From: Homoserinimonas sp. OAct 916
GTDB taxonomy: Bacteria > Actinomycetota > Actinomycetes > Actinomycetales > Microbacteriaceae
Direction of reading: 5' to 3'
Length of the DNA: 64,000 nt
NCBI RefSeq assembly: GCF_003260275.1
Contig: NZ_QJHB01000003.1
Location: 62,001-126,000 of the forward strand
In this document: piece after piece, positions 1-64,000 of the stretch
Layout of the letters: every line of letters begins with the position of its first letter
How positions within the stretch are numbered: the first letter of the stretch is position 1
Program-made: the position numbers and the translations under genes
The notes under the pieces: model-generated
Seen by the model: the letters and a program-made list of their open reading frames with translations, nothing else
Databases searched by the model: none
What the model was told of the DNA's origin: nothing

Positions 1-139
1 CGTGGGGAACCTCGGTCTGCGGGGCTCCCAGGCGGTTCCAGTTTTCCGAACCGTCAATGGGAGAAGACACGGCGGCACTCGGGATAAGTTGGTCGAGCGG
101 GCGTGATCTTAAATGTCTTTCGGAGCGGGATGAGTCAGG

Positions 140-688
140 ATGGGTGCCATGCAACAGGAGACCACGCCGCCGATGCGCACCCTCACTCCGGAGCTGATCA
201 CAACCGAGGACCAGGAGTTCTACCAGGCGCTCAGCGCCACGGTGGCCAAGGGCGTCGCTGTGGTTTCCTCCCGGTATCGCGGCCGCGACATGGCCACCAC
301 CGTTACCGACTACCTCTCGATCTCCTACGACCCGCCCACCATGCTGGCCAGCCTGTACGCGCTCTCGCGCACGGTCGACGCGATCGAGGACAGCGGCCGG
401 TTCGCGGTGAGCGTGCTCGCCGCCGACCAGCGCGGCACGGCAGACTGGCTGGGAGAGTTGGGCTCGCCATTGATCGGCCTGCTGGACAACGTGCCCCACT
501 TCCGGGCGGAGCCGGAGGCTCCTGCGGTGATCCGGGATTGCCTGGCCTGGTTCGAATTGCGCACCGTGGCCAGCCATCGCGCCGGCACCCATACGCTTTT
601 CGTCGGTGAGGTGGTGCGGATGGGCGAGTCCTCGGACCAGTCACGGGGTCCGCTCATCCGCTACCAGTCCGGTTACCGCCGCCTCTAG
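140..688 (+). CDS. Flavin reductase family protein (FMN-binding split barrel)
   Basis: A 182-residue protein matching the flavin reductase-like family, which reduces FMN or FAD with NAD(P)H or acts as the reductase partner of a two-component monooxygenase. The order is typical: an N-terminal 'ALSATVAKGVAVVSS' strand, a 'TTVTDYLSISYDPPTMLASL' core that contacts flavin, then an 'FAVSVLAADQ' strand and a C-terminal 'HTLFVGEVV' strand. The start is the ATG at 140; a second in-frame ATG at 149 is a close alternative. No monooxygenase partner is adjacent, so the physiological substrate cannot be named. Soluble, no signal peptide. Confidence 0.85.
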   Translation: MGAMQQETTPPMRTLTPELITTEDQEFYQALSATVAKGVAVVSSRYRGRDMATTVTDYLSISYDPPTMLASLYALSRTVDAIEDSGRFAVSVLAADQRGTADWLGELGSPLIGLLDNVPHFRAEPEAPAVIRDCLAWFELRTVASHRAGTHTLFVGEVVRMGESSDQSRGPLIRYQSGYRRL

Positions 689-823
689 CGATGGCGTGCT
701 CTCCCGCCACCACGATAATCACGCGAGGGCTGCCAGAGTGCTCGTCGTGATGACCACGGACGAGATTCTGGCGCATCTCACCAGCGTGCAGGGGCTGGTC
801 AGGGAAGGCCCTGCGACGTAAAG

Positions 824-837
824 TTGATTGACATCAA
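824..837. promoter_or_regulatory. Inverted repeat, candidate MarR operator
   Basis: TTGAT-TGAC-ATCAA is a perfect 5-bp inverted repeat with a 4-bp centre, about 80 bp upstream of the MarR gene at 919. It contains TTGACA (828-833), a perfect -35 hexamer, although I see no convincing -10 at the right spacing. TTGA...TCAA palindromes are common MarR operators, so autoregulation is the likely role. The rest of the 230-bp gap between 688 and 919 holds no credible gene. Confidence 0.35.
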
Positions 838-918
838 GCAAGCAGGTGTTCCCTGTCTGCGCGGGGTTCACCCCCGGCCCACATGAATACCAGAACGTCA
901 ATCGATGAGGAGCTGACG

Positions 919-1482
919 ATGAACGACAGTGTCAACCGAGACGACAGTGTGGCCCCGAACGACAGTGTGGCCCCGAACGACAGTGTGGCCCCGAACGACG
1001 ATGAGAGTCAGGAGACCGAGACGGCTGGCCGGCTGGCACTTGCGATCGGCCGGTTGAACCGTCGAATGATCACCGGCGGAACCGGATTGAGCCATGGGTT
1101 GCTCTCGGCCCTTTCAAGCCTGGTGAAGCTCGGGCCGCTGAGGCTGGGTGATCTGGCCGCGCAGGAGCGGGTCGCCGCCGCAACCGTCACCCGCATCGTC
1201 GCCTCCTTGGAGGGCAAGGGGCTGGCCACTCGCACCGCCGACCCCACCGATGGGCGTTCCTTCGTGATCGATGCCACCGTTGCCGGAACCGAATTGATCC
1301 TGAGGGCACGCAGCGCTCGAGCTGAATTGATCGCGCACCTGATGCAGAGCCTGGATGCGAGCGACGCCGATGTTCTGCGTGACGCGTTGCCGGTGCTCGA
1401 GAAGTTGGTCACAGCAGAACTGGGTGCCGGCGGTAATCCGGCCGAACACTCTCACGTGCAGGTCGGCGGCGACCTTCGGTGA
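919..1482 (+). CDS. MarR family transcriptional regulator with N-terminal hexapeptide repeat
   Basis: A winged-helix MarR regulator of 187 residues. The DNA-binding part reads 'LRLGDLAAQERVAAATVTRIVASLEGKGLATR' in pieces, followed by the 'DPTDGRSFVIDATVAG' wing, both diagnostic of the family. The ATG at 919 is chosen over the in-frame ATG at 883 because GAGGAG lies 6 bases before it. The first 25 residues hold three exact DSVAPN repeats and look like a disordered extension. The gene overlaps the next one by a GTGA junction, so the two are probably co-transcribed. The ligand is unknown. Confidence 0.85.
   Translation: MNDSVNRDDSVAPNDSVAPNDSVAPNDDESQETETAGRLALAIGRLNRRMITGGTGLSHGLLSALSSLVKLGPLRLGDLAAQERVAAATVTRIVASLEGKGLATRTADPTDGRSFVIDATVAGTELILRARSARAELIAHLMQSLDASDADVLRDALPVLEKLVTAELGAGGNPAEHSHVQVGGDLR
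943..996 (+). repeat. 18-bp tandem repeat, three exact copies, in marR 5' end
   Basis: The unit GACAGTGTGGCCCCGAAC occurs three times without mismatch and encodes DSVAPN each time. The flanking GACAGTGTC (about 925) and GACGATGAG look like decayed further copies. The period is a multiple of three, so copy-number change would keep the reading frame. Confidence 0.95.
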
Positions 1483-1898
1483 ACGGGGCAGGTCAGGAGC
1501 ACGCCGAGGCCACGGTGCGGCAACCCGTGCGGCTGCGGCATGTGGGCGGCGCAATCGGGCTGGATGCCGCACTGACCCTCGTCTTCGTGATCATCGGCCG
1601 AGACACCCACACCGAGGCCCTGGACGCGTGGGGAGTGCTGGAGACCTGGTGGCCGTTCCTGATCGGCGTCGCGGTCGGTTGGATGCTTACCCGGGCGTGG
1701 CGCAAACCGCACGGACTGCTCTGGCAGGGCGTGGGCATCTGGGTCTCGACGGTGGTGGTCGGCATGCTCATCCGCTGGGTCGCGGGGCAGGGCACGGCGC
1801 TCCCGTTCGTGATCGTGGCCACGGTCGTCCTCGCCGTCTTCCTGCTCGGCTGGCGACTGATTGCCGTTCTGGTGATACGTCGCCGCGCGAAGGCCTGA
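1479..1898 (+). CDS. DUF3054 domain membrane protein
   Basis: A 139-residue integral membrane protein with four predicted hydrophobic segments (roughly residues 25-42, 56-71, 80-99 and 104-130). It resembles the actinobacterial DUF3054 family, recognisable from 'LDAALTLVFVIIGRDTH' and the 'WPFLIGVAVGWML' helix. The function of the family is unknown. It starts at a GTG that overlaps the stop codon of the upstream MarR gene, which implies translational coupling. It ends 12 bases before the convergent MFS gene. Confidence 0.8.
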   Translation: MNGAGQEHAEATVRQPVRLRHVGGAIGLDAALTLVFVIIGRDTHTEALDAWGVLETWWPFLIGVAVGWMLTRAWRKPHGLLWQGVGIWVSTVVVGMLIRWVAGQGTALPFVIVATVVLAVFLLGWRLIAVLVIRRRAKA

Positions 1899-1909
1899 AA
1901 CGGCGAACG

Positions 1910-3238
1910 CTACGCCGAGGACGCGTCGTTCTGCGCCTGCTGTGCGGCGAGCTTCTGCTGTGCCTCTTCGAGCAGTCGTGCCTTTGAGGGGACCAGAGCG
2001 AGCCGGAGCCTCGCCGTCGAGTCATAGCCGATTCGGATCCGCTTCGACCGCATGAGGTAGTAGAGCGCGCCCAGCGCGGTGACGATGGAGACCAGACCGC
2101 CGAACAGAATCGTCCACCGTGGCCCCCAGGCCTCACCGATCCAGCCGACGATCGGTGCTCCCACGGGGGTGGTCCCCATGAAGATCGCCATGTACAGGGC
2201 CATGACGCGACCGCGCATTGCCGGAGAGACGGTCATTTGCACCGTGGAGTTCGCGGCGGTGACCAGAGTGAGTGCGGTCACCCCGACCGGGATGAGGGCG
2301 ATCGCGAATGTCCAATAGGTCGGCATCAATGCGGCTACCGATGAGAACACGCCGAAGGCGAGGGCCGAGCCGATCACCAGGCGCATCCGCGGATTGTCCC
2401 GGCGTGCGGCCAGCAACGCGCCAGCCAGCGAGCCGACGGCCATGATGGAGCCGAGCAGGCCGTATTCAGCCGCACCCCTGTCGAAGGTCACCCGCGCGAT
2501 CAGGGCTGTGGTCATCTGGAAGTTGAGTCCGAACGCGCCGACCATCCCGACGATCACCAGGATCAGGACGATGTCGGGCCGGTTTCGCACATAGCGAACC
2601 CCCGCCCGCATCGTCCCCTTTGCTCGGGCCGGCCGCTCGATGATCTCGAGCTGGTCCATCCGCATCCGGGTGAGCGAGACCAGCACCGCCGCGAACGTGG
2701 CCGCATTGATCACGAACACCCAGCCGATGCCGATCCCGGCGATCAGCAGCCCGGCGACACCCGGGCCGATCAGCCTGGCCGCGTTGAACGAGGCACTGTT
2801 CAGGCCGACCGCGTTCGGCAGGTCTCTGAGCGGCACCATTTCGCTGACGAACGTCTGGCGGGCGGGCGAGTCGATGGCCGTGATCACCCCGAGCAGGAGC
2901 GCGGCCAGGTAGATCTGCCAGAGCTGTGCGTGCCCGCTGAGTACCAGAATGCCCACCGCTGCGGCCGTCAGGCCGAATGCGATCTGAGTGATCATCAGAA
3001 CGGCGCGCTTGGAATAACGGTCAGAGATCACTCCGGCCAGTGGCGCGAGCACGAGGATCGGGCCGAACTGCAACCCGGTCGTGATACCGACGGCCACCGC
3101 TGAATTGTCGGTGAGCACGGTGAGGACGAGCCAGTCCTGGGCGACACGCTGCATCCAGGTGCCGGTGTTCGAGATGATGGCGCCGGTTGCCCAGAGGCGG
3201 TAGTTGAAGAAGCGCAGGGAGCGGAAGGTGTATTTCAC
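1910..3238 (-). CDS. MFS transporter (EntS-like, drug or siderophore efflux type)
   Basis: A 442-residue, 12-helix major facilitator superfamily protein of the MFS_3/EntS-like group. Diagnostic segments are 'AGVISDRYSKRAVLM' (motif A between helices 2 and 3) and 'TAIDSPARQTFVSEMVP', which is typical of this subgroup. The hydrophilic C-terminal tail ends in Ala/Gln-rich sequence. It is the second gene of an operon with a MarR regulator: its GTG start overlaps the regulator's TGA. The pairing suggests an inducible exporter of a small toxic compound repressed by that regulator; the substrate is not deducible. Confidence 0.9.
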   Translation of the reverse strand: MKYTFRSLRFFNYRLWATGAIISNTGTWMQRVAQDWLVLTVLTDNSAVAVGITTGLQFGPILVLAPLAGVISDRYSKRAVLMITQIAFGLTAAAVGILVLSGHAQLWQIYLAALLLGVITAIDSPARQTFVSEMVPLRDLPNAVGLNSASFNAARLIGPGVAGLLIAGIGIGWVFVINAATFAAVLVSLTRMRMDQLEIIERPARAKGTMRAGVRYVRNRPDIVLILVIVGMVGAFGLNFQMTTALIARVTFDRGAAEYGLLGSIMAVGSLAGALLAARRDNPRMRLVIGSALAFGVFSSVAALMPTYWTFAIALIPVGVTALTLVTAANSTVQMTVSPAMRGRVMALYMAIFMGTTPVGAPIVGWIGEAWGPRWTILFGGLVSIVTALGALYYLMRSKRIRIGYDSTARLRLALVPSKARLLEEAQQKLAAQQAQNDASSA

Positions 3239-3699
3239 TGGGGGGTGATCATCACCCTCAATATTTGCGCGGCGTCGGCCAGAGTGGCCCTTTGCTGCGA
3301 GTCGAGTGCGTCGAGCCGGCGGGCCAGCCAGGCGTCACGCCTGCGCCGGGTATCTTCGACGATTGTGCTGCCAGCCGGGGTCAGATCGACCACGACCTGT
3401 CGGCGGTCGTCCGGATCCTCTGCTCGTTTGACGAAACCCTTCTTCTCCAGGTTGCCCAGGGTGCGGGTCATTGACGGGGGTTGCACCTGCTCGTGTTCGG
3501 CCAGCTTTCCCGAGGTGAGTGGCCCGTAGTGCTGCAGTATCGCCAGAACGGAGTACTCGGAGTGAGTGATCTGTTCATCGCTGCGTTCCTGGCGGATCCG
3601 GCGCGCGAGCAGCAGCACCGCGCTGCGCAACTCGATCGAGAGCCCGGCTCGGGTGCGCGGATCACCATCGCTGAACGACGAGGTCTCGGAAACGGGCAC
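3235..3699 (-). CDS. MarR family transcriptional regulator
   Basis: A 154-residue MarR-type winged-helix protein. It shows 'LTSGKLAEHEQVQPPSMTRT' (helix-turn-helix) and 'RAEDPDDRRQVVVDLTPAG' (wing). It is the first gene of a two-gene operon with the downstream MFS exporter, with which it shares a 4-base overlap. It starts at GTG. An interrupted palindrome lies just upstream (3718-3753), a plausible site for autorepression. Probable role: ligand-relieved repressor of the exporter. Confidence 0.9.
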   Translation of the reverse strand: MPVSETSSFSDGDPRTRAGLSIELRSAVLLLARRIRQERSDEQITHSEYSVLAILQHYGPLTSGKLAEHEQVQPPSMTRTLGNLEKKGFVKRAEDPDDRRQVVVDLTPAGSTIVEDTRRRRDAWLARRLDALDSQQRATLADAAQILRVMITPQ

Positions 3700-3717
3700 G
3701 CCTCAACAGTACGCCGA

Positions 3718-3753
3718 ATTCATTAGCCGCGCTAATTAGCGGAGCTCATGAAT
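3718..3753. promoter_or_regulatory. Nested inverted repeats upstream of MarR/MFS operon
   Basis: ATTAGC-CGC-GCTAAT (3722-3736) is a perfect 6-bp inverted repeat with a 3-bp centre. An outer pair, ATTCAT (3718-3723) and ATGAAT (3748-3753), frames it. The element lies about 20 bp upstream of the MarR start and is AT-rich against its surroundings, as MarR operators often are. It also abuts the 3' end of the cupin gene. Confidence 0.5.
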
Positions 3754-3757
3754 GTGG

Positions 3758-4171
3758 TCAGCGCTGGACGCGCGGCGGGTCGAGCAGGGTGAGCAGCAGG
3801 TGGGAGGGTTCGGCGGCCACCACTGCGTGAGGCACCCTGGCGTCGACGTGCACAACGCCGCCGGGCGTGAGTTCCACGGTGGTCCCCTCCGCGCTGATCG
3901 TCGCCCGGCCGCTGAGCAGCTGAATCATGATCGGCACCGCTGCCGTGTGTTCGGTGAGCTCCTGCGCCCCGTCCATCGCCAGCAAAGCAACACGTGCCCC
4001 CGCCGCCTTCAGGATGCGTGAGGTTCTGATGCGTCCCGATTCGATCGGTGTTTGGCTGATGAGCTCGGCCGTGCCGGTGCCGAGCACGATCATGCTTTCA
4101 GATTCGTTCGGTGACCGGGTCGGGGCGGCATCCGAGTGGATGGTCTCGACGGGATCGGTTGTCTCGGGCAT
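3758..4171 (-). CDS. Cupin domain protein
   Basis: A 137-residue single-domain cupin. The conserved beta-barrel motifs are visible as 'EHTAAVPIMIQLLSGRATIS' and 'LTPGGVVHVDARVPHAVVA', the latter with the PH pair near its end; the N-terminal motif has only one His, so metal binding is uncertain. The start is the ATG at 4171; the open frame continues upstream but that part is Arg/Pro-rich, overlaps the divergent regulator, and looks non-coding. The gene is divergent from a COG2345-type regulator with about 95 bp between starts, so joint regulation is possible. Function unknown beyond the fold. Confidence 0.75.
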   Translation of the reverse strand: MPETTDPVETIHSDAAPTRSPNESESMIVLGTGTAELISQTPIESGRIRTSRILKAAGARVALLAMDGAQELTEHTAAVPIMIQLLSGRATISAEGTTVELTPGGVVHVDARVPHAVVAAEPSHLLLTLLDPPRVQR

Positions 4172-4265
4172 GTGGCTTCGATCGTTGTCCTGGCGGTGGC
4201 CCGCCGTTCGTCGGCAGGGGGTGTTTTCCACTATAGCCGTCCGTTTTAATGCGTAGGATGAGGGC

Positions 4266-5066
4266 GTGTCTGATTCCACCTCGCCCTCGCGCAGCAGTAC
4301 GCGGCAGGTTCTCGCCTCCGAGTCGCGGTTGCGCCTGCTCAATATTTTGAGCAGCGCCGGGCGCGGCATGCATGCGGGCGAGCTTGCGGCCGAATGCGGC
4401 CTGCACGTCAGCACGGTGCGGTTCCATCTGGACGAACTTCGCGGCGCCGGCCTGGTCGAGGCGCGCGCCGAAGCGTCGGGCGGGCGGGGCAGGCCGCGGC
4501 AGTTGTTCGTGCCCGTCAGCCGGGCCGTCGCGGCCGCTGTACCGGGTGCGGGCACCCAGGCGTTCTCGGGCTATGAGCGATTGGCGCGAGTGCTGGCGGC
4601 GTCGGTCGCCGCAGGTGACAGCCAGCCGGAAGCGATGGTCCGGGCCGAGGCTGCCGGCCGTCGCTGGGCAGCGGAACTGGTGTCACCGCCGACCCGACCG
4701 CTGGTTCCACCGCTGAGTGAAGATCGCCAGATTCCCGCAGCCGACCCGCAGCGTCGAGAGCAGGACGGCCGTGACGGGGATCCCGCGGCTCTGGTGCGGG
4801 CCGCGACCAAGGTGAATGGACTGTTCGCCGGACTCGGATTCGACCCGGAGCTGAGGGCCGGTGGGGGCCACACCGAGCTGTTGTTGCACTCCTGCCCGTT
4901 CGAGGCGGTCGTGAGCGACCATCCCGACGTGGTCTGCTCCCTGCACCTGGGCCTGCTGGAGGGGGCGCTCGAGATCCTGGGGCCCGGCGGGGTCGGTGCA
5001 CAGTTGGATGGGCCATTCACCGGGCGGCCCTGTGTCGCACGGCTGGCCGCTCCTTCACGCCGCTGA
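4266..5066 (+). CDS. COG2345/SufR-like helix-turn-helix regulator
   Basis: A 266-residue regulator with an ArsR-like winged helix at residues about 10-80 ('ESRLRLLNILSSAGRGMHAG' then 'CGLHVSTVRFHLDELRGAGL'). The C-terminal domain carries the three-cysteine layout of the COG2345 family: 'HSCPFE', 'DVVCSLHLGLLEG' and 'RPCVARL'. In the related SufR proteins such cysteines hold an iron-sulfur cluster; whether this one does is inference. A Pro/Arg/Asp-rich stretch around residues 145-175 looks like a family-specific insertion. Starts at GTG and is divergent from the cupin gene. The residue count fits the family. Confidence 0.8.
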   Translation: MSDSTSPSRSSTRQVLASESRLRLLNILSSAGRGMHAGELAAECGLHVSTVRFHLDELRGAGLVEARAEASGGRGRPRQLFVPVSRAVAAAVPGAGTQAFSGYERLARVLAASVAAGDSQPEAMVRAEAAGRRWAAELVSPPTRPLVPPLSEDRQIPAADPQRREQDGRDGDPAALVRAATKVNGLFAGLGFDPELRAGGGHTELLLHSCPFEAVVSDHPDVVCSLHLGLLEGALEILGPGGVGAQLDGPFTGRPCVARLAAPSRR

Positions 5067-5096
5067 CCCTTCGACCCCGGGCCCGAGCGACTGCCT

Positions 5097-6044
5097 TCAG
5101 TCGGCGCTCGGGGTGCTGACAGTTCCAGGTGCGGCCGGCAGAGCAGTGGCCGGCAGAGGAGCGGTCGGTGGGGTGGGGGTCGCCGGCGGGGTGGGGGTTC
5201 CCGCTTTCTTGCGCCGGCTGAGGTGCCGCACGAGAAGCCAGATCCCGACCCCGACCACGGCCGCCACGGCGAGCCACGGCAGGGCTACACCGATGACGAT
5301 CAGTAGCCCCGCTCCGGCGGCGACGAGGGCGTTCCAGCCGGCGACAAGGCCGGTCCAGAAGTTCTGCGGCCCGGCGGTGGGTACGGTGCCGGCGGTCACC
5401 AGATCCAGATTGAGGGTCGACAGGCTGACCTGGTCGGCTAGGTTCTTGCGCTGCGACTGCATCGATTCGAGATTGGCCTGGCGCTCGGACAGGGCCTGTT
5501 CGATTGTGATCAGGTCGGTGGTATCCGATGCTCGGCTCATCAGGTCGAGCAGGCGATCCACAGATGTCTCCAGGGCGGTGATGCGCGCATCCATGTCCTG
5601 GGCCTGCTGGGTAACATCGGTGGCTGACAGCTGCACCCGGTTCACTGTTCCCAATTTTTTGAGCGACGTGATGGTCTGATCGAGGGCGCTCGCGGGGATG
5701 CGCAGCGTCAGGTGGGCGCTGGCCCTGATGGTGTCTGAGCCGGGCTCCTCATACCGGGAGTCGACGTGACCCCCGGCGGCCTGCACGATCGACACCGCTT
5801 CTTCGGCCGCGTCGATCGGCTGGTCGACGGTGAGCGACATCTCGCCGGTGACGATCACCTGCCGGTCTACGGGCATCTGGCTCTCCGCGGCGAACAGAGC
5901 AGACTCGCTCCCGTCGGCAGCAAAGTCCTGCGTAACCGGAGGAAAACCCGCCGGGCCGCTGGAGGAGTCCATCGAGGAGGAACTGCACCCGGTGAACAGG
6001 AGCATCCCGACGGCGAGGGTGGCGATTGCGGCGACTCGTCTCAT
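5097..6044 (-). CDS. DUF4349 domain lipoprotein
   Basis: A 315-residue membrane-anchored protein. The N-terminus 'MRRVAAIATLAVGMLLFTGC' is a lipoprotein signal with the acylated Cys at position 20. The DUF4349 body follows: a beta-rich part ('QVIVTGEMSLTVDQP', 'AHLTLRIPASALDQT') and a long coiled coil around residues 165-215 ('MDARITALETSVDRLLDLM'). A hydrophobic segment near residues 250-280 is probably transmembrane. The C-terminal tail is rich in Thr-Pro and arises from an 18-bp duplication. Function of DUF4349 is unknown; it is thought to act at the cell envelope. Confidence 0.85.
   Translation of the reverse strand: MRRVAAIATLAVGMLLFTGCSSSSMDSSSGPAGFPPVTQDFAADGSESALFAAESQMPVDRQVIVTGEMSLTVDQPIDAAEEAVSIVQAAGGHVDSRYEEPGSDTIRASAHLTLRIPASALDQTITSLKKLGTVNRVQLSATDVTQQAQDMDARITALETSVDRLLDLMSRASDTTDLITIEQALSERQANLESMQSQRKNLADQVSLSTLNLDLVTAGTVPTAGPQNFWTGLVAGWNALVAAGAGLLIVIGVALPWLAVAAVVGVGIWLLVRHLSRRKKAGTPTPPATPTPPTAPLPATALPAAPGTVSTPSAD
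5167..5202 (-). repeat. 18-bp duplication in DUF4349 3' end
   Basis: Two imperfect copies of an 18-bp unit (plus strand GGTGGGGTGGGGGTCGCC, then GGCGGGGTGGGGGTTCCC). They encode the repeated TPTPPA-like segment of the protein's C-terminal tail. The period is a multiple of three. Confidence 0.7.
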
Positions 6045-6251
6045 GGGTTCACCGTATCCGTACGGCCGGAGCCTGAGTCTGAATGCGGCCAGAAAGTTAC
6101 ATCACGATTGGGTCTCCGTGTTCTGGGAGTCTCCTGTAACGCTGCCGGAGCCGGTTGGTTGCAGGAGCCATACTCCGCGTACCACCTGCTGCGGGCCCGC
6201 AGGCAACCGGGCGATCGGGCACAGTCCCATGTGTGCGGTCATAATAGGGGG

Positions 6252-7049
6252 ATGGGTCGGCTGGGAGATTGGGTTGCGGGAGTCTTTCGACGGCCCGCGC
6301 GCCTGCTGCACATCGCGTCGGATGTCGGCCACGGGCCACCGGTGATCCTTGTGCACGGCATCGCCTCGTCGTCGGTCACCTTTGCCGAATTGGTGCCGCT
6401 GTTGCAGGCGTCGCACCGGTGCATCTCAATCGATATTCTCGGTTTCGGCCGGTCACCGGTACCCCCGAACGCCGAATACACACTGGAAGAGCACGTCGAG
6501 TGGCTCCAGCGCACGATCTCCTCGCTGAAACTGAAGGAGCCGTTTGTCCTGGTCGGGCATTCGCTCGGCGCGTTGATCACCGCGCGTTACACCGCCCTGC
6601 ACCAGGGACGGGTGGACAAACTCGTTCTGGTCGGGCCACCCATCTACATCTCACCCGAAGCGATCGGCAACCAGGCGGTTCGAGCCCGGGTCGCAGCCTA
6701 CCTTCGGGCATACGAGTTCATCCGGGCCAACAAGGACTTCACGATCAGGAATGCGACAGTGCTGGCTCGCCTGTTGCGCATCGGCGACAGGTTCGAGATC
6801 ACCGAAGCCAATTGGGTGCCGTTCGTCAGCTCGCTTGAGAAATGCATCGAGTCGCAGACGGTGGTGAGCGACATTGCCGGCATCCACAGGCCGATCGAGA
6901 TCGTCTATGGTGCCCTGGACGCGTTCGTCGCCCCCGGGGGGCTGGACGTCGTGGAGCGGATGAGCCATGTGAGGGTGCACCGGGTCGAGGTGAATGACCA
7001 CCTGATCCGGAGGCGGCTCGCGCGCGAGATCGCGCGCGTCATCAACTGA
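6252..7049 (+). CDS. Alpha/beta hydrolase
   Basis: A 265-residue alpha/beta-hydrolase fold enzyme. The oxyanion-hole segment is 'VILVHGIASSS', the nucleophile elbow 'LVGHSLGAL' supplies the catalytic Ser, the acid is the Asp in 'VYGALDAFVAP', and the His lies in 'VEVNDHLI' near the end. No signal peptide. The ATG at 6252 is chosen: AGGGGG lies directly before it, and the frame further upstream has non-coding character. Gene orientation is divergent from the DUF4349 gene. Substrate unknown; esterase, lipase-like or C-C hydrolase activity are all possible. Confidence 0.85.
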   Translation: MGRLGDWVAGVFRRPARLLHIASDVGHGPPVILVHGIASSSVTFAELVPLLQASHRCISIDILGFGRSPVPPNAEYTLEEHVEWLQRTISSLKLKEPFVLVGHSLGALITARYTALHQGRVDKLVLVGPPIYISPEAIGNQAVRARVAAYLRAYEFIRANKDFTIRNATVLARLLRIGDRFEITEANWVPFVSSLEKCIESQTVVSDIAGIHRPIEIVYGALDAFVAPGGLDVVERMSHVRVHRVEVNDHLIRRRLAREIARVIN

Positions 7050-7106
7050 CCCCGAGACCCACACTCACTGCGTCAGCACGGCCGATTCGATCAGCACTGC
7101 TCCCTG

Positions 7107-8312
7107 CTACAGCACCTGAATGGGTTCGGTGTCGGGGATCGGCCCAACATCTCTGCCGCGCAGGTCAGGGTGCCACCGTCGGCCGAGAGCGGGCACCAGA
7201 GTGCCGAAGAGGGCAAACACCCCGGCCGAGGCGATCGCCGCCTGGGCGCCGTAGCCGTCGATCAGAATGCCGGCGACCGCTGAGCCCAGGGCGGCCCCGA
7301 TCAATTGGCCGGTGCCGATCCAGCCGTAGGCCTCGGCGGTGTCTGAGAACTTGACGCTGGAGGACACGATCGAGAAGAGCACGGCCAGCGCCGGGGCGAT
7401 CCCCACCCCGGAGACGAAGAGCATGCCGCAGAGCCACCAGAAGTTGGTGGAGATTGCGGCCAACGCGAGCCCCACGAAGACGATGGCCATGCGGCTGGCG
7501 AGTGCCCACGGCCCGATCGGCAGGTGCCCCATCCAGAGTCCGCCGACCAGGGATCCTGCGGCGAAGACCGCGAGCACCCAGCCCGCATCCGGGCTCCCGT
7601 GGCCGAAGACGGCGACGACTCCAGCCTCCACGGCAGCAACGGCGCCCACCATCAGGAATCCGACCACAGTGCCCAGCAGCACGGTCGGCAGTTTCAGCAC
7701 GCCGCCGAGCTTGCGCCGGGCGAGAGGGATGCGCACCTGCCCCACTTCTGGGGACAGAATGAACCAGATTCCGCCGGCGACCATGAATACGGCGGCCAGC
7801 AGTATCGCGTAACTGGTGCTGATCTGGATGGCCACAAAAGTGGTGATCACCGGTCCGAGCACCCAGATGATCTCCTGTGCCGAGGCGTCCAAGGAGAACA
7901 GCGGAGTCAGTTGCGTCGAGTTCACCATCTTGGGGTAAATGGTGCGCACGGCGGGCTGGATCGGGGGCCAGCTGAGGCCGGCGAGAAAGCCCAGGGCGAG
8001 GTAGCTGACGATCGGCAGGGCGGCCAGGGCGATGGTCGTGATGCTGGCGGCGCAGACTGTCGTGGTTGCCACCAGCACGGGACGCATGCCGAGCCGGCCC
8101 ATCAAACGGCTGGTCAGGGGGCCTGCGATCGCCTGGCCGATACTGGTGGCGCCGAGGACCGCACCGGCCAGGGCGTAGGAGCTGTGCACCTGCTCGACAT
8201 GCAACAGGAATGCCAGCGAGAGCATGCCGCCGGGAAAGCGTGCGGTGAGCTGGGCAGCGATGATTCGGGCAACGCCCTGGGTCTTCAAAAGGTCTGAATA
8301 GCTTGCGCTCAC
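7107..8312 (-). CDS. MFS transporter
   Basis: A 401-residue, 12-helix major facilitator. The N-terminal half shows 'LTSRLMGRLGMRPVLVAT' (loop 2-3 motif A) and 'LAGLSWPPIQPAVRTIYP', a segment seen in putative sugar/drug efflux MFS proteins of Actinobacteria. Starts at GTG; the proposed ribosome binding site is AGGATGAG upstream. No regulator is adjacent. It is divergent from the ribonucleotide reductase operon. Substrate cannot be inferred. Confidence 0.85.
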   Translation of the reverse strand: MSASYSDLLKTQGVARIIAAQLTARFPGGMLSLAFLLHVEQVHSSYALAGAVLGATSIGQAIAGPLTSRLMGRLGMRPVLVATTTVCAASITTIALAALPIVSYLALGFLAGLSWPPIQPAVRTIYPKMVNSTQLTPLFSLDASAQEIIWVLGPVITTFVAIQISTSYAILLAAVFMVAGGIWFILSPEVGQVRIPLARRKLGGVLKLPTVLLGTVVGFLMVGAVAAVEAGVVAVFGHGSPDAGWVLAVFAAGSLVGGLWMGHLPIGPWALASRMAIVFVGLALAAISTNFWWLCGMLFVSGVGIAPALAVLFSIVSSSVKFSDTAEAYGWIGTGQLIGAALGSAVAGILIDGYGAQAAIASAGVFALFGTLVPALGRRWHPDLRGRDVGPIPDTEPIQVL

Positions 8313-8393
8313 AATGGCTCATCCTATCCGCCGGGCCCCGGTCGGGCGCCTGCTCGCCAGCGACGGCGGCCGTGTCGGTGGCATGGTTCACAC

Positions 8394-8432
8394 TGTGGAT
8401 AAGTCGGCGAACTTATCCACAACTGTGGATGA
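8394..8432. promoter_or_regulatory. Three DnaA boxes, two in an 11-bp inverted repeat
   Basis: TGTGGATAA (8394-8402) and TTATCCACA (8413-8421) are perfect DnaA boxes in opposite orientation. They form the arms of TGTGGATAAGT-cggcga-ACTTATCCACA (8394-8421), an exact 11-bp inverted repeat. A third box, TGTGGATGA (8424-8432), has one mismatch. The cluster lies about 100 bp before the ribonucleotide reductase start. No dnaA, dnaN or gyr gene is nearby, so a regulatory role is more likely than an origin. Confidence 0.8.
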
Positions 8433-8436
8433 CACG

Positions 8437-8487
8437 CCCACTACATATTGGGATGGTGCCCGCCAGTCAGCCCGCTATATAGTGGTG
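8437..8487. promoter_or_regulatory. Pair of NrdR-like boxes
   Basis: Two AT-rich palindromic elements fit the NrdR core CWATATATWG with one mismatch each: CTACATATTG (8441-8450) and CTATATAGTG (8475-8484). Their centres are 34 bp apart, near the roughly three helical turns usual for NrdR pairs. Position between the DnaA boxes and the start codon agrees with known NrdR repression of nrd genes. The nrdR gene itself is not in the window. Confidence 0.65.
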
Positions 8488-8525
8488 GAGCACAGAAATC
8501 AGCAATCGTGAGTGAGGAAAATCAA

Positions 8526-10973
8526 TTGGCAATAACGGTAGTCAAGCGCAACGGCCAGCGTGAGCCATACGATGCGAACAAGATCAACCTCGCGATCGAA
8601 GACGCGGCCTCCGGTCTGGGCGACTCGGTGTCCTGGGTGACGCAGATCGCCACCGAGCTCGAGATCACGCTGTTCGACGGCATCACCACCCAGCAGCTCG
8701 ACGAGGCCGTCATCCAGGTGGCGCTGCAGAACGTCAAGGATGACCCGGCCTTCGACACGGTCGCGGCGCGCCTCTTGCTCAAGACCATCTACAAGCGGGT
8801 GCTCGGCGACTACGGCGACGCCGACGAACTGCTCAGCCTGCACCGCAGCCACTTCGCCCCCTACATCCACCGCGGGGTGGAGGAGGGCCTGCTCGACCAC
8901 CGCTTCACCGAGATGTTTGACCTCGACCGGCTGGCCGAGCAGCTCACCCCGGTCAACGACGAACTGCTGAAGTACATCGGCGTGGTCACTCTGAACAACC
9001 GCTACGGGATCAAGGGGCGCAACGGCGATGCCCTCGAGGTGCCGCAGTACTTCTGGATGCGCATCGCCATGGGACTCACCCTGAATGAGGCCGACCCCAC
9101 CAGCCGGGCCATCGAGTTCTACGAGAAGATGAGCTGCCTCGACTACCTGGCGGCCGGCTCCACCCTGGTCAACGCGGGCACCAGCTACCCGCAGCTGTCC
9201 AACTGCTTCGTGATGGAGATGCAGGATGACATCGAGCACATCGCCAAGTCGACTCGCGACGTGATGTGGCTGACCAAGGGAACCGGCGGAATCGGACTCT
9301 CGGTCACCAAGCTGCGCGCCCAGGGCTCGCCGATCCGCTCGAACAACACCACCTCCACCGGCCCGATCCCGTTCATGCACACCATCGACTCGGTGCTTCG
9401 GGCGGTCAGCCGCGGGGGCAAGAAGTTCGGGGCGCTCTGCTTCTACATGGAGAACTGGCACATGGACTTCCCGGAGTTCCTCGACCTGCGCCAGAACTCC
9501 GGCGATCCGTACCGCCGCACCCGCACCGCGAACACCGCGGTCTGGATCAGCGACGAGTTCATGAAGCGCGTGCACACCGACGATGACTGGTACCTGTTCG
9601 ACCCGCTCGAGGTCGCCGACCTCAACGAGCTGTACGGCCAGGAGTTCTCCACCCGCTACGCCGAATATGTCGCCAAGGCCGAGGCCGGCCAGATGAACAT
9701 GTTCAAGAAGATGAAGGCGCGCGAGCAGTTCAAAGCGATCCTGATGTCCTTGCAGACCACCAGCCACCCGTGGCTGACCTGGAAGGACACCATCAACAAC
9801 CGTGCGCTGAACAACAACACCGGAACCATCCACCTCTCCAACCTGTGCACCGAGATCACGCTGCCGCAGGACCGCGACAACGTGTCGGTCTGCAACCTCG
9901 CCTCGATCAACCTCACCCGGCACCTCAAAGACGGCGCCTTCGACTGGGAGCAGATGGAGCAGAGCGCGCGCCTCGCGGTGCGCCAGCTGGACAACCTGAT
10001 CGACATCACCAAATCGTCGGTGCCGGAGAGCGAATTCTCGAACGAGCAGAACCGGGCGATCGGTTTGGGCGTGATGGGCTTCACCGATGTCACCGAGAAG
10101 CTCGGCTTCTCGTACGAGTCGGAGGAGGCCTACGACCTCATCGACGAGATCATGGAGCACGTGTCGTACGCGGCAATCGACGAGAGCGCGAACCTCGCCC
10201 AGGAGCGTGGCGCCTACCCGAACTTCCCCGGCTCCGGCTGGTCCGAGGGCATGGTCCCACTCGACACCATCGCACGCGCCGAGGCCGACCGCGGCCTGCC
10301 GATCCAGGTGAACCGCACCACCCGGCTCGACTGGGATGCCCTGCGAGAGAAGGTCAAGGGCGGCATGCGCAACGCCACGCTGATGGCAATCGCGCCGACG
10401 GCGTCGATCGGTCTCGTCGCCGGCACCACCCCCGGGCTCGACCCGCAGTTCACCCAGATCTTCAGCCGTTCCACCTCGTCGGGCAAATTCCTCGAGGTGA
10501 ACCGCAACCTGGTCGACAAGCTCCGGGAGGCGGGGCTCTGGGAGCGAGTTCGCGAGTCGATCCTGCGCAGCCAGGGCGACATCCAGACCATCGCTGAGAT
10601 CCCCGACGAGATCAAGGCGACCTTCAAGACGAGCTTCCAGCTGTCGCCGTACGCATTCCTCGAGGTGGCGGCCAGGGCACAGAAGTGGATTGACCAGGCG
10701 ATCAGCCGCAACATGTACCTCGAGACCCGTGACCTCGGCGACATGATGGACATCTACTACGGCGCGTGGGAGCGCGGGGTGAAGACCACCTATTACCTGC
10801 ACTCCAAGCCCCGGCACCAGGCCGAGCAGTCCACCGTGCGGGTCAACAAGACCGAGGACATCGCCGAAGCCGCAAAGGCGACCGTGGGCGCCGGAGCCGT
10901 ATCGGCGGGTGCCACGACTGCGTCCGCTCCGGCCCGCCGCGGTTTCGGCGGCCTGAGCCCGAAGGCCAACTGA
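8526..10973 (+). CDS. nrdA: Ribonucleoside-diphosphate reductase large subunit (class I), main frame
   Basis: Converts ribonucleotides to deoxyribonucleotides with the small subunit at 11180. An N-terminal ATP-cone (from 'AITVVKRNG') is followed by the ten-stranded barrel. With the TTG start the active-site cysteines are Cys227 ('LSNCFVM'), Cys441 with Glu443 ('NLCTEI') and Cys456 ('VCNLAS'); Tyr756-Tyr757 ('TTYYL') are the radical-relay pair. TTG at 8526 is preferred since GAGGA ends 7 bases before it; GTG at 8508 is the alternative. Odd: the 58 residues after the Tyr pair contain no Cys, so the usual C-terminal CxxC or CxxxxC swivel is missing from this frame. A candidate tail is encoded at 10999-11121. 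Confidence 0.95.
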   Translation: MAITVVKRNGQREPYDANKINLAIEDAASGLGDSVSWVTQIATELEITLFDGITTQQLDEAVIQVALQNVKDDPAFDTVAARLLLKTIYKRVLGDYGDADELLSLHRSHFAPYIHRGVEEGLLDHRFTEMFDLDRLAEQLTPVNDELLKYIGVVTLNNRYGIKGRNGDALEVPQYFWMRIAMGLTLNEADPTSRAIEFYEKMSCLDYLAAGSTLVNAGTSYPQLSNCFVMEMQDDIEHIAKSTRDVMWLTKGTGGIGLSVTKLRAQGSPIRSNNTTSTGPIPFMHTIDSVLRAVSRGGKKFGALCFYMENWHMDFPEFLDLRQNSGDPYRRTRTANTAVWISDEFMKRVHTDDDWYLFDPLEVADLNELYGQEFSTRYAEYVAKAEAGQMNMFKKMKAREQFKAILMSLQTTSHPWLTWKDTINNRALNNNTGTIHLSNLCTEITLPQDRDNVSVCNLASINLTRHLKDGAFDWEQMEQSARLAVRQLDNLIDITKSSVPESEFSNEQNRAIGLGVMGFTDVTEKLGFSYESEEAYDLIDEIMEHVSYAAIDESANLAQERGAYPNFPGSGWSEGMVPLDTIARAEADRGLPIQVNRTTRLDWDALREKVKGGMRNATLMAIAPTASIGLVAGTTPGLDPQFTQIFSRSTSSGKFLEVNRNLVDKLREAGLWERVRESILRSQGDIQTIAEIPDEIKATFKTSFQLSPYAFLEVAARAQKWIDQAISRNMYLETRDLGDMMDIYYGAWERGVKTTYYLHSKPRHQAEQSTVRVNKTEDIAEAAKATVGAGAVSAGATTASAPARRGFGGLSPKAN

Positions 10974-10998
10974 GCCCGGCGGGCCCAGGACACCGCTG

Positions 10999-11121
10999 AT
11001 GAACGCACCGATCAGGGATGCACCGAATGTGAATTCGCCGATGCCGAACCACGACGGGTTTGACGCCTATCATGTTCCGGCCGACCCGATGGATGAGTTG
11101 CAGTGCGACTCCTGCCAGTGA
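10999..11121 (+). CDS. Separate 40-codon frame encoding a NrdA-like C-terminal CxxC tail
   Basis: A 40-residue frame that ends 'MDELQCDSCQ' directly before TGA. A terminal Cys pair of this kind is what thioredoxin or glutaredoxin reduces at the end of class I NrdA. It lies 25 bases after the nrdA stop, in the +1 frame relative to nrdA, with AGGA 8 bases before its ATG. The +1 frame is open from 10957, so a +1 frameshift near the nrdA stop (AAC-TGA-G) would also fuse it to NrdA through a Gly/Pro linker. Either a free tail peptide, a recoded fusion, or a frameshift lesion; the sequence alone does not decide. It is too short for most gene callers. Confidence 0.7.
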   Translation: MNAPIRDAPNVNSPMPNHDGFDAYHVPADPMDELQCDSCQ

Positions 11122-11179
11122 CCGAGACTCATGACACCGCAAAACGCGAGAAGCAACTGCAGAACGAAGGAGAGATGAC

Positions 11180-12178
11180 ATGGCGATTCTAGGAACCGGC
11201 GTACAGGAGGGGCTTTTGCTCAAGCCGGTGAAATACCAGTGGGCCATGGACCTCTACGACCAGGCGGTCGCGAACACCTGGTTCCCGAATGAGATCCAGC
11301 TCGACCAGGACATCTCCGACTTCAAGAGGATGACCGACGAGGAGCGTCACGCGATCACGTTCCTGATGAGCTACTTCAACCCGAACGAGCTGCTGGTGAA
11401 CAAGGCCCTGGCCTTCGGCGTCTACCCGTACATCAACGCGGCGGAGTGCCACCTGTACCTGGCCAAGCAGATGTGGGAGGAAGCCAACCACTGCATGAGC
11501 TTCGAGTACGTGCTCGAGACGTTCCCGATCGACCGTGCCGCAGCATACGACTCGCACATCACCGTGCCATCGATGGTTCGCAAGGAGGAGTTCCAGGTCA
11601 AATACATCCGCCGCATGACCGAACAGACCCTCGACATCACCACGACCGAGGGCAAGAAAGACTTCGTGCGCAACCTCGTCGCGTACAACATCATCCTCGA
11701 GGGCATCTGGTTCTACTCCGGCTTCATGGTTGCGCTCAGCTTTCGCCAGCGCAACCTGCTGCGCAACTTCGGTTCGTTGATCGACTGGATCGTGCGCGAC
11801 GAGTCGTTGCATCTGAAGTTCGGAATCAACCTGATCATGACCGTGCTCGACGAGAACCCGGAGCTGCAGACCGAGGAGTTCGCGGCCGAGATCAAACAGA
11901 TGATCCTCGACGGCGTCGAGATGGAGGAGCAGTACAACAAAGATCTGCTGCCTGGCGGCATCCTCGGGTTGAATGCGACCTATATCAACCAGTACGTCAA
12001 GTACCTTGCCGACCGTCGCCTCGAAGAACTCGGCTTCGAACCCGAATACAAGGTGTCGAACCCAGCCAAGTGGATGGCAACCGCCAACGACACCTATGAG
12101 CTGGTCAACTTCTTCGAGTCGACCAACACGTCGTACGAGGCCAACGCGAAGGCCACAGTCGGACAGAAGAGCCACTAG
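11180..12178 (+). CDS. nrdB: Ribonucleoside-diphosphate reductase small subunit, class Ic-like
   Basis: A 332-residue ferritin-fold R2 protein. Metal ligands by spacing to E. coli NrdB are Glu70, Glu101, His104, Glu174, Glu208 and His211. Position 108, where class Ia/Ib proteins have the radical Tyr, is Phe ('EEANHCMSFEY'), and the first ligand is Glu, not Asp. Both features match the Chlamydia-type class Ic enzymes, which use a Mn/Fe cofactor in place of a tyrosyl radical. Tyr319 near the C-terminus fits the relay Tyr. A clear AAGGAGA precedes the ATG. Third frame of the operon, 58 bases after the tail frame. Strong match to R2; subclass is inference from residues. Confidence 0.93.
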   Translation: MAILGTGVQEGLLLKPVKYQWAMDLYDQAVANTWFPNEIQLDQDISDFKRMTDEERHAITFLMSYFNPNELLVNKALAFGVYPYINAAECHLYLAKQMWEEANHCMSFEYVLETFPIDRAAAYDSHITVPSMVRKEEFQVKYIRRMTEQTLDITTTEGKKDFVRNLVAYNIILEGIWFYSGFMVALSFRQRNLLRNFGSLIDWIVRDESLHLKFGINLIMTVLDENPELQTEEFAAEIKQMILDGVEMEEQYNKDLLPGGILGLNATYINQYVKYLADRRLEELGFEPEYKVSNPAKWMATANDTYELVNFFESTNTSYEANAKATVGQKSH

Positions 12179-12190
12179 CACCTCGGCCCA

Positions 12191-12225
12191 TGCGCGCGCC
12201 ACCGATCACGTCGGGGGTGCGCGCA
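12191..12225 (+). terminator. Putative terminator hairpin after nrdB
   Basis: TGCGCGC (12191-12197) and GCGCGCA (12219-12225) form a perfect 7-bp stem, extended by further G-C pairs inward, 12 bases after the nrdB stop. No T-tract follows, as is common in high-GC Actinobacteria. Confidence 0.5.
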
Positions 12226-12399
12226 GCTGCGTCTGGGCGCGCGGTCGAGTCCTACGCGGTTATGAAATCGGTATGGAGACGTTCGCGGAGACCTTCCCGT
12301 GTTGCTATAGGCTCTCAAATGCGAGCGCTGTCGGTCGAAATCTTCGTGAGCCCTCGTGAACGCATTCCGATTCATATCAAGAAATGAGACTTAACGACT

Positions 12400-13305
12400 A
12401 TGCGCAAACGTTTTGCGATCACAGCGGTTGCCATTGCGGCTTCTGCAGCACTGCTGCTCACCGGCTGTGTCAACAACGAGTCACCGTCCGCCACGGATCA
12501 GCCTGGTTCCAGCAAACCGGCGGCAACGACGGTCGACGAGGCCGCAGCTGCCCTGGTTCCCGCCGCGATCAAGGATTCCGGTGTCTTCATCATGGGTGTA
12601 GACGCGACCTACCCGCCGAATGCCTACAAGGACGACGCGGGGGCCCCCATTGGCTGGGAGATCGACCTCGGCAACGTACTGGCAGCGAAGCTTGGTCTGA
12701 AGCCGGAATGGAAATTGGCCGCCTTCGACAACATCATCCCCAGTGTCACCGGCGGAACGATGGATGCGGGCGTTTCCTCGTTCACCGACAACGTGGAGCG
12801 CGAGAAGCAGGTCGATTTCGTCAACTACTACACGGCGGGCATTCTGTGGGCGAGCCAGGCGGGCAAGACGGTCAACCCGGATGACGCCTGTGGCCTCACC
12901 GTCTCGGTGCAGTCCACCACGGTGGAAGACACCGAAGAGCTGCCGGCGAAGAACGACGCGTGCCTCGCAGCGGGCAAGCCGGGGATCAACAAGCTCAAGT
13001 TCGACTCACAGGACCTCGCGACCCTCGCCGTCATCGACGGTCGCGCCGACGCCATGACCGGCGACTCGCCGATCACGGAGTACGCGGTGAGCAAGTCCGA
13101 CGGCAAGCTCCAGGTCGCAGGGAAGTCGTTCGACGTCGCCCCCTACGGCGTTGCGGTGAACAAGGGATCTGAGCTGGCCAAGGCCGTGCAGGCCGCATTC
13201 CAGTCGATGGTCGACGACGGCAGCTACCTGGCGATCCTCAATGACTGGGGCGTCGCCAGCGGCGCGCTGACCGACATCACGATCAACGCGGCGTCGAAGG
13301 GCTGA
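12400..13305 (+). CDS. Polar amino acid ABC transporter, substrate-binding lipoprotein
   Basis: A 301-residue family 3 extracellular solute-binding protein. It starts with a lipoprotein signal ('AASAALLLTGC', acylated Cys at about 24) and a Ser/Ala/Thr-rich linker. The two-lobe domain shows 'FIMGVDATYPPNAYK', 'GWEIDLGNVLAAKLGL' and 'LAILNDWGV', typical of HisJ/GlnH-type proteins. It captures an amino acid outside the membrane and delivers it to the permease encoded 5 bases downstream. First gene of a three-gene operon. Substrate not resolved; glutamine, glutamate, histidine and cystine are all compatible. Confidence 0.93.
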   Translation: MRKRFAITAVAIAASAALLLTGCVNNESPSATDQPGSSKPAATTVDEAAAALVPAAIKDSGVFIMGVDATYPPNAYKDDAGAPIGWEIDLGNVLAAKLGLKPEWKLAAFDNIIPSVTGGTMDAGVSSFTDNVEREKQVDFVNYYTAGILWASQAGKTVNPDDACGLTVSVQSTTVEDTEELPAKNDACLAAGKPGINKLKFDSQDLATLAVIDGRADAMTGDSPITEYAVSKSDGKLQVAGKSFDVAPYGVAVNKGSELAKAVQAAFQSMVDDGSYLAILNDWGVASGALTDITINAASKG

Positions 13306-13310
13306 TCCCA

Positions 13311-14264
13311 ATGGCGTCCGCAGGCCACACCGACCGGGCGGCACAGGCCACTGTGCCGCCCGGCGGCGGGGACGATGCTCCACTGATCCGAGCGATTCCC
13401 CTCCGGCACCCATGGCGTAACACGTTCGCCGTGATCGTGTTGCTGCTGTTCGCGGGCTTCCTCTACGATGCATTCTTCCTGCGCACCGAGTACCACTGGG
13501 ATCAGTTCGGAAAGTACTTGTTCGATGCGCGGGTCTCGCAAGCCGCGATGAACACCCTGATCATCACCGTGCTCTCCATGGTGTCGGCGATTGTGCTGGG
13601 CGTGATTCTCGCGGTGATGCGGTTGTCGCCGAACCCGGTCTTCAAATCGATTTCCTGGGTCTACCTGTGGGTGTTCCGAGGGACACCGGTGTATGTGCAG
13701 CTGGTGTTCTGGGGGTTGCTGTTCACCCTGTACAAGTCGTTTCGGGTCGGCCTGCCGTTCCAGACGCCCTGGGTGGATATACCTTTCAGTTTCAGTATCG
13801 ACGTGTTCTGGCTGGCCGTTATCGGATTGGCGTTGAACGAGGCCTCCTACATGGCCGAGATCGTACGAGCCGGTATCCTTTCGGTCGACCGCGGCCAGGA
13901 GGAAGCGGCTACGGCCCTCGGGATGAGCTGGTCCCAGACCATGCGGCGCATCGTGATCCCACAGTCAATGCGCATCATCATCCCCCCGACGGGCAACGAG
14001 GTGATCTCGATGCTCAAGACCACATCGCTGGTGATCGCTGTTCCCTACAGTTTCGAGCTCTATGGCAGAACCAGGGACATTGCGGTGTCGATCTTCGATC
14101 CGATTCCGCTGCTGCTCGTCGCCTGTGCCTGGTACCTACTGTTCACCTCGATCCTGATGATCGGTCAGCACTTCCTGGAGAAGCGATTCGCCCGGGGCCT
14201 GACAATGACGGATATGACCAAGCCGGATGTGGTCGAACCACAAAGCAAGGCGGATCACGAATGA
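13311..14264 (+). CDS. Amino acid ABC transporter permease
   Basis: A 317-residue inner-membrane permease of the HisM/GlnP type. After a hydrophilic N-terminal extension of about 40 residues there are five to six hydrophobic helices. The EAA loop that docks the ATPase is visible as '[20 protein letters not shown]' followed by '[14 protein letters not shown]'. '[11 protein letters not shown]' is the family's other signature. It overlaps the ATPase gene by ATGA, so the two are translationally coupled. It probably works as a homodimer, since only one permease gene is present. Confidence 0.93.
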
Positions 14265-15064
14265 CTCAATTCACTGAGCAACTGCCCGTTCAGAGCGAGG
14301 TGGCACCGGACATGGTCGTCGCCGAACGCGTCATGAAACAGTTCGGTTCGAACACCGTTCTCAAGAACATCTCACTCACCGTGAAACGCGGTGAGGTGAT
14401 GTGTCTGGTCGGCCCCTCCGGTTCAGGAAAGTCGACATTTCTACGTCTTATCAACCACCTGGAGAAGTTGAACGCGGGCCGGCTGCTGGTCGACGGCGAG
14501 TTCGTCGGATACCGGGAGCGCGACGGCAAGCTCTACGAGCAGAAGCCGCGGGATGCGGCGGTCCAACGCCGTGAGATCGGAATGGTGTTCCAACGGTTCA
14601 ACCTGTTCCCGCACATGACTGCTCTGGAGAACATCATCGAGGCGCCCATTCGGGTGAAGAACCAGCCTCGCAAGGAGGCGATCGCCCGGGCCAAGGTCTT
14701 GTTGGAACGGGTTGGCCTCGCAGAGAAGGCGAAAGCTTACCCGGGCCACCTCTCGGGCGGCCAGCAGCAGCGGGTCGCGATCGCCCGTGCCCTGGCGATG
14801 GACCCCAAACTGATGCTCTTCGACGAGCCCACCTCTGCACTTGACCCGGAGCTGGTCGGCGAGGTACTGGATGTGATGAAGGCGCTGGCCAAGAGCGGCA
14901 TGACCATGATCGTGGTGACCCACGAGATGGGATTCGCCCGGGAAGTGGCTGACTCGCTGGTGTTCATGGACGGCGGCGTGGTGGTCGAAACCGGCGATCC
15001 GCGCGAGGTGCTCGCCAACCCGCAGCACGAGCGTACCCAGGCATTCCTGTCGAAGGTGCTCTGA
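14261..15064 (+). CDS. Amino acid ABC transporter ATP-binding protein
   Basis: A 267-residue ATPase that powers the uptake system encoded just upstream. Walker A is 'GPSGSGKST', the signature is '[19 protein letters not shown]', Walker B is '[15 protein letters not shown]', and the switch His lies in '[14 protein letters not shown]'. This last stretch is specific for polar amino acid importers of the GlnQ/HisP group. The short insertion '[17 protein letters not shown]' near residue 85-100 matches the GlnQ-like subgroup. The ATG overlaps the permease stop codon. The gene is last in the operon and converges on hrpA. Confidence 0.95.
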
Positions 15065-15086
15065 CGCCTTCTCCTGGCGGAGCGCA

Positions 15087-18000
15087 CTATTTGGCGAGCA
15101 CCTTCTGGATGCGCTGCAGAGAGACGCTTTCGGCGGTGCCGAGGTCTTGCGCGAACAGGCTCAGACGAAACTCCTCGAGCAGCCAGCGGGCGCGCACGAT
15201 CTTGGCCGGTGAATCCTCGGCGAGGGGAAGTGTTCCGCCAGCCGCCCGGTAGCGTTCCGTCGCGGTCTGCACATCGTTCAGCCAGACCCGGTCGCGGCCG
15301 GGGTTCTCGGCCAGCTTGCCGACGCGCCGGCTGATCCCGGTCAGGTACACCGGCAGTCTGCGCAGTTGTTCCAGCCCCGTCGCGGAAATGAAACCCGGGT
15401 GGATCAGGGCGGCGATCTGTTCTTGGGCATCCGTGAGCGACGGCAACAGGTGCATGCTGGTGGTGGATCTGATCGCCTTCTGGGCATCGCGTGCCGCAGC
15501 CAGGGATCGACTGGCCAGCGAGACCACCTCAAACATCGAATCCATGAGAATGCCGGAGACCCGGTCGCGTGCGGTCTCGAACTCCTCACGCATGAAGATC
15601 ATGCCGTCGGGCCTCTGGCGCCTGAGCCCCGCGTCCACCACCGCGAGAAGGCAGTCGTCGAACAAGGCCTGATTGCTCGGGTAGGGGCTCACCGCCAGAG
15701 TCAGCTTTTCGGCCTGACTGAGGTGCTGCTGCACATAGGCGACCGGTGACGGCGTCGTGAGCAGAAGAAGCCTGCGCACCCCGGCGGGCATGAGCCGGGC
15801 CTGATCCTCGGGGGTGCTCATCACCGTGATGTCGACGGAGGTCTTCTGGTCGACCAGCGCAGGGTAGCCGCGGATCACGTTCTGCACCTGTCCACGCCTA
15901 TCCGGGCGGTTGTCGCCCTGGGGGGTGTCAACCGTGCGGGGCAGCTCGGCGAAGTCCCAGGTCGTAAGGCCCGTGCGCTCGACTGCGTTCGGAGTGCGGG
16001 CGGTGGCCTCTGCCACCGACTCCCGTGCCTCGACCGTGAGTCTGGCCTGGAGCTCGGTCAGATCCTTACCGCTGCCGATGACACGACCCCGGGCATCGGT
16101 CACCCGGAAGGTCATCCTCAGGTGCGGTGGGATCCGTTCCGTGTCGAAATCGCTGGCGACCACCAGCACCCCCGTCTGCCGGGTGATCGCTTGCGCGAGC
16201 ACGGCGGTGAACCCCAGCCGCGGATCCGGGTCGCTCGGCAGCGTGTTCAGCAGGCGTTTGGCCCAGTCGGCGGCGGGCACGACATTGCGTCGGATCGCCT
16301 TCGGGAGCGCCTTGATCATCGCGGTGACCAGTTCCTCACGAAGCCCGGGCACCTGCCAATCGAATCCGCCCGATGACAACCTCGCCAACAGTGCCAGCGG
16401 CACCTCGACGGTGACGCCGTCGTCGTCGGCACCCGGTTCGAAGCGGTAGCTGACGCCCAGGCGCTGGTCGTTCTGCTGCCAACTGGCCGGAAACAGGTCG
16501 GCATCAGTGTCGGGAGCGTCGGCCGGCAGCAGGGTGTCAGCGCTCATGGTGAGCAGGCCGGGAGTCTCGGCCCGCGCTGCGCGCCACCAGGACTCGAATC
16601 CGCGGGTGGTGCAGACGTCTGGAGGTATGCGCTGGGCGTAGAAGTCGAAGACGGCTTCATCGTCGTAGAGGATGTCCCGGCGGCGGGTGCGCTCCTCCAA
16701 CTCGGCCAGTTCACGCCGCAGACGGCGGTTTGCGGCGTCGAAGGCGCTCACGCGCCGGTCGAGGCGGTCGGTCTCCCACTCGCCGTCAACGAGGGCATGA
16801 CGGATGAACAGTTCGCGTGCGTACTCCGGGTCGATGCGCGAGAACTGCACCCGTCGACCGGCAACGATCGGCACGCCGAACAGGGTGACTTTCTCGGTCA
16901 CCACCGCCGCACCCTGCTTCTTCTCCCACCGTGGTTCGCCGTAACTGCGTTTCACGAGATCTCCGGCGATCGGTTCCGCCCAGGCCGGGTCGATGGCGGC
17001 GTTGGTGCGGGCAAACAACCGGCTGGTCTCCACCAGCTCGGCACTCATCAGCGCGGGCGGCGGCTTCTTCGCCAGCGTCGAGCCGGGGAAGATCACGAAC
17101 CTGGACTGCCTCGCGCCGATGTAGTCGGCCCGCAGCCGCTTGCTGCGCGCTGACGCGCCGCCCTTTTTCCCAGCCTGCGACCCTGTGACGGGGCGAGTGT
17201 CCTTCAGCCCGATGTGGGAGAGCAGCCCCGCCAACAATGAACGGTGGATACCGTCGGGGTTGACCGACGGTTGCCCGATGGTGAGGCCGAGCGGTTTGGT
17301 CAGGCGGCGCAACTGCCGGTAGACGTCGTTCCACTCGCGCACCCGCAGATAGTTCAGATACTCGGCCTTGCACATCCGGCGGAACGCTGAGGAGGAGAGT
17401 TCTGCCTGTTTCTGCTCGAGATGGTTCCACAGGTTCAGCAGGGTCAGGAAGTCGCTGGTCACATCGGCAAACCTGGCGTGCGACTGGTCGGCCTGCGGCC
17501 GTTTTTCCAACGGCCGCTCCCGTGGGTCCTGGATGGTCAGCCCTGCGACGATCGCCATCACCTCGCGGCTCGTGCCGTACCGCTTCGATTCGATCACCAT
17601 CCGGGCGAACCGCGGATCGATCGGCAGCAGTGCGAGATCGCGGCCCACCTTTGTCAGGCGCGGTGTCTCCGCACCCGTGCCGCCGGAGGTATCAGCCGGG
17701 CGCTTCGGTTTCAGCTCGAGTGCGCCGAGCTCGGCGAGCAGGTCGAGGCCATCTTTGATTCCGCGGCTGTCGGGTGGTTGCAAGAACGGAAATGCAGCCA
17801 CATCGCCGAGGCCGAGTGAGATCATCTGCAGAATGACCGCGGCCAGGTTGGTGCGCAGGATCTCCGGTTCGGTGTACTCGTCTCGTGCGGCGAAATCATC
17901 TTCGGAGTAGAGCCTGATGGCGATTCCGTCGCTGGTGCGCCCGCTGCGGCCCGAGCGCTGGTTGGCGGAGGCCTGGGAGATCGCCTCGATCGGCAGCCGC

Positions 18001-18992
18001 TGCACCTTCGAGCGCACACTGTAGCGGGAGATGCGCGCGGTTCCGGCGTCAATCACATATTTGATTCCCGGCACCGTCAGGCTGGTCTCCGCGACGTTGG
18101 TGGCCAGCACGATTCGGCGGTTGGCGCCGGAAGCCTTGGACGGCTGGAACACCCGGTGCTGGTCGGCTGAGGACAGCCTGCCATAGAGGGGAAGCACTTC
18201 GGTGCGCGGGCTCATGGCGCCGGAAGAGACACGGGCGGTGATCGCGTCCTGGGCATCCCGGATCTCGTTCTCGCCGGAGAGGAACACCAACACGTCGCCC
18301 GTGCCCTCGCGCGCCAACTCGTCCAGCGCCTGGGTGATCCCCTCGAGGTAGTCGCGGTCGTCGGCAACCGGGCCATCATCGTCTTCTGACAATTCTCGGA
18401 CCAACGGGCGGTAGCGGATCTCGACCGGGTAGGTGCGGCCGGAGACCTCCACGATGGGTGCGTCGCCGAAGTGCCGGGAGAAGCTCTGCGGATCGATCGT
18501 GGCACTGGTGATGATCACTTTGAGATCGGGCCGCTTCGGTAGCAGCTGTTTCAGATAGCCGAGCAAGAAGTCGATGTTCAGGCTGCGCTCGTGCGCCTCA
18601 TCAATGATGATCGTGTCGTATTTTTTCAGGCTGCGGTCGCGGTGGATCTCATTCAGCAGGATGCCGTCGGTCATCAGTTTGATCTTGGTGTGCTGGCCCA
18701 CCCGATCGGTGAACCGCACCTGGTAGCCAACCGTCTCGCCGACCGCTTCACCGAGTTCCTCGGCGATGCGCTCGGCGATGGTGCGTGCGGCGATCCGGCG
18801 CGGCTGCGTGTGCCCGATGCTGGTGCGACCGAGCTCGAGGCAGATCTTGGGCAGCTGCGTGGTCTTTCCCGATCCGGTCTCACCGGCCAGGATGATGACC
18901 TGATTGTCGGCGATGGCACGCGCGATGTCATTTTTGCGCTGGCTGACCGGCAGCTCAGGCGGAAAGTGGATGACGGGAATCGACGCGGACAT
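15087..18992 (-). CDS. hrpA: ATP-dependent RNA helicase HrpA
   Basis: A 1301-residue DEAH-box helicase, the same length as E. coli HrpA. Walker A is residues 37-45 ('GETGSGKTT'), the DEAH motif is 131-134, and '[19 protein letters not shown]' is the domain 2 motif V region. HA2 and OB-fold domains follow, and the long C-terminal DUF3418 half completes the HrpA-specific layout. The ATG at 18992 is chosen because GGAGGG precedes it; the frame continues 19 codons upstream without support. HrpA processes structured mRNA and helps rescue stalled ribosomes. Monocistronic, convergent with the ABC operon. Confidence 0.95.
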
Positions 18993-19098
18993 AGCCCTCC
19001 ATCTTAAGCGTGAATGGGCCTGTCGCGGGCCAACGGCCGGTGGGTACACTGCGGTTCAACGGGGGCCAGGCAGGTCGACGACATTCGGAGGATCCACA

Positions 19099-20682
19099 GT
19101 GCCTAAAGAAGCAATGCCCGAAGCAGCACCCGCCGAGACGGGTTTCGCGACCATGAGCGTCGCCGCGATCCTGGCCGAGACCGCGGCCCGGATGCCCGAT
19201 CGGATCGCCGTGATCGTCGGCGACCAGCAGATCAGCTACGCCGAGCTGTGGGCCGAGGCTCGAGGCTATGCCGGCGCGTTGAAGGCTCGCGGGGTGGGCG
19301 AGGGAACACCGGTTGCGATGTTGATCCCGAATGTTGCCGATTTTCCGCGCGTGTACTTTGCGGTGCTCTCACTCGGCGGAATCGTGGTGCCGATCCACTC
19401 CCTGCTGAAGGCGGAGGAGATCGACTACGTGTTGCAAGACAGCGGCTCCCAACTTTTGGTGTGTGCCGCGCCCCTGCTGCAGGAAGGGACGAAGGGTGCG
19501 ACGCTCGCCGGAGTCGACGTACTGTCGGTTCTGCTGCCCGAAGCATCCGATTCTCTGCCGCCGAGGCTCGAGGATGAGGCCCGCGCCGCCGAGCCAACTC
19601 TCGGCTACCGGCCGCGCAGCCCGTTCGACACCGCCACCATCCTCTACACCAGTGGCACCACCGGCAAGCCGAAAGGCGCAGAAGGTTGCCACCTTGCCCT
19701 GATCGAGCAGGTCAATGTGATGCTGTTGAACACGCTCGACCTGACGTCGGACGACAAGATCCTGGGTTGTTTACCGCTGTTCCACACTTTCGGACAAACG
19801 GTCGCGATGAACCTGGCATTCCGGGCGGGAGCGACAGTGGTGCTCATGCCCAGATTCGATGGTGACACCGCGCTCACGATCATGAACGAGCAGCAGATCA
19901 GCATCTTCATCGGTGTGCCCACCATGTACATGGCGCTCCTGGCCGCCGCCGACCAGAACGCCGAGAGGCCTCCGCTCAGATACGGGTGTTCGGGTGGTTC
20001 TGCGATTCCGGTCGCCGTGATCGAGAAGTTCCGCCAGGTGTTCAACGCGGAGATCCACGAGGGCTACGGGTTGACCGAGACCAGCCCGGTCGCCACCTTC
20101 AACCATGTCGGGGTACCGCCGCGGCCCGGCACGGTCGGCCAGCCGATCTGGGGTGTCGAGGTCGCGATCGCCGCCCCGGAGCCGGTCGATCGCATCGAGT
20201 TGCTGCCGACAGGGGAGCTCGGCGAGATCCTCATCCGGGGGCACCTCTTGTTCAAGGGATATCTGCACAGGCCGGAAGCGACCGCGGAGGCAATGGTCGA
20301 CGGCTGGCTGCGCACCGGCGACCTGGGCACCAAGGATGCCGACGGCTACGTCACGATCGTCGACCGTACCAAGGACATGATCTTGCGCAACGGCTACAGC
20401 GTCTATCCGCGCGAGGTTGAAGAGGTGCTGTCGAGGCATGATGCTGTTGCACAGGTCGCCGTGTTCGGCCTGGCCGACGAGATGCACGGCCAGGAGATCA
20501 TGGCCGCAGTGATTCTGGCGGCCGGGGCGGAAGCGACTCCGGAGGAACTCATTGGTTTCGCCGAGGAGCACATGGCCGCCTACAAGTTTCCGAGACGTAT
20601 CGAGATCGTCACCGAGTTTCCGATCGGGCCGAGTGGCAAAGTGCTGAAACGTGAATTGGTGGCCCGCTACCAGAATGCGTGA
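19099..20682 (+). CDS. Acyl-CoA synthetase (AMP-binding, long-chain fatty acid type)
   Basis: A 527-residue adenylate-forming enzyme that activates a carboxylic acid to its CoA thioester. Motif A5 is 'ILYTSGTTGKPKG', the A8 motif is 'GWLRTGDLGTKDADGYVTIV', and the final Lys motif is 'PIGPSGKVLKRELV'. The aromatic loop 'EGYGLTETSPVATFN' is present. GTG at 19099 is the start: GGAGGA lies 6 bases upstream. The acyl substrate is probably medium- or long-chain fatty acid, by family resemblance only. Standalone gene, divergent from hrpA. Confidence 0.9.
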   Translation: MPKEAMPEAAPAETGFATMSVAAILAETAARMPDRIAVIVGDQQISYAELWAEARGYAGALKARGVGEGTPVAMLIPNVADFPRVYFAVLSLGGIVVPIHSLLKAEEIDYVLQDSGSQLLVCAAPLLQEGTKGATLAGVDVLSVLLPEASDSLPPRLEDEARAAEPTLGYRPRSPFDTATILYTSGTTGKPKGAEGCHLALIEQVNVMLLNTLDLTSDDKILGCLPLFHTFGQTVAMNLAFRAGATVVLMPRFDGDTALTIMNEQQISIFIGVPTMYMALLAAADQNAERPPLRYGCSGGSAIPVAVIEKFRQVFNAEIHEGYGLTETSPVATFNHVGVPPRPGTVGQPIWGVEVAIAAPEPVDRIELLPTGELGEILIRGHLLFKGYLHRPEATAEAMVDGWLRTGDLGTKDADGYVTIVDRTKDMILRNGYSVYPREVEEVLSRHDAVAQVAVFGLADEMHGQEIMAAVILAAGAEATPEELIGFAEEHMAAYKFPRRIEIVTEFPIGPSGKVLKRELVARYQNA

Positions 20683-20723
20683 CCGGCGAAAAGCCCCCTG
20701 CCTCTCTTAGGATGGATTCACAG

Positions 20724-20736
20724 CCCGCTGCGCGGG
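20724..20736 (+). terminator. Short GC hairpin after acyl-CoA synthetase
   Basis: CCCGC-TGC-GCGGG is a 5-bp perfect stem about 40 bp after the acyl-CoA synthetase stop, flanked by a GGATTCAC direct repeat. It could end that transcript before the aldo/keto reductase gene. Weak by length and without a T-tract. Confidence 0.35.
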
Positions 20737-20750
20737 GGATTCACTTGTGA

Positions 20751-21590
<840 letters not shown>

Positions 21591-21592
21591 GA

Positions 21593-21660
21593 CCCGCAGT
21601 ACTTCAACCACTGCAGTACGTCAACAACTGCAGTGCGTTGATTACTGCAGTGCGCTGAAT
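21593..21660 (+). repeat. 17-bp tandem repeat with palindromic ACTGCAGT core, four units
   Basis: Units begin at 21593, 21610, 21627 and 21644. The last three each open with the 8-bp palindrome ACTGCAGT and differ by a few bases (for example ACTGCAGTGCGTTGATT, ACTGCAGTGCGCTGAAT); the first is degenerate. The array fills the gap between the aldo/keto reductase stop and the DUF255 gene, ending 40 bp before its start. It could be a set of operators on one helix face shifted by 17 bp, or just a slipped repeat. Confidence 0.85.
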
Positions 21661-21700
21661 CTTCTGACCCCGCGGCCCGTCCTCGGCCTAGGCTCGGAGC

Positions 21701-23590
21701 ATGGACAACCAACTGGCGACCGCGATCAGCCCGTACCTGCGCTCTCACGCCGACAACCCGGTGGCGTGGCGACAATGGGGGCCGGAACCATTTGCCGAGG
21801 CGGCGACCCGCGACGTTCCTGTGTTGGTCTCGATCGGCTATTCCACCTGCCACTGGTGCCACGTCATGGCCAGGGAATCGTTCAGCAACCCGGCACTGGC
21901 CGCGTATCTGAACGAACACTTCGTCGCCATCAAAGTCGACCGGGAGGAGCACCCCGAAGTCGACACCAGCTATCTTGCGGCGGCCAGCGCGTTCACCCCG
22001 AGCCTGGGTTGGCCGTTGAACGTGTTCGTCACCCCTGAGGGCGCGACGTTCTATGCCGGAACCTACTTCGCCCCGGAGCCGGCCGCGGGTAGGCCCTCAT
22101 TCCGGCAGGTGCTTGAGGCAGTGACCGACGCCTGGACAAACCGTCGCGAGCAGGTCAACAGGTCGGCGGCCCAGGTCCGAGAGGCCGTGGCCAGCCTCGG
22201 CCAGAGTGGCGCTGACGTGGACGTGCTCCCGGCGTCCGAGGCGTTCGACCAGGTTGTCGGATTGCTGGAACGGGCTGAAGACACGACCCACGGTGGGTTC
22301 GGCGGGGCACCCAAGTTTCCGATGGTTCCGGTGCTTGAATTCCTGCTCAACACCCACGGCGCCGGGTTCGCACTGGCCACCCGGACGTTGCGAATGATCG
22401 GGGCGTCGCCGTTGCGAGATCCGGTCGAGGGCGGATTCTTTCGTTACGCGGTGAAAGCCGATTGGAGCGAACCGCACTACGAACGCATGCTCTACGACAA
22501 CGCCCTCCTACTTCAGGCATATACCGTGGCCTGGTTGCGGGACGGTGGCGCACCCCAGTGGGCGGCGTCGATCGCCGAGGGGATCGCCGGGTTCTTGCTC
22601 ACCGTCATGCAACTGGACGGTGGCGGGTTCGCTTCGGCTCAGGATTCGGAGAGCATGGTCGACGGAGAGCGGGTCGAGGGCCGCTACTACCGGCTCGACC
22701 GCGAGGCCCGAGCAGGTCAGGTGCCGCCGGCGCGTGACGAGAAGGTGCTCACGGGCTGGAACGGCCTGGCCATCGGCGCACTCGCAGAGGCCGGATTCGT
22801 GTTCGGCCGCCGTGATTGGGTCGATGCAGCCCGGCACGCAGCAGACTTCCTGCTGGCCGAGCATGTGCGTGCGGACGGCACATTGGTGCGAGCCTCCGTC
22901 GGTTCCCGGGTTTCCACCGCCCGGGCGACCCTCGAGGACTACGGAATGTTCGCCGGTGGGCTGGTCGAGCTGGCGAGAGTCACCGGTGAAGTGCGCTACG
23001 CACTGGCTGCACGTACGCTGGTCGACTCGTCGCTGGCAACCGCAACGACAGCCGATGGGACGGGGTTCGGCACACCGGGCGGACCCGACCCGGTCCTTGA
23101 GGGCCAGGGGCTCTCGGTGCGTACAGATCCGTCAGAGGGTACCCATCCGTCGGGGCAGACCGCGATGGCCCGCGCCGCCTGGCGACTGTACCTCGTGACC
23201 GCAGACGACCGCTATCTCACGGCGGCCACCCGCGCCATGCGGATGACCGCGCTGACGGCACTCGGGCAGCCCAGCTCCTACGGTTCCTCGTTGGCGTTGA
23301 TGGTCGAGCTGACCCAGCCGGAGCAACTCGTGGTCGTCACCGCCGATGACGCGTCGAACGACGAAGACCTCATGATCGAGACGGCGCGCCGCCATGCACG
23401 CGGGTTGGTGGCCCAGGTCACCGAGTCGCAGGCGACAGCCTGGGCGAAAGCGGGATTCGAACTGTTCGACGGGCGGGTCGCACAGGACGGCCGCACCACG
23501 GCCTACCTGTGCCAGGAGTTCGCCTGCCGCCTGCCGACGACAGATCCGTCAGAACTTGTCGATCAGGCGGGGCAACCGACGGGCCGCTGA
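21701..23590 (+). CDS. Thioredoxin-fold DUF255 protein (YyaL/SPATA20 type)
   Basis: A 629-residue cytosolic protein with an N-terminal thioredoxin-like DUF255 domain and a C-terminal (alpha/alpha)6-type domain. The redox motif is Cys50-His-Trp-Cys53 ('STCHWCHVM'). Other signatures are 'WPLNVFVTPEG' and 'EKVLTGWNGLAI'. The family is widespread and poorly understood; roles in redox or epimerase-like sugar chemistry have been suggested by structure only. The 629-residue length is near that usual for the family. The ATG at 21701 follows CTCGGAGC. The gene converges on the serine dehydratase gene with a repeat array between. Confidence 0.88.
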   Translation: MDNQLATAISPYLRSHADNPVAWRQWGPEPFAEAATRDVPVLVSIGYSTCHWCHVMARESFSNPALAAYLNEHFVAIKVDREEHPEVDTSYLAAASAFTPSLGWPLNVFVTPEGATFYAGTYFAPEPAAGRPSFRQVLEAVTDAWTNRREQVNRSAAQVREAVASLGQSGADVDVLPASEAFDQVVGLLERAEDTTHGGFGGAPKFPMVPVLEFLLNTHGAGFALATRTLRMIGASPLRDPVEGGFFRYAVKADWSEPHYERMLYDNALLLQAYTVAWLRDGGAPQWAASIAEGIAGFLLTVMQLDGGGFASAQDSESMVDGERVEGRYYRLDREARAGQVPPARDEKVLTGWNGLAIGALAEAGFVFGRRDWVDAARHAADFLLAEHVRADGTLVRASVGSRVSTARATLEDYGMFAGGLVELARVTGEVRYALAARTLVDSSLATATTADGTGFGTPGGPDPVLEGQGLSVRTDPSEGTHPSGQTAMARAAWRLYLVTADDRYLTAATRAMRMTALTALGQPSSYGSSLALMVELTQPEQLVVVTADDASNDEDLMIETARRHARGLVAQVTESQATAWAKAGFELFDGRVAQDGRTTAYLCQEFACRLPTTDPSELVDQAGQPTGR

Positions 23591-23606
23591 GACCGGCCGG
23601 CAGTCC

Positions 23607-23651
23607 CAGCTGGCATGGTCTCAGCCGGCATGGTCTCAGCCGGCATGGTCT
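23607..23651. repeat. 15-bp tandem repeat between convergent genes
   Basis: Three copies of CAGCCGGCATGGTCT (the first with one change, CAGCTGG) follow the DUF255 stop and end 14 bp before the serine dehydratase stop. A GGCAGTCC remnant precedes it. Each unit contains a GCCGGC-like core, so the array might help termination from either side, but no stable stem stands out. Confidence 0.85.
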
Positions 23652-23665
23652 TAGCCCCCGCAGAC

Positions 23666-25024
23666 TCAACACTCGATGACGTTGACGGCCAGCCCGCCTT
23701 CACTGGTCTCCTTGTACTTTTGTGACATGTCGATGCCGGTCTGGCGCATCGTCTCGATCACCGTGTCGAGCGAGACGAGATGGGTGCCGTCGCCGTGCAG
23801 GGCCAGCCGTGCGGCACTGACCGCCGTGGACGCCGCGATTGCATTGCGCTCGATGCAGGGCACCTGCACCAACCCGCCGACCGGGTCACACGTCAGACCG
23901 AGGTGATGTTCCATAGCGATCTCGGCGGCATTCTCCACCTGGTGCGGATTGCCGCCGAGCACCGCACACAGGCCGGCTGCCGCCATCGAACACGCCGAGC
24001 CGACTTCGGCCTGACAGCCACCTTCGGCTCCCGAGATCGACGCATTCGACTTGAACAGTGATCCGATCGCGTTAGCAGTCAACAGGTATTCCCGAATGCC
24101 GGCAGCCGACGCATTCGGCACGAACTTCAGGTAATAGTGCCCGACCGCGGGGATGATGCCGGCGGCCCCGTTCGTCGGTGCGGTCACCACCCGGCCGCCC
24201 GACGCGTTCTCCTCGTTCACAGCGAGGGCGAACGCGTGCAGCCATTCGGTGGAGGTGTCGCGGTCGGCGGCGTCACCGAGGGCTTCCAGTCGACTGCGCA
24301 CCGTCGCCGCGCGACGCACCACTTCGAGCCCACCCGGAAGGATGCCGTTGGCGTACAGCCCGGCATGCACACAGTCCGCCATCGCCGCCCAGATCAGGTC
24401 GAGTCGTGCATTCAGCACGTCTTCGCCGTGCAGGGCGATCTCGTTGGCGCGTGCCACGTCGCCGATTGAAACGTCGTGTGTCTCACAGAGAGCGAGAAGC
24501 GTCTCGGAACTGTCGAAGGGCATCGGGTGCCCGGCCGACGAGAACGGCGTCGGGGTGTCGCCGTCGCGGCGAATGAAGCCGCCGCCGATCGAATAGTACG
24601 TCTCTTCGAGTAGCGGCAGGGGTCCCGGGTCGCCGAACGCGCGGAGCGTTAACGCGTTGGCGTGGCCCGGCAGGCGGGTGCGTGGCTCGAAGCTTACGTC
24701 GTCACGCTCGAAGGCCAGACGCTTCTCGCCGGCCAGCATTATCGTGCCGGATACCCACGAACCACGAACCCGTTCCGGAGCGCACTCCTCCGGGGTGAGC
24801 CCGGTGAGGCCGGCCACGATCGCATCGGGGGTGCCGTGACCGATCCCGGTGGAACCGAGGGAGCCGTAGAGGGAACAGTTGACGCCCGTGACCCCGTCAA
24901 GAAGGCCCTGGTCACGCAAGCGCAGCGCAAAGTCACGAGCCGCCCGCATGGGACCGACGGTGTGCGAGCTGGAGGGGCCGATGCCGATGGAGAACAAGTC
25001 GAAGACGGAGACGTAGGCGGTCAT
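23666..25024 (-). CDS. sdaA: L-serine ammonia-lyase (iron-sulfur dependent, single chain)
   Basis: A 452-residue fused alpha-beta L-serine dehydratase that converts L-serine to pyruvate and ammonia. The N-terminal beta-type domain starts 'VSVFDLFSIGIGPSSSHTVG', and the C-terminal part carries the cluster cysteines in 'GGCQAEVGSACSMAAAG', 'GLTCDPVGGLVQVPCIERN' and the terminal 'NVIEC'. The Cys at the very C-terminus is the residue known to reach into the active site of this family. Full length for the family. Divergent from the dienelactone hydrolase gene. Confidence 0.95.
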   Translation of the reverse strand: MTAYVSVFDLFSIGIGPSSSHTVGPMRAARDFALRLRDQGLLDGVTGVNCSLYGSLGSTGIGHGTPDAIVAGLTGLTPEECAPERVRGSWVSGTIMLAGEKRLAFERDDVSFEPRTRLPGHANALTLRAFGDPGPLPLLEETYYSIGGGFIRRDGDTPTPFSSAGHPMPFDSSETLLALCETHDVSIGDVARANEIALHGEDVLNARLDLIWAAMADCVHAGLYANGILPGGLEVVRRAATVRSRLEALGDAADRDTSTEWLHAFALAVNEENASGGRVVTAPTNGAAGIIPAVGHYYLKFVPNASAAGIREYLLTANAIGSLFKSNASISGAEGGCQAEVGSACSMAAAGLCAVLGGNPHQVENAAEIAMEHHLGLTCDPVGGLVQVPCIERNAIAASTAVSAARLALHGDGTHLVSLDTVIETMRQTGIDMSQKYKETSEGGLAVNVIEC

Positions 25025-25172
25025 AATTTTTCAGCTTACGTGAACAGCTGGCTGACTGTTCCGCGCTCGTTTGGCGCATCGTTGTTCAAGGGACAGGGAT
25101 GGGAGGGGCCCGTGGGTGCGGGTACGATCGCTCGATATACAGCAGAAACGGTCGATCAGGGGCGATCACCCG

Positions 25173-25230
25173 CCAGGGTTCATCGACGCGCAGGGTTCGT
25201 CGACGAGCAGGGTTCGTCGACAAGCAGGGT
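25173..25230 (+). repeat. 17-bp tandem repeat with GTCGAC, three units plus a partial
   Basis: Units CCAGGGTTCATCGACGC (25173), GCAGGGTTCGTCGACGA (25190) and GCAGGGTTCGTCGACAA (25207), then a partial GCAGGGT. The array ends 33 bp before the dienelactone hydrolase start, inside the divergent promoter region shared with sdaA. The remaining part of this 240-bp gap shows no gene. Confidence 0.85.
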
Positions 25231-25263
25231 GGGGCAGAAGAGTGGCGACAGGAGGCACAGCCG

Positions 25264-26055
25264 ATGAGTCGGATGTTGGAAATCGGCGTCGACCACGAGA
25301 CGGCGAGCGTCTCGGCGTATCGGAGTGATCCACCGTCTGGAACACCGGTTGCCGGTGGGCTCATCGTCGTGCACGAGATCTGGGGTCTGGTCGATCACAC
25401 CAAACGTGTCGCCGACCGATTTGCTGACGAGGGCTATCGGGTGCTCGCCCCCAACCTGATGCCAGACGGCGCCCCAGACGAGGGTGAGATCACCCAGTTG
25501 CAGGACGCCATGTTCGACGCCGATGAGCGCGTTCGCACTGCAATCCAACCCAGGTTGCGCGAACTGTTCACCCCGGCGAATGCGCCGGATTTCGCCGCCC
25601 AAGCTCTCGGCAGGCTAGGGACCGCCTTCGACTTTCTTCTCGAGCAGCCCGGTGTCTGTGGACGGGTTGCGATTGTCGGATTCTGCTTCGGCGGCACGCA
25701 GGCTTTCAGCCTCGCGGTGAACGAGCCGCGTCTTGTGGCCGCCGTACCGTTCTACGGCCACGCCGACTACTCGGAAGATCAGTTGCGGGCCATCCGCTGC
25801 CCGATCCTGGCCTTCTACGGTGACCAGGACAGCCGACTCATGGAGGCGTTGCCCGGGTTGACCCGGTCGATGACAGCCGCCGCCGTTGATTTTCGCCCTC
25901 AGGTGTACGCGGATTGCGGGCACGCATTCTTCAACGACACCAGTCGATTCGCGTACCGAGCAGATGCTGCCGCATCGGCGTGGCGGATGACGCTGGACTT
26001 TCTGGCCGACCTCATGTCAATCCATCCCGAAGTCGCAGGTGAACCCGGCGGCTGA
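25264..26055 (+). CDS. Dienelactone hydrolase family protein
   Basis: A 263-residue alpha/beta hydrolase of the dienelactone hydrolase group. The nucleophile elbow is 'IVGFCFGGTQAF' with the family's catalytic Cys in place of Ser; Asp is in 'AFYGDQDSRLM' and His in 'ADCGHAFFND'. An N-terminal 'GGLIVVHEIWGLVDH' holds the conserved Glu. The start at 25264 has AGGAGG 8 bases upstream; the open frame before it runs through the tandem repeat and is not coding. Could act on dienelactones or other carboxyl esters; no aromatic degradation genes are nearby. Confidence 0.9.
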   Translation: MSRMLEIGVDHETASVSAYRSDPPSGTPVAGGLIVVHEIWGLVDHTKRVADRFADEGYRVLAPNLMPDGAPDEGEITQLQDAMFDADERVRTAIQPRLRELFTPANAPDFAAQALGRLGTAFDFLLEQPGVCGRVAIVGFCFGGTQAFSLAVNEPRLVAAVPFYGHADYSEDQLRAIRCPILAFYGDQDSRLMEALPGLTRSMTAAAVDFRPQVYADCGHAFFNDTSRFAYRADAAASAWRMTLDFLADLMSIHPEVAGEPGG

Positions 26056-26076
26056 GTCTCGCCTCGGGGACGGGCG

Positions 26077-26922
26077 TCACCGGCGGCCGGTGAATTCGTC
26101 CATTGAGCTGTAAACCTTGAACACGCGGCCGGCGAGGACATCCCAGACGCGGGTCGGCAGGACGCCTTTCAGCGCGCGCCCGAATCCAACCGTCCACGGT
26201 TTCATGAGCATGGGTCTCCCGTGGAGCATGGCCTTCCACGCCGCGGCCACCGCATTCTCCGGCGTCATGATCGGCGTGAGAAGCGGCCCGCGCACGCCTT
26301 GGAACATGCCGGTGCTGATGTAGCTCGGTGCGAACGTCGTCACCTTCACATTGCCGTGGCCGGCCTTCTCCAGTTCGAGCCTCAACGAATCGCTCCACCC
26401 GGTCATCGCCCATTTCGACGCCGCGTACACGCTCATGCGGGGGTTCGACAGTGTGCCGGCGGCGGAAGAGACGTTGAGGATGCGGCACTCACCCATCTTC
26501 GCAATCATGCCGGGCAGCAATTGCCGAGACAGGTGCATGGCCGCCAACGTGTTCACCCGCATCGTCGCTTCGATGTCGCGTACCGGATCGTGTTCCCAGA
26601 AGAAGCTGCTGCGCACGATGCCCGCGTTGTTGATGAGCACATCGGGGGCACCGATGTCCTCTCGGATGCGGGCGGCCACGGTCGCGATCTCTTGCTGCGA
26701 CGAGAGGTCGAGTGTGTAGGTCAGGACGGATTGAGCAGTACCGAGTGCGGTGAGCTCTGTCGCGGTCTGAGCGAGGGCATCGGCGTTCACGTCGAGCAGA
26801 ACCACTGCTGCTGCACCCTCGGCGACGGCGCGTTCGGCATACAGTCGGCCCATACCCATGGCGGCACCCGTGATGACAACGGTGAGACCCGCGACGGAAT
26901 CGAGAGCCACATTCTTTCTCAT
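26077..26922 (-). CDS. Short-chain dehydrogenase/reductase
   Basis: A 281-residue classical SDR. The cofactor loop is 'VITGAAMGMGRLYAE', the acidic 'VVLLDVNADAL' after strand 2 suggests NAD preference, 'LINNAGIV' stabilises the sheet, and the catalytic residues are Ser in 'LNVSSAAGT' with Tyr and Lys in 'YAASKWAM'. The C-terminal region resembles membrane-associated all-trans-retinol or 3-beta-hydroxysteroid-type SDRs. Its ATG overlaps the stop of the PLP-dependent lyase by ATGA, so both are one operon. Substrate unknown. Confidence 0.88.
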   Translation of the reverse strand: MRKNVALDSVAGLTVVITGAAMGMGRLYAERAVAEGAAAVVLLDVNADALAQTATELTALGTAQSVLTYTLDLSSQQEIATVAARIREDIGAPDVLINNAGIVRSSFFWEHDPVRDIEATMRVNTLAAMHLSRQLLPGMIAKMGECRILNVSSAAGTLSNPRMSVYAASKWAMTGWSDSLRLELEKAGHGNVKVTTFAPSYISTGMFQGVRGPLLTPIMTPENAVAAAWKAMLHGRPMLMKPWTVGFGRALKGVLPTRVWDVLAGRVFKVYSSMDEFTGRR

Positions 26923-28073
26923 GACGATGAGCTGTCGTCGTCGGCGGGCAATGGGTTCGCCGCCAGAGACTCGGTGCTGATCAGTACGACGACCGAGTCT
27001 GGGCCGAGACCGAGCGCCAGTCGCCGTGAGTCGTCGCCGACGAGCGCCCTGAGCCCGGCAAGGCTCGCCGCCCCGCACGGTCCGGATGAGATGCCGAAGG
27101 TGGCGAGCTGCCTGGAGGCAGACACCGCCTCGTCGTCGGTGACGCCAATGGTGGCATCTGCCCCGTCTCGCAGGGCAGGCCAGGCAATCGACGACGGGGT
27201 GCCGCAGTTGAGGCCGGCCATCCTGGTCGGTGTCGACGTGTCGACCGAGACGATCTCACCTGCGTCTCTGGACAGGGTCACGCACGCAGCCGTCACGGGC
27301 TCCACGCCCAGAACGCCTGGGTGCCATCGCGAGCGGCCGCGGTAGTGTTCGATGGCCGACTGCAGCAGCGAGCCGACGCCGGTGGGCACAACGACCAGGT
27401 CGAACGTCATCGCGCCGAGTTCGGTGAGCTGGGCATCCGCCTCGGTGAAAAGGGTGGAATAGCCGTCGACGATCCACTGTGGAACGTCTTCGTAGCCGGG
27501 CCACGACGTGTCCTGAACCAGGAGTTCGTCAGCGCGGCCGGCCGTTGATTCAGCGGCGAGGCGCACCACGTCGTCGTAGATGCTGTCTGATTCGATGAGT
27601 TCGGCACCCTCGGCGGTGATGCCGTTGCGGGCGGCGTCGCTGAGGCCACCGGGGATGTAGACCCGGGAGGAGAGCCCGAGCCACGACGCCACCCGGGCCA
27701 CGGCGCGGCCGTGGTTGCCGTCGGTTGCCGTCACCAGGGTGAGCCCCCGGTGCTCGGCCACGGCCGCCCGCAGATCGTCGAATGAAGCGGGTACCCGGGG
27801 AAGCGCCAGCCGGGAGGTCACGGTACGGGCGATGGCCCAGGAGGCGCCCAGCGCCTTGAACGCGGGCAACCCGAAGCGATCGGACTCGTCTTTCACCAAC
27901 ACCCGGCCGATCCCGAGTGTGGCGGCGACGCCGTCGAGTTCGACAAGGTCGCTTGCGCGATAGCCATTCATTGAACGGTGGAACGTGCCGGGGTCATCGA
28001 TGGTGGTGCCGGCCCGCCAGCTGCGGGCAGAGGGGTTGACGTGCCAGGGACGAGTGGAGAGTGAACTAGCCAT
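26919..28073 (-). CDS. PLP-dependent lyase, diaminopropionate ammonia-lyase-like
   Basis: A 384-residue fold-type II PLP enzyme. The Schiff-base Lys is in 'DESDRFGLPAFKALGASWA', the Asn/Gly loop is 'TATDGNHGRAVA', and the phosphate-binding Gly run is 'VVPTGVGSLLQSA'. The 'FKALGAS' and 'ATDGNHG' pair is characteristic of the DpaL branch, which splits 2,3-diaminopropionate into pyruvate and ammonia; threonine dehydratase or other beta-eliminase activity remains possible. First gene of an operon with an SDR. The Ser-rich C-terminus (DDDSSSS) is not typical of the catalytic core. Confidence 0.75.
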   Translation of the reverse strand: MASSLSTRPWHVNPSARSWRAGTTIDDPGTFHRSMNGYRASDLVELDGVAATLGIGRVLVKDESDRFGLPAFKALGASWAIARTVTSRLALPRVPASFDDLRAAVAEHRGLTLVTATDGNHGRAVARVASWLGLSSRVYIPGGLSDAARNGITAEGAELIESDSIYDDVVRLAAESTAGRADELLVQDTSWPGYEDVPQWIVDGYSTLFTEADAQLTELGAMTFDLVVVPTGVGSLLQSAIEHYRGRSRWHPGVLGVEPVTAACVTLSRDAGEIVSVDTSTPTRMAGLNCGTPSSIAWPALRDGADATIGVTDDEAVSASRQLATFGISSGPCGAASLAGLRALVGDDSRRLALGLGPDSVVVLISTESLAANPLPADDDSSSS

Positions 28074-28165
28074 ATGCGACAGTCTCCCAAACCTTTGTCA
28101 CTCGTGCGCGGCGGACCGTCAGATTTCGCTCGATAGGAGTTGGGTTCAAGTGGCATGATGGAGCG

Positions 28166-29281
28166 ATGGTGACACAGGCGGACACGATTGTCGTCGGAGG
28201 CGGCGCAATGGGGTCTGCGGCCACGTGGCAACTGGCGGCCAGGGGTCGTGCAGTGATCATGCTGGAAAGGTTCGAGAGCGGGCACGACCAGGGCGCCTCG
28301 CACGGCAGTACCCGCAATTTCAACGTCGGCTACACCGATCCGGCCTATATCGACATGCTGATCGAGGCCCAACGGCTGTGGCGGGAGTTGGAGACGGAGT
28401 CGGAGACGACCCTGCTGGAAGTCACCGGCATCGTCAATCACGGTGCCAACCCGCACTACGGGCAGATGCTGGATGCGTTGACCCGGGCGGGCATGCCGGC
28501 GGAGTTTCTTCCGCCCGAGGAGGCCCAGCGCCGATGGCCAGGCATCCGGTTCGACACCCGGGTGCTCTACACCCCCGAGGCCGGGCGGTTGAACGCGGCC
28601 GAGGCGCTGGCAGTATTGCACCAGGCAGCCTGCTCTCGCGGGGCGCACCTTCGCTTCAACACCCAGGCCACACGCCTCGAGGTGATCGACGACGACCTCG
28701 TGCGAATCACCACGGCCGATGAGGTCTTCGAGGCCACCCGTGTGATCGTCACGGTTGGGGCCTGGACCAGAAAGTTGATCGGTTCCAGGCTCGACCTGCC
28801 CAGACTGATCGTCACCCAGGAGCAGCCGGCGCATTTCGCGGCCCGCGACGCTGGCCATACCTGGCCGGGATTCAACCACGTGCCCACTGCAGGAGACCCG
28901 GACTACGACTACTGGTACTCCCCGATCTACGGCATGCACAGCCCCGGCGAGGGAATCAAAGCCGGCTGGCACGGGGTCGGGCCAGTGGTCGATCCAGACA
29001 CGCGCAGCTTCACGGCCGAGCCGGCCCAACTGCGCGCGTTGCAGCGCTATGTGCGCGAGTGGCTGCCCGGAGCGGACCCGGAGCGGTACGAAGACCTGAG
29101 TTGCACCTATACGACCGCGCCGGACTCCAACTTCGTGTTGCGTTCCGAAGGACCGATCACCGTCGGCGCCGGGTTCGCCGGGCATGGGTTCAAGTTCACG
29201 CCCGCGATCGGTCGTATTCTGGCCGACCTGTCTGACGGCAGTAAACCCGCACCGGAACTCACCCTGTCGCCGTGGCCCTAG
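28166..29281 (+). CDS. solA: N-methyl-L-tryptophan / sarcosine oxidase-like flavoenzyme
   Basis: A 371-residue FAD-dependent amine oxidase of the monomeric sarcosine oxidase family. The dinucleotide fold opens with 'TIVVGGGAMGSAATWQLAARG' in part, then 'RFESGHDQGASHGSTRNF' near residue 33-50, diagnostic of SolA/MSOX. The catalytic-domain 'YTTAPDSNFVL' and 'GAGFAGHGFKFTPAIG' near the end match the family. Unusual: the segment 'SCTYTTAPD' holds the Cys that covalently binds FAD in this family, so the flavin is probably covalently linked. It oxidises an N-methyl amino acid and releases formaldehyde and hydrogen peroxide. Confidence 0.85.
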   Translation: MVTQADTIVVGGGAMGSAATWQLAARGRAVIMLERFESGHDQGASHGSTRNFNVGYTDPAYIDMLIEAQRLWRELETESETTLLEVTGIVNHGANPHYGQMLDALTRAGMPAEFLPPEEAQRRWPGIRFDTRVLYTPEAGRLNAAEALAVLHQAACSRGAHLRFNTQATRLEVIDDDLVRITTADEVFEATRVIVTVGAWTRKLIGSRLDLPRLIVTQEQPAHFAARDAGHTWPGFNHVPTAGDPDYDYWYSPIYGMHSPGEGIKAGWHGVGPVVDPDTRSFTAEPAQLRALQRYVREWLPGADPERYEDLSCTYTTAPDSNFVLRSEGPITVGAGFAGHGFKFTPAIGRILADLSDGSKPAPELTLSPWP

Positions 29282-29356
29282 TCCGAACCAGGCGTGTGGA
29301 CAGCTGAATGATCTGCGCCCGACCTCACATTTTCGCGCGCTGGCACGTCTTCCCAA

Positions 29357-29920
29357 GTGATGATGAAAACACCGTTTGATGTGATCGTGGCGCAGCATGC
29401 CGCAACTGTGTGGCGTGTGTGCCGGGCCGTGCTGGGCGTTCACACCGACGCAGACGACGCCTGGTCAGAGACATTCCTGTCGGCGTTGCAGGCATGGCCG
29501 AACCTGCCGGAGGATGCCAACGTCGAAGCCTGGCTGGTGACCATCGCTCGCCGGAAGGCGATTGATGTCATCCGGTTCAGGAAGAGGCACGCGATCACTG
29601 TGGACGAGTTGCCCGAAAGGCACTCCCCACACGGAATCCCCGGTCGGGTCGACCTCGACCTGTGGGCGGCGATCGCGGCGCTCCCCGAGAAGCAACGCAA
29701 CGTCGTCGCGTACCACCACCTGGCCGGTATCCCATACACGCAGGTGGCCGAAATCATCGGTGGCACCGTCGAGGCGGCGCGCAGGGCCGGATCTGATGCC
29801 ATCCGGAGCCTCCGCGGAACCATTCAGCCCGGTGCCATTCAACCCGGTGCCATTCAGCCCGGTGCCATTCAACCCCGTGTCATCCAACCCGAAGACGACT
29901 CGAAAGGATCCGCACTGTGA
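29357..29920 (+). CDS. ECF-type RNA polymerase sigma factor with repetitive C-terminus
   Basis: A two-domain sigma factor of 187 residues. Region 2 includes 'DADDAWSETFLSALQAWPNL' and 'EAWLVTIARRKAIDVIRF'; region 4 is 'LPEKQRNVVAYHHLAGIPYT' then 'VAEIIGGTVEAARR'. The start is ambiguous among consecutive GTG-ATG-ATG codons (29357, 29360, 29363). The last 35 residues are a five-unit IQPGA-type repeat not part of the fold. The next gene, a DNA alkyltransferase, overlaps by GTGA, so the sigma factor is likely to control its own operon in response to DNA alkylation. No zinc-finger anti-sigma gene is adjacent. Confidence 0.85.
   Translation: MMMKTPFDVIVAQHAATVWRVCRAVLGVHTDADDAWSETFLSALQAWPNLPEDANVEAWLVTIARRKAIDVIRFRKRHAITVDELPERHSPHGIPGRVDLDLWAAIAALPEKQRNVVAYHHLAGIPYTQVAEIIGGTVEAARRAGSDAIRSLRGTIQPGAIQPGAIQPGAIQPRVIQPEDDSKGSAL
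29821..29895 (+). repeat. 15-bp tandem repeat at sigma factor 3' end, five units
   Basis: Five consecutive 15-bp units based on CATTCAGCCCGGTGC (29821, 29836, 29851, 29866, 29881), the last two more diverged. They encode IQPGA, IQPGA, IQPGA, IQPRV, IQPED. The array ends 21 bases before the downstream gene starts. Confidence 0.95.
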
Positions 29921-30621
29921 ACGACAGCATCCTGAACGACAGCATCCTGAACCACGGCATCTCGAACCACGGCATCTCAAATCACAGCACCCCGAGCCAG
30001 GACAGCGGCGAGACCGAGCGCAACACACTGCTTCGATTGACTGCCCCGACGGCGGCGGAGATCGGGGCCCTGCGCAACCGGTTGGCCCTGGCTGCCGATC
30101 GCGAGGGCATCCTCGACGTGGCTTACACGACCGTCGACACCCCGGTGGGCCCGTTGCTGCTGGCCGCGACCGAACGGGGGCTCGTGCGGGTGGCATTCGA
30201 ACGAGAGGGTCATGACCAGGTGTTGCAGCAACTTGCGGCCAAGGTCAGCCCGCGAATCGTGCGGGCCCCGCAACGGTTGGATGCGGCCGCACGGCAGATC
30301 ACCGAATATTTCGCAGGTTCGCGCACCAAATTCGACCTCGGGCTGGACTTTGCATTATCGGGCGGGTTCCGAGAGCAGGTTCAGCGCCACCTGACCCAGA
30401 TCGGCTACGGGCACACCGAGTCATACAGGGACGTCGCCCGAATCGTCGGCAACCCCCGCGCCGTGCGCGCGGTCGGAACGGCCTGCGCCACCAACCCCCT
30501 CCCTGTCGTGGTGCCCTGCCACCGGGTGCTGCGCGCCGATGGTGGCTTGGGCGGCTACATCGGCGGCCTGGCCGCGAAGACGTCGCTGCTCGCGCTGGAA
30601 TCGGCCACGGTGGCCGGCTGA
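29917..30621 (+). CDS. ogt: Methylated-DNA-protein cysteine methyltransferase
   Basis: A 234-residue O6-alkylguanine-DNA alkyltransferase. The acceptor Cys is residue 201 in 'VVPCHRVLRADGGLGGY', and the DNA-binding helix-turn-helix contains 'YRDVARIVGNPRAVRAVGTA'. The N-terminal domain starts around residue 65 ('VDTPVGPLLLAAT'). The first 25 residues are a five-fold repeat of a pentapeptide (NDSIL to NHGIS) without family counterpart, and residues 30-60 form a helical extension. It transfers alkyl groups from DNA to itself and is consumed. It starts at a GTG overlapping the sigma factor stop codon, so co-expression is nearly certain. Confidence 0.93.
   Translation: MNDSILNDSILNHGISNHGISNHSTPSQDSGETERNTLLRLTAPTAAEIGALRNRLALAADREGILDVAYTTVDTPVGPLLLAATERGLVRVAFEREGHDQVLQQLAAKVSPRIVRAPQRLDAAARQITEYFAGSRTKFDLGLDFALSGGFREQVQRHLTQIGYGHTESYRDVARIVGNPRAVRAVGTACATNPLPVVVPCHRVLRADGGLGGYIGGLAAKTSLLALESATVAG
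29920..29994 (+). repeat. 15-bp tandem repeat at alkyltransferase 5' end, five units
   Basis: Units AACGACAGCATCCTG (29920, 29935), AACCACGGCATCTCG (29950), AACCACGGCATCTCA (29965) and a diverged fifth (29980). They begin one base after the GTG start codon. Together with the sigma factor array this makes two unrelated 15-bp arrays flanking one stop-start overlap. Confidence 0.93.
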
Positions 30622-30672
30622 CCATCGTCTCCTGGTCAACACCGCTTGGTCAGTGCCGGCAGTGCAGCGCTG

Positions 30673-30700
30673 CGTGAATCAGCGCTCGTGAATCAGCGCT
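30673..30700. repeat. 14-bp direct repeat between convergent genes
   Basis: CGTGAATCAGCGCT occurs twice in tandem, exact, between the alkyltransferase stop and the stop of the convergent mannosyltransferase. The flanks hold partial copies (GCAGCGCTG, CAGCGCTGCG). Confidence 0.85.
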
Positions 30701-30706
30701 GCGTTA

Positions 30707-32302
30707 TCAATGCCACGTGGGGAGCCAGATGTGCAACTGCCAGAACCACAGGGGCGTCTGGATGCCGGTCCACAGCGGGAAGAAGAACGCGCTGACCAGA
30801 AGTGCCATGCCGAGGTAGATCCCCACCACCCGGATTCCGCTGAGGCGCCGCTCGACGGGATCGTCCGGTCTGCCGAGGATCACACCGATCACAAACACCA
30901 ACCCGAGAATCAGGTAGGGCTCGAATGCGATTGTGTAGAACTGGAAAACCGTGCGGTGCAGGTACAACATCCACGGGGCGTACCCGGCCACCACGCCGGC
31001 CAGGATCAGACCCACCTGCCATTCGCGGCGGCGCACCAACCGGTACACCAGATAGACCAGCGCCGCAGTGGCCGCCCACCAGATCAGCGGGTTTGCCAAC
31101 TCGGTGATCGCCTCTGAACAATTGGGGAACGCGCACCCGTCCACCCCTTGGAGGTTGCCACGGTAGAACATGCTGGTCGGCCGGATCATCAACAGCCAGG
31201 TCAGCGGGTTGGCCTGGTAGGCATGGGGATCGTTCACCCCGACGTGGTAGTTGTACATGCTCGCCTGGTAGTGCCAGAGGCTCTGGAACCAGCGTGGCAC
31301 CCAGGTGAGCACGCCGGTCCACGCGTTCCCGGGCTCATCGGCCCACTGGCGGTAGTAGCCGCCGGCGGTCACGATCCAGCCGGTCCATGCGACCAGATAC
31401 GTCAACAACGCCGCCGGCACCATCAGCAGGAAGGTGGCCGGGGCCTGCTTGAGCACGGCACCGCTGGCCCAGAAGCCGATCCCGGCCCGGCGCCGGGCGA
31501 GGGCATCCACCACTACCACGTAGACGGCGAAGACGGCCAGAAAATACAGCCCCGACCATTTCACAGCACTGGTTGCGCCGAACAGGATTCCGGCGGCGAG
31601 CAGCCAGGGCCGCCACCAGAGCATCGGTCCCCAACCCGGGTCCTTCCCCGTTTCGCTGCGCGCCACAAGCCACGCGGTCAACCGGTTCCGGTGCCAGCCG
31701 CGATCCAGCAGCACCGCCCCGAAACCGAGCAGCGCGAGAAACATGACCATGTTGTCGAGCAGGGCGACCCGGCTCATCACGATCGCGTTCCCGTCAATGG
31801 CCATCAGGAAACCGGCGATCGTGGCCAACAGGGTCGAATGCAGTAGGGCGCGGGCGACCAGGGTGAGCAGGAAGACCGCGAGGATGCCGACGACGGCGAC
31901 GCTGATTCGCCAGCCGGTCGCATCCTGGGCGCCGAAGACAGCCAGCCCGAGTGCGATGATCCACTTACCGAGTGGCGGATGCGCGACAAATGAGCCGTCG
32001 TCTGAAAAGCCATTGACGCTACCGGCATTGAACTTGGTGTCGGCGTCATTCGGCCAGACCGCCTCGTAGCCCAGATGCAGGGTGGTCCACGCGTCTTTGA
32101 CGTAGTAGGTCTCGTCGAAGACCAACGAATGCGGCTGGCCCAGGTTCCACAAGCGTAGAACGGCGGCCAGCAGAGTGACCGCTATCGGGCCGCCCCAGTA
32201 CCAGAGTCGCAACCGGCCGGGGGTGCGCAGGGTGTGTGCCCACCACGCGTCGAGCCGGGTGAGCGTGGCCGCGTGTCGCGGGGCAGGGGTGGTCTCGGAC
32301 AC
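30707..32302 (-). CDS. pmt: Protein O-mannosyltransferase (dolichyl-phosphate-mannose type)
   Basis: A 531-residue polytopic membrane GT-C glycosyltransferase. The catalytic acidic motif in the first extracytoplasmic loop is 'LVFDETYYVKDAW', and 'VAHPPLGKWIIALGLAVFG' is the second PMT signature. About ten to twelve hydrophobic helices follow. It moves mannose from polyprenyl-phosphate-mannose to secreted proteins as they leave through Sec. Its position next to rsmI is the same as in Mycobacterium (Rv1002c beside Rv1003), which supports orthology. Divergent from rsmI. Confidence 0.92.
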   Translation of the reverse strand: MSETTPAPRHAATLTRLDAWWAHTLRTPGRLRLWYWGGPIAVTLLAAVLRLWNLGQPHSLVFDETYYVKDAWTTLHLGYEAVWPNDADTKFNAGSVNGFSDDGSFVAHPPLGKWIIALGLAVFGAQDATGWRISVAVVGILAVFLLTLVARALLHSTLLATIAGFLMAIDGNAIVMSRVALLDNMVMFLALLGFGAVLLDRGWHRNRLTAWLVARSETGKDPGWGPMLWWRPWLLAAGILFGATSAVKWSGLYFLAVFAVYVVVVDALARRRAGIGFWASGAVLKQAPATFLLMVPAALLTYLVAWTGWIVTAGGYYRQWADEPGNAWTGVLTWVPRWFQSLWHYQASMYNYHVGVNDPHAYQANPLTWLLMIRPTSMFYRGNLQGVDGCAFPNCSEAITELANPLIWWAATAALVYLVYRLVRRREWQVGLILAGVVAGYAPWMLYLHRTVFQFYTIAFEPYLILGLVFVIGVILGRPDDPVERRLSGIRVVGIYLGMALLVSAFFFPLWTGIQTPLWFWQLHIWLPTWH

Positions 32303-32413
32303 CTGACCATGTTACCCAAGCGGTTTATGCCCAGACGGCAACCAGTTCACCTGGTTCGAGAAGTGGTGACGACTGGTGCGGACAGCAGCGGCGCCGGATG
32401 CGAGACTGGGCAG

Positions 32414-33238
32414 GTGATCATCCTCGCCGCGACCCCCATCGGAAACCTGAAGGATGCCTCGATGCGGCTCATCGAGGCATTGGGGGAGGCGACGGTGATC
32501 GCCGCCGAGGACACCCGGGTGACAGTGCACCTGTTACGGGCGCTCGGACTCGAGAACCGGCCGAGGCTGATCGCACTGCACGATCACAATGAGCGCCGGG
32601 TCTCAGCCGAACTGGTCGAACTGGCGCGCACCGAGGACGTACTGGTGCTCAGCGACGCGGGAATGCCCACCGTCTCCGACCCCGGCTTCCACCTGGTCGA
32701 CCAGGCCGCCAAGGCTGGTGTGGGCGTGACGGTGCTGCCCGGGCCGTCCGCGGTGATCACAGCACTTGCCGTATCCGGGCTGCCCACCGACCGGTTCACC
32801 TTCGAGGGGTTCGTGCCGAGAAAACACGGCGAGCGGATGACCCGGCTGGCCTCTCTCGCCGGGGAGCAGCGCACCATGGTCTTCTTCGAGTCGCCGAACC
32901 GGCTGGCCGCGGCGCTGGTCGACATGGCCGAGGTATTCGGTGGCGAACGCCGAGCGGTGGTGTGCCGGGAGCTGACCAAGATGTTCGAAGAGGTGAAGCG
33001 CGGCACTGTCGCGGAACTGGCCGAGTGGGCGGCTGCGGGGGTGCGCGGTGAGATCTGTGTGGTGGTGGCCGGCGCCGATGAGGTGCAGGTCGACGTGGCC
33101 GAAGGATTGCGCCAGGTCAAGGCGCTGGTCGCGCACGGCATGAGGTTGAAAGATGCCGCCGGCCAGGTGTCGGGAGAGACCGGCCTCGGCAAGCGCGAGC
33201 TCTACCAGGCGTCCCTCGCCGCCCGCGATCCAGCCTGA
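32414..33238 (+). CDS. rsmI: 16S rRNA (cytidine-1402-2'-O)-methyltransferase
   Basis: A 274-residue SAM-dependent tetrapyrrole-methylase fold enzyme that methylates C1402 in the ribosomal P site. It begins 'VIILAATPIGNLKDASMRLI', which includes the family signature TPIGNL; further marks are 'ALGEATVIAAEDTR', 'SDAGMPTVSDPG' and 'LPGPSAVITALAVSGLPTD'. GTG at 32414 is chosen because homologues start exactly at this point; the open frame upstream is unrelated. First gene of the rsmI-metG-tatD-rsmA-ispE run. Confidence 0.95.
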   Translation: MIILAATPIGNLKDASMRLIEALGEATVIAAEDTRVTVHLLRALGLENRPRLIALHDHNERRVSAELVELARTEDVLVLSDAGMPTVSDPGFHLVDQAAKAGVGVTVLPGPSAVITALAVSGLPTDRFTFEGFVPRKHGERMTRLASLAGEQRTMVFFESPNRLAAALVDMAEVFGGERRAVVCRELTKMFEEVKRGTVAELAEWAAAGVRGEICVVVAGADEVQVDVAEGLRQVKALVAHGMRLKDAAGQVSGETGLGKRELYQASLAARDPA

Positions 33239-33287
33239 CTGCGTCACCGAAATGGTGAATTTGCACGCGCCATTTAGGATGGGAGTC

Positions 33288-34871
33288 ATGGCTAACGGCT
33301 CCTCCTTCTTCGTGACCACCCCGATCTTCTACGTCAACGACGTTCCCCACATCGGGCACGCCTATACCGAGGTGGCGGCTGACGTGCTCGCGCGGTGGCA
33401 CCGGCAGGCCGGCGACGACACGTGGTTACTGACTGGAACCGACGAACACGGCCAGAAGATCCTGCGCACGGCGACCCAACACAACACCACGCCGAAGGAA
33501 TGGGCAGACCGCTTGGTGGAGACGGCCTGGCTGCCGTTGCTGGGCACCCTGAACATTTCGAACGACGACTTCATCCGCACCACCGAACCGCGGCACGAGG
33601 TGAGCACTCAGAAGTTCCTCACCCAGCTGCGTGACGCCGGCTACATCTACGAGGGCGAGTACGAGGGCGCCTACTGTGTCGGTTGTGAGGAGTACAAGCA
33701 CGACGCCGACCTCGTGGACGGCACCGGGGACTACGTCGGCCTGATGGTCTGCGCCATCCACTCCAAGCCGGTCGAGTTGCTGCACGAGAAGAATTACTTC
33801 TTTCGGATGAGCGACTTTCAGCAGCAGTTGATCGACCTGTACGAGCAGAACCCGCTTTTCGTGCAGCCGGAGGCGGCGCGCAACGAAGTGATGGCGTTCG
33901 TGCGGCGCGGGCTCGACGACCTGTCCATCTCGCGTTCCAGCTTCGACTGGGGGATCAAGGTGCCGTGGGACGACAGCCACGTCGTCTACGTCTGGTTCGA
34001 GGCTCTGTTGAACTACATCACCGCCACCGGGTACGGTCAGGATGAGGAACTGTTCGCCAGGCGCTGGCCGGCCACCCACCTTGTCGGCCGCGACATTCTG
34101 AGGTTCCACGCGGTGATCTGGCCCGCGATGCTCATGGCTGCAGGTCTGCCGGTTCCGAAACAGGTGTTCGGGCACGGCTGGCTCCTGGTCGGCGGCGAGA
34201 AGATGTCGAAGTCGAAGCTCACCGGAATCGCCCCGACCGAGATCACCGACACGTTCGGCTCCGACGCGTTTCGCTACTACTTCATGAGGGCCATCGGTTT
34301 CGGCCATGACGGCTCGTTCAGCTGGGAGGACCTGTCTGCCCGCTACCAGGCGGAGCTGGCCAACGGCTTCGGCAACCTGGCATCGCGCACCCTCGCCATG
34401 GTCACCAAGTACTTCGGCGGCGCGGTTCCCGCCCCAGCCGGCTATTCCGACGCCGACCTGGCCATTCAAGCGGTGGTCAGTGCGGCCGCGACGCAGGCCG
34501 ACGCAGCGATCGAGAGATTGGCGATCCACGAGGCCATCCACGCCATCTGGACCATCGTGGAAGAGCTGAACGGCTACATCACCCTGCAGGAGCCGTGGGC
34601 GCTGGCCAAGGATGAGGCCAATCGGGCCCGGCTGGGAACCGTGTTGTACACCGCCGCCGAGGGCTTGCGTGCGCTCGCCGTGCTGCTCTCCCCGGTCATG
34701 CCGCTGGCGTGTGGCCGGCTATGGACCGCCCTCGGTGTCGAGGCGAGGCTCGGAACTCTCACGGCGCAAAGGATCCGCGAGGCCGGGCAGTGGGGCCAAC
34801 TCCCGGTCGGCACCGTGGTCGGTGCGCTGGAGTCGCTGTTCCCGCGCATCGAGCAGGCGCCTGGGGCCTGA
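33288..34871 (+). CDS. metG: Methionyl-tRNA synthetase
   Basis: A 527-residue class I aminoacyl-tRNA synthetase that charges tRNA-Met. HIGH-type motif: 'VPHIGHAYTE' near residue 18; KMSKS motif: 'GGEKMSKSKL' near residue 303. The zinc-knuckle insertion shows 'YCVGCEEY' and 'CAIHSKP'. The anticodon-binding helices occupy the C-terminal third; the extra C-terminal dimerisation domain of longer MetG proteins is absent, as in most Actinobacteria. ATG at 33288 has AGGATGGGAG upstream. The stop is followed within 13 bases by a 15-bp tandem repeat that runs into tatD. Confidence 0.97.
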   Translation: MANGSSFFVTTPIFYVNDVPHIGHAYTEVAADVLARWHRQAGDDTWLLTGTDEHGQKILRTATQHNTTPKEWADRLVETAWLPLLGTLNISNDDFIRTTEPRHEVSTQKFLTQLRDAGYIYEGEYEGAYCVGCEEYKHDADLVDGTGDYVGLMVCAIHSKPVELLHEKNYFFRMSDFQQQLIDLYEQNPLFVQPEAARNEVMAFVRRGLDDLSISRSSFDWGIKVPWDDSHVVYVWFEALLNYITATGYGQDEELFARRWPATHLVGRDILRFHAVIWPAMLMAAGLPVPKQVFGHGWLLVGGEKMSKSKLTGIAPTEITDTFGSDAFRYYFMRAIGFGHDGSFSWEDLSARYQAELANGFGNLASRTLAMVTKYFGGAVPAPAGYSDADLAIQAVVSAAATQADAAIERLAIHEAIHAIWTIVEELNGYITLQEPWALAKDEANRARLGTVLYTAAEGLRALAVLLSPVMPLACGRLWTALGVEARLGTLTAQRIREAGQWGQLPVGTVVGALESLFPRIEQAPGA

Positions 34872-34883
34872 TCGTGAGAAACA

Positions 34884-34958
34884 CAGCGCACGACTGGACA
34901 GCGCACGACTGGACAGCGCACGACTGGACACCGCACGACTGGACAGCGCATGACTGAT
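34884..34958 (+). repeat. 15-bp tandem repeat spanning metG-tatD junction
   Basis: Five units based on CAGCGCACGACTGGA (34884, 34899, 34914, 34929, 34944). In the last unit ACG has become ATG, and that ATG (34950) is the best start codon of tatD. The first three units are identical and the fourth differs by one base. Confidence 0.95.
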
Positions 34959-35942
34959 ACCGGGTACATTCGGCAGCGCGACAAATCGCCTGGCCGCGAC
35001 CTCAGCCACCCGCCGTTGCCCCAGCCGCTGGTAGTGCCCTGTTACGACAACCATGCGCACCTGGAGATCGCCGACGGCGACGAGCCACTCGAGTACCGCG
35101 AGCATCTCGATCGGGCGGCCAGCGTGGGCATCCGCGGGGTCGTGCAGGTCGGCGGCGACGTGGCCACCTCGATCTGGTCGGCCGAACAGGCTGCGATCGA
35201 ACCGCGCCTGCTCGCCGCGGTTGCCATCCACCCCAATGAGGCCCCGCGCTACGACGAAGCCGGGGAGTTGGATGATGCCATCGCCACGATTGCCGAACTG
35301 GCCACCCGGCCGCGCGTGCGAGCGATCGGAGAGACCGGACTCGACTTCTTCCGCACACCTGAGGAAGGTCGGGCATCCCAGCACCGCAGCTTCGAGGCGC
35401 ACATCCAGATCGCCAAGGACAACGACCTGGCCATGCAGATCCACGACCGCGACGCCCATGACGCCGTGATCGAGACCCTGTTGCGCGTCGGCGCCCCCAG
35501 CCGCACCGTCTTCCACTGCTTCTCCGGAGACGCGGCCATGGCTGCGCTCTGTGCTGACAACGGTTGGTACCTGTCGTTCGCCGGCAACATCACGTTCAAG
35601 AATGCCGAGCAGTTGCGTGAGGCGCTGCGCGTGGTGCCGCGCAACCTGCTGCTGGTCGAGACCGACGCGCCGTTCCTCACGCCGATGCCGTTCCGGGGGC
35701 GACCGAACTCGCCATATCTGGTGCCCCACACCCTGCGGGCGATGGCCGAATACCTGGGCGCCGAGGTGTCGATACTCGCGGCTCAGATCTCATCGAACAC
35801 CGAACTGGTCTACGGCAGCTGGGACGCCGAGCCGGTCACCACCGTACCGATCAACGCAGTACCGACCAGCGCAGTACCGACCAGCGCAGCACCGACCAGC
35901 GCAGTACCGGCCCCGCCGAAGCACCCGGGACAGATCGCGTGA
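34950..35942 (+). CDS. tatD: TatD family metal-dependent DNase
   Basis: A 330-residue TIM-barrel metallohydrolase. Metal ligands: His-x-His in 'YDNHAHLEI', Glu in 'AIGETGLDFF', His in 'MQIHDRDAHDAV' and 'VFHCFSGD', and Asp in 'LVETDAPFLTPMPFRG'. It acts as a 3'-5' exonuclease in DNA repair and RNA quality control. The N-terminal 'YIRQRDKS' matches the usual actinobacterial start, so ATG 34950 is right even though it sits in a repeat and lacks a clear ribosome binding site. The last 35 residues contain VPTSA-type repeats outside the fold. It overlaps rsmA by GTGA. Confidence 0.93.
   Translation: MTDTGYIRQRDKSPGRDLSHPPLPQPLVVPCYDNHAHLEIADGDEPLEYREHLDRAASVGIRGVVQVGGDVATSIWSAEQAAIEPRLLAAVAIHPNEAPRYDEAGELDDAIATIAELATRPRVRAIGETGLDFFRTPEEGRASQHRSFEAHIQIAKDNDLAMQIHDRDAHDAVIETLLRVGAPSRTVFHCFSGDAAMAALCADNGWYLSFAGNITFKNAEQLREALRVVPRNLLLVETDAPFLTPMPFRGRPNSPYLVPHTLRAMAEYLGAEVSILAAQISSNTELVYGSWDAEPVTTVPINAVPTSAVPTSAAPTSAVPAPPKHPGQIA
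35844..35918 (+). repeat. 15-bp tandem repeat at tatD 3' end
   Basis: Units based on GTACCGACCAGCGCA at 35844, 35859, 35874 and 35889, with a diverged fifth at 35904. They encode VPINA, VPTSA, VPTSA, APTSA, VPAPP. The array ends about 20 bases before the rsmA start. Confidence 0.93.
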
Positions 35943-36811
35943 AACCGTCGCCGCTGCTCGGGCCGGCCGAAATCCGTGACCTGGCGGCACTGCTCGACAT
36001 CCAGCCGACAAAGAAGCTCGGTCAGAACTTCCTGATCGACGCGAACGTGGTGCGCCGGATCGTGAAGATCGCACGTCTGGAAGCAAGCGACACCGTGCTT
36101 GAGGTGGGGCCGGGTTTGGGTTCGCTGACCCTCGGCCTTCTCGGCAGCGCCGCTGAAGTGATCGCGGTCGAGATCGACGCCAGACTGGCGGCGCAATTGC
36201 CCCTGACCGTGGAGCAGTTCGATCCGCCCGGCCGCCTCACGGTCATCCGGGCCGACGCCATGAAGGTGGAGTCACTTCCTGGAACCCCCGACCACCTTGT
36301 CGCCAACCTGCCCTACAACATCTCGGTGCCGGTTCTGCTGCATCTTATGGAACACTTCCCCTCGCTCAGATCAGGTGTGGTGATGGTTCAGTCGGAGGTG
36401 GGTCACCGATTGGCGGCCGCGCCCGGTTCCAAGGTCTACGGCTCGCCGAGCGTCAAGGCCGCGTGGTACGGCACGTGGCAGACGGCCGGGCCGGTCAGCC
36501 GGCAGGTGTTCTGGCCGGTGCCGAACGTCGATTCGGTGCTGGTGTCGTTCCAGCGGCACGAGACGCAACCGGGAGACGAGACATTGCGCCGTCAGGTGTT
36601 CCATCTCGTCGATGCCGCGTTCGGGCAGCGCCGCAAAATGATGCGGCAGGCGCTCTCCCACGTGCTCGGCGACAGTCAGACGGCGTCGGAGATTCTGCAG
36701 TCGGCGGGGATAGCTCCCACCGAGCGCGGCGAACAGCTCACTGTGGAAGATTTCATCAAGCTGGCGCAGGCTGCCAGGCAGCGCGGGATTTCCCCGGCAC
36801 CACTGCACTAG
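35939..36811 (+). CDS. rsmA: 16S rRNA (adenine-1518/1519-N6)-dimethyltransferase
   Basis: The KsgA enzyme, 290 residues, which dimethylates two adenines in the 3' hairpin of 16S rRNA during small-subunit assembly. SAM motif I is 'VLEVGPGLGSLT', motif IV is 'NLPYNISVPVLLH', and the N-terminal 'KKLGQNFLIDANVVRRI' is family specific. It starts at a GTG overlapping the tatD stop. In Mycobacterium an rpfB gene lies between tatD and this gene; here nothing intervenes. Loss of the enzyme typically gives kasugamycin resistance. Confidence 0.96.
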   Translation: MKPSPLLGPAEIRDLAALLDIQPTKKLGQNFLIDANVVRRIVKIARLEASDTVLEVGPGLGSLTLGLLGSAAEVIAVEIDARLAAQLPLTVEQFDPPGRLTVIRADAMKVESLPGTPDHLVANLPYNISVPVLLHLMEHFPSLRSGVVMVQSEVGHRLAAAPGSKVYGSPSVKAAWYGTWQTAGPVSRQVFWPVPNVDSVLVSFQRHETQPGDETLRRQVFHLVDAAFGQRRKMMRQALSHVLGDSQTASEILQSAGIAPTERGEQLTVEDFIKLAQAARQRGISPAPLH

Positions 36812-36821
36812 GGTGTGAGCC

Positions 36822-37814
36822 ATGGCAACGGTGTCAGCGAATCGAGTCGTCCACGCACGAGCTCCCGGCAAGATCACGCTGTTCGTCAAGGTGGGCCTGT
36901 TCGGTGAAGGCGGCGCGTGCGAGCTGGCCGCGGCCTATCAGGCGGTTTCTCTGTTCGAGGACGTTCGAGCGGTTGATTCCGACCGTTTCACTGTCTCTTT
37001 CGACCTCTCGGACACCGGTACCGGAGCGGTCAGCGCGATCAGGGGTGGGGCCGCCGATGCGCGGGTGAATCCCTGGATCGACATTCCCACGGATGGCTCC
37101 AACCTGGCGATAAAGGCGGCCCGCATGCTGGCGCGCACATCGGGGCACACCGGTGGAGTGCACCTGGAGATCACCAAGCGCGTGCCGGTTGCCGGCGGCA
37201 TGGGTGGGGCCGCCGCCGATGCCGCCGCCACGCTTCTGGCGTGCGAGCAATTGTGGCAGACAGGTCAAAGCAAGGATGAGCTCGCATCGTTGGCCCAGGC
37301 ACTGGGCTCGGAAGTTGCATTCGCCTTCACCGGGGGAACGGCGATCGGCAGTTCCCGTGACGCCGAGCTGAATCCTGCGCTTGCCCAGGGGCAGTTCCAT
37401 TGGGTTCTCGCCCTGCCAGATTTCGGTCTGGACACCCCCGCGGTGTTCGAGGCGTTGGATGCCCACCGAAACCGTCACATCCTCGACATCTCTCCCGCTG
37501 CCGAGCGGCCGATCGTCGAACGCGACGTGCTGCAGGCGATCCGGGCCGGCGACTGCCACATGTTGGCGGAATGCCTGCACAACGATCTGCAGGCAGCCGC
37601 CCTGCAACTTGCTCCGACCCTCGCCGATGTACTCGAATCCGGAGAGAAGAACGGCGCCCTGGTGGGCATCCTGACCGGGAGCGGCCCGAGCATCGCTTTT
37701 CTCGCCGAAGACGCTGACAGCTCGCTGATCCTGCATCGCGCGCTCACCGACCTCGGACATGATGCCGTTCGAGTGGTTGGGCCGGTGCACGGGGCCCGAC
37801 TGGTCGAACCCTAG
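36822..37814 (+). CDS. ispE: 4-diphosphocytidyl-2-C-methyl-D-erythritol kinase
   Basis: A 330-residue GHMP kinase of the non-mevalonate isoprenoid pathway. Motif 1 is 'APGKITLFVKVG' (usually KINL, here KITL), motif 2 is 'PVAGGMGGAAADAAATLL', and motif 3 is 'ILTGSGPSIAFLAED'. It phosphorylates CDP-methylerythritol. It starts 10 bases after rsmA and belongs to the same operon. Slightly longer than the E. coli protein because of an insertion around residues 60-80, usual in Actinobacteria. Confidence 0.95.
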   Translation: MATVSANRVVHARAPGKITLFVKVGLFGEGGACELAAAYQAVSLFEDVRAVDSDRFTVSFDLSDTGTGAVSAIRGGAADARVNPWIDIPTDGSNLAIKAARMLARTSGHTGGVHLEITKRVPVAGGMGGAAADAAATLLACEQLWQTGQSKDELASLAQALGSEVAFAFTGGTAIGSSRDAELNPALAQGQFHWVLALPDFGLDTPAVFEALDAHRNRHILDISPAAERPIVERDVLQAIRAGDCHMLAECLHNDLQAAALQLAPTLADVLESGEKNGALVGILTGSGPSIAFLAEDADSSLILHRALTDLGHDAVRVVGPVHGARLVEP

Positions 37815-37852
37815 ATTCTGAGCCCATCAGGGTGGTTTAGGCTGGGGACGCC

Positions 37853-39667
37853 ATGGCACACCTCCTCGGCGGCGAAGCGCTGCACCTCGAATATCCCACG
37901 CGCGTCATCTTCGACTCCGTCACGATCGGCCTGAACGAAGGCGATCGGGTCGGCGTTGTCGGGCGCAACGGTGACGGCAAGTCCACACTGTTGAACCTTC
38001 TGGCCGGACGCCTCGACCCGGACGGCGGCCGTGTGACGCGTCGCCGCGGAGTGACAATCGGCATCCTCGATCAATCGGATGAGCTTGCCACAGGGAAGAC
38101 CGTGGCGCAGGTGATCGTCGGTGACATCCCCGAGCACGTCTGGGCGGGCGACCCGAAGGTGCGCGACGTTTTGGCCGGGCTCGTCGGAGACATTCCGTGG
38201 GACGGCTTCGTCGACGACCTCTCCGGCGGGCAGCGCCGGCGGGTGGCCCTCGCGGCCGTGCTCACCGGTGACCACGACGTGCTCTTTCTCGACGAGCCGA
38301 CCAACCACCTCGACGTCGAAGGCATCGCCTGGTTGGCCGAGCATCTCAAGGTGCGTTGGTCGGCAGGCGCGGGGGGACTCGTGGTGGTCACCCACGACCG
38401 CTGGTTCCTCGACGAGGTCTGCAACACCACTTGGGAGGTGCACGACCGCATCATCGAGGCTTTCGAGGGTGGCTACGCCGCCTATATCTTGCAGCGGGTC
38501 GAGCGAGACCGGATGGCGGCGGCGAGCGAGTCGAAGCGGCAGAACCTGATGCGCAAGGAATTGGCGTGGCTTCGGCGTGGGGCGCCTGCGCGCACCGCGA
38601 AACCGAAGTTCCGCATGGATGCCGCCTACGAGCTGATCGCAAACGAGCCCCCACCCCGCGACACGGTGTCACTGCAGTCGATGGCAATGCAACGACTGGG
38701 TAAAGACGTCGTCGACCTGATCGACGTGTCGGTGACGTATCCGGCGACTGCGACGACGCCGGAGAAGCCCGTGTTGAAAAATGTGACCTGGCATATTGCG
38801 CCGGGGGAGCGCACCGGGATTCTCGGTGTGAACGGAGCCGGAAAGTCCACACTGCTGAGCCTGGTCGAAGGCTCATTGAAACCCACCTCTGGCCGGGTCA
38901 AGCGGGGCAAGACGATCAAGGTCGCCCAGCTCACCCAGCAGTTGTTCGAGCTCGATGAGATCATGAACGACCGGGTACGGGAAGTGATCGCGAGGCAGAG
39001 GTCGACCTACACCGTCGGCTCCTCCGGGGACACCCTGTCACCGTCTCAGATGCTGGAGAACCTCGGCTTCTCCAGCGCGCAGTTGTCCACCCCGGTGAAG
39101 GACCTGTCGGGCGGGCAGAAGCGCCGCCTGCAACTGCTGTTGATCATTCTCGACGAACCGAATGTTCTGATTCTGGACGAGCCCACCAACGATCTCGACA
39201 CCGACATGTTGGCTGCCATGGAGGACTTGCTCGACTCATTCCCCGGAACGCTGCTGGTGGTCTCGCACGACCGCTACCTGCTGGAGAGAATCACCGACAA
39301 CCAGTACGCCGTGATCGACGGCTCCTTCCGGCACCTGCCCGGTGGTGTCGACCAGTACCTGGCCCTGCGGCAGCAGGGTCAGGCCGCACCGAGCCAGGCC
39401 AGCTCCGGCCAGGCGGTGTCTGGCGCCAGGCCCGTCACCGGGCTCAGCGGAGCAGAGCTGCGCAACGCGCAGAAGGAGTTGAGTGCAGCCGACCGCAAGC
39501 TCGCCAAACTGGCGACCGAGATCACCCGGCTACACGAGAAGCTCGCCGCGCACGACCAGGGTGATTACGAAGGCCTGGGGGAGCTGACCGCGAAATTGAA
39601 CCGGGTGGAGACCGAGATGGGCACCCTCGAGACCCGCTGGCTGGAGCTGCACGAACTGCTTGCCTGA
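37853..39667 (+). CDS. ABC-F family ATPase (Uup-like)
   Basis: A 604-residue soluble tandem ABC ATPase without membrane domain. Walker A sites: 'GRNGDGKSTL' and 'GVNGAGKSTL'. Signatures: 'LSGGQRRR' and 'LSGGQKRR'. Walker B: 'LFLDEPTNHLDVEG' and 'LILDEPTNDLDTD'. The C-terminal 60 residues form a coiled coil ('ELTAKLNRVETEMGTLETR') typical of Uup. ABC-F proteins bind the ribosomal E site or, for Uup, act in ribosome and DNA maintenance. A Gln/Ser/Ala-rich linker around residues 505-530 joins the coil. Follows ispE by 38 bp in the same direction. Confidence 0.92.
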   Translation: MAHLLGGEALHLEYPTRVIFDSVTIGLNEGDRVGVVGRNGDGKSTLLNLLAGRLDPDGGRVTRRRGVTIGILDQSDELATGKTVAQVIVGDIPEHVWAGDPKVRDVLAGLVGDIPWDGFVDDLSGGQRRRVALAAVLTGDHDVLFLDEPTNHLDVEGIAWLAEHLKVRWSAGAGGLVVVTHDRWFLDEVCNTTWEVHDRIIEAFEGGYAAYILQRVERDRMAAASESKRQNLMRKELAWLRRGAPARTAKPKFRMDAAYELIANEPPPRDTVSLQSMAMQRLGKDVVDLIDVSVTYPATATTPEKPVLKNVTWHIAPGERTGILGVNGAGKSTLLSLVEGSLKPTSGRVKRGKTIKVAQLTQQLFELDEIMNDRVREVIARQRSTYTVGSSGDTLSPSQMLENLGFSSAQLSTPVKDLSGGQKRRLQLLLIILDEPNVLILDEPTNDLDTDMLAAMEDLLDSFPGTLLVVSHDRYLLERITDNQYAVIDGSFRHLPGGVDQYLALRQQGQAAPSQASSGQAVSGARPVTGLSGAELRNAQKELSAADRKLAKLATEITRLHEKLAAHDQGDYEGLGELTAKLNRVETEMGTLETRWLELHELLA

Positions 39668-39771
39668 CGGCCGCACCTGGCCATCGGACTTGCATCGTAC
39701 CCGTGAATCGCAGGCGAAACCATTTCGACCAGATGGTGGCGACGCGTGAATGTCTGGCTAGTATCCGAAGT

Positions 39772-40419
39772 ATGGCAGAACTTTCCGAACAGCAGTCCGC
39801 GGTCGATTGGGTGCTCAGCACCACGCGCACCGTGCGCAAGCGCCTTGATCTCACGAGGCCGGTGGAGCCGCAGGTGATCCTGGATTGTCTCCGCCTGGCG
39901 ATCCAGGCCCCAACAGGCGGCAACGCGCAGGGGTGGCGCTGGATGGTGGTGACCGATCCAGTGAAGAAAGCCGCAATCGGCGAGTTCTATCGTTCGGCGG
40001 GGCGTAAATATTTCGCCGCCAAGGCAGACAGTAAACGTGGCGAGCAAGACCTGCGAGTGCAGGACTCTGCACAATATCTCATGGATGTCATCGAACGGGT
40101 CCCGGTTCTGGTCATACCGTGCATCAAAGGAAGACCGGCGAATGTCGAACAGTCCGCGGCGTACTTCGGATCCATCCACCCCGCCATCTGGAGCTTCTCG
40201 CTCGCCCTCAGGGCACGCGGCCTCGGTTCGGCGTGGACAAGTTTTCATCTTGCCCATGAGAGGGAGACGGCCCGGTTGCTGGGCATTCCAGAGGGTTTCA
40301 CCCAAGCGGCAATGCTTCCCGTGGCGTACACGATCGGCTCAGACTTCAAACCTGCAAAGCGCCGCCCAGTGGAAGAGATCACTTATTGGAACCACTGGGA
40401 CAACACCGCTGCACGCTGA
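39772..40419 (+). CDS. Nitroreductase family protein
   Basis: A 215-residue FMN-dependent oxidoreductase. FMN-contact segments are 'TVRKRLDLTRPVEPQVILD' and 'APTGGNAQGWRWMVV' at the N-terminus and 'SFHLAHERETARLLGIP' plus 'LPVAYTIG' later. ATG at 39772 is used; an in-frame ATG at 39703 is upstream but the sequence between has no family counterpart. It reduces nitro groups, quinones or enones with NAD(P)H. It converges on a MarR gene with a 49-bp gap; a regulatory link is possible but not shown. Confidence 0.88.
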   Translation: MAELSEQQSAVDWVLSTTRTVRKRLDLTRPVEPQVILDCLRLAIQAPTGGNAQGWRWMVVTDPVKKAAIGEFYRSAGRKYFAAKADSKRGEQDLRVQDSAQYLMDVIERVPVLVIPCIKGRPANVEQSAAYFGSIHPAIWSFSLALRARGLGSAWTSFHLAHERETARLLGIPEGFTQAAMLPVAYTIGSDFKPAKRRPVEEITYWNHWDNTAAR

Positions 40420-40468
40420 GGAACCAGTGAAATGTGCAGAAGGAGGCGGCACCGTTTTCGCCGCACGC

Positions 40469-40963
40469 TCAGTCGAAATCGAGGCTGAGCTGGCGCAGCA
40501 GCGACGCGAGTGATTCCTGCTCCGCGGGGGTGAGGGCGTGCAGGAGGTCGGCTTCCGCGTCGACCAGGCGGGTGATTGCCGCGTCCACCCGGCTGAGCCC
40601 TTGCGCCGTCATGGTGACTTGGATGCCGCGCCCGTCTTTCGGGTTCGTGTGGCGGGTGACCAGTTCGCGGTCGACCAGACGGTCGATGCGGTTGGTCATG
40701 GTTCCGCTGGAGACCAGGGTCTGCTGAAGCAGCGCCTTCGGGCTCAGCTGGTATGGCTCACCGGCGCGCCTGAGCGCCGAAAGCACGTCGAACTCCCAGT
40801 ATTCGAGTTCCGAACGGGCAAAGGCCATCCGCCGGGTGCGATCGAGGTGTTTGGCGAGGCGCCCAACCCTGCTGAGCACCTGCAGGGGGGTGAAATCGAG
40901 GTCGGGGCGCTCGCGTCCCCAGGCGTGGACGATCCGATCGACCTCATCATGGCTTTCCGGCAT
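40469..40963 (-). CDS. MarR family transcriptional regulator
   Basis: A 164-residue MarR regulator. It carries 'LSPKALLQQTLVSSGTMTNR' (helix-turn-helix) and 'RHTNPKDGRGIQVTMTAQG' (wing). The N-terminal 'SELEYWEFDVLSALRRAG' is the long helix 1-2 region of this subgroup, which regulates efflux or aromatic metabolism. The ATG at 40963 is chosen; the frame continues upstream across the tRNA-Gln gene, which excludes the longer version. Ligand unknown. Confidence 0.88.
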   Translation of the reverse strand: MPESHDEVDRIVHAWGRERPDLDFTPLQVLSRVGRLAKHLDRTRRMAFARSELEYWEFDVLSALRRAGEPYQLSPKALLQQTLVSSGTMTNRIDRLVDRELVTRHTNPKDGRGIQVTMTAQGLSRVDAAITRLVDAEADLLHALTPAEQESLASLLRQLSLDFD

Positions 40964-41032
40964 TCTTCCATTATCGCGGCCGGGCAAACTTCTGGCAGAC
41001 TTGACTACTGCGCCGCACGCACGCGGCGAAGA

Positions 41033-41104
41033 TCCGCCTTGGTGTAATGGCAGCACGACAGCCTTTGGAGCTGTTAGGTCTAGGTTCGAGTCCTGGAGGC
41101 GGAG
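41033..41104 (+). tRNA. tRNA-Gln (anticodon TTG)
   Basis: A complete 72-nt cloverleaf. Acceptor TCCGCCT (41033-41039) pairs perfectly with AGGCGGA (41097-41103); the anticodon stem ACAGC/GCTGT encloses loop CTTTGGA with anticodon TTG; the T arm is CTAGG-TTCGAGT-CCTGG. The discriminator is G and CCA is not encoded. Its place near glmU resembles the tRNA-Gln close to glmU in Mycobacterium. Confidence 0.97.
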
Positions 41105-41160
41105 CAGTGGAGACCGAGAAACAACGACCGAGCAGCCGATGTCGCGCAACATTGGCTGAT

Positions 41161-41189
41161 TTGACGGATGTCGGAGCCGCCCCTAGGGT
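41161..41189 (+). promoter_or_regulatory. Promoter of the DAHP synthase leader, leaderless layout
   Basis: TTGACG (41161-41166), a 17-bp spacer and TAGGGT (41184-41189, fits the actinobacterial TANNNT -10). The expected transcription start, about 7 bases further, coincides with the ATG of the leader peptide at 41197, so that mRNA would start at or within a base of its first codon. Confidence 0.6.
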
Positions 41190-41196
41190 TGGAGCC

Positions 41197-41253
41197 ATGT
41201 CCATTCGTTGGTATGCGTATTTTTTGTTGGCTCTGGAGGAGCCGACAGTCTGA
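41197..41253 (+). CDS. Leader peptide of the DAHP synthase attenuator
   Basis: An 18-codon frame, MSIRWYAYFLLALEEPTV, with Trp, Tyr, Tyr and Phe at positions 5, 6, 8 and 9. A gene for the first step of aromatic amino acid synthesis follows 111 bases after its stop. Such a cluster of regulatory codons is the hallmark of ribosome-mediated attenuation; the aroR leader in front of aroF of Corynebacterium glutamicum is a described parallel. Codons 10-14 overlap the left arm of the inverted repeat at 41226. It probably starts leaderless, since the promoter ends 7 bases before ATG. Confidence 0.7.
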   Translation: MSIRWYAYFLLALEEPTV

Positions 41254-41304
41254 CACGCTGACCGACCACTCCAGAGCCAACAGGCAGGAACATTCGTTCC
41301 TGCC
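41226..41304 (+). promoter_or_regulatory. Attenuator RNA structures upstream of DAHP synthase
   Basis: GTTGGCTCTGGAG (41226-41238) and CTCCAGAGCCAAC (41269-41281) are a perfect 13-bp inverted repeat with a 30-base loop. A competing local hairpin GGCTC/GAGCC (41229-41243) uses the same left arm. Directly after lies a second perfect hairpin, GGCAGGAAC-ATTC-GTTCCTGCC (41283-41304). A ribosome stalled on the aromatic codons would cover the left arm. No T-tract follows either stem, so which is the terminator is open. The remaining 60 bases to the gene start hold GGCGGG/CCCGCC complementarity. Confidence 0.65.
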
Positions 41305-41364
41305 ATTCGCCATTAACAGGCGGGTTGGCCGGAGACGGGCCCCGCCGGAATCGGAAACACTCGC

Positions 41365-42456
41365 ATGAACTCGACAAACGATGTCCGCGTCACCGGATAC
41401 CAGGCGTTGCCCTCGCCACGCCAGTTCCGTGCAGACCGGCCCCTGTCGGCCCAGCAGGAGCAGACCGTGTCCCGCGGTCGCAGTGAGGCGCAGGCCATCC
41501 TGAACGGCGCCGACGACCGCCTGCTCGTAGTCGTCGGTCCCTGCTCGGTGCACGACACCGAAGCCGCCCTCGACTACGCACGCCGACTGGCTGCCCTCGC
41601 CGACACCCACCGTGACACCCTGTCGATCGTGATGCGGGTGTACTTCGAGAAGCCGCGCTCCAACGGTGGTTGGAAGGGCCTGATCAACGACCCCCACCTC
41701 GACGGCTCGCACCAGGTGGTGGAGGGGCTCACGATGGCTCGCACCCTGCTCACCCAGATCCTCGAACTCGGACTGCCGGTCGGCTGCGAGTTCCTCGAAC
41801 CCACCAGCCCGCAGTTCTTCGCCGACGCCGTGAGTTGGGGAGCGATCGGAGCCCGCACCACCGAGAGCCAGATCCACCGCCAGTTGGCGTCTGGGCTGTC
41901 CATGCCGATCGGCTTCAAGAACGCAACCGACGGCGGCGTGCAGGTGGCGATCGACGGCTGCCGCGTCGCCGAACAGGCGCAGGTGTTCTTCGGCGTTGAC
42001 GATGACGGGGCCGGAGCGATCGTCGCGACCGCAGGAAACCCCGACGGCCACGTGATCCTGCGTGGTGGTCACGAGGGACCCAACTGCGGCACCGACGACA
42101 TTCAAGCGGCGGTCTCCCTGCTCACCAAGGCGCGCAGGCAACCCCGCCTCATCGTTGATGCAAGCCATGCGAACAGCGGCAAGGACCATGTGCGTCAGGG
42201 GCAGGTCACTCGCGAACTGGCTGCGCAGGTGGCGGCGGGGGAGCCGATCGCCGGCATCATGATGGAGAGCTTCATCGAAGCTGGTAGCCAGAAACTGATC
42301 GAGGGCCGGGCCGACGAACTGGTGTACGGGCAGAGCGTGACCGATGCCTGCCTCGGCTGGGACCAGACGGCCGAGCTGCTGGGCGAGCTCGCCCAGGCAG
42401 TAGAGGCAAAAAGGGCTGTTGATCGTACGATCCCGGTGGAACTTCTCGCCGGCTGA
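41365..42456 (+). CDS. aroG: 3-deoxy-7-phosphoheptulonate synthase (DAHP synthase, AroG type)
   Basis: A 363-residue type I DAHP synthase that condenses phosphoenolpyruvate and erythrose-4-phosphate as the first step of the shikimate pathway. Signatures: 'LVVVGPCSVHDTEAALDYA', 'VYFEKPRSNGGWKGLI', 'GCEFLEPTSPQFFAD', 'GARTTESQIHRQLASG' and 'IVDASHANSGKD'. These include the PEP-binding Lys/Arg and metal-binding Cys and His residues. The N-terminal extension that senses aromatic amino acids in E. coli paralogs is present in length. Expression is probably attenuated by aromatic amino acid supply through the upstream leader. Confidence 0.96.
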   Translation: MNSTNDVRVTGYQALPSPRQFRADRPLSAQQEQTVSRGRSEAQAILNGADDRLLVVVGPCSVHDTEAALDYARRLAALADTHRDTLSIVMRVYFEKPRSNGGWKGLINDPHLDGSHQVVEGLTMARTLLTQILELGLPVGCEFLEPTSPQFFADAVSWGAIGARTTESQIHRQLASGLSMPIGFKNATDGGVQVAIDGCRVAEQAQVFFGVDDDGAGAIVATAGNPDGHVILRGGHEGPNCGTDDIQAAVSLLTKARRQPRLIVDASHANSGKDHVRQGQVTRELAAQVAAGEPIAGIMMESFIEAGSQKLIEGRADELVYGQSVTDACLGWDQTAELLGELAQAVEAKRAVDRTIPVELLAG

Positions 42457-42513
42457 ACGGGGGTCCGACTTCTCTCTGGCAGAATTGGGTCATCGAGTAC
42501 GAGGGAGCATCAC

Positions 42514-43938
42514 GTGTCCGACCCACATTTAGCCGTCATCATCCTTGCTGCGGGCGAGGGCACCCGAATGAAGTCCCAGATGCCGAAGGTGTTGCATCCG
42601 ATCGCCGGGGTTCCGCTGATCGGGCACGTGCTCGCCACGGCAGAGGGCCTCGGTGCCGGCCGCATCATCACAGTCGTGCGGCACAGTCGCGACCGGGTCG
42701 CTCGCGCCATTTTGGACCTCGCCCCGGACGCGCTGATCGTCGATCAGGATGAGATCCCGGGAACCGGTCGCGCCGTCGAGATGGGGCTCGAGGCCCTCCC
42801 CGCCGATTTCGACGGTCATGTGGTGGTGCTCAGCGCCGACGTCCCGATGCTCGATGTCAGCACCCTGCGGCGCCTGATCGCCAATCACCAGGCCGAAGGG
42901 AATGCGCTCACCCTGCTCACCGCCTTCTTTGCCGATCCGACCGGAGCCGGTCGAATCGTGCGTGCAGCCGATGGGGCCTTCGAGGCCATCGTCGAGCAGA
43001 AGGATGCCACTGCCGAACAACTTCGCATCGTCGAGGTCAACGCCGGCGTTTACGTCTTCGATGTGGTGGGGCTGCGTCGGGTACTCGGAACGATCGGCAC
43101 GCAGAACGCGCAGCGCGAGAAGTATCTGACCGATGCAGCAGCCGGGTTGAAGGCAATCGGCGGCCGGATCGAAGCCATGTCTGTCTCCGACCCGGCGCTG
43201 GTCGCCGGAATCAACGACCGCGCCCAATTGGCCGAGGTCGCACTGGAGATGAACCGCCGGATCGTGCGCCGCTGGCAACTCGAGGGGGTGACCATCCAAG
43301 ACCCAGCGACGACCTGGATCGATGTGAAGGCCACCTTGGCTCCCGACGTCACCGTGCTGCCGGGTACCCAGATCCTCGGGGCATCCGTGATCGCCAGTGG
43401 TGCCCGGATCGGCCCGGACTCCACCCTGGTCGATTGCGAGGTCGGCGAGGGCGCGATCGTCAAACGCACGGATGCGACCCTTGCGGTGATCGAAGCCGGT
43501 GCAACCGTCGGCCCGTTCTCCTACCTGCGACCCGGAACCTATCTTGGTGCCGACGGCAAGATCGGAGCGTTCGTCGAGACCAAGAACGCGCGCATCGGCA
43601 CCGGCAGCAAGGTTCCGCACCTGAGCTACGTCGGTGACGCCACCATCGGCGAACAGACCAATATCGGGGCCGGCACCATCTTCGCCAACTATGACGGCGT
43701 GAACAAACATGAGTCGACCGTTGGCTCGCACGCGCGAACCGGCGCACACAACACCATTGTGGCACCCGTTACAATTGGCGATGGAGTCTATACCGGTGCC
43801 GGGACCGTGGTTCGTAAAGATGTGCCCGCTGGGTCGCTGGGAATGAACGTGTCACCACAACGCAATATCGCCGGCTGGGTTGAGACCAACCGACCGGGCA
43901 GCGCTGCGGCCAAGGCTGCGGCAGAAAGCGGAGAATAA
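42514..43938 (+). CDS. glmU: Bifunctional UDP-GlcNAc pyrophosphorylase / GlcN-1-P acetyltransferase
   Basis: A 474-residue enzyme that makes UDP-N-acetylglucosamine for peptidoglycan. The N-terminal uridylyltransferase domain opens 'AVIILAAGEGTRMKSQMPKV' with the conserved Arg and Lys; the C-terminal left-handed beta-helix has hexapeptide repeats ('GARIGPDSTLVDCEVG', 'IGAGTIFANYDGVNKHESTV'). It starts at GTG 42514 behind GAGGGAG. It abuts prs without a gap, so the pair is one operon. Confidence 0.97.
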   Translation: MSDPHLAVIILAAGEGTRMKSQMPKVLHPIAGVPLIGHVLATAEGLGAGRIITVVRHSRDRVARAILDLAPDALIVDQDEIPGTGRAVEMGLEALPADFDGHVVVLSADVPMLDVSTLRRLIANHQAEGNALTLLTAFFADPTGAGRIVRAADGAFEAIVEQKDATAEQLRIVEVNAGVYVFDVVGLRRVLGTIGTQNAQREKYLTDAAAGLKAIGGRIEAMSVSDPALVAGINDRAQLAEVALEMNRRIVRRWQLEGVTIQDPATTWIDVKATLAPDVTVLPGTQILGASVIASGARIGPDSTLVDCEVGEGAIVKRTDATLAVIEAGATVGPFSYLRPGTYLGADGKIGAFVETKNARIGTGSKVPHLSYVGDATIGEQTNIGAGTIFANYDGVNKHESTVGSHARTGAHNTIVAPVTIGDGVYTGAGTVVRKDVPAGSLGMNVSPQRNIAGWVETNRPGSAAAKAAAESGE

Positions 43939-44916
43939 GTGTCCGGTATCAAGATCTCGGGTCAAAAACGTCTCGTTCTGGTGGCAGGCCGGGCTCACCC
44001 CCAGCTGGCCATCGATATCGCCGCAGACCTGGGCTCGGAGTTGGTGCCGACAGACTCTCGCACGTTTGCGAACGGTGAGATCTACGCCCGGTTCGACGAG
44101 AGCGTGCGCGGATGCGATGCGTTCGTCATCCAATCACACACGTCGCCGATCAACGAGTGGCTGATGGAGCAGTTGATCATGGTCGACGCGCTGAAGAGGG
44201 CGTCTGCGAAGAGGATCACCGCAGTCATCCCGTTCTATCCATACGCCCGGCAGGACAAGAAGGGCCGCGGCCGTGAGCCGATCTCGGCCCGCCTGGTCGC
44301 CGACCTGTACAAGGTGGCCGGGGCTGACCGCATCATGTCGGTCGACCTGCACGCCGCGCAGATCCAGGGTTTCTTCGACGGTCCGGTCGACCACCTGTTC
44401 GCCATGCCGGTGCTTCTCGAGCACATCAAGACAATCGTCGACCGTGACAACCTGACGGTCGTCTCACCAGACATGGGCCGCGTGCGGGTTGCTGATATCT
44501 GGTCAGACCGGTTGGGCGCCCCGCTGGCAATCATTCACAAACGTCGCGACCCCCGCGTGCCGAACCAGGTGTCGGTGCACGAGATCGTCGGAGACGTCAA
44601 GGGGCGGATCTGTCTGATCGTCGACGACATGATCGATACCGGCGGGACTATCGTCGCGGCATCGAAGGCACTCATGGCCAACGGGGCCAAGGGAGTAATC
44701 GTCGCTGCGACCCATGCGATCTTCTCCGCCCCGGCGACCGACATCCTGCAATCGGAGTACATCCAGCAAGTGGTCGTCACCGACACCCTTCCGCTGCCGC
44801 CGGAGAAGCGGTTCGAGAAGCTGACTGTGCTGCCGATCGCACACCTGTTGGCGCGGGCGATCCGTGAGGTGTTCGAGGACGGCTCGGTCACCAGCATGTT
44901 CGACGGCGACGCCTAA
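43939..44916 (+). CDS. prs: Ribose-phosphate pyrophosphokinase (PRPP synthase)
   Basis: A 325-residue class I PRPP synthase, supplying PRPP for nucleotides, histidine and tryptophan. Signatures: 'RQDKKGRGREPISARLVADL', 'SVDLHAAQIQGFF', 'VVSPDMGRVRVADIW' and the PRPP loop 'LIVDDMIDTGGTIVAA'. GTG start directly after the glmU stop. A hairpin 15 bases after the stop probably ends the operon. In many Actinobacteria rplY, pth and mfd come next; here they follow only after about 7.8 kb of other genes. Confidence 0.97.
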   Translation: MSGIKISGQKRLVLVAGRAHPQLAIDIAADLGSELVPTDSRTFANGEIYARFDESVRGCDAFVIQSHTSPINEWLMEQLIMVDALKRASAKRITAVIPFYPYARQDKKGRGREPISARLVADLYKVAGADRIMSVDLHAAQIQGFFDGPVDHLFAMPVLLEHIKTIVDRDNLTVVSPDMGRVRVADIWSDRLGAPLAIIHKRRDPRVPNQVSVHEIVGDVKGRICLIVDDMIDTGGTIVAASKALMANGAKGVIVAATHAIFSAPATDILQSEYIQQVVVTDTLPLPPEKRFEKLTVLPIAHLLARAIREVFEDGSVTSMFDGDA

Positions 44917-44930
44917 CCCGACGACTCTGG

Positions 44931-44947
44931 GCACGGGAACGCCGTGC
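44931..44947 (+). terminator. Terminator hairpin after prs
   Basis: GCACGG-GAACG-CCGTGC is a perfect 6-bp GC-rich stem with a 5-base loop starting 15 bases after the prs stop. No clear T-tract. Confidence 0.55.
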
Positions 44948-44965
44948 TGACCATCACCGCACACA

Positions 44966-45175
44966 CTAGTCGCGGTCGGGGAACTCGCCCTTGTAGTCGT
45001 TCCAGGTTCCGGCAAGGGCCTGCACCGCCCACAGCTGTTTCTCCACGGAGGCCTCCTTGCCCGCGAAGTCCATCACGAAGTAGTTGACAACGAACCCATC
45101 ACTCAGTGATGACCCGTACTCCTCGGCACCCTTTCGGGTCTCGAACAGCAAGCGCAAGCACAACGGACGAGGCAA
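44966..45175 (-). CDS. Small hypothetical protein or gene remnant
   Basis: A 69-codon frame with protein-like composition in its second part ('SDGFVVNYFVMDFAGKEASV', 'LWAVQALAGTWNDYKGEFPD'), unlike the Arg/Pro/Ala-rich shadow frames around it. I do not recognise a family. The only starts are TTG codons without a convincing ribosome binding site, so it may be the 3' part of a decayed gene. It lies at the edge of an AT-richer islet between prs and the SDR gene. Confidence 0.35.
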   Translation of the reverse strand: MPRPLCLRLLFETRKGAEEYGSSLSDGFVVNYFVMDFAGKEASVEKQLWAVQALAGTWNDYKGEFPDRD

Positions 45176-45234
45176 CGGCGCGGCGAGAGTTCACCGGTGG
45201 AGAGTACACGCGCCCTGGTTCACATCAGATGCGT

Positions 45235-45846
45235 TTATTGGCGGAACGTGAAAGTGAGTACCACGGTTGGATCGATGCTGGTGATAATGCTGCTGTAAAA
45301 GACTTTCGCCTGATCCTTCAAAATTTCTTCATACTTTGAAATGTACTGGCTTTTGGTTTCAGGGTTGTTGAGAATGTCCGTGATCAATTTTGCGCCGTCA
45401 ATTTCTGGAGTCAGCCAACTCAGGGCGCCGTTCTTGTCGATGGCCGTTTCGGCGTTTGGATTGTCGTGACCAATGAAGATGAACTCGGGGATCGTAACAA
45501 GAAACTCGTTTTCTCCAGTCTGCTCGATCAGCACATCTTTGCCGTCGATGCCCAATTTGGCATCGAAGCCGTATCGGATAAATTTAGTTCTTTCGCTTCC
45601 GGGAATCTCGAACATCCCGAAGAACTTGGACTTTTCCCCAACTTTGTCGTCGATTCCCTGGATGCCCAGACTCAGGAGTACGACTTGTTCCTCGCGGCTG
45701 ACGGAGTTGACTATTTGCGTACTGCGAGTTTCGGTGCCTGAACCAGAGATCACAGTAGTTGCCCAAAGCGCTGAAAATGCTCCCAATGCAAATACGAAAA
45801 TACCAACGATCAGCTTTACAACCAGTGACTTCACGAAAGACCCCAA
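45235..45846 (-). CDS. DUF4230-like membrane-anchored protein
   Basis: A 203-residue protein with one N-terminal membrane anchor ('LVVKLIVGIFVFALGAFSAL') and an extracytoplasmic domain. The segment 'VNSVSREEQVVLLSLGIQGI' resembles the DUF4230 family, of unknown function; this assignment is from memory of the pattern and not certain. The gene is visibly poorer in GC than every neighbour, with many Ile, Lys, Asn and Phe codons ending in A or T, which points to recent acquisition. No partner gene is adjacent. Confidence 0.7.
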   Translation of the reverse strand: MGSFVKSLVVKLIVGIFVFALGAFSALWATTVISGSGTETRSTQIVNSVSREEQVVLLSLGIQGIDDKVGEKSKFFGMFEIPGSERTKFIRYGFDAKLGIDGKDVLIEQTGENEFLVTIPEFIFIGHDNPNAETAIDKNGALSWLTPEIDGAKLITDILNNPETKSQYISKYEEILKDQAKVFYSSIITSIDPTVVLTFTFRQ

Positions 45847-46188
45847 ACTCTCTTTTATCCGGTTATCCGGTTGTAATGATGCGCAACTGGCTGTCCTGAG
45901 CGTGCCGGAGAGTTGGACTGTTCCGCTCTAGCCTTCCGCTGTATATGAGGAGCCTAAGCTATCGCCGCAGGCATCCTGAGGCATCTCTGATCCGATCGGG
46001 CTGCGGACCAGCGCTCGTGAGCCGGGCTGACGCGGAAAAAGTCGTCTGCCCCCCAATTCGAGGGACTGGGAGCAGATGGCGTTGTATAAATCCGTCTTTC
46101 GCGATGTATTGTCGCCAGCCAGGTGCGGCGAAGGGCTAGATGGGGTGACCACTGCTGGTTGGGTGAACTCTACTTTGTGACGCGACGC
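45847..46188. other. Intergenic stretch without recognised gene
   Basis: About 340 bp between the DUF4230-like gene and the SDR gene. Short open frames on both strands are rich in Arg, Ser and Pro, match nothing I know and lack ribosome binding sites. It includes the promoter region of the DUF4230-like gene, with an AT-rich part near 45850-45880 ('TTATCCGGTTATCCGG' direct repeat, GGTTATCC twice). Confidence 0.5.
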
Positions 46189-46959
46189 CTACAGCCCGGG
46201 ACTCGAGTGCATGAGGCCGCCGTCAACGAATACCGTGGTGGCGTTCAGGTAGGCGCCAGCGTCCGAGGCCAGGAACGCCACCACGCCCGCGATTTCCTCC
46301 GGCTGCGCCATCCGCCCCAGCGGGATCGCGGTGTCGAGCGTCTTCATCTTCTCGGGGTCGGCCATGGTCGCGGCATTGATCGGGGTTGCCACGGCGCCCG
46401 GCCCGACGTTGATCATACGGATGCCGTGCGGCCCGAGTTCCTGCCCGGCGGTGCGGGTGAGCATCTTGGCACCGCCCTTGGACAGGCAGTAGGCGGTGTT
46501 GCCGGGCATGGGCCAGTCCTCGTGCACCGAGCTGATCGTGATGATCGCCCCGCCGTCTCCCTGTGCGATCATCTGTTTGGCCGCGATCTGTGTACCGAAG
46601 AAAGCGCTCTTGAGGTTGACGTTCATGACGAAGTCGTACTGCTCCTCGGTGGTAGACAGCACATCGGTGCGGGTTTCGACACCGGCGTTGTTGACCATGA
46701 TGTCCACGCGTCCGAACGCTTCCACCGACTTGTCGATGAGTCTCTGCAGGTCTGCGACCTTGCTCACGTCAGCCTCGACGCCGATGACCTTGTCGTCGCC
46801 GAGCGCGGCGAGCTGCTGCTCGAGCGCCTCAGTCGCCTCCGGGTGCGACACGTAGTCGACGACGACACTCGCCCCCTGAGCGGCGAGTTCGAGAACGATC
46901 GCCTTGCCGATTCCACTGTTGCCGCCCGTGACGATGGCGACTTTTCCTTCGAGAGTCAT
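46189..46959 (-). CDS. Short-chain dehydrogenase (glucose 1-dehydrogenase-like)
   Basis: A 256-residue classical SDR. The Rossmann loop is 'VAIVTGGNSGIGKAIVLELA', 'MVNNAGVETR' follows, the catalytic Ser is in 'ITISSVHEDWPMPGN', and Tyr/Lys are in 'TAYCLSKGGAKM'. The 'SSVHEDWPMPGN' stretch resembles glucose 1-dehydrogenases of the GDH group. ATG at 46959 has AGGAG 7 bases before it, and its ATGA overlaps the stop of a 42-codon frame, so it may be translated by coupling. Cofactor probably NADP or NAD; substrate unproven. Confidence 0.88.
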   Translation of the reverse strand: MTLEGKVAIVTGGNSGIGKAIVLELAAQGASVVVDYVSHPEATEALEQQLAALGDDKVIGVEADVSKVADLQRLIDKSVEAFGRVDIMVNNAGVETRTDVLSTTEEQYDFVMNVNLKSAFFGTQIAAKQMIAQGDGGAIITISSVHEDWPMPGNTAYCLSKGGAKMLTRTAGQELGPHGIRMINVGPGAVATPINAATMADPEKMKTLDTAIPLGRMAQPEEIAGVVAFLASDAGAYLNATTVFVDGGLMHSSPGL

Positions 46960-47084
46960 TTCTCTACTCCTGTTGTTGTTGCGGACGCGGAACGGGCCGC
47001 GCGGGGGGTGGTCATGATGAGGCGGGCGAGCAGGGCGATCAACACCGGTTCGAACCGAACGCGAGCTGAGTCCAACGCGTCCAT
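46956..47084 (-). CDS. Small ORF coupled to the SDR gene
   Basis: A 42-codon frame (from 'MDALDSARVRFEPVLIALLA') with AGAGGAG 6 bases before its ATG. Its TGA overlaps the SDR ATG by ATGA. Residues 12-25 are hydrophobic, the end is Thr/Ala-rich. I know no family. Good translation signals and the stop-start overlap speak for a real small gene or leader; amino acid composition alone does not. The remaining 180 bp upstream, to the molybdopterin enzyme, shows no gene. Confidence 0.4.
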   Translation of the reverse strand: MDALDSARVRFEPVLIALLARLIMTTPRAARSASATTTGVEK

Positions 47085-47263
47085 GGTGGCTCCTCTGCAC
47101 GGGATGGACCGTCGGCCATTGCGGCAAATCATCCCTGCCATGCTGGCGGTCCTCTGGAAAAGAGGAGGGAATGTGGCCAGTGTATCCCCGCGCGAAGTTC
47201 GCGGCACAGGGCAGTATCGTCTTCTTCAGATGATGTTTCGACAGGCTGCTGCAGCTGGCCTGC

Positions 47264-48739
47264 TCATATCGAATCGCGGTAGCCGAAGAACTCGTGATCT
47301 TCGTTGTAGCCGCCCTGGCCGTTGCCAAGATCCTTGAAATCGGTGATGAATTCCATGGCGCCGATCCATTTAACCATCTTGAACCCGACCTCCACCTCGT
47401 TGCGGAGGCGCAGCGGTGCACCGTGCAGAACGCTCAATGTCTCCCCGTTCATCTCATAGGCGAGCAGGGTGAGCTCGTGCCGCATGCCCTCCATCGAGTG
47501 GACGTCGTAGTAGGTGCCACGGTCGGGGCCCCCGGAGGACAGCGCATAGAATGCCACGTACTGAGCCTCGGGCAGCGGCCCCACCAGATCCAGGATGGCG
47601 CGCATGGGGACACCGCCCCACTTCGCCACCCCCGACCACCCCTGGATGCAGAAGTGTTGGGTGATCTGCTCCTGGAATGGCATGGCCCTGAGGTCTGCGA
47701 GGCTCAGTTCGACGGGATTGGCCACCAAACCGTCGATGCGTAGCCGGTAATCCCGGAAGTCGCCTGCCTCGAGCGCCGCGAACTCCTTCGAGTCGGGCAT
47801 CTTCCCGTTGGGCCACAGGTGGGGCGAGATGTCTTTCTCGGTGTACTCGCCCGGGCGCGGATCGAGGTGCTCCAGGGCACCCTTCAGCGGGCCGATCAGC
47901 ACACGGCCAACGCGTTGCACCACGCGGGGATACCTGAGGGTGACCGGGCTGGCCACGAGCCAGGCGACAATGATGACCGCCATCCAGACCGCGTAGATGA
48001 TGAACCCGAGCCACGAGGTGCTGTTCTGGCCCGTGGTGATGTGATTGAGGTTGCCCAGAAAACGCGTGATGTAGATCATGGTTGTGTGAATGAGGATGAA
48101 GCTCAGGATCCAGATCAAGACGAAATAGTGGATCGACCGGGCCGCCTGGCGGTTGAGTATCCTCCCCGCGAACTTGAAACGGTTATTGATCGCGGGTGAC
48201 TGCATCAGCCCGGTGATCAGTGCCAGCGGTGCTGCAATGAACACGGTAAAGAAGTAGGCCAGGAGTTGAAGGCCGTTGTAAGCGATCCAGCCCTCGTTGG
48301 CCGGGAAGTCCAAGGACAGGTACTGGATCGCGGTGGAAACCGCGTTCGGGATCACGTCCCATGACGTGGGCACGATACGTTGCCACTGCGAAGTAGAGAA
48401 CAGCAGAATGTAAAAGATGACACCGTTGACGATCCAGAGGGTGTCGAAGCCGAAGTGCCACCAGCGGGCGAGGCCGATGGAGTGGCGGATACCGGGGATG
48501 CCCATCCAGCCGGGGAGGCGCACCGAGTCCTCCTTGGCTGTCCAGACCCGGTCAGTGGGAACCGGCTTCTGGAAGCGAAACCACTCAGTTCCCGGAGTGG
48601 AGTGCCGGTTCCAGTACAGCCGCGGGTGGTCGGCCAGGATCTGCACGCCGGCTCGGATGATGAACATCATGAAGAACAGGTTGAAGAAGTGCTGCCAGCG
48701 CAGCCACCACGGAAACCCGCTGTACGGGGCAGGCTCCAT
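47264..48739 (-). CDS. Molybdopterin oxidoreductase fused to cytochrome b561-like domain
   Basis: A 491-residue fusion. The N-terminal 270 residues form a cytochrome b-type membrane domain with four to five helices and candidate heme His residues ('WLRWQHFFNLFFMMF', 'WWHFGFDTLWIV', 'SIHYFVLIWILSFILIHTTM'). The C-terminal part is a sulfite-oxidase-type Mo-pterin domain with the ligand Cys in 'ITQHFCIQGWSGVAKWGG'. It probably passes electrons between a periplasmic substrate and the quinone pool. Odd: protein-like sequence continues upstream of this ATG in frame ('LGPVQDFITKWPGTA') to a TGA at 48821 with no ATG, GTG or TTG between, so the N-terminus may be damaged. Confidence 0.85.
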   Translation of the reverse strand: MEPAPYSGFPWWLRWQHFFNLFFMMFIIRAGVQILADHPRLYWNRHSTPGTEWFRFQKPVPTDRVWTAKEDSVRLPGWMGIPGIRHSIGLARWWHFGFDTLWIVNGVIFYILLFSTSQWQRIVPTSWDVIPNAVSTAIQYLSLDFPANEGWIAYNGLQLLAYFFTVFIAAPLALITGLMQSPAINNRFKFAGRILNRQAARSIHYFVLIWILSFILIHTTMIYITRFLGNLNHITTGQNSTSWLGFIIYAVWMAVIIVAWLVASPVTLRYPRVVQRVGRVLIGPLKGALEHLDPRPGEYTEKDISPHLWPNGKMPDSKEFAALEAGDFRDYRLRIDGLVANPVELSLADLRAMPFQEQITQHFCIQGWSGVAKWGGVPMRAILDLVGPLPEAQYVAFYALSSGGPDRGTYYDVHSMEGMRHELTLLAYEMNGETLSVLHGAPLRLRNEVEVGFKMVKWIGAMEFITDFKDLGNGQGGYNEDHEFFGYRDSI

Positions 48740-49042
48740 GGCTGTGCCGGGCCACTTCGTGATGAAATCCTGAACGGGTCCGAGCGTGCGCAGCCCGGTA
48801 TTGGCGTCGGTCCCATGGAATCAGTCAACTCGGACTTCGGCCACAGTGACACCCGGCAAAATCACCGCAAGTAAATGAGATGGCCCAGAAATGCGCGATC
48901 TGCGAAGACGGAGGCAGCCATCCGGTGGTTGGGCATCAGGTTTTCACGAAGCGGGCATGATGGCGAGAGCCGTGGCGAGAATACCGTGGATCTGCTCCGT
49001 GCCAGTGCCAACACGGGACCAGCCTGCCGACTGGTGGAAGCG
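48740..49042. other. Intergenic stretch, possible 5' remnant of molybdopterin gene
   Basis: About 300 bp. On the minus strand the frame of the molybdopterin enzyme remains open for 27 further codons and reads like part of that protein family. Beyond the TGA at 48821-48823 nothing recognisable follows. The rest probably holds the promoter of the enzyme and the 3' flank of the gene ending at 49043. Confidence 0.4.
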
Positions 49043-49375
49043 TCAGCCCGCCGACGGGATCAGGCCGAGCGAGGCCACATGGAAGGGGCCGCCGACGTTC
49101 GTCTGCCCGTAGCACTCCCAGCCGATGAAACCCGGGCCGAACCACTCGAACTGTGCCCCGGCACCGGTCGCACCCGGAGCATCACGCTGCACTGCCTGAA
49201 CGCAGGCCCGCTGGGCGGTGTTCGACGCCATGGAGCCGATGCTGAGCACGCCGGGCAACACCATGGCGGCGACGACCACCAGCACCAGAACGCGCAACCG
49301 GCGTTGACGCTTCCGGCTGCGCAGTGGGCGATCGTCGGAGCTGCCGGTGGAGAGTTCGGGGTGAGAGTCGTACAT
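49043..49375 (-). CDS. Small single-pass membrane protein, unknown function
   Basis: A 110-residue protein: a basic cytoplasmic head ('RSRKRQRRLR'), one membrane helix ('VLVLVVVAAMVLPGVLSIG') and a 60-residue extracytoplasmic domain with two Cys ('RACVQAVQRDAP', 'GWECYGQTNVGG') that might form a disulfide. Its ATG overlaps the gnd stop (TGATG), so it is translated from the gnd message. I do not recognise a named family. Confidence 0.75.
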   Translation of the reverse strand: MYDSHPELSTGSSDDRPLRSRKRQRRLRVLVLVVVAAMVLPGVLSIGSMASNTAQRACVQAVQRDAPGATGAGAQFEWFGPGFIGWECYGQTNVGGPFHVASLGLIPSAG

Positions 49376-50835
49376 CAATCCTGCTCGACCTCGGTGCGAT
49401 CCCCCGACCACAGCGTGTGGAAGGTGCCGTCACGGTCGACCCGCTTGTAGGTGTGGGCCCCGAAGAAGTCTCGTTGCGCCTGCACCAGGGCGGCGGGCAG
49501 GCGTTCGGCGCGCAGGCCGTCGTAGTAGGCCAGCGACGAGGAGAATCCCGGCGTCGGAATGCCCGCCTGGGCGGCCCCGGCGACCACGCGCCGCCACGAC
49601 TCCTGGGCGCCGGCGACCGCGTCGGCGAAGTACGGTGCCGCCACCAGTGCCACCAGGTCGGGGTTCTCGGCGTACGCCTCGGTGATGCGATTCAGAAACG
49701 CGGCCCGGATGATGCAGCCGCCGCGCCAGATCGTCGCCACGTCGCCCTTCTTGATGTCCCAGCCGTACTCGTTTGCCCCCGCGATGATCGTGTCGAAGCC
49801 CTGCGAGTATGCGACGATTTTCGACGCGTACAGGGCGCGGCGCACATCCTCGATGAAGGCTGTCTGGTCGGTGACCTCCCAACCGGTTGCCGGGCCCGGC
49901 AGGCCGGCGGCCGCCTGCCGTTGAGCGGGCTTCGACGACAGTGCGCGGGCGAACACCGCTTCGGCAATGCCTGAGACCGGAACGCCCAGACCCAGTGCGG
50001 TCTGAACCGTCCATACTCCTGTTCCCTTCGAGCCGGCCTGGTCGAGCACCACGTCGACGAACGGGCGACCGGTTTTGGCATCCACCTGGCGTAACACCTC
50101 GGCGGTGATCTCGATCAGATACGACTCCAGCTCGCCCGTGTTCCACTCGGCGAACACATCGGCGATCTCGGCGGGAGAAAGCCCTGTTGCGTTCCGCAAC
50201 AGGTCGAACGCCTCGGCGATCAACTGCATGTCGGCGTACTCGATGCCGTTGTGGATGGTCTTCACGAAGTGACCAGCGCCGTCGGTGCCGATGTGCGTCA
50301 CGCAGGGCGTGCCGTCGACGACCGCAGCGATCGACTCCAAGATGGGGCCGAGCGTCTCATACGCCTCGGCCGAGCCACCCGGCATGATGCTCGGGCCGAG
50401 CAAGGCGCCCTCTTCGCCTCCTGAGATGCCGGTGCCCACGAAGTGGATGCCGGTTTCGCTGACTGCCTTCTCCCTGGCGATCGTGTCGTGGAAGTTCGCG
50501 TTGCCGCCGTCGACGATGATGTCGCCGGGCTCGAAACGCTCGGTCAACTGGGCGATAACCGCATCGGTTCCTGCACCTGCCTGCACCATGATGATCGCAG
50601 TGCGCGGGGTGGTCAGGGACGCCACGAACTCGTCAATCGTCTCCGCGGCCACGAAGCCCGCCTCCGGATGCTCGGCCATGAGCGTCTCCGTGCGGCCATA
50701 GGAGCGGTTGTACACGGCGACCGTGTTGCCTTCCCGGCTGGCCAGGTTTCTGGCCAGGTTGGAGCCCATCACCGCCAGCCCCACGACTCCGATGTTGGCG
50801 ACGGGGGCATCCGCCTGGGATGTGGACTGACTCAT
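49375..50835 (-). CDS. gnd: 6-phosphogluconate dehydrogenase (decarboxylating, NADP)
   Basis: A 486-residue enzyme of the oxidative pentose phosphate pathway that makes ribulose-5-phosphate, CO2 and NADPH. The N-terminal Rossmann fold opens 'NIGVVGLAVMGSNLARNLAS'; NADP contact Asn-Arg follows in 'VAVYNRSYGRTETL'; substrate residues lie in 'GTGISGGEEGALLGPSIMPG' and 'HFVKTIHNGIEYADMQLIAE'. Full length, of the longer E. coli Gnd type. Start ATG at 50835. Ribulose-5-phosphate ultimately feeds PRPP synthase, encoded 4.5 kb away. Confidence 0.97.
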   Translation of the reverse strand: MSQSTSQADAPVANIGVVGLAVMGSNLARNLASREGNTVAVYNRSYGRTETLMAEHPEAGFVAAETIDEFVASLTTPRTAIIMVQAGAGTDAVIAQLTERFEPGDIIVDGGNANFHDTIAREKAVSETGIHFVGTGISGGEEGALLGPSIMPGGSAEAYETLGPILESIAAVVDGTPCVTHIGTDGAGHFVKTIHNGIEYADMQLIAEAFDLLRNATGLSPAEIADVFAEWNTGELESYLIEITAEVLRQVDAKTGRPFVDVVLDQAGSKGTGVWTVQTALGLGVPVSGIAEAVFARALSSKPAQRQAAAGLPGPATGWEVTDQTAFIEDVRRALYASKIVAYSQGFDTIIAGANEYGWDIKKGDVATIWRGGCIIRAAFLNRITEAYAENPDLVALVAAPYFADAVAGAQESWRRVVAGAAQAGIPTPGFSSSLAYYDGLRAERLPAALVQAQRDFFGAHTYKRVDRDGTFHTLWSGDRTEVEQD

Positions 50836-50911
50836 GAAAGCGCGTCTCCTCGTGTGACTGCGGTGCCGGCGTGTGGGCTGACCAATAGCTTAGTGAGCCG
50901 GGATGTGTACT

Positions 50912-51607
50912 CTACAAAGCCAGTTCCCAGATGCCACGGAGGAGCACCAGGACGGCGCCGGCCCACGCCATCACCAGCATTCCCATTCGGGCGGTCCTTG
51001 CCGTGATGCGGCGAGAGGCGACCGAGCCGGCGAACAGTCCGACCGCCACTGCGGCACACGCGAGCAGCAGTCCCGGGCCCGACACCTCGGGCAGGCCGCG
51101 CCACAGCAGTGTGCTGGCGCTCAGGGGCAGGAAGATCGCCTGGACGGTGATGGCGAATGAGGCATGCGGCCAGCCGGACTTCATCGCGTGCGCGACCAGC
51201 GGCGGCCCGGACAGCCCACTGGTGATGTGCAGAAAACCAGCGGCCCCACCGACCAGAACGGCATTCCCGCGGCCTGCCGTCGTCGCGACCGGCGAGAGGC
51301 TGGCCGCCAGGAGGGCACCGACTGCGGCGACTCCGACCACCAGCAGCAGCACGGCCTGAGGGGAGTGCCAGGTGACGATCGCGCCCAACGGGGCAATGAG
51401 CAGGCCGGGCAGCACAAGGGTGGCGGCCCGCCGCCATTCGACAGTGCGCCAGCGCGAAGCCAGCATGATCGCCGACGCGGTCATCGCGGTCACGGTGACG
51501 ACCAACACCCCGTCGTGCGGCCCGTACAGCAGCACCAGGATCGGGGTGGCGCAGAGCGCGAAGCCCATCCCGGTGATGCGATGAATGGTGGCGGCCACCA
51601 CAATCAC
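50912..51607 (-). CDS. TauE/SafE family sulfite or organic acid exporter
   Basis: A 231-residue membrane protein of seven or eight helices. Signatures: 'ITGMGFALCATPILVLL' and 'GGAAGFLHITSGLSGPPLVA' (the duplicated TauE half-signature). The listed start is GTG at 51607. Upstream in frame the sequence continues 'IELILATAAV', which looks like the real beginning, but the codon where Met would be expected is ATA (51634-51632), overlapping the TAG of the preceding gene. So either ATA initiates by coupling or the protein is short by 9 residues. Exports sulfite, sulfoacetate or similar in known cases. Confidence 0.85.
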   Translation of the reverse strand: MIVVAATIHRITGMGFALCATPILVLLYGPHDGVLVVTVTAMTASAIMLASRWRTVEWRRAATLVLPGLLIAPLGAIVTWHSPQAVLLLVVGVAAVGALLAASLSPVATTAGRGNAVLVGGAAGFLHITSGLSGPPLVAHAMKSGWPHASFAITVQAIFLPLSASTLLWRGLPEVSGPGLLLACAAVAVGLFAGSVASRRITARTARMGMLVMAWAGAVLVLLRGIWELAL

Positions 51608-51630
51608 GGCTGCCGTGGCCAGAATGAGCT

Positions 51631-52470
51631 CTATGGCGCGTCCTGAAACGCGGCCTGCGCCCTGAACTCATCGAGGACGGCATCCGAATACGCCGGCCAG
51701 GCCTCAACCGCCCAGGTGCCGAACGCCCTGTCTGTCAGGGTGACGCAGGCGAGCCGTGCCAACGGGTCAACCCAGATAAAAGTACCGGTCTGGCCGAAAT
51801 GGCCGAATGTGGCGGGTGAGTTGCCTGAGCCCGTCCAGTGCGGGCTCTTGTGCCCGCGGATCTCGAAACCCAGGCCCCAGTCGTTCGGTGACTGCCGGCC
51901 GAAACCGGGCAGCACGCCGTCGAGGCCGGGGAAAGACACGGTCGTCGCCGCAGCGAGCGTGCTGTGGTGTAACAGGGTGGGGCGCTGCAGTTCGGCCGCG
52001 AACCTTGCCAGGTCGGCGACGGTCGAACTGGCGCCGGCGCCGGCCGAACCCTCGAACACCGTTGCAGTCATGCCCAACGGTTCCAGAACTCCCTGGCGCA
52101 CGTAGTCGCTGAACCGGATGCCGGAATGGTCTTCCACCGCCTGGGCCAACAGCTCGAAGCCCGTATTCGAGTAGATTCGCCGCGTGCCCGGCTGCGCGAG
52201 TACATTCTGGCTGGCGAAATCGAGCCCCGAGGCGTGCGCGAGCAGATGCCTGACGGTCGAGCCCGTGGGTCCGGCCGGGGTGTCCAGAGAGATTGCCTCC
52301 TCCTCGACGGCGATCAAGGCGGCGTAGGCGGTGAGTGGTTTGGTCACCGAGGCGAGGGGAAAGACCCGGCGCACATCCCCGTGTTCTGCGAGCACTTCTC
52401 CGGTTGCGGCGATGACGGCCGTCGACGCATTGGTGACCGGCCAGGGGTCGATCTGTGAGACAGAGTTCAT
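51631..52470 (-). CDS. Serine hydrolase of the beta-lactamase/D-Ala-D-Ala carboxypeptidase fold
   Basis: A 279-residue class C beta-lactamase-fold protein. Nucleophile motif: SxxK in 'PLASVTKPLTAYA'; second motif: YxN in 'RIYSNTGFELLAQ'; third motif: HxG-like in 'TFGHFGQTGTFIW'. No signal peptide is evident, so it is probably cytosolic and an esterase or peptidase, not a drug-resistance enzyme. It overlaps the start region of the TauE/SafE gene and is likely co-transcribed with it. Confidence 0.88.
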   Translation of the reverse strand: MNSVSQIDPWPVTNASTAVIAATGEVLAEHGDVRRVFPLASVTKPLTAYAALIAVEEEAISLDTPAGPTGSTVRHLLAHASGLDFASQNVLAQPGTRRIYSNTGFELLAQAVEDHSGIRFSDYVRQGVLEPLGMTATVFEGSAGAGASSTVADLARFAAELQRPTLLHHSTLAAATTVSFPGLDGVLPGFGRQSPNDWGLGFEIRGHKSPHWTGSGNSPATFGHFGQTGTFIWVDPLARLACVTLTDRAFGTWAVEAWPAYSDAVLDEFRAQAAFQDAP

Positions 52471-52570
52471 AACCTCCGAGGATACGGGATGAGCCCTTCG
52501 TCCGCCCCCGAACGACGTGGCAGCAGATCATGGGCAAACCGTGTAAACTAAGCCGTTGAACTTCGGCGAG

Positions 52571-52610
52571 GGATGCGCGAACATGGCGGAAGAATCCGCT
52601 TCGAGCATCC
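52571..52610 (+). promoter_or_regulatory. Structured leader in front of rplY
   Basis: GGATGC (52571-52576) pairs with GCATCC (52605-52610), and inside GCGGA (52586-52590) pairs with TCCGC (52595-52599) around an AGAA tetraloop. The two stems are separated by an asymmetric purine-rich internal loop (GCGAACAT against TCGA). The element lies about 115 bp before the L25 start. Since L25 binds an internal loop of 5S rRNA, an autoregulatory mimic is conceivable; this is inference. Confidence 0.4.
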
Positions 52611-52724
52611 GTAATCGACGCGGTGGGCCAGGCTTGTAAAGTCTTTCCTCTCGCTTCACGCGGTCGAGTTGAAAACCATACAGATCACACGATGCGGCCA
52701 ACGCCGCCACTTGAGGAGTACATC

Positions 52725-53351
52725 ATGGCCAAGGCCACCAATAAGGTTATCGGCGAGGTGCGCGAGCAGTTCGGCAAGGGAGCGGCGCGCAAGATGCGGG
52801 TCGCTGGTCGCATTCCAGCCGTCATCTACGGCCACGGTGCCGCCACACAGCACATCTCGCTGCCCGCGCACGAGGTGACACTGATTCTTCGTAAGGCCAA
52901 CCAGGTTCTTTCGATTGATGTCGACGGCACCACTGAGCTGACCCTGGTCAAGGATGTGCAGCGGGATCCTGTGCGCCGGATCATCGAGCACCTCGACCTG
53001 GTCGCGATCAAGAAGGGCGAGAAGGTTCACGTGGAGGTGAACGTTCACATTGAAGGCGAGCCGTACCCCGGCACGCTCTCGATGCTTGAGGTTCCGACCC
53101 TGCGCGTCGAGGTCGAGGCCACGCACATCCCCGAAAGCGTGATCGTTGACGTCGAGGGCGCCGTGGAGGGCACCCAGTACCTCGCCGGAGACATCGAGTT
53201 GCCCAAGGGTGCGACACTGCTTGACGACGATGACCTGCTGATCGTGAACATCGTGACCCCCGCCGCCCCGGCCCTTCCTGACGAAGACGAGGTCGAGGGC
53301 GCTGCCGCGTCTGTCGGCGGTGCTGCGGAGGAGGAACAAGCCGCCGAATAG
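52725..53351 (+). CDS. rplY: Large-subunit ribosomal protein bL25 (CTC form)
   Basis: A 208-residue L25 of the long general-stress (CTC) type: an N-terminal 5S-rRNA-binding domain ('REQFGKGAARKMRVAGRIPA', 'VIYGHGAATQHISLPAHE') and a C-terminal beta domain ('LEVPTLRVEVEATHIPESV'). The acidic Ala/Glu-rich tail is usual. The ATG at 52725 follows GAGGAG with correct spacing; the longer frame upstream is unsupported. First gene of rplY-pth-mfd. Confidence 0.95.
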   Translation: MAKATNKVIGEVREQFGKGAARKMRVAGRIPAVIYGHGAATQHISLPAHEVTLILRKANQVLSIDVDGTTELTLVKDVQRDPVRRIIEHLDLVAIKKGEKVHVEVNVHIEGEPYPGTLSMLEVPTLRVEVEATHIPESVIVDVEGAVEGTQYLAGDIELPKGATLLDDDDLLIVNIVTPAAPALPDEDEVEGAAASVGGAAEEEQAAE

Positions 53352-53354
53352 GAG

Positions 53355-53423
53355 GCTGTTTCAGACTCAAGGCTCTAGTCAGATTAAGAGCTGTGTCAGA
53401 TAGAGGGCTGTGTCAAATAGAAG
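53355..53423 (+). repeat. Degenerate 17-bp tandem repeat between rplY and pth
   Basis: Units GCTGTTTCAGACTCAAG (53355), an 18-base variant (53372), GCTGTGTCAGATAGAGG (53390) and GCTGTGTCAAATAGAAG (53407). The array fills most of the 100-bp gap between the rplY stop and pth. Confidence 0.8.
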
Positions 53424-53452
53424 ACTCCGCCGAATAGCGGAAGCAGCACTTC

Positions 53453-54079
53453 ATGTGGCGTGAAAAATTCTCCAGGAAAGCACCGCAATTGAACGCTGAC
53501 GATTTTCTGGTGGTCGGGCTCGGTAATCCCGGGCCCGACTATCAGGGTCATCGGCACAACGTGGGGCAGATGGTACTGGTCGAACTGGCCGAACGAATGC
53601 ACGCCACATTCAAGTCTCAGAAGACCCAGTGTCAGGTGGCGGAGGGTCGCCTCGTCCCCGGCGGCCCCAAACTGGTGCTCGCCAAACCCAACTCCTTCAT
53701 GAATGTGTCCGGTGCGCCGGTCGCCGCACTCACCCGGTTCTACTCCAGCGAGCCGTCCCGGCTGATCGTCATCCACGACGAACTGGACATCCCGTTCGAC
53801 ACAGTCAGATTGAAGCTCGGCGGTGGGCACGGAGGGCACAACGGACTGCGCAGCATCATCCAATCCCTCGGAACCGGTGACTTCATCCGCGTTCGCGTCG
53901 GTATCGGGCGCCCGCCCGGCCGGCAGAGTGCGGCCGATTTCGTGTTGCGAAATTTCTCCTCGACCGAGCGTTCAGCGTTGCCGAACCTGATCGCGGATGC
54001 CGCAGATGCCGTCGAACTCGTCGCTGCCGCTGGTCTCACCGCCGCTCAACTCAAGGTGCACACTCGGCCGGCCGATTGA
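53453..54079 (+). CDS. pth: Peptidyl-tRNA hydrolase
   Basis: A 208-residue enzyme that recycles peptidyl-tRNA released from stalled ribosomes. Active-site residues: Asn in 'VVGLGNPGPDYQGHRHNVG' with the catalytic His, Asn in 'AKPNSFMNVSGAPV', and Asp in 'IVIHDELDIPFDT'. 'GGGHGGHNGLRSI' is the second family signature. The order rplY-pth-mfd is standard in Actinobacteria. It precedes mfd by about 65 bp. Confidence 0.96.
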   Translation: MWREKFSRKAPQLNADDFLVVGLGNPGPDYQGHRHNVGQMVLVELAERMHATFKSQKTQCQVAEGRLVPGGPKLVLAKPNSFMNVSGAPVAALTRFYSSEPSRLIVIHDELDIPFDTVRLKLGGGHGGHNGLRSIIQSLGTGDFIRVRVGIGRPPGRQSAADFVLRNFSSTERSALPNLIADAADAVELVAAAGLTAAQLKVHTRPAD

Positions 54080-54143
54080 GCGGCTGCGGCCTCTGAATGG
54101 CCCCGAACTGATCGTGTCGGCCTACGTGAGTAAACTGGGACGA

Positions 54144-57100
54144 GTGATCCTTCAGGGCTTTGTTACCGCGCTCACCGGTGCCACCACGTTCGACGACGCG
54201 CTCGCGCACGCCGATCGTGACACCGATTTCTCCCTGACCGATGGTCTGCGCGCTCCGCTGATCGCCGGCCTCCTGCGGGAGCGGGGGGCCGAGTCTCCGC
54301 CGTCGGTGCTTGTGATCACGCCCACCACGCGGGAGGCCGAAGGGTTGCGGGCGTCGCTTTCCAGCGTGCTCCCCGATGCCCAAGTCGTCGACTTCCCGGC
54401 GTGGGAGACGCTGCCGCATGAGAGGCTGAGCCCGAGCGCCGAGATTGTCGGGCATCGGATCGACGCACTGCACCGCATCAGCCAATGGAGTGATGGCGCT
54501 GATTCGGCTGCTCCGTTGGTCGTCGTCGCGTCGGTGCGGGCCGCATTGCAGCCGTTGGCCGACAATCTCACCAGCGTCGCCCCGGTGCGACTGGCCGTCG
54601 GCAGCCGCGGTCACGATCTGCGCGCACTGACCGAGCATCTGGTAGAACTGGCGTACTCACGTGTGGATATGGTCACCCGGAGGGGTGAGTTCGCCGTGCG
54701 CGGCGGGATCGTCGATGTGTTCTCCGCCATCGCCGAGCATCCGTATCGGATCGATTTCTTCGGCGACGAGGTGGACTCGATCCATTCGTTCTCGGTGGCC
54801 GACCAACGATCACTGCCCGGGGCGGTCAGCGAAATCCGTCTCCTGCCCGGCCGGGAAATGCTCTTGTCTAGCGACGTCAGACAGCGGGCGCGAGAGATGC
54901 AGCATGAGTTTCCGAACCTCGGAGACATTCTTGCCAAGGTCGCGGAGGGCATCCCGGTGGAGGGGATGGAGTCGCTGGCACCCGCGTTGCTCGATCGGTT
55001 GGTTCCGCTGGCACATTACCTGCCCCAGTCAATGGCAGTGGCGGTCATCTCCCCGGAGCGAGTCGCCAGCCGTGCGCTCAGCCTGACGGAGACGAACCGG
55101 GAGTTCCTGGCCGCGGCGTGGAGTGCGGCGACCGCAGGCGCTGAGGCGCCCATCGACCTTGCTGCCGGCGAATTTCTCACGTTGAACCAACTGCACGATG
55201 CCATGCGCTTCACCGCCCCCGGCGCCGAAGCCGCCGACCACCCGTGGTGGACGATGAGCAGTTTTCAAGCCGGACCCGCGGAACCGATCCCGGGGTCAAC
55301 CGACCACCCCGACTCCGCACGCCTCGATGCCGTTCGCCTCGATGCCGTTGCGGTACCCAGTTTTCACGGCAATGTGAACGGGGCGATCGAGCACGTGTCC
55401 GCCCGACTGAAGGCGGGCTGGCGAATGGCAATAGTCGCGGAGGGCATCGGGTTGCTGGAGCGCGCGGCCGACGTGCTCGCCGAGCAGGAAGTGCCGGCGC
55501 GGCTGGTCGACCATTTTCCAGATCCCTCGGCCGGAGAAGAGGTCGAGCCGGGAATCGCCTATCTCGTGCGGGCCTCGGCCGACCACGGATTCGAGATCCC
55601 AGATGCCCGCATCGCGCTCATCTCCGAGGCCGAGTTCTACGGGCGCACGGCGAATTATGACCCCAGACGCTCAAGCAGGGTCGCCACCCGCAGCAAGAAC
55701 GTGGTTGACCCGTTACAGCTGAAAGCCGGGGACTTCGTCGTGCACAACAGTCACGGCATCGGCAAGTTTGTGGAACTCACCCAGCGCCAGGTGTCATCGG
55801 GCGGCCGCAACCCGGTGAAGACCATGCGCGAATACCTCGCGATCGAGTATGCGCCGTCGAAACGCGGCTACCCGGGTGACAAATTGTATGTTCCCACCGA
55901 CCAACTGGACCTGTTGTCGCGTTATGTCGGGGGCGAGGCCCCCGCCCTGTCGAAGATGGGTGGCAGCGATTGGGCTCAGGCGAAGGGCCGTGCGCGCAAG
56001 GCCGTGCGCGACATTGCGGTCGAACTGGTCAAGTTGTACTCGGCGAGAATGGCCAGCATCGGGCACGCGTTCGGGCCAGACACTCCCTGGCAGCGCGAAC
56101 TCGAGGAGGCGTTTCCATTCACAGAGACGCCCGACCAGTTGACCACCATCGACGAGGTGAAAGCCGACATGGAGAGGGCGATCCCGATGGACAGGCTCAT
56201 CTCCGGCGACGTCGGTTTCGGCAAGACGGAGATCGCGGTGCGAGCGGCATTCAAGGCGATCCAGGAGGGCAAGCAGGTGGTCATGCTGGTGCCCACAACG
56301 CTTTTGGTGCGCCAGCACCTGGAGACCTTCCAGGACCGGTTCGCCGGATTCCCGATCCAGTTGCGGGCACTCAGCCGTTTTCAGAGCGACAAAGAGGCCC
56401 AGGAGACCCTCGCGGGTCTGGCCGACGGCACCGTCGACCTGGTCATCGGAACCCACCGTTTGCTCGCCAAGGGCGTCACGATCAAATCCCTCGGCCTCGT
56501 CATCATCGACGAGGAACAGCGCTTCGGCGTCGAGCACAAAGATGCCCTGAAGAAGCTGAAGACCAACGTCGACATCCTTGCGATGAGTGCAACGCCGATC
56601 CCGCGCACCCTGGAGATGGCGGTCACCGGCATCAGGGAGATGTCGACGCTGGCGACTCCGCCCGAGGACCGACACCCGATCCTCACCTTCGTCGGACCGT
56701 ACTCCGAGCGGCAGGTGGGGGCTGCGATCCGGCGTGAACTGCTGCGGGAGGGTCAGGTCTTCTTCGTGCACAACCGGGTGTCGAGCATCAACAGGGTGGC
56801 CGCCCAGATTGCCGAACTCGTGCCGGAGGCGCGGATCGCCGTCGCGCACGGGCAATTGCCCGAACACGTCCTGGAGCGGGTCATCATCGACTTCTGGGAA
56901 CGTCGATTCGATGTGCTCGTCTCGACCACGATCATTGAAACAGGGTTGGACATCCCCAACGCCAACACGCTGATCATCGACCGCGCAGACAAGTATGGGT
57001 TGAGCCAGCTGCACCAGTTGCGCGGGCGAGTCGGTCGAGGCCGGGAGCGAGCCTACGCCTACTTCCTCTACGACGCGGACAAGCCGTTGTCTGAGACTGC

Positions 57101-57803
57101 GCACGATCGCCTGGCCACGATCGCGGCCAACAACGAACTGGGCAGTGGCATGCAGGTGGCGTTGAAGGACTTGGAGATCCGCGGCGCCGGCAACCTGCTC
57201 GGCGGTGAACAGTCCGGCCACATCGCCGGAGTCGGCTTCGACCTGTATCTGCGCATGATCGGGGAGGCGGTCAGCACGTTTCGGGGCGACGAGACGACGG
57301 GCCCGACCGAGTTGCGACTCGAGTTGCCGGTCGACGCGCACATCCCCGAGGACTATGTCGACAGCGAACGCCTGCGACTGGAGGCGTACCAGAAGTTGTC
57401 TGCTGCCAGCAGCACGGCAGCTGCCGACGGCCAGATCGACCTGGTGCAGGAAGAGCTCGTCGACCGCTACGGTTCGCTCCCGGAGGCTGTGGAGAACCTG
57501 ATCGCAATCTCCCGGCTGCGGAGAATGGCCGGCCAGGCGAACCTCGCCGAGGTCGTGGCAATGGGATCGAAACTGCGGGTGGCGCCGGCCGATCTCGCCG
57601 ACTCGATCCAGGTGCGCCTGCAACGCATGTATCCCGGCTCCCGATATCTGAAACAGACGAATTCGCTGGTGGTGCCCATGCCTGTGCGTGATGGCGAGCC
57701 GCTTTCGGATGCGGCCCTGATCGCCTGGGTCACTGGGTTCTTCACGGCAATCTTCGCTCCCGTCGAACCGGCCACGGAACCGGCCACGGAACCGGCCGGC
57801 TGA
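54144..57803 (+). CDS. mfd: Transcription-repair coupling factor
   Basis: A 1219-residue translocase that removes stalled RNA polymerase at DNA lesions and recruits UvrA. Order: UvrB-like N-terminal part ('VVDFPAWETLPHERLSPSAE' near 70), RNA-polymerase-interaction domain (about 525, 'AGDFVVHNSHGIGKFVEL'), helicase with Walker A 'GDVGFGKTEIA' near 688 and 'IIDEEQRFG' near 787, and the C-terminal TRCF domain. Start: GTG 54144 fits homologues ('ILQGFVTALTGA'); GTG 54117 is possible. Residues 390-405 hold a duplicated RLDAV in a weakly conserved loop, and the C-terminus ends in three TEPA units. Confidence 0.96.
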   Translation: MILQGFVTALTGATTFDDALAHADRDTDFSLTDGLRAPLIAGLLRERGAESPPSVLVITPTTREAEGLRASLSSVLPDAQVVDFPAWETLPHERLSPSAEIVGHRIDALHRISQWSDGADSAAPLVVVASVRAALQPLADNLTSVAPVRLAVGSRGHDLRALTEHLVELAYSRVDMVTRRGEFAVRGGIVDVFSAIAEHPYRIDFFGDEVDSIHSFSVADQRSLPGAVSEIRLLPGREMLLSSDVRQRAREMQHEFPNLGDILAKVAEGIPVEGMESLAPALLDRLVPLAHYLPQSMAVAVISPERVASRALSLTETNREFLAAAWSAATAGAEAPIDLAAGEFLTLNQLHDAMRFTAPGAEAADHPWWTMSSFQAGPAEPIPGSTDHPDSARLDAVRLDAVAVPSFHGNVNGAIEHVSARLKAGWRMAIVAEGIGLLERAADVLAEQEVPARLVDHFPDPSAGEEVEPGIAYLVRASADHGFEIPDARIALISEAEFYGRTANYDPRRSSRVATRSKNVVDPLQLKAGDFVVHNSHGIGKFVELTQRQVSSGGRNPVKTMREYLAIEYAPSKRGYPGDKLYVPTDQLDLLSRYVGGEAPALSKMGGSDWAQAKGRARKAVRDIAVELVKLYSARMASIGHAFGPDTPWQRELEEAFPFTETPDQLTTIDEVKADMERAIPMDRLISGDVGFGKTEIAVRAAFKAIQEGKQVVMLVPTTLLVRQHLETFQDRFAGFPIQLRALSRFQSDKEAQETLAGLADGTVDLVIGTHRLLAKGVTIKSLGLVIIDEEQRFGVEHKDALKKLKTNVDILAMSATPIPRTLEMAVTGIREMSTLATPPEDRHPILTFVGPYSERQVGAAIRRELLREGQVFFVHNRVSSINRVAAQIAELVPEARIAVAHGQLPEHVLERVIIDFWERRFDVLVSTTIIETGLDIPNANTLIIDRADKYGLSQLHQLRGRVGRGRERAYAYFLYDADKPLSETAHDRLATIAANNELGSGMQVALKDLEIRGAGNLLGGEQSGHIAGVGFDLYLRMIGEAVSTFRGDETTGPTELRLELPVDAHIPEDYVDSERLRLEAYQKLSAASSTAAADGQIDLVQEELVDRYGSLPEAVENLIAISRLRRMAGQANLAEVVAMGSKLRVAPADLADSIQVRLQRMYPGSRYLKQTNSLVVPMPVRDGEPLSDAALIAWVTGFFTAIFAPVEPATEPATEPAG
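55321..55350 (+). repeat. 15-bp duplication inside mfd
   Basis: GCCTCGATGCCGTTC followed by GCCTCGATGCCGTTG, encoding the doubled RLDAV in a loop of Mfd. In frame. Confidence 0.85.
57765..57797 (+). repeat. 12-bp tandem repeat at mfd 3' end
   Basis: GAACCGGCCACG occurs at 57765 and 57777, with a partial third copy at 57789. It encodes EPAT-EPAT-EPAG at the end of Mfd, directly before the stop codon. Confidence 0.9.
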
Positions 57804-57817
57804 CACCCGCCGGTTTT
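57795..57817 (+). terminator. Intrinsic terminator after mfd
   Basis: GCCGGC overlapping the mfd stop codon region pairs with GCCGGT (57809-57814) across an 8-base loop, and TTTT (57814-57817) follows. One of the few terminators in the window with a T-tract. Confidence 0.65.
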
Positions 57818-57864
57818 CAGGTCCACCTGTTGCACACGGGTGGGCGGCCGGGAACACTGGGGGA

Positions 57865-58785
57865 ATGACGATTGCACCCTCGGGCGAACAATTCACACTT
57901 CGGCACGGCGAGATGGAGGCGACGGTCGTCGAGGTCGGCGGCGGTGTTCGCAGCTTTCGCGACGCCGACCGTGATGTGTTGGAACCCTACTCGGTGGATG
58001 CCCTGTGCGACGGCGGCCGCGGCCAGGTACTCGCGCCGTGGCCAAACAGGCTCGCCGATGGCCGATACACCTTCGACGGCGCCGACCATCAGCTCGCACT
58101 GACCGAGCCGGCCGCGCATAACGCGATGCACGGGCTTCTGCGCTGGCAACCCTGGCGTTCTGATGGGGTCGACTCCGACCGCGTGAGCATGACCACGACC
58201 CTGTTTCCCACCCCGGGCTACCCGTTTCTGCTCGGTATGCGCGTCGACTACCTACTCGATGACTCGGGGCTCACAGTCACGACCACCGCGACCAATCTCG
58301 GTGACCGGGCGTTGCCGTACGGCTCGGGCCAACACCCCTACCTCGCGGTCGGTGGCGGCGTTCTGGACGAGAGCGCGCTGAAGTTCGAGGCCGAGACCCG
58401 GATCACCACAGATCCCGAACGTCAACTGCCTATCGGATCAGAACGGGTGGCCGAGGGAGCGTTCGATTTTCGAGAGACCCGCGTACTGGGCGACCTGGCG
58501 ATCGATCACGCGTTCACGGGCCTGGCCAGAGACAGCGATGGAGCGGCGTGGGTGCACCTGACCGGTACCGACGGCCGCACGGTCGCGTTCTGGGCGGGGG
58601 CGGGCTATTCGCTGGTGCAGTTGTACACCGCCGACACCCTGGCACCTGCCAAGCGCCGGCGGAGCCTGGCCTGTGAGCCGATGACCTGCCCTCCGAACGC
58701 GCTCGCCACGGGCGACGGCGTCATTCGGCTGCAGCCGGGGCAATCGTCATCAGCGGCCTGGGGGGTGGGGTTACTGCCCGTCTGA
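57865..58785 (+). CDS. Aldose 1-epimerase family protein
   Basis: A 306-residue galactose-mutarotase-like beta-sandwich enzyme that interconverts sugar anomers or hexose-6-phosphate anomers. Conserved segments: 'QVLAPWPNRLADGRYTFDG' (substrate Arg), 'AAHNAMHGLLRWQPW' (catalytic His) and 'GSGQHPYLAVGG' (second His); the catalytic Glu is probably in 'LACEPMTCPPNA'. It overlaps the end of the convergent nhaA gene by 15 bases. Substrate sugar unknown. Confidence 0.9.
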   Translation: MTIAPSGEQFTLRHGEMEATVVEVGGGVRSFRDADRDVLEPYSVDALCDGGRGQVLAPWPNRLADGRYTFDGADHQLALTEPAAHNAMHGLLRWQPWRSDGVDSDRVSMTTTLFPTPGYPFLLGMRVDYLLDDSGLTVTTTATNLGDRALPYGSGQHPYLAVGGGVLDESALKFEAETRITTDPERQLPIGSERVAEGAFDFRETRVLGDLAIDHAFTGLARDSDGAAWVHLTGTDGRTVAFWAGAGYSLVQLYTADTLAPAKRRRSLACEPMTCPPNALATGDGVIRLQPGQSSSAAWGVGLLPV

Positions 58786-60075
58786 CCGGGGCGCCGAATC
58801 CAATTCGTCCGAGTCCGAGGTTGCCGCAGGCTCAGCAGCTGTTTCAGGTTCAGCTGCTGTCGCCTCAGCTATCTCAGTCTCAGCAGCTTTCTCGGCCTGC
58901 GCTGCGGCATCAATTCGCAGGTACCGCCGGGATTCGATGCTCACCACCACGGCTGCGATCACCATCGAGATTCCCGAGCCCAGCAGCACGGCCAACGTGC
59001 CCTCGTCGATGACCTCGTGTTCGCGACCGAACGCCAACTCGTTCATCAGCAGCGACACGGTGAAACCGATCCCGCCGAGGCAGGCAACCATGACGATGTT
59101 GCGCACCGTCAACGCCTGGCTGGATCCACGCCACTTCGCTACCGCGGCGCCCAGTGCCCCCGCGGCAGTGATCCCGATCAGTTTGCCGACCGGCAACGCG
59201 ATCAGGATCCCCCAGAACGCCGGGCTGAGTTCGCTCATTCGCACCTGCGGAATGGCAACCATGGCCGCAGAGAAAGCGAACAGCGGCAACACGACCCCGT
59301 TGGAGAACGGCTGCAGGGCATGGGCCGCGGCACTGCCCGGCCACCGGTTCATGGCCAGCCCGAGCGCCACTCCGGCAATGGTCGCGTGCACGCCCGACTG
59401 CAGGGTGAAATACCAGGTGAGGACCCCCGCCACGATCATCGCGGCGACAAGCGGCCACTGCGGTCGACCGACGATGCCCCAGGTGCCCTCCGGCCGGATC
59501 AACCAGCTCAGGTACCAGAACACGGCGCAGCCGATCGCGGCCAGGCCGAGAGGTAGGAAAGCGACGTTGTCCGTGAAGAAGGTGGCGATGATGATGATGG
59601 CGACGAGATCATCGAGCACAGCCAGGGCGAGAAGGAAGATGCGCACCGGGCTGGGGATGCCCTTGCCGAAGACCGCCAGCACCCCAAGCGCGAAGGCAAT
59701 GTCGGTGGCGGTCGGGATGGGCCAGCCCTGCGCGAGCCCGCTTCCGGTGGTGACCAGCAGGTAGACACCGGCCGGAACCACAACGCCGCCGAGGGCCGCG
59801 ATGGCCGGCAGGGTCGCCTTGGCGGCGCTGCTCAGCTCGCCCACCACCAGCTCGTGCTTGAGTTCGATCGCGACGATGAAGAAGAAGATAGCCAGAAGGC
59901 CGTCACTGATCCAATGCCGGATCGACAGGTCGATGCCGAGCCACCCCAACGGATGCGTCCCACCGGCGAAACGGAGCAGGTCGGGCCCGAGCACGGTGTT
60001 CGCAATTATCAGCCCGGCCACTGCGGAGCCCAACAGGAGGGCCGCGGCGTAGCGTTCGGAACGGATGATGCGCAT
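58771..60075 (-). CDS. nhaA: Na+/H+ antiporter NhaA
   Basis: A 434-residue, 12-helix antiporter that expels Na+ for H+. The ion-binding Asp pair is in 'LALAVLDDLVAIIIIATFF'; other signatures are 'PTATDIAFALGVLAVFG' and 'LKHELVVGELSS'. The C-terminal 50 residues are a soluble Ala/Glu-rich tail ('AAQAEKAAETEIAEATAAEP'), longer than in E. coli NhaA. Start ATG at 60075. The 150 bp up to 60222 hold no gene and presumably the promoter; no nhaR regulator is present. Confidence 0.96.
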   Translation of the reverse strand: MRIIRSERYAAALLLGSAVAGLIIANTVLGPDLLRFAGGTHPLGWLGIDLSIRHWISDGLLAIFFFIVAIELKHELVVGELSSAAKATLPAIAALGGVVVPAGVYLLVTTGSGLAQGWPIPTATDIAFALGVLAVFGKGIPSPVRIFLLALAVLDDLVAIIIIATFFTDNVAFLPLGLAAIGCAVFWYLSWLIRPEGTWGIVGRPQWPLVAAMIVAGVLTWYFTLQSGVHATIAGVALGLAMNRWPGSAAAHALQPFSNGVVLPLFAFSAAMVAIPQVRMSELSPAFWGILIALPVGKLIGITAAGALGAAVAKWRGSSQALTVRNIVMVACLGGIGFTVSLLMNELAFGREHEVIDEGTLAVLLGSGISMVIAAVVVSIESRRYLRIDAAAQAEKAAETEIAEATAAEPETAAEPAATSDSDELDSAPRSDGQ

Positions 60076-60222
60076 ACGGCTTCTTTCTGGTCGCCTCCGG
60101 GTGATCCCGAAGTGTACTGCGCGGTCTCGCGCAGGCCGACCAGACTTCCCGGCACTCCGCGTGTAATCCTACTCTGGCCGAGCGATCCCCGTTTGCCCGG
60201 GACGAGAGTTCCGCTCAGCAGG

Positions 60223-61668
60223 TCACGAGCTCGGGTCGACCGCGTGCCGTTCGAGAAACTCGTAGACCTCGGTGTCATCCACGCCGGGGTAACTGCCGCC
60301 GGGCAGCGGGGAGAGGATGTGGGCGTGCGTCTTGGCGCTCGGCCAGGCCTGGTCGGACCAGCGTGTATAGAGGTCGTCGGGCGGGCGGCGGCAGCACGAC
60401 TCGTCGGGGCATTCCGACTTCACCCTCCGAAGTGTTTCTCGGCCACGGAACCACTTGGCGTCTGCGAAGGGAACCCCCAGGGTGATCGAGAACTCACCCG
60501 TCTGGCCGGAGCTCGTCTGCGCTGTGCACCAGAACGTTCCCGATGGGGTATCGGTGTACTGGTGGAACTCGGTGGTGCGGGTAGCGCGCTCGTACGCCGT
60601 TCTTGCCGCCCACTTGCGGCAGACCAGCTGCCCCTCGATCGCCCCGTTGATGTCCCGCGGGAGAGGCAGCCCATCATTCTCATAGGCCTTGTACAAGGTG
60701 CCATCGTCTCCAGTGCGCAGAAAGTGGGTGCGCAGGTCGAGGTGCGAGGTGGCAAGATTCGTCAGTCGCAGCGCTGCGGTCTCCTGGGTGACCCCGAACG
60801 CGTCACGAAAATCTTCGACGGCGAGGTTCTTCTCGGCCTTGGCCGCCCGCAGGTATTCCAGGGCCGGGGTTCGCGGCATCAGGCAGGCGGAGGCGAAGTA
60901 GTTCGTTTCCAACCGTTGTTTCAGGAACTCGGCATAACTGGTCGGCTGCGGGTGTTCCAGAAGCCGGTTCGCCAGGGCCTGCAGCGCAAGAGAGCGCAGG
61001 CCGTGGCCGCCGGGAATGGATGCCGGTGGCAGGTAGATGCGCCCATTGGCAATATCGGTGACAGAACGAGTCGAGTGCGGCAAGTCGTCGACGTGAATCA
61101 GGGTGAAACCCAGCTTCTGCGCCATGATCGCGACCGTGCGGTGGGTCAGCGCACCGCCCTTGCCGCGATCGCAGGCCCGCAGTAGGTCGTCGGCGACCTT
61201 CTCGAGCTCTGGCAGATAGTTGTCCTTCTGTCTCATCTCGGCACGCTGCTCGGCGACCGCTCGCCTGGTCTCCTCCGGAGTGGCGGCCGCTTCCTTCTCT
61301 CGGCGTTCGATCTCGCGGTGCAGACCCACCATTGCCTCCAGTGCGGCGGTCGGCATCGACTTGCCGGGTCGCACGTGCGGCAGGCCGAGGGTGGCGAAGA
61401 CCGGGCCGCGCTGGGCGCGATCCAATTCGATCTCCAACGCCGCGCGGTGATCGGGGGCGCCGCCCGTGAGCAGGTCGGCCAGGCTCACACCCAACGCTTG
61501 GGCGACCGCGGTCAGCAAGGAAATCTTGGGTTCTCGCTTGCCGTTCTCCACCTGCGACAATTGGCTGGCTACCACTCCGACAGCCTCCCCGAGTTGGTCA
61601 AGCGTGAGTCCGGATGCGGTGCGGAAGTGTCGCATTCTCTTACCGAGGGTTAAAAGATCTTGTGCCAT
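60223..61668 (-). CDS. XRE-type regulator of the RamB/PrpR family
   Basis: A 481-residue regulator with an N-terminal helix-turn-helix ('LTLDQLGEAVGVVASQLSQV'), a central M78/ImmA-IrrE-like region ('SLALQALANRLLEHPQPTSY') and a C-terminal DUF2083 domain. 'VKSECPDESCCRRPPDDLY' near the end holds three of the conserved cysteines; Mycobacterium PrpR binds an iron-sulfur cluster there. Family members regulate acetate, propionate and gluconeogenic carbon use (RamB, PrpR). It is divergent from PEP carboxykinase, so regulation of that gene is a reasonable guess. No ribosome binding site precedes the ATG. Confidence 0.88.
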   Translation of the reverse strand: MAQDLLTLGKRMRHFRTASGLTLDQLGEAVGVVASQLSQVENGKREPKISLLTAVAQALGVSLADLLTGGAPDHRAALEIELDRAQRGPVFATLGLPHVRPGKSMPTAALEAMVGLHREIERREKEAAATPEETRRAVAEQRAEMRQKDNYLPELEKVADDLLRACDRGKGGALTHRTVAIMAQKLGFTLIHVDDLPHSTRSVTDIANGRIYLPPASIPGGHGLRSLALQALANRLLEHPQPTSYAEFLKQRLETNYFASACLMPRTPALEYLRAAKAEKNLAVEDFRDAFGVTQETAALRLTNLATSHLDLRTHFLRTGDDGTLYKAYENDGLPLPRDINGAIEGQLVCRKWAARTAYERATRTTEFHQYTDTPSGTFWCTAQTSSGQTGEFSITLGVPFADAKWFRGRETLRRVKSECPDESCCRRPPDDLYTRWSDQAWPSAKTHAHILSPLPGGSYPGVDDTEVYEFLERHAVDPSS

Positions 61669-61674
61669 CTATTC

Positions 61675-61703
61675 ACTATATGTAAAGAATCGCGAATATT
61701 CAC
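61675..61703 (-). promoter_or_regulatory. Leaderless promoter candidate of the RamB-like gene
   Basis: On the minus strand GTGAAT (61703-61698), a 17-bp spacer and TATAGT (61680-61675), six bases before the ATG at 61668. The transcript would begin at or next to the start codon, which agrees with the missing ribosome binding site. The plus-strand heptamer TATTCAC occurs both at the -10 side and at the -35 (61670-61676, 61697-61703), a possible autoregulatory site. Confidence 0.5.
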
Positions 61704-61721
61704 GCACGAATTTACCCATTT

Positions 61722-61735
61722 TTTGCCAGTTTTGC
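61722..61735 (+). promoter_or_regulatory. Direct TTTGC repeat upstream of pckG
   Basis: TTTGC at 61722-61726 and 61731-61735, nine bases apart, in an AT-rich stretch about 100 bp before pckG. RamB sites in Corynebacterium contain TTTGC cores, so this is a candidate site for the divergent regulator. Confidence 0.35.
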
Positions 61736-61833
61736 GCCATAGTTAGGGGACAAGGCATGATATTACAGCGGATCACCCTCTTTCGTGGGGGTTAGTTGAG
61801 AGAATAGATCCCAAATGCAGGAGGTAAGAGAGA

Positions 61834-63741
61834 ATGACTCACGTTGCGAGCGCTCGAACCGAAAGTACTGCGGCTGGCTATCCGCTGTCATTGGTGCAGA
61901 GCGCAGAGCCGTTGACCCTCGTCGCCGGTGTCGACGGTGTTCCCGCTGAAGTGGACAACGATGAGCTGTTGGCCTGGGTTGCGGAAGTCGCCGCGATGAC
62001 ACAGCCGGCTCAGATTCATTGGTGTGACGGGTCTGAAGAGGAATGGACCGCCATCACCGACGGGATGGTCGATGCCGGAACCCTCATACGGCTCAACCCC
62101 GAGCTTCGCCCCAACAGTTTTCTCGCCCGCTCGGATGCCGCCGATGTGGCCCGGGTCGAGGACCGCACGTTTATCTGCTCGAAGACCGAGGCAGACGCCG
62201 GGCCGACCAACAACTGGCGTGAACCGACCGCGATGAAGAAGACGCTGGTCGAACTGTTCACCGGAAGCATGCGCGGCCGCACGATGTACGTCGTGCCGTT
62301 TTCGATGGGGCCGCTGGGCGGCCCGATCTCCCAGCTCGGCGTTCAGATCACCGACTCGCCCTATGCCGTGATCAACCTGCGCATCATGGCGAAGATCGGG
62401 CTGGAACCTCTGCGGCAGATCCAACAGGACACCGAGTGGGTTTCCGCCCTGCACGGGGTCGGACACCCGTTGGTCGATGATGAAGGCAATGCGGTGCCGG
62501 AGTTGACGTGGCCGAGCAACGAGACCAAGTACATCACCCACTTCCCGGAGTCCCGAGAGATCTGGTCGTATGGCTCCGGTTACGGCGGAAACGCGTTGCT
62601 GTCCAAGAAGTGCTTTGCCCTGCGGATCGGCTCGGCGATGGGCCGTGACGAGGGCTGGTTGGCCGAGCACATGCTGGTGCTCAAACTGACCAGTCCTGCC
62701 GGTCGGAACTACCACATCGTCGCGGCCTTCCCCTCGGCCTGTGGCAAGACCAACCTGGCCATGATGGCGCCGACCGTCCCCGGCTGGACCTCACAGACCA
62801 TTGGCGATGACATTGCCTGGTTGCGGCCGGGATCCGATGGCAGGCTCTGGGCGATCAACCCGGAGGCCGGCTTCTTCGGGGTCGCGCCCGGAACGTCGCC
62901 GAAGACGAACCCGGTGGCACTGGCGACCATGGAAGCGAATACGGTCTTCACGAATGTCGCCCTCACCGATGACGGAGACGTCTGGTGGGAGGGGCTGACG
63001 CCCGAGGCTCCCCAGCATCTGCTCGACTGGGAGGGCAACGATTGGACCCCCGACTCGGGCACGCTGGCAGCCCACCCGAACTCGCGCTTCACGGTGCCGA
63101 TCGAGCAGTGCCCAACGATGGCGCCCGAATGGTACGCACCGGAAGGAGTGCCGATCGACGCGATCGTGTTCGGCGGCCGACGTGCAAGCAATGTCCCGCT
63201 GGTGGCCGAGGCCTACGACTGGCAGCACGGGGTGTTCCTCGGTGCCACTGTGGCCAGTGAGCAGACCGCAGCGGCTGAAGGCCCGGTGGGCGAACTGCGC
63301 AGGGATCCATTCGCCATGCTGCCGTTCTGTGGTTACAACATGGCCGATTACTGGTCGCACTGGCTTGAAATGGGGCGCAGGCTCGGCGACAAGGCGCCGC
63401 GTATCTATCAGGTCAATTGGTTCCGGAAGGGCACCGACGGCCGTTACCTCTGGCCCGGGTTCGGCGAGAACTCCCGGGTATTGGAATGGATCGCGCGGCG
63501 CGTGGACGGCCTCACCGATGCGGTGGACGCCCCGACCGGCCGGGTACCGGGAGACGGTCTGAACCTTGACGGCCTCGAGGTTCCCGCCGAAGACCTGGCG
63601 GAAATGTTCATGGTGGACCGAGAGTCGTGGGAGATCGAGTGTGACCTCACCGAAGAGTATTTCGAACAGTTCGGCGACGCGATGCCCGACGAGCTGCTCG
63701 ACGAACTGAAATCCCTTCGGAACAGGCTCTCGAAGATCTGA
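61834..63741 (+). CDS. pckG: Phosphoenolpyruvate carboxykinase (GTP)
   Basis: A 635-residue GTP-dependent PEPCK, which makes phosphoenolpyruvate from oxaloacetate for gluconeogenesis. The kinase-1 P-loop with the reactive Cys is '[13 protein letters not shown]' near residue 300. Other marks: '[20 protein letters not shown]', '[20 protein letters not shown]' and '[15 protein letters not shown]'. The ATG has a strong AGGAGG. Divergent from a RamB/PrpR-type regulator. Confidence 0.97.
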
Positions 63742-63763
63742 ACACCGCTCAGGCGGCGTGTTC
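63740..63763 (+). terminator. Hairpin after pckG
   Basis: GAACAC (63740-63745) pairs with GTGTTC (63758-63763); further G-C pairs are possible inside. It begins at the pckG stop codon. No T-tract. Confidence 0.45.
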
Positions 63764-63863
63764 GGTTGATGCCGCAAGCACGTTCTCCTCTACGGAGTTG
63801 ACAGCGCGGTATCTACCCAGCCAACGTCTTCACAGCCCGCGCCGTAACACTGCGACTGCCTAC

Positions 63864-64000
63864 TCACAGTGATTGCGCGATGGCGTCGGCCGCCGCCTCA
63901 GTCACTTTTCGATCGACCATTTCCGGAGTCGCGGGGGAGTAGCGTGGGCCGCCGAAGGTGGACCACACGGTTGGCAACAGTAGAGATGCCGCACGAGCGT
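63864..64000 (-). CDS. 3' end of an oxidoreductase-like gene, cut by window edge
   Basis: The minus strand is open from the window edge to a TGA at 63864-63866, 45 codons. The end ('STFGGPRYSPATPEMVDRKV', then 'TEAAADAIAQSL') is protein-like and reminds me of the C-terminus of short-chain dehydrogenase-type proteins, without certainty. It converges on pckG. The 100 bp between the pckG hairpin and this stop show no gene. Confidence 0.5.
   Translation of the reverse strand, partial: ARAASLLLPTVWSTFGGPRYSPATPEMVDRKVTEAAADAIAQSL

What the first reader, a model, noticed from the sequence alone, without database searches (positions are those of the whole stretch)
10957..11121. NrdA C-terminal redox tail appears to be encoded as a separate 40-codon frame
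Seen: the nrdA frame stops at 10973 and has no Cys after the Tyr-Tyr pair. A second frame (10999-11121), offset by +1, with AGGA at good spacing, ends in CDSCQ-stop. Known: class I NrdA needs a C-terminal Cys pair to be re-reduced after each turnover. Inference: the tail is supplied in trans as a small peptide, or by +1 recoding near AAC-TGA-G (the +1 frame is open from 10957), or the gene has suffered a frameshift. The first two would be an unusual way to build a ribonucleotide reductase.
Basis: partly seen in the sequence, partly recalled or inferred. Interest (0 to 1): 0.75.

Follow-up and report, generated by a model that had tools for sequence, protein, structure and literature searches.

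The report
Detached redox tail of ribonucleotide reductase
In one large bacterial family the essential enzyme that makes DNA building blocks has lost the short, cysteine-bearing tail it needs for every reaction cycle, and the tail is instead made as a separate peptide of about 25 residues from its own genes, copies of which are also carried by viruses and plasmids of these bacteria.

Summary
The window's NrdA ends without a tail cysteine. The 40-codon frame at 10999-11121 is a real gene for the NrdA redox tail, not a frameshift product or sequencing error. In Microbacteriaceae with this class I (Ic-like) ribonucleotide reductase, NrdA lacks tail cysteines in 40 of 40 readable cases and tail peptides occur in 129 of 129 NrdA genomes (299 searched). 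Twenty of 20 similar NrdA from other Micrococcales families carry the tail fused; the tree needs one split. Frame offset to nrdA varies (0, 1, 2), which speaks against programmed frameshifting. Most genomes have two or more tail copies; the usual unlinked one lies upstream of MaoC-murB with a NrdR-like box pair (35 of 35 examined), so it looks like part of the RNR regulon. Best reading: a class I RNR whose reductant arm acts in trans as a tiny, separately regulated, mobile peptide. Known precedent: split class II NrdJab. Biochemistry is untested.

The parts
8438..8485 (+). putative NrdR box pair upstream of nrdA (CCACTACATATTGGGA and GCCCGCTATATAGTGG, 32 bases apart start to start)
   Evidence: pair score 23 of 32, the only site of 23 or more in the window (both strands); best of 200 shuffles of the 196-base upstream region is 20; box consensus recalled
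8526..10973 (+). nrdA, class I ribonucleotide reductase catalytic subunit (TTG start assumed), ATP cone and barrel complete, no C-terminal cysteine pair
10935..10952 (+). RRGFGG motif near the NrdA C-terminus; GFG motifs recur at the ends of split NrdA and in the linkers of fused relatives
10987..10990 (+). Shine-Dalgarno-like AGGA, 8 bases before the ATG
10999..11121 (+). stand-alone gene for the NrdA redox tail peptide (40 aa, ends CDSCQ)
11180..12178 (+). nrdB, radical-generating subunit, closest to chain 1syy_A (class Ic-like)

Best explanation
The frame is a true gene for the redox-active C-terminal tail of NrdA, made as a free peptide. Shown by sequence: the tail is homologous to the fused tail of NrdA in other Micrococcales, was split off once on the lineage to the Microbacteriaceae that keep NrdAB, and is usually kept as one copy next to nrdA (with overlapping or touching start and stop codons in most cases) and a second, unlinked copy with its own NrdR-like operator. 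Inferred: after each turnover the peptide's CDSC/CESC pair enters the NrdA active site, reduces the disulfide of the two catalytic cysteines (Cys227 and Cys456), leaves and is re-reduced by a thioredoxin or redoxin. It would dock non-covalently through the conserved YxVPVDPMDxLQ segment, perhaps with the (K/R)GFGFGG end of NrdA. Phages and plasmids without an RNR large subunit would carry tail genes to raise or protect the activity of the host enzyme (inference).
For: Fused homologue: 20 of 20 NrdA of 68-75% identity from other Micrococcales families end in the same kind of motif in frame, e.g. GGVACPVDPMERLQCESCQ. One change of state on a tree of 64 NrdA, support 100. No Cys after the Tyr-Tyr pair in 40 of 40 readable split NrdA. 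Tail peptide in 129 of 129 NrdA genomes and in 6 of 170 without an NrdA match (lists compared). Class Ib NrdE in 157 of 299 genomes, only one of which also has NrdA. In 11 of 12 genomes tested this NrdA is the only PF02867 large subunit. NrdR-like box pair before 35 of 35 unlinked copies of the usual place and an NrdR gene in 12 of 12 genomes. Catalytic cysteines aligned to a solved NrdA. Precedent: NrdJb of split class II RNR supplies thiol-disulfide exchange (PMC4520616, passages read).
Against: No biochemical evidence: peptide expression, binding to NrdA and electron transfer are untested. A 21-40 residue peptide has no known fold and its docking site is unknown. The unlinked and mobile copies could regulate or inhibit rather than serve NrdA. 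Five genomes of 77-94% completeness have a tail peptide but no NrdA match (probably incompleteness), and G163 has class Ib NrdE and a weak peptide hit, E 4e-4. The first single-sequence search of 59 relatives was insensitive: 27 matched at E 1, of which 14 below 0.01; the other 13 look like chance except G044, a fused tail.
Confidence: 0.88

Rival explanations
1. Programmed +1 frameshifting near the nrdA stop fuses the tail to NrdA.
For: In the window the +1 frame is open from 10957.
Against: Offset is 2 in 28, 1 in 5 and 0 in 4 of 37 clean cases; start codons overlap or nearly touch the stop in 31 of 37. No tail gene beside nrdA in G015, G076 and G145, which carry it elsewhere. In phage contig L232 the tail gene precedes nrdA.
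Confidence: 0.02
2. Sequencing error or recent frameshift lesion in nrdA.
For: None beyond the broken look of the gene.
Against: Same arrangement in 38 of 41 regions from 40 genera, reading frame under selection.
Confidence: 0.01
3. The peptides are regulators or inhibitors (tail mimics, thioredoxin decoys) rather than the reductant arm; NrdA is re-reduced some other way.
For: Copies on phages and plasmids without an RNR large subunit; 118 of 135 peptide-bearing genomes have two or more matches, up to 6.
Against: Every NrdA genome has at least one copy, NrdA itself has no tail cysteine, and the same motif is the fused tail in relatives. Two roles may coexist.
Confidence: 0.07
4. The peptide is joined to NrdA after translation (ligation or trans-splicing).
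For: Would restore the ancestral architecture.
Against: Pfam scan of the window NrdA shows no intein domain; no dedicated search for ligases or split inteins was made.
Confidence: 0.02

Closest known systems
Split class II RNR NrdJa/NrdJb (Pseudomonas aeruginosa and relatives; PMC4520616, passages read)
   Same: Catalytic chain whose redox cysteines lie on a second chain from the same operon, which serves thiol-disulfide exchange.
   Different: Class II, B12-dependent; NrdJb is a 229-residue chain; proteobacterial. Here class I with NrdB, a 21-40 residue peptide, a further NrdR-boxed gene elsewhere, and phage and plasmid copies.
Fused NrdA of Demequina, Actinotalea, Cellulomonas, Serinicoccus, Nocardioides and Aeromicrobium (PRK06539 type)
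   Same: Similar catalytic subunit and the same kind of tail motif, e.g. CPVDPMERLQCESCQ.
   Different: Tail on the same chain after an Ala/Pro-rich linker with GFG motifs.
Phage Aeh1 split NrdA (recalled; papers only seen in a search listing)
   Same: A class I large subunit made as two chains.
   Different: Recalled as a split inside the catalytic part linked to a homing endonuclease gene, in one phage; no free tail peptide.

Membership tests
Class I RNR NrdA (PRK06539) | ATP cone, all-alpha and barrel domains, model score above cut-off | tested here: met
   (1617 bits, cut-off 988; matches model positions 1-794 of 822)
Class I RNR NrdA (PRK06539) | active-site cysteines (three) conserved | tested here: met
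   alignment to chain 5im3_A; residues 227, 441 and 456
Class I RNR NrdA (PRK06539) | C-terminal cysteine pair on the same chain | tested here: not met
   0 Cys in 40 of 40 readable split NrdA tails (L070 set aside)
Split RNR (works like NrdJab) | catalytic chain without redox cysteines plus a separate chain that carries them | tested here: met
   (by sequence)
Split RNR (works like NrdJab) | class II, B12-dependent, about 229-residue second chain | tested here: not met
   class I with NrdB next door; peptide of 21-40 residues
Split RNR (works like NrdJab) | second chain required for physiological turnover | not testable with these tools
   needs enzyme assays
Class Ic RNR | Phe in place of the radical Tyr in NrdB | tested here: met
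   F108 aligns with a Phe of chain 1syy_A, the best match; that 1syy is the Chlamydia trachomatis class Ic protein is recalled
Class Ic RNR | Mn/Fe cofactor | not testable with these tools
   needs purified protein
NrdR regulon | two NrdR boxes with a 14-17 base spacer before the gene (spacer range from PMC12051234, passages read; box consensus recalled) | tested here: met
   35 of 35 unlinked copies of the usual place above all 60 shuffles each (spacer 16-17 bases); 0 of 6 extra copies
NrdR regulon | binding and repression by NrdR | not testable with these tools
   needs DNA-binding or reporter assays
Programmed +1 frameshift | constant frame offset | tested here: not met

The most novel reading that the evidence does not exclude
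RNR activity in these bacteria is set by the supply of a detachable redox arm: a 25-residue peptide that is a mobile, separately controlled subunit (NrdR-like boxes, in some genera a PafBC-like DNA-damage promoter), and phages and plasmids carry NrdR-free copies to drive the host enzyme without bringing an RNR of their own.
Probability: 0.5. Interest if true: 0.92.

Novelty: new variant of a known kind. Interest (0 to 1): 0.83.

Why it matters
It would be a cellular class I ribonucleotide reductase whose essential reductant arm is a separate tiny peptide; PMC4520616 calls the proteobacterial NrdJ the only split RNR found in a non-viral organism. It offers a clean system to measure how the tail works, since it can be added, mutated or titrated independently of NrdA. 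It also points to a small, often unannotated phage and plasmid gene that may tune host dNTP supply.

Tried and rejected
Frameshift product, assembly error and lesion: rejected as above. Tail for a second RNR: the window genome also has a class II NrdJ (contig C115, L179) but that carries its own cysteine-rich C-terminus, and 11 of 12 genomes tested have only the tail-less NrdA. Family libraries: no Pfam, NCBIfam or PHROGs match to the peptide. Structure prediction was not run: only single chains can be folded, and the question is a complex. A literature search for NrdR with Microbacteriaceae and ribonucleotide reductase gave 0 papers; the listings of searches showed no paper on a free NrdA tail in these bacteria or phages, judged from titles and abstract starts plus passages of three RNR papers. 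The library holds open-licence papers only.

Rows set aside: L070 (nrdA frame breaks before its end, genome of 86% completeness) was left out of the tail-cysteine and offset counts; genus g23 was not sampled because its contig ends inside nrdA. The seven weak phage matches outside Clavibacter and Pontimonas phages were not followed. Of the 19 plasmid records the peptides of five were read.

Full report
Observation. nrdA (8526-10973) ends ...APARRGFGGLSPKAN with no cysteine after the Tyr-Tyr pair, and a 40-codon ORF at 10999-11121, preceded by AGGA, ends PADPMDELQCDSCQ. nrdB follows at 11180-12178. Pfam and NCBIfam confirm NrdA and NrdB and give nothing for the peptide. NrdA matches positions 1-794 of the 822-position PRK06539 model, so its end is what is missing. 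The three catalytic cysteines align with a solved NrdA. NrdB is closest to chain 1syy_A, with Phe at the position where the radical Tyr is expected (the identity of that position is recalled).

A family of free tails. The peptide has a second copy in the window's own genome on another contig (59% identical over 29 residues). A profile of 15 such peptides searched against 299 genomes of the family found matches in 135, with two or more matches in 118. NrdA of this type was found in 129 of the same 299, and all 129 have a tail match (lists compared). The six others are G135, G194, G273, G314 and G316 (77-94% complete) and G163 (weak hit, E 4e-4). A Fisher test gives 3e-78 but ignores relatedness. 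Class Ib NrdE occurs in 157 of 299 genomes; only G190 has both NrdE and NrdA. Two genera (g74, g89) hold both NrdA-plus-peptide and NrdE-without-peptide members.

Anatomy next to nrdA. I fetched 40 nrdA regions and used the window as a 41st, covering 40 of the 41 NrdA genera. A peptide gene lies directly downstream in 38 of 41; L072 (G015), L091 (G076) and L108 (G145) have none, but an unlinked copy was read in each of these genomes. In the 40 readable NrdA tails there is no Cys. In 37 clean cases the frame offset is 2 (28), 1 (5) or 0 (4), and in 31 of 37 the first possible start lies between 1 base before and 6 bases after the first base of the nrdA stop. A conserved recoding event is therefore ruled out; translational coupling is likely. 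In G015 (0.9 Mb) the only RNR large subunit found and the only tail peptide found are about 33 kb apart.

Origin. Twenty NrdA of 68-75% identity from other Micrococcales families all end in a fused CxxCQ motif of this kind after a linker with GFG motifs (L170-L178 in the same output belong to a more distant type with another fused CxxC tail). On a tree of 64 NrdA (42 split, 22 fused) the split state needs one change, support 100. By taxonomy 87 of the 120 stretches are Microbacteriaceae and 19 have no family. The fused rows whose names I looked up were Actinotalea, Cellulomonas, Serinicoccus, Nocardioides and Aeromicrobium, one 'Actinomycetes' and one 'uncultured bacterium', with Demequina titles in the listing. 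Against a strict family limit: L327, a metagenome bin named Cellulomonadaceae, has a linked free peptide, and L333, a bin named Acidobacteria, an unlinked one; binning or naming errors are possible.

The unlinked copy. In 40 fetched loci I read 41 peptides. Thirty-five, from 35 genomes, are of one kind: conserved neighbours downstream on the same strand in 32-33 of 35, whose representatives are a FAS1-like dehydratase (MaoC-like) and MurB. All 35 have a NrdR-like box pair upstream, scoring above every one of 60 dinucleotide shuffles each, while none of the 6 extra copies does. The spacer of 16-17 bases lies in the published working range of 14-17 (PMC12051234, passages); the box consensus itself is recalled. 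The window's nrdA has a similar pair, and NrdR is present in 12 of 12 genomes tested. Thirteen of 35 also have a motif like the PafBC-dependent RecA-NDp promoter (pattern recalled; name and role in PMC6789036, passages) against 0 of 802 control stretches of the same loci; 22 of 35 do not.

Mobile copies. tblastn with a composite query matched 12 phage records: the Clavibacter phages CN1A and CMP1 (two records each) and Pontimonas phage phiPsal1, whose matches end in a true tail motif and carry no annotation, and seven weak matches that look like chance (peptides read). It matched 19 plasmid records of Clavibacter, Leifsonia and Gryllotalpicola; five were read (L034-L038). The 123 fetched virus and phage stretches contain NrdA in one (L232) and NrdB in three (L232, L244, L268). 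PF02867 was found in 1 of 50 whole records tested (L232), and in none of the three complete phage genomes or five plasmids among them; the IMG/VR records may be fragments. In L232 the tail gene lies upstream of nrdA, and its NrdA ends in RKGFGFKSAN without cysteines. Of 126 mobile copies with enough upstream DNA only L232 has a NrdR-like pair at the score of the weakest chromosomal copy (21 or more).

Interpretation. Class I RNR re-reduces its active-site disulfide by a C-terminal cysteine pair (established; passages of PMC9669993, and the abstract start of PMC5704485 in search listings). Here that pair is on a free peptide. NrdJb of split class II RNR shows that such a chain can act from outside (PMC4520616). 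That yeast Rnr1 tails act across the dimer is recalled and was not looked up. Expression, docking and the role of phage copies are inference. I file this as a new variant of a known kind, a split RNR, not as a member of NrdJab.

Noticed in passing
window 11501-11503: NrdB has Phe where the radical Tyr is expected (class Ic-like, best solved match 1syy).
   Followed up: partly
L179 (G000:C115:15000-25000), 3639-6491: The window genome also encodes a class II NrdJ of 950 aa with its own cysteine-rich C-terminus.
   Followed up: partly
L109-L148, between the two NrdR-like boxes of the unlinked tail genes: An inverted repeat GGAATGACA...TGTCATTCC lies between the boxes in many copies; it may include the -35 element or bind another regulator.
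   Followed up: no
L232, 9955-13317: Phage NrdA of 1120 aa carries an insert with a sub-threshold intein-splicing match (33.1 bits, cut-off 35.8) at the catalytic SNLC site.
   Followed up: partly
L036, 4962-5063: A 33-residue plasmid tail peptide of Leifsonia is annotated as 'ribonucleotide-diphosphate reductase subunit beta' (WP_223361114.1).
   Followed up: no
L118, L120, L122, L130, L138: Extra chromosomal tail copies without NrdR-like boxes; up to 6 matches per genome. Possibly from integrated elements.
   Followed up: no
L205, L215, L220, L268, L277 against L150-L161: Fused tails have a third Cys (ACPVDP) where most free peptides have Val (YxVPVDP); some viral free peptides keep the Cys.
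   Followed up: no
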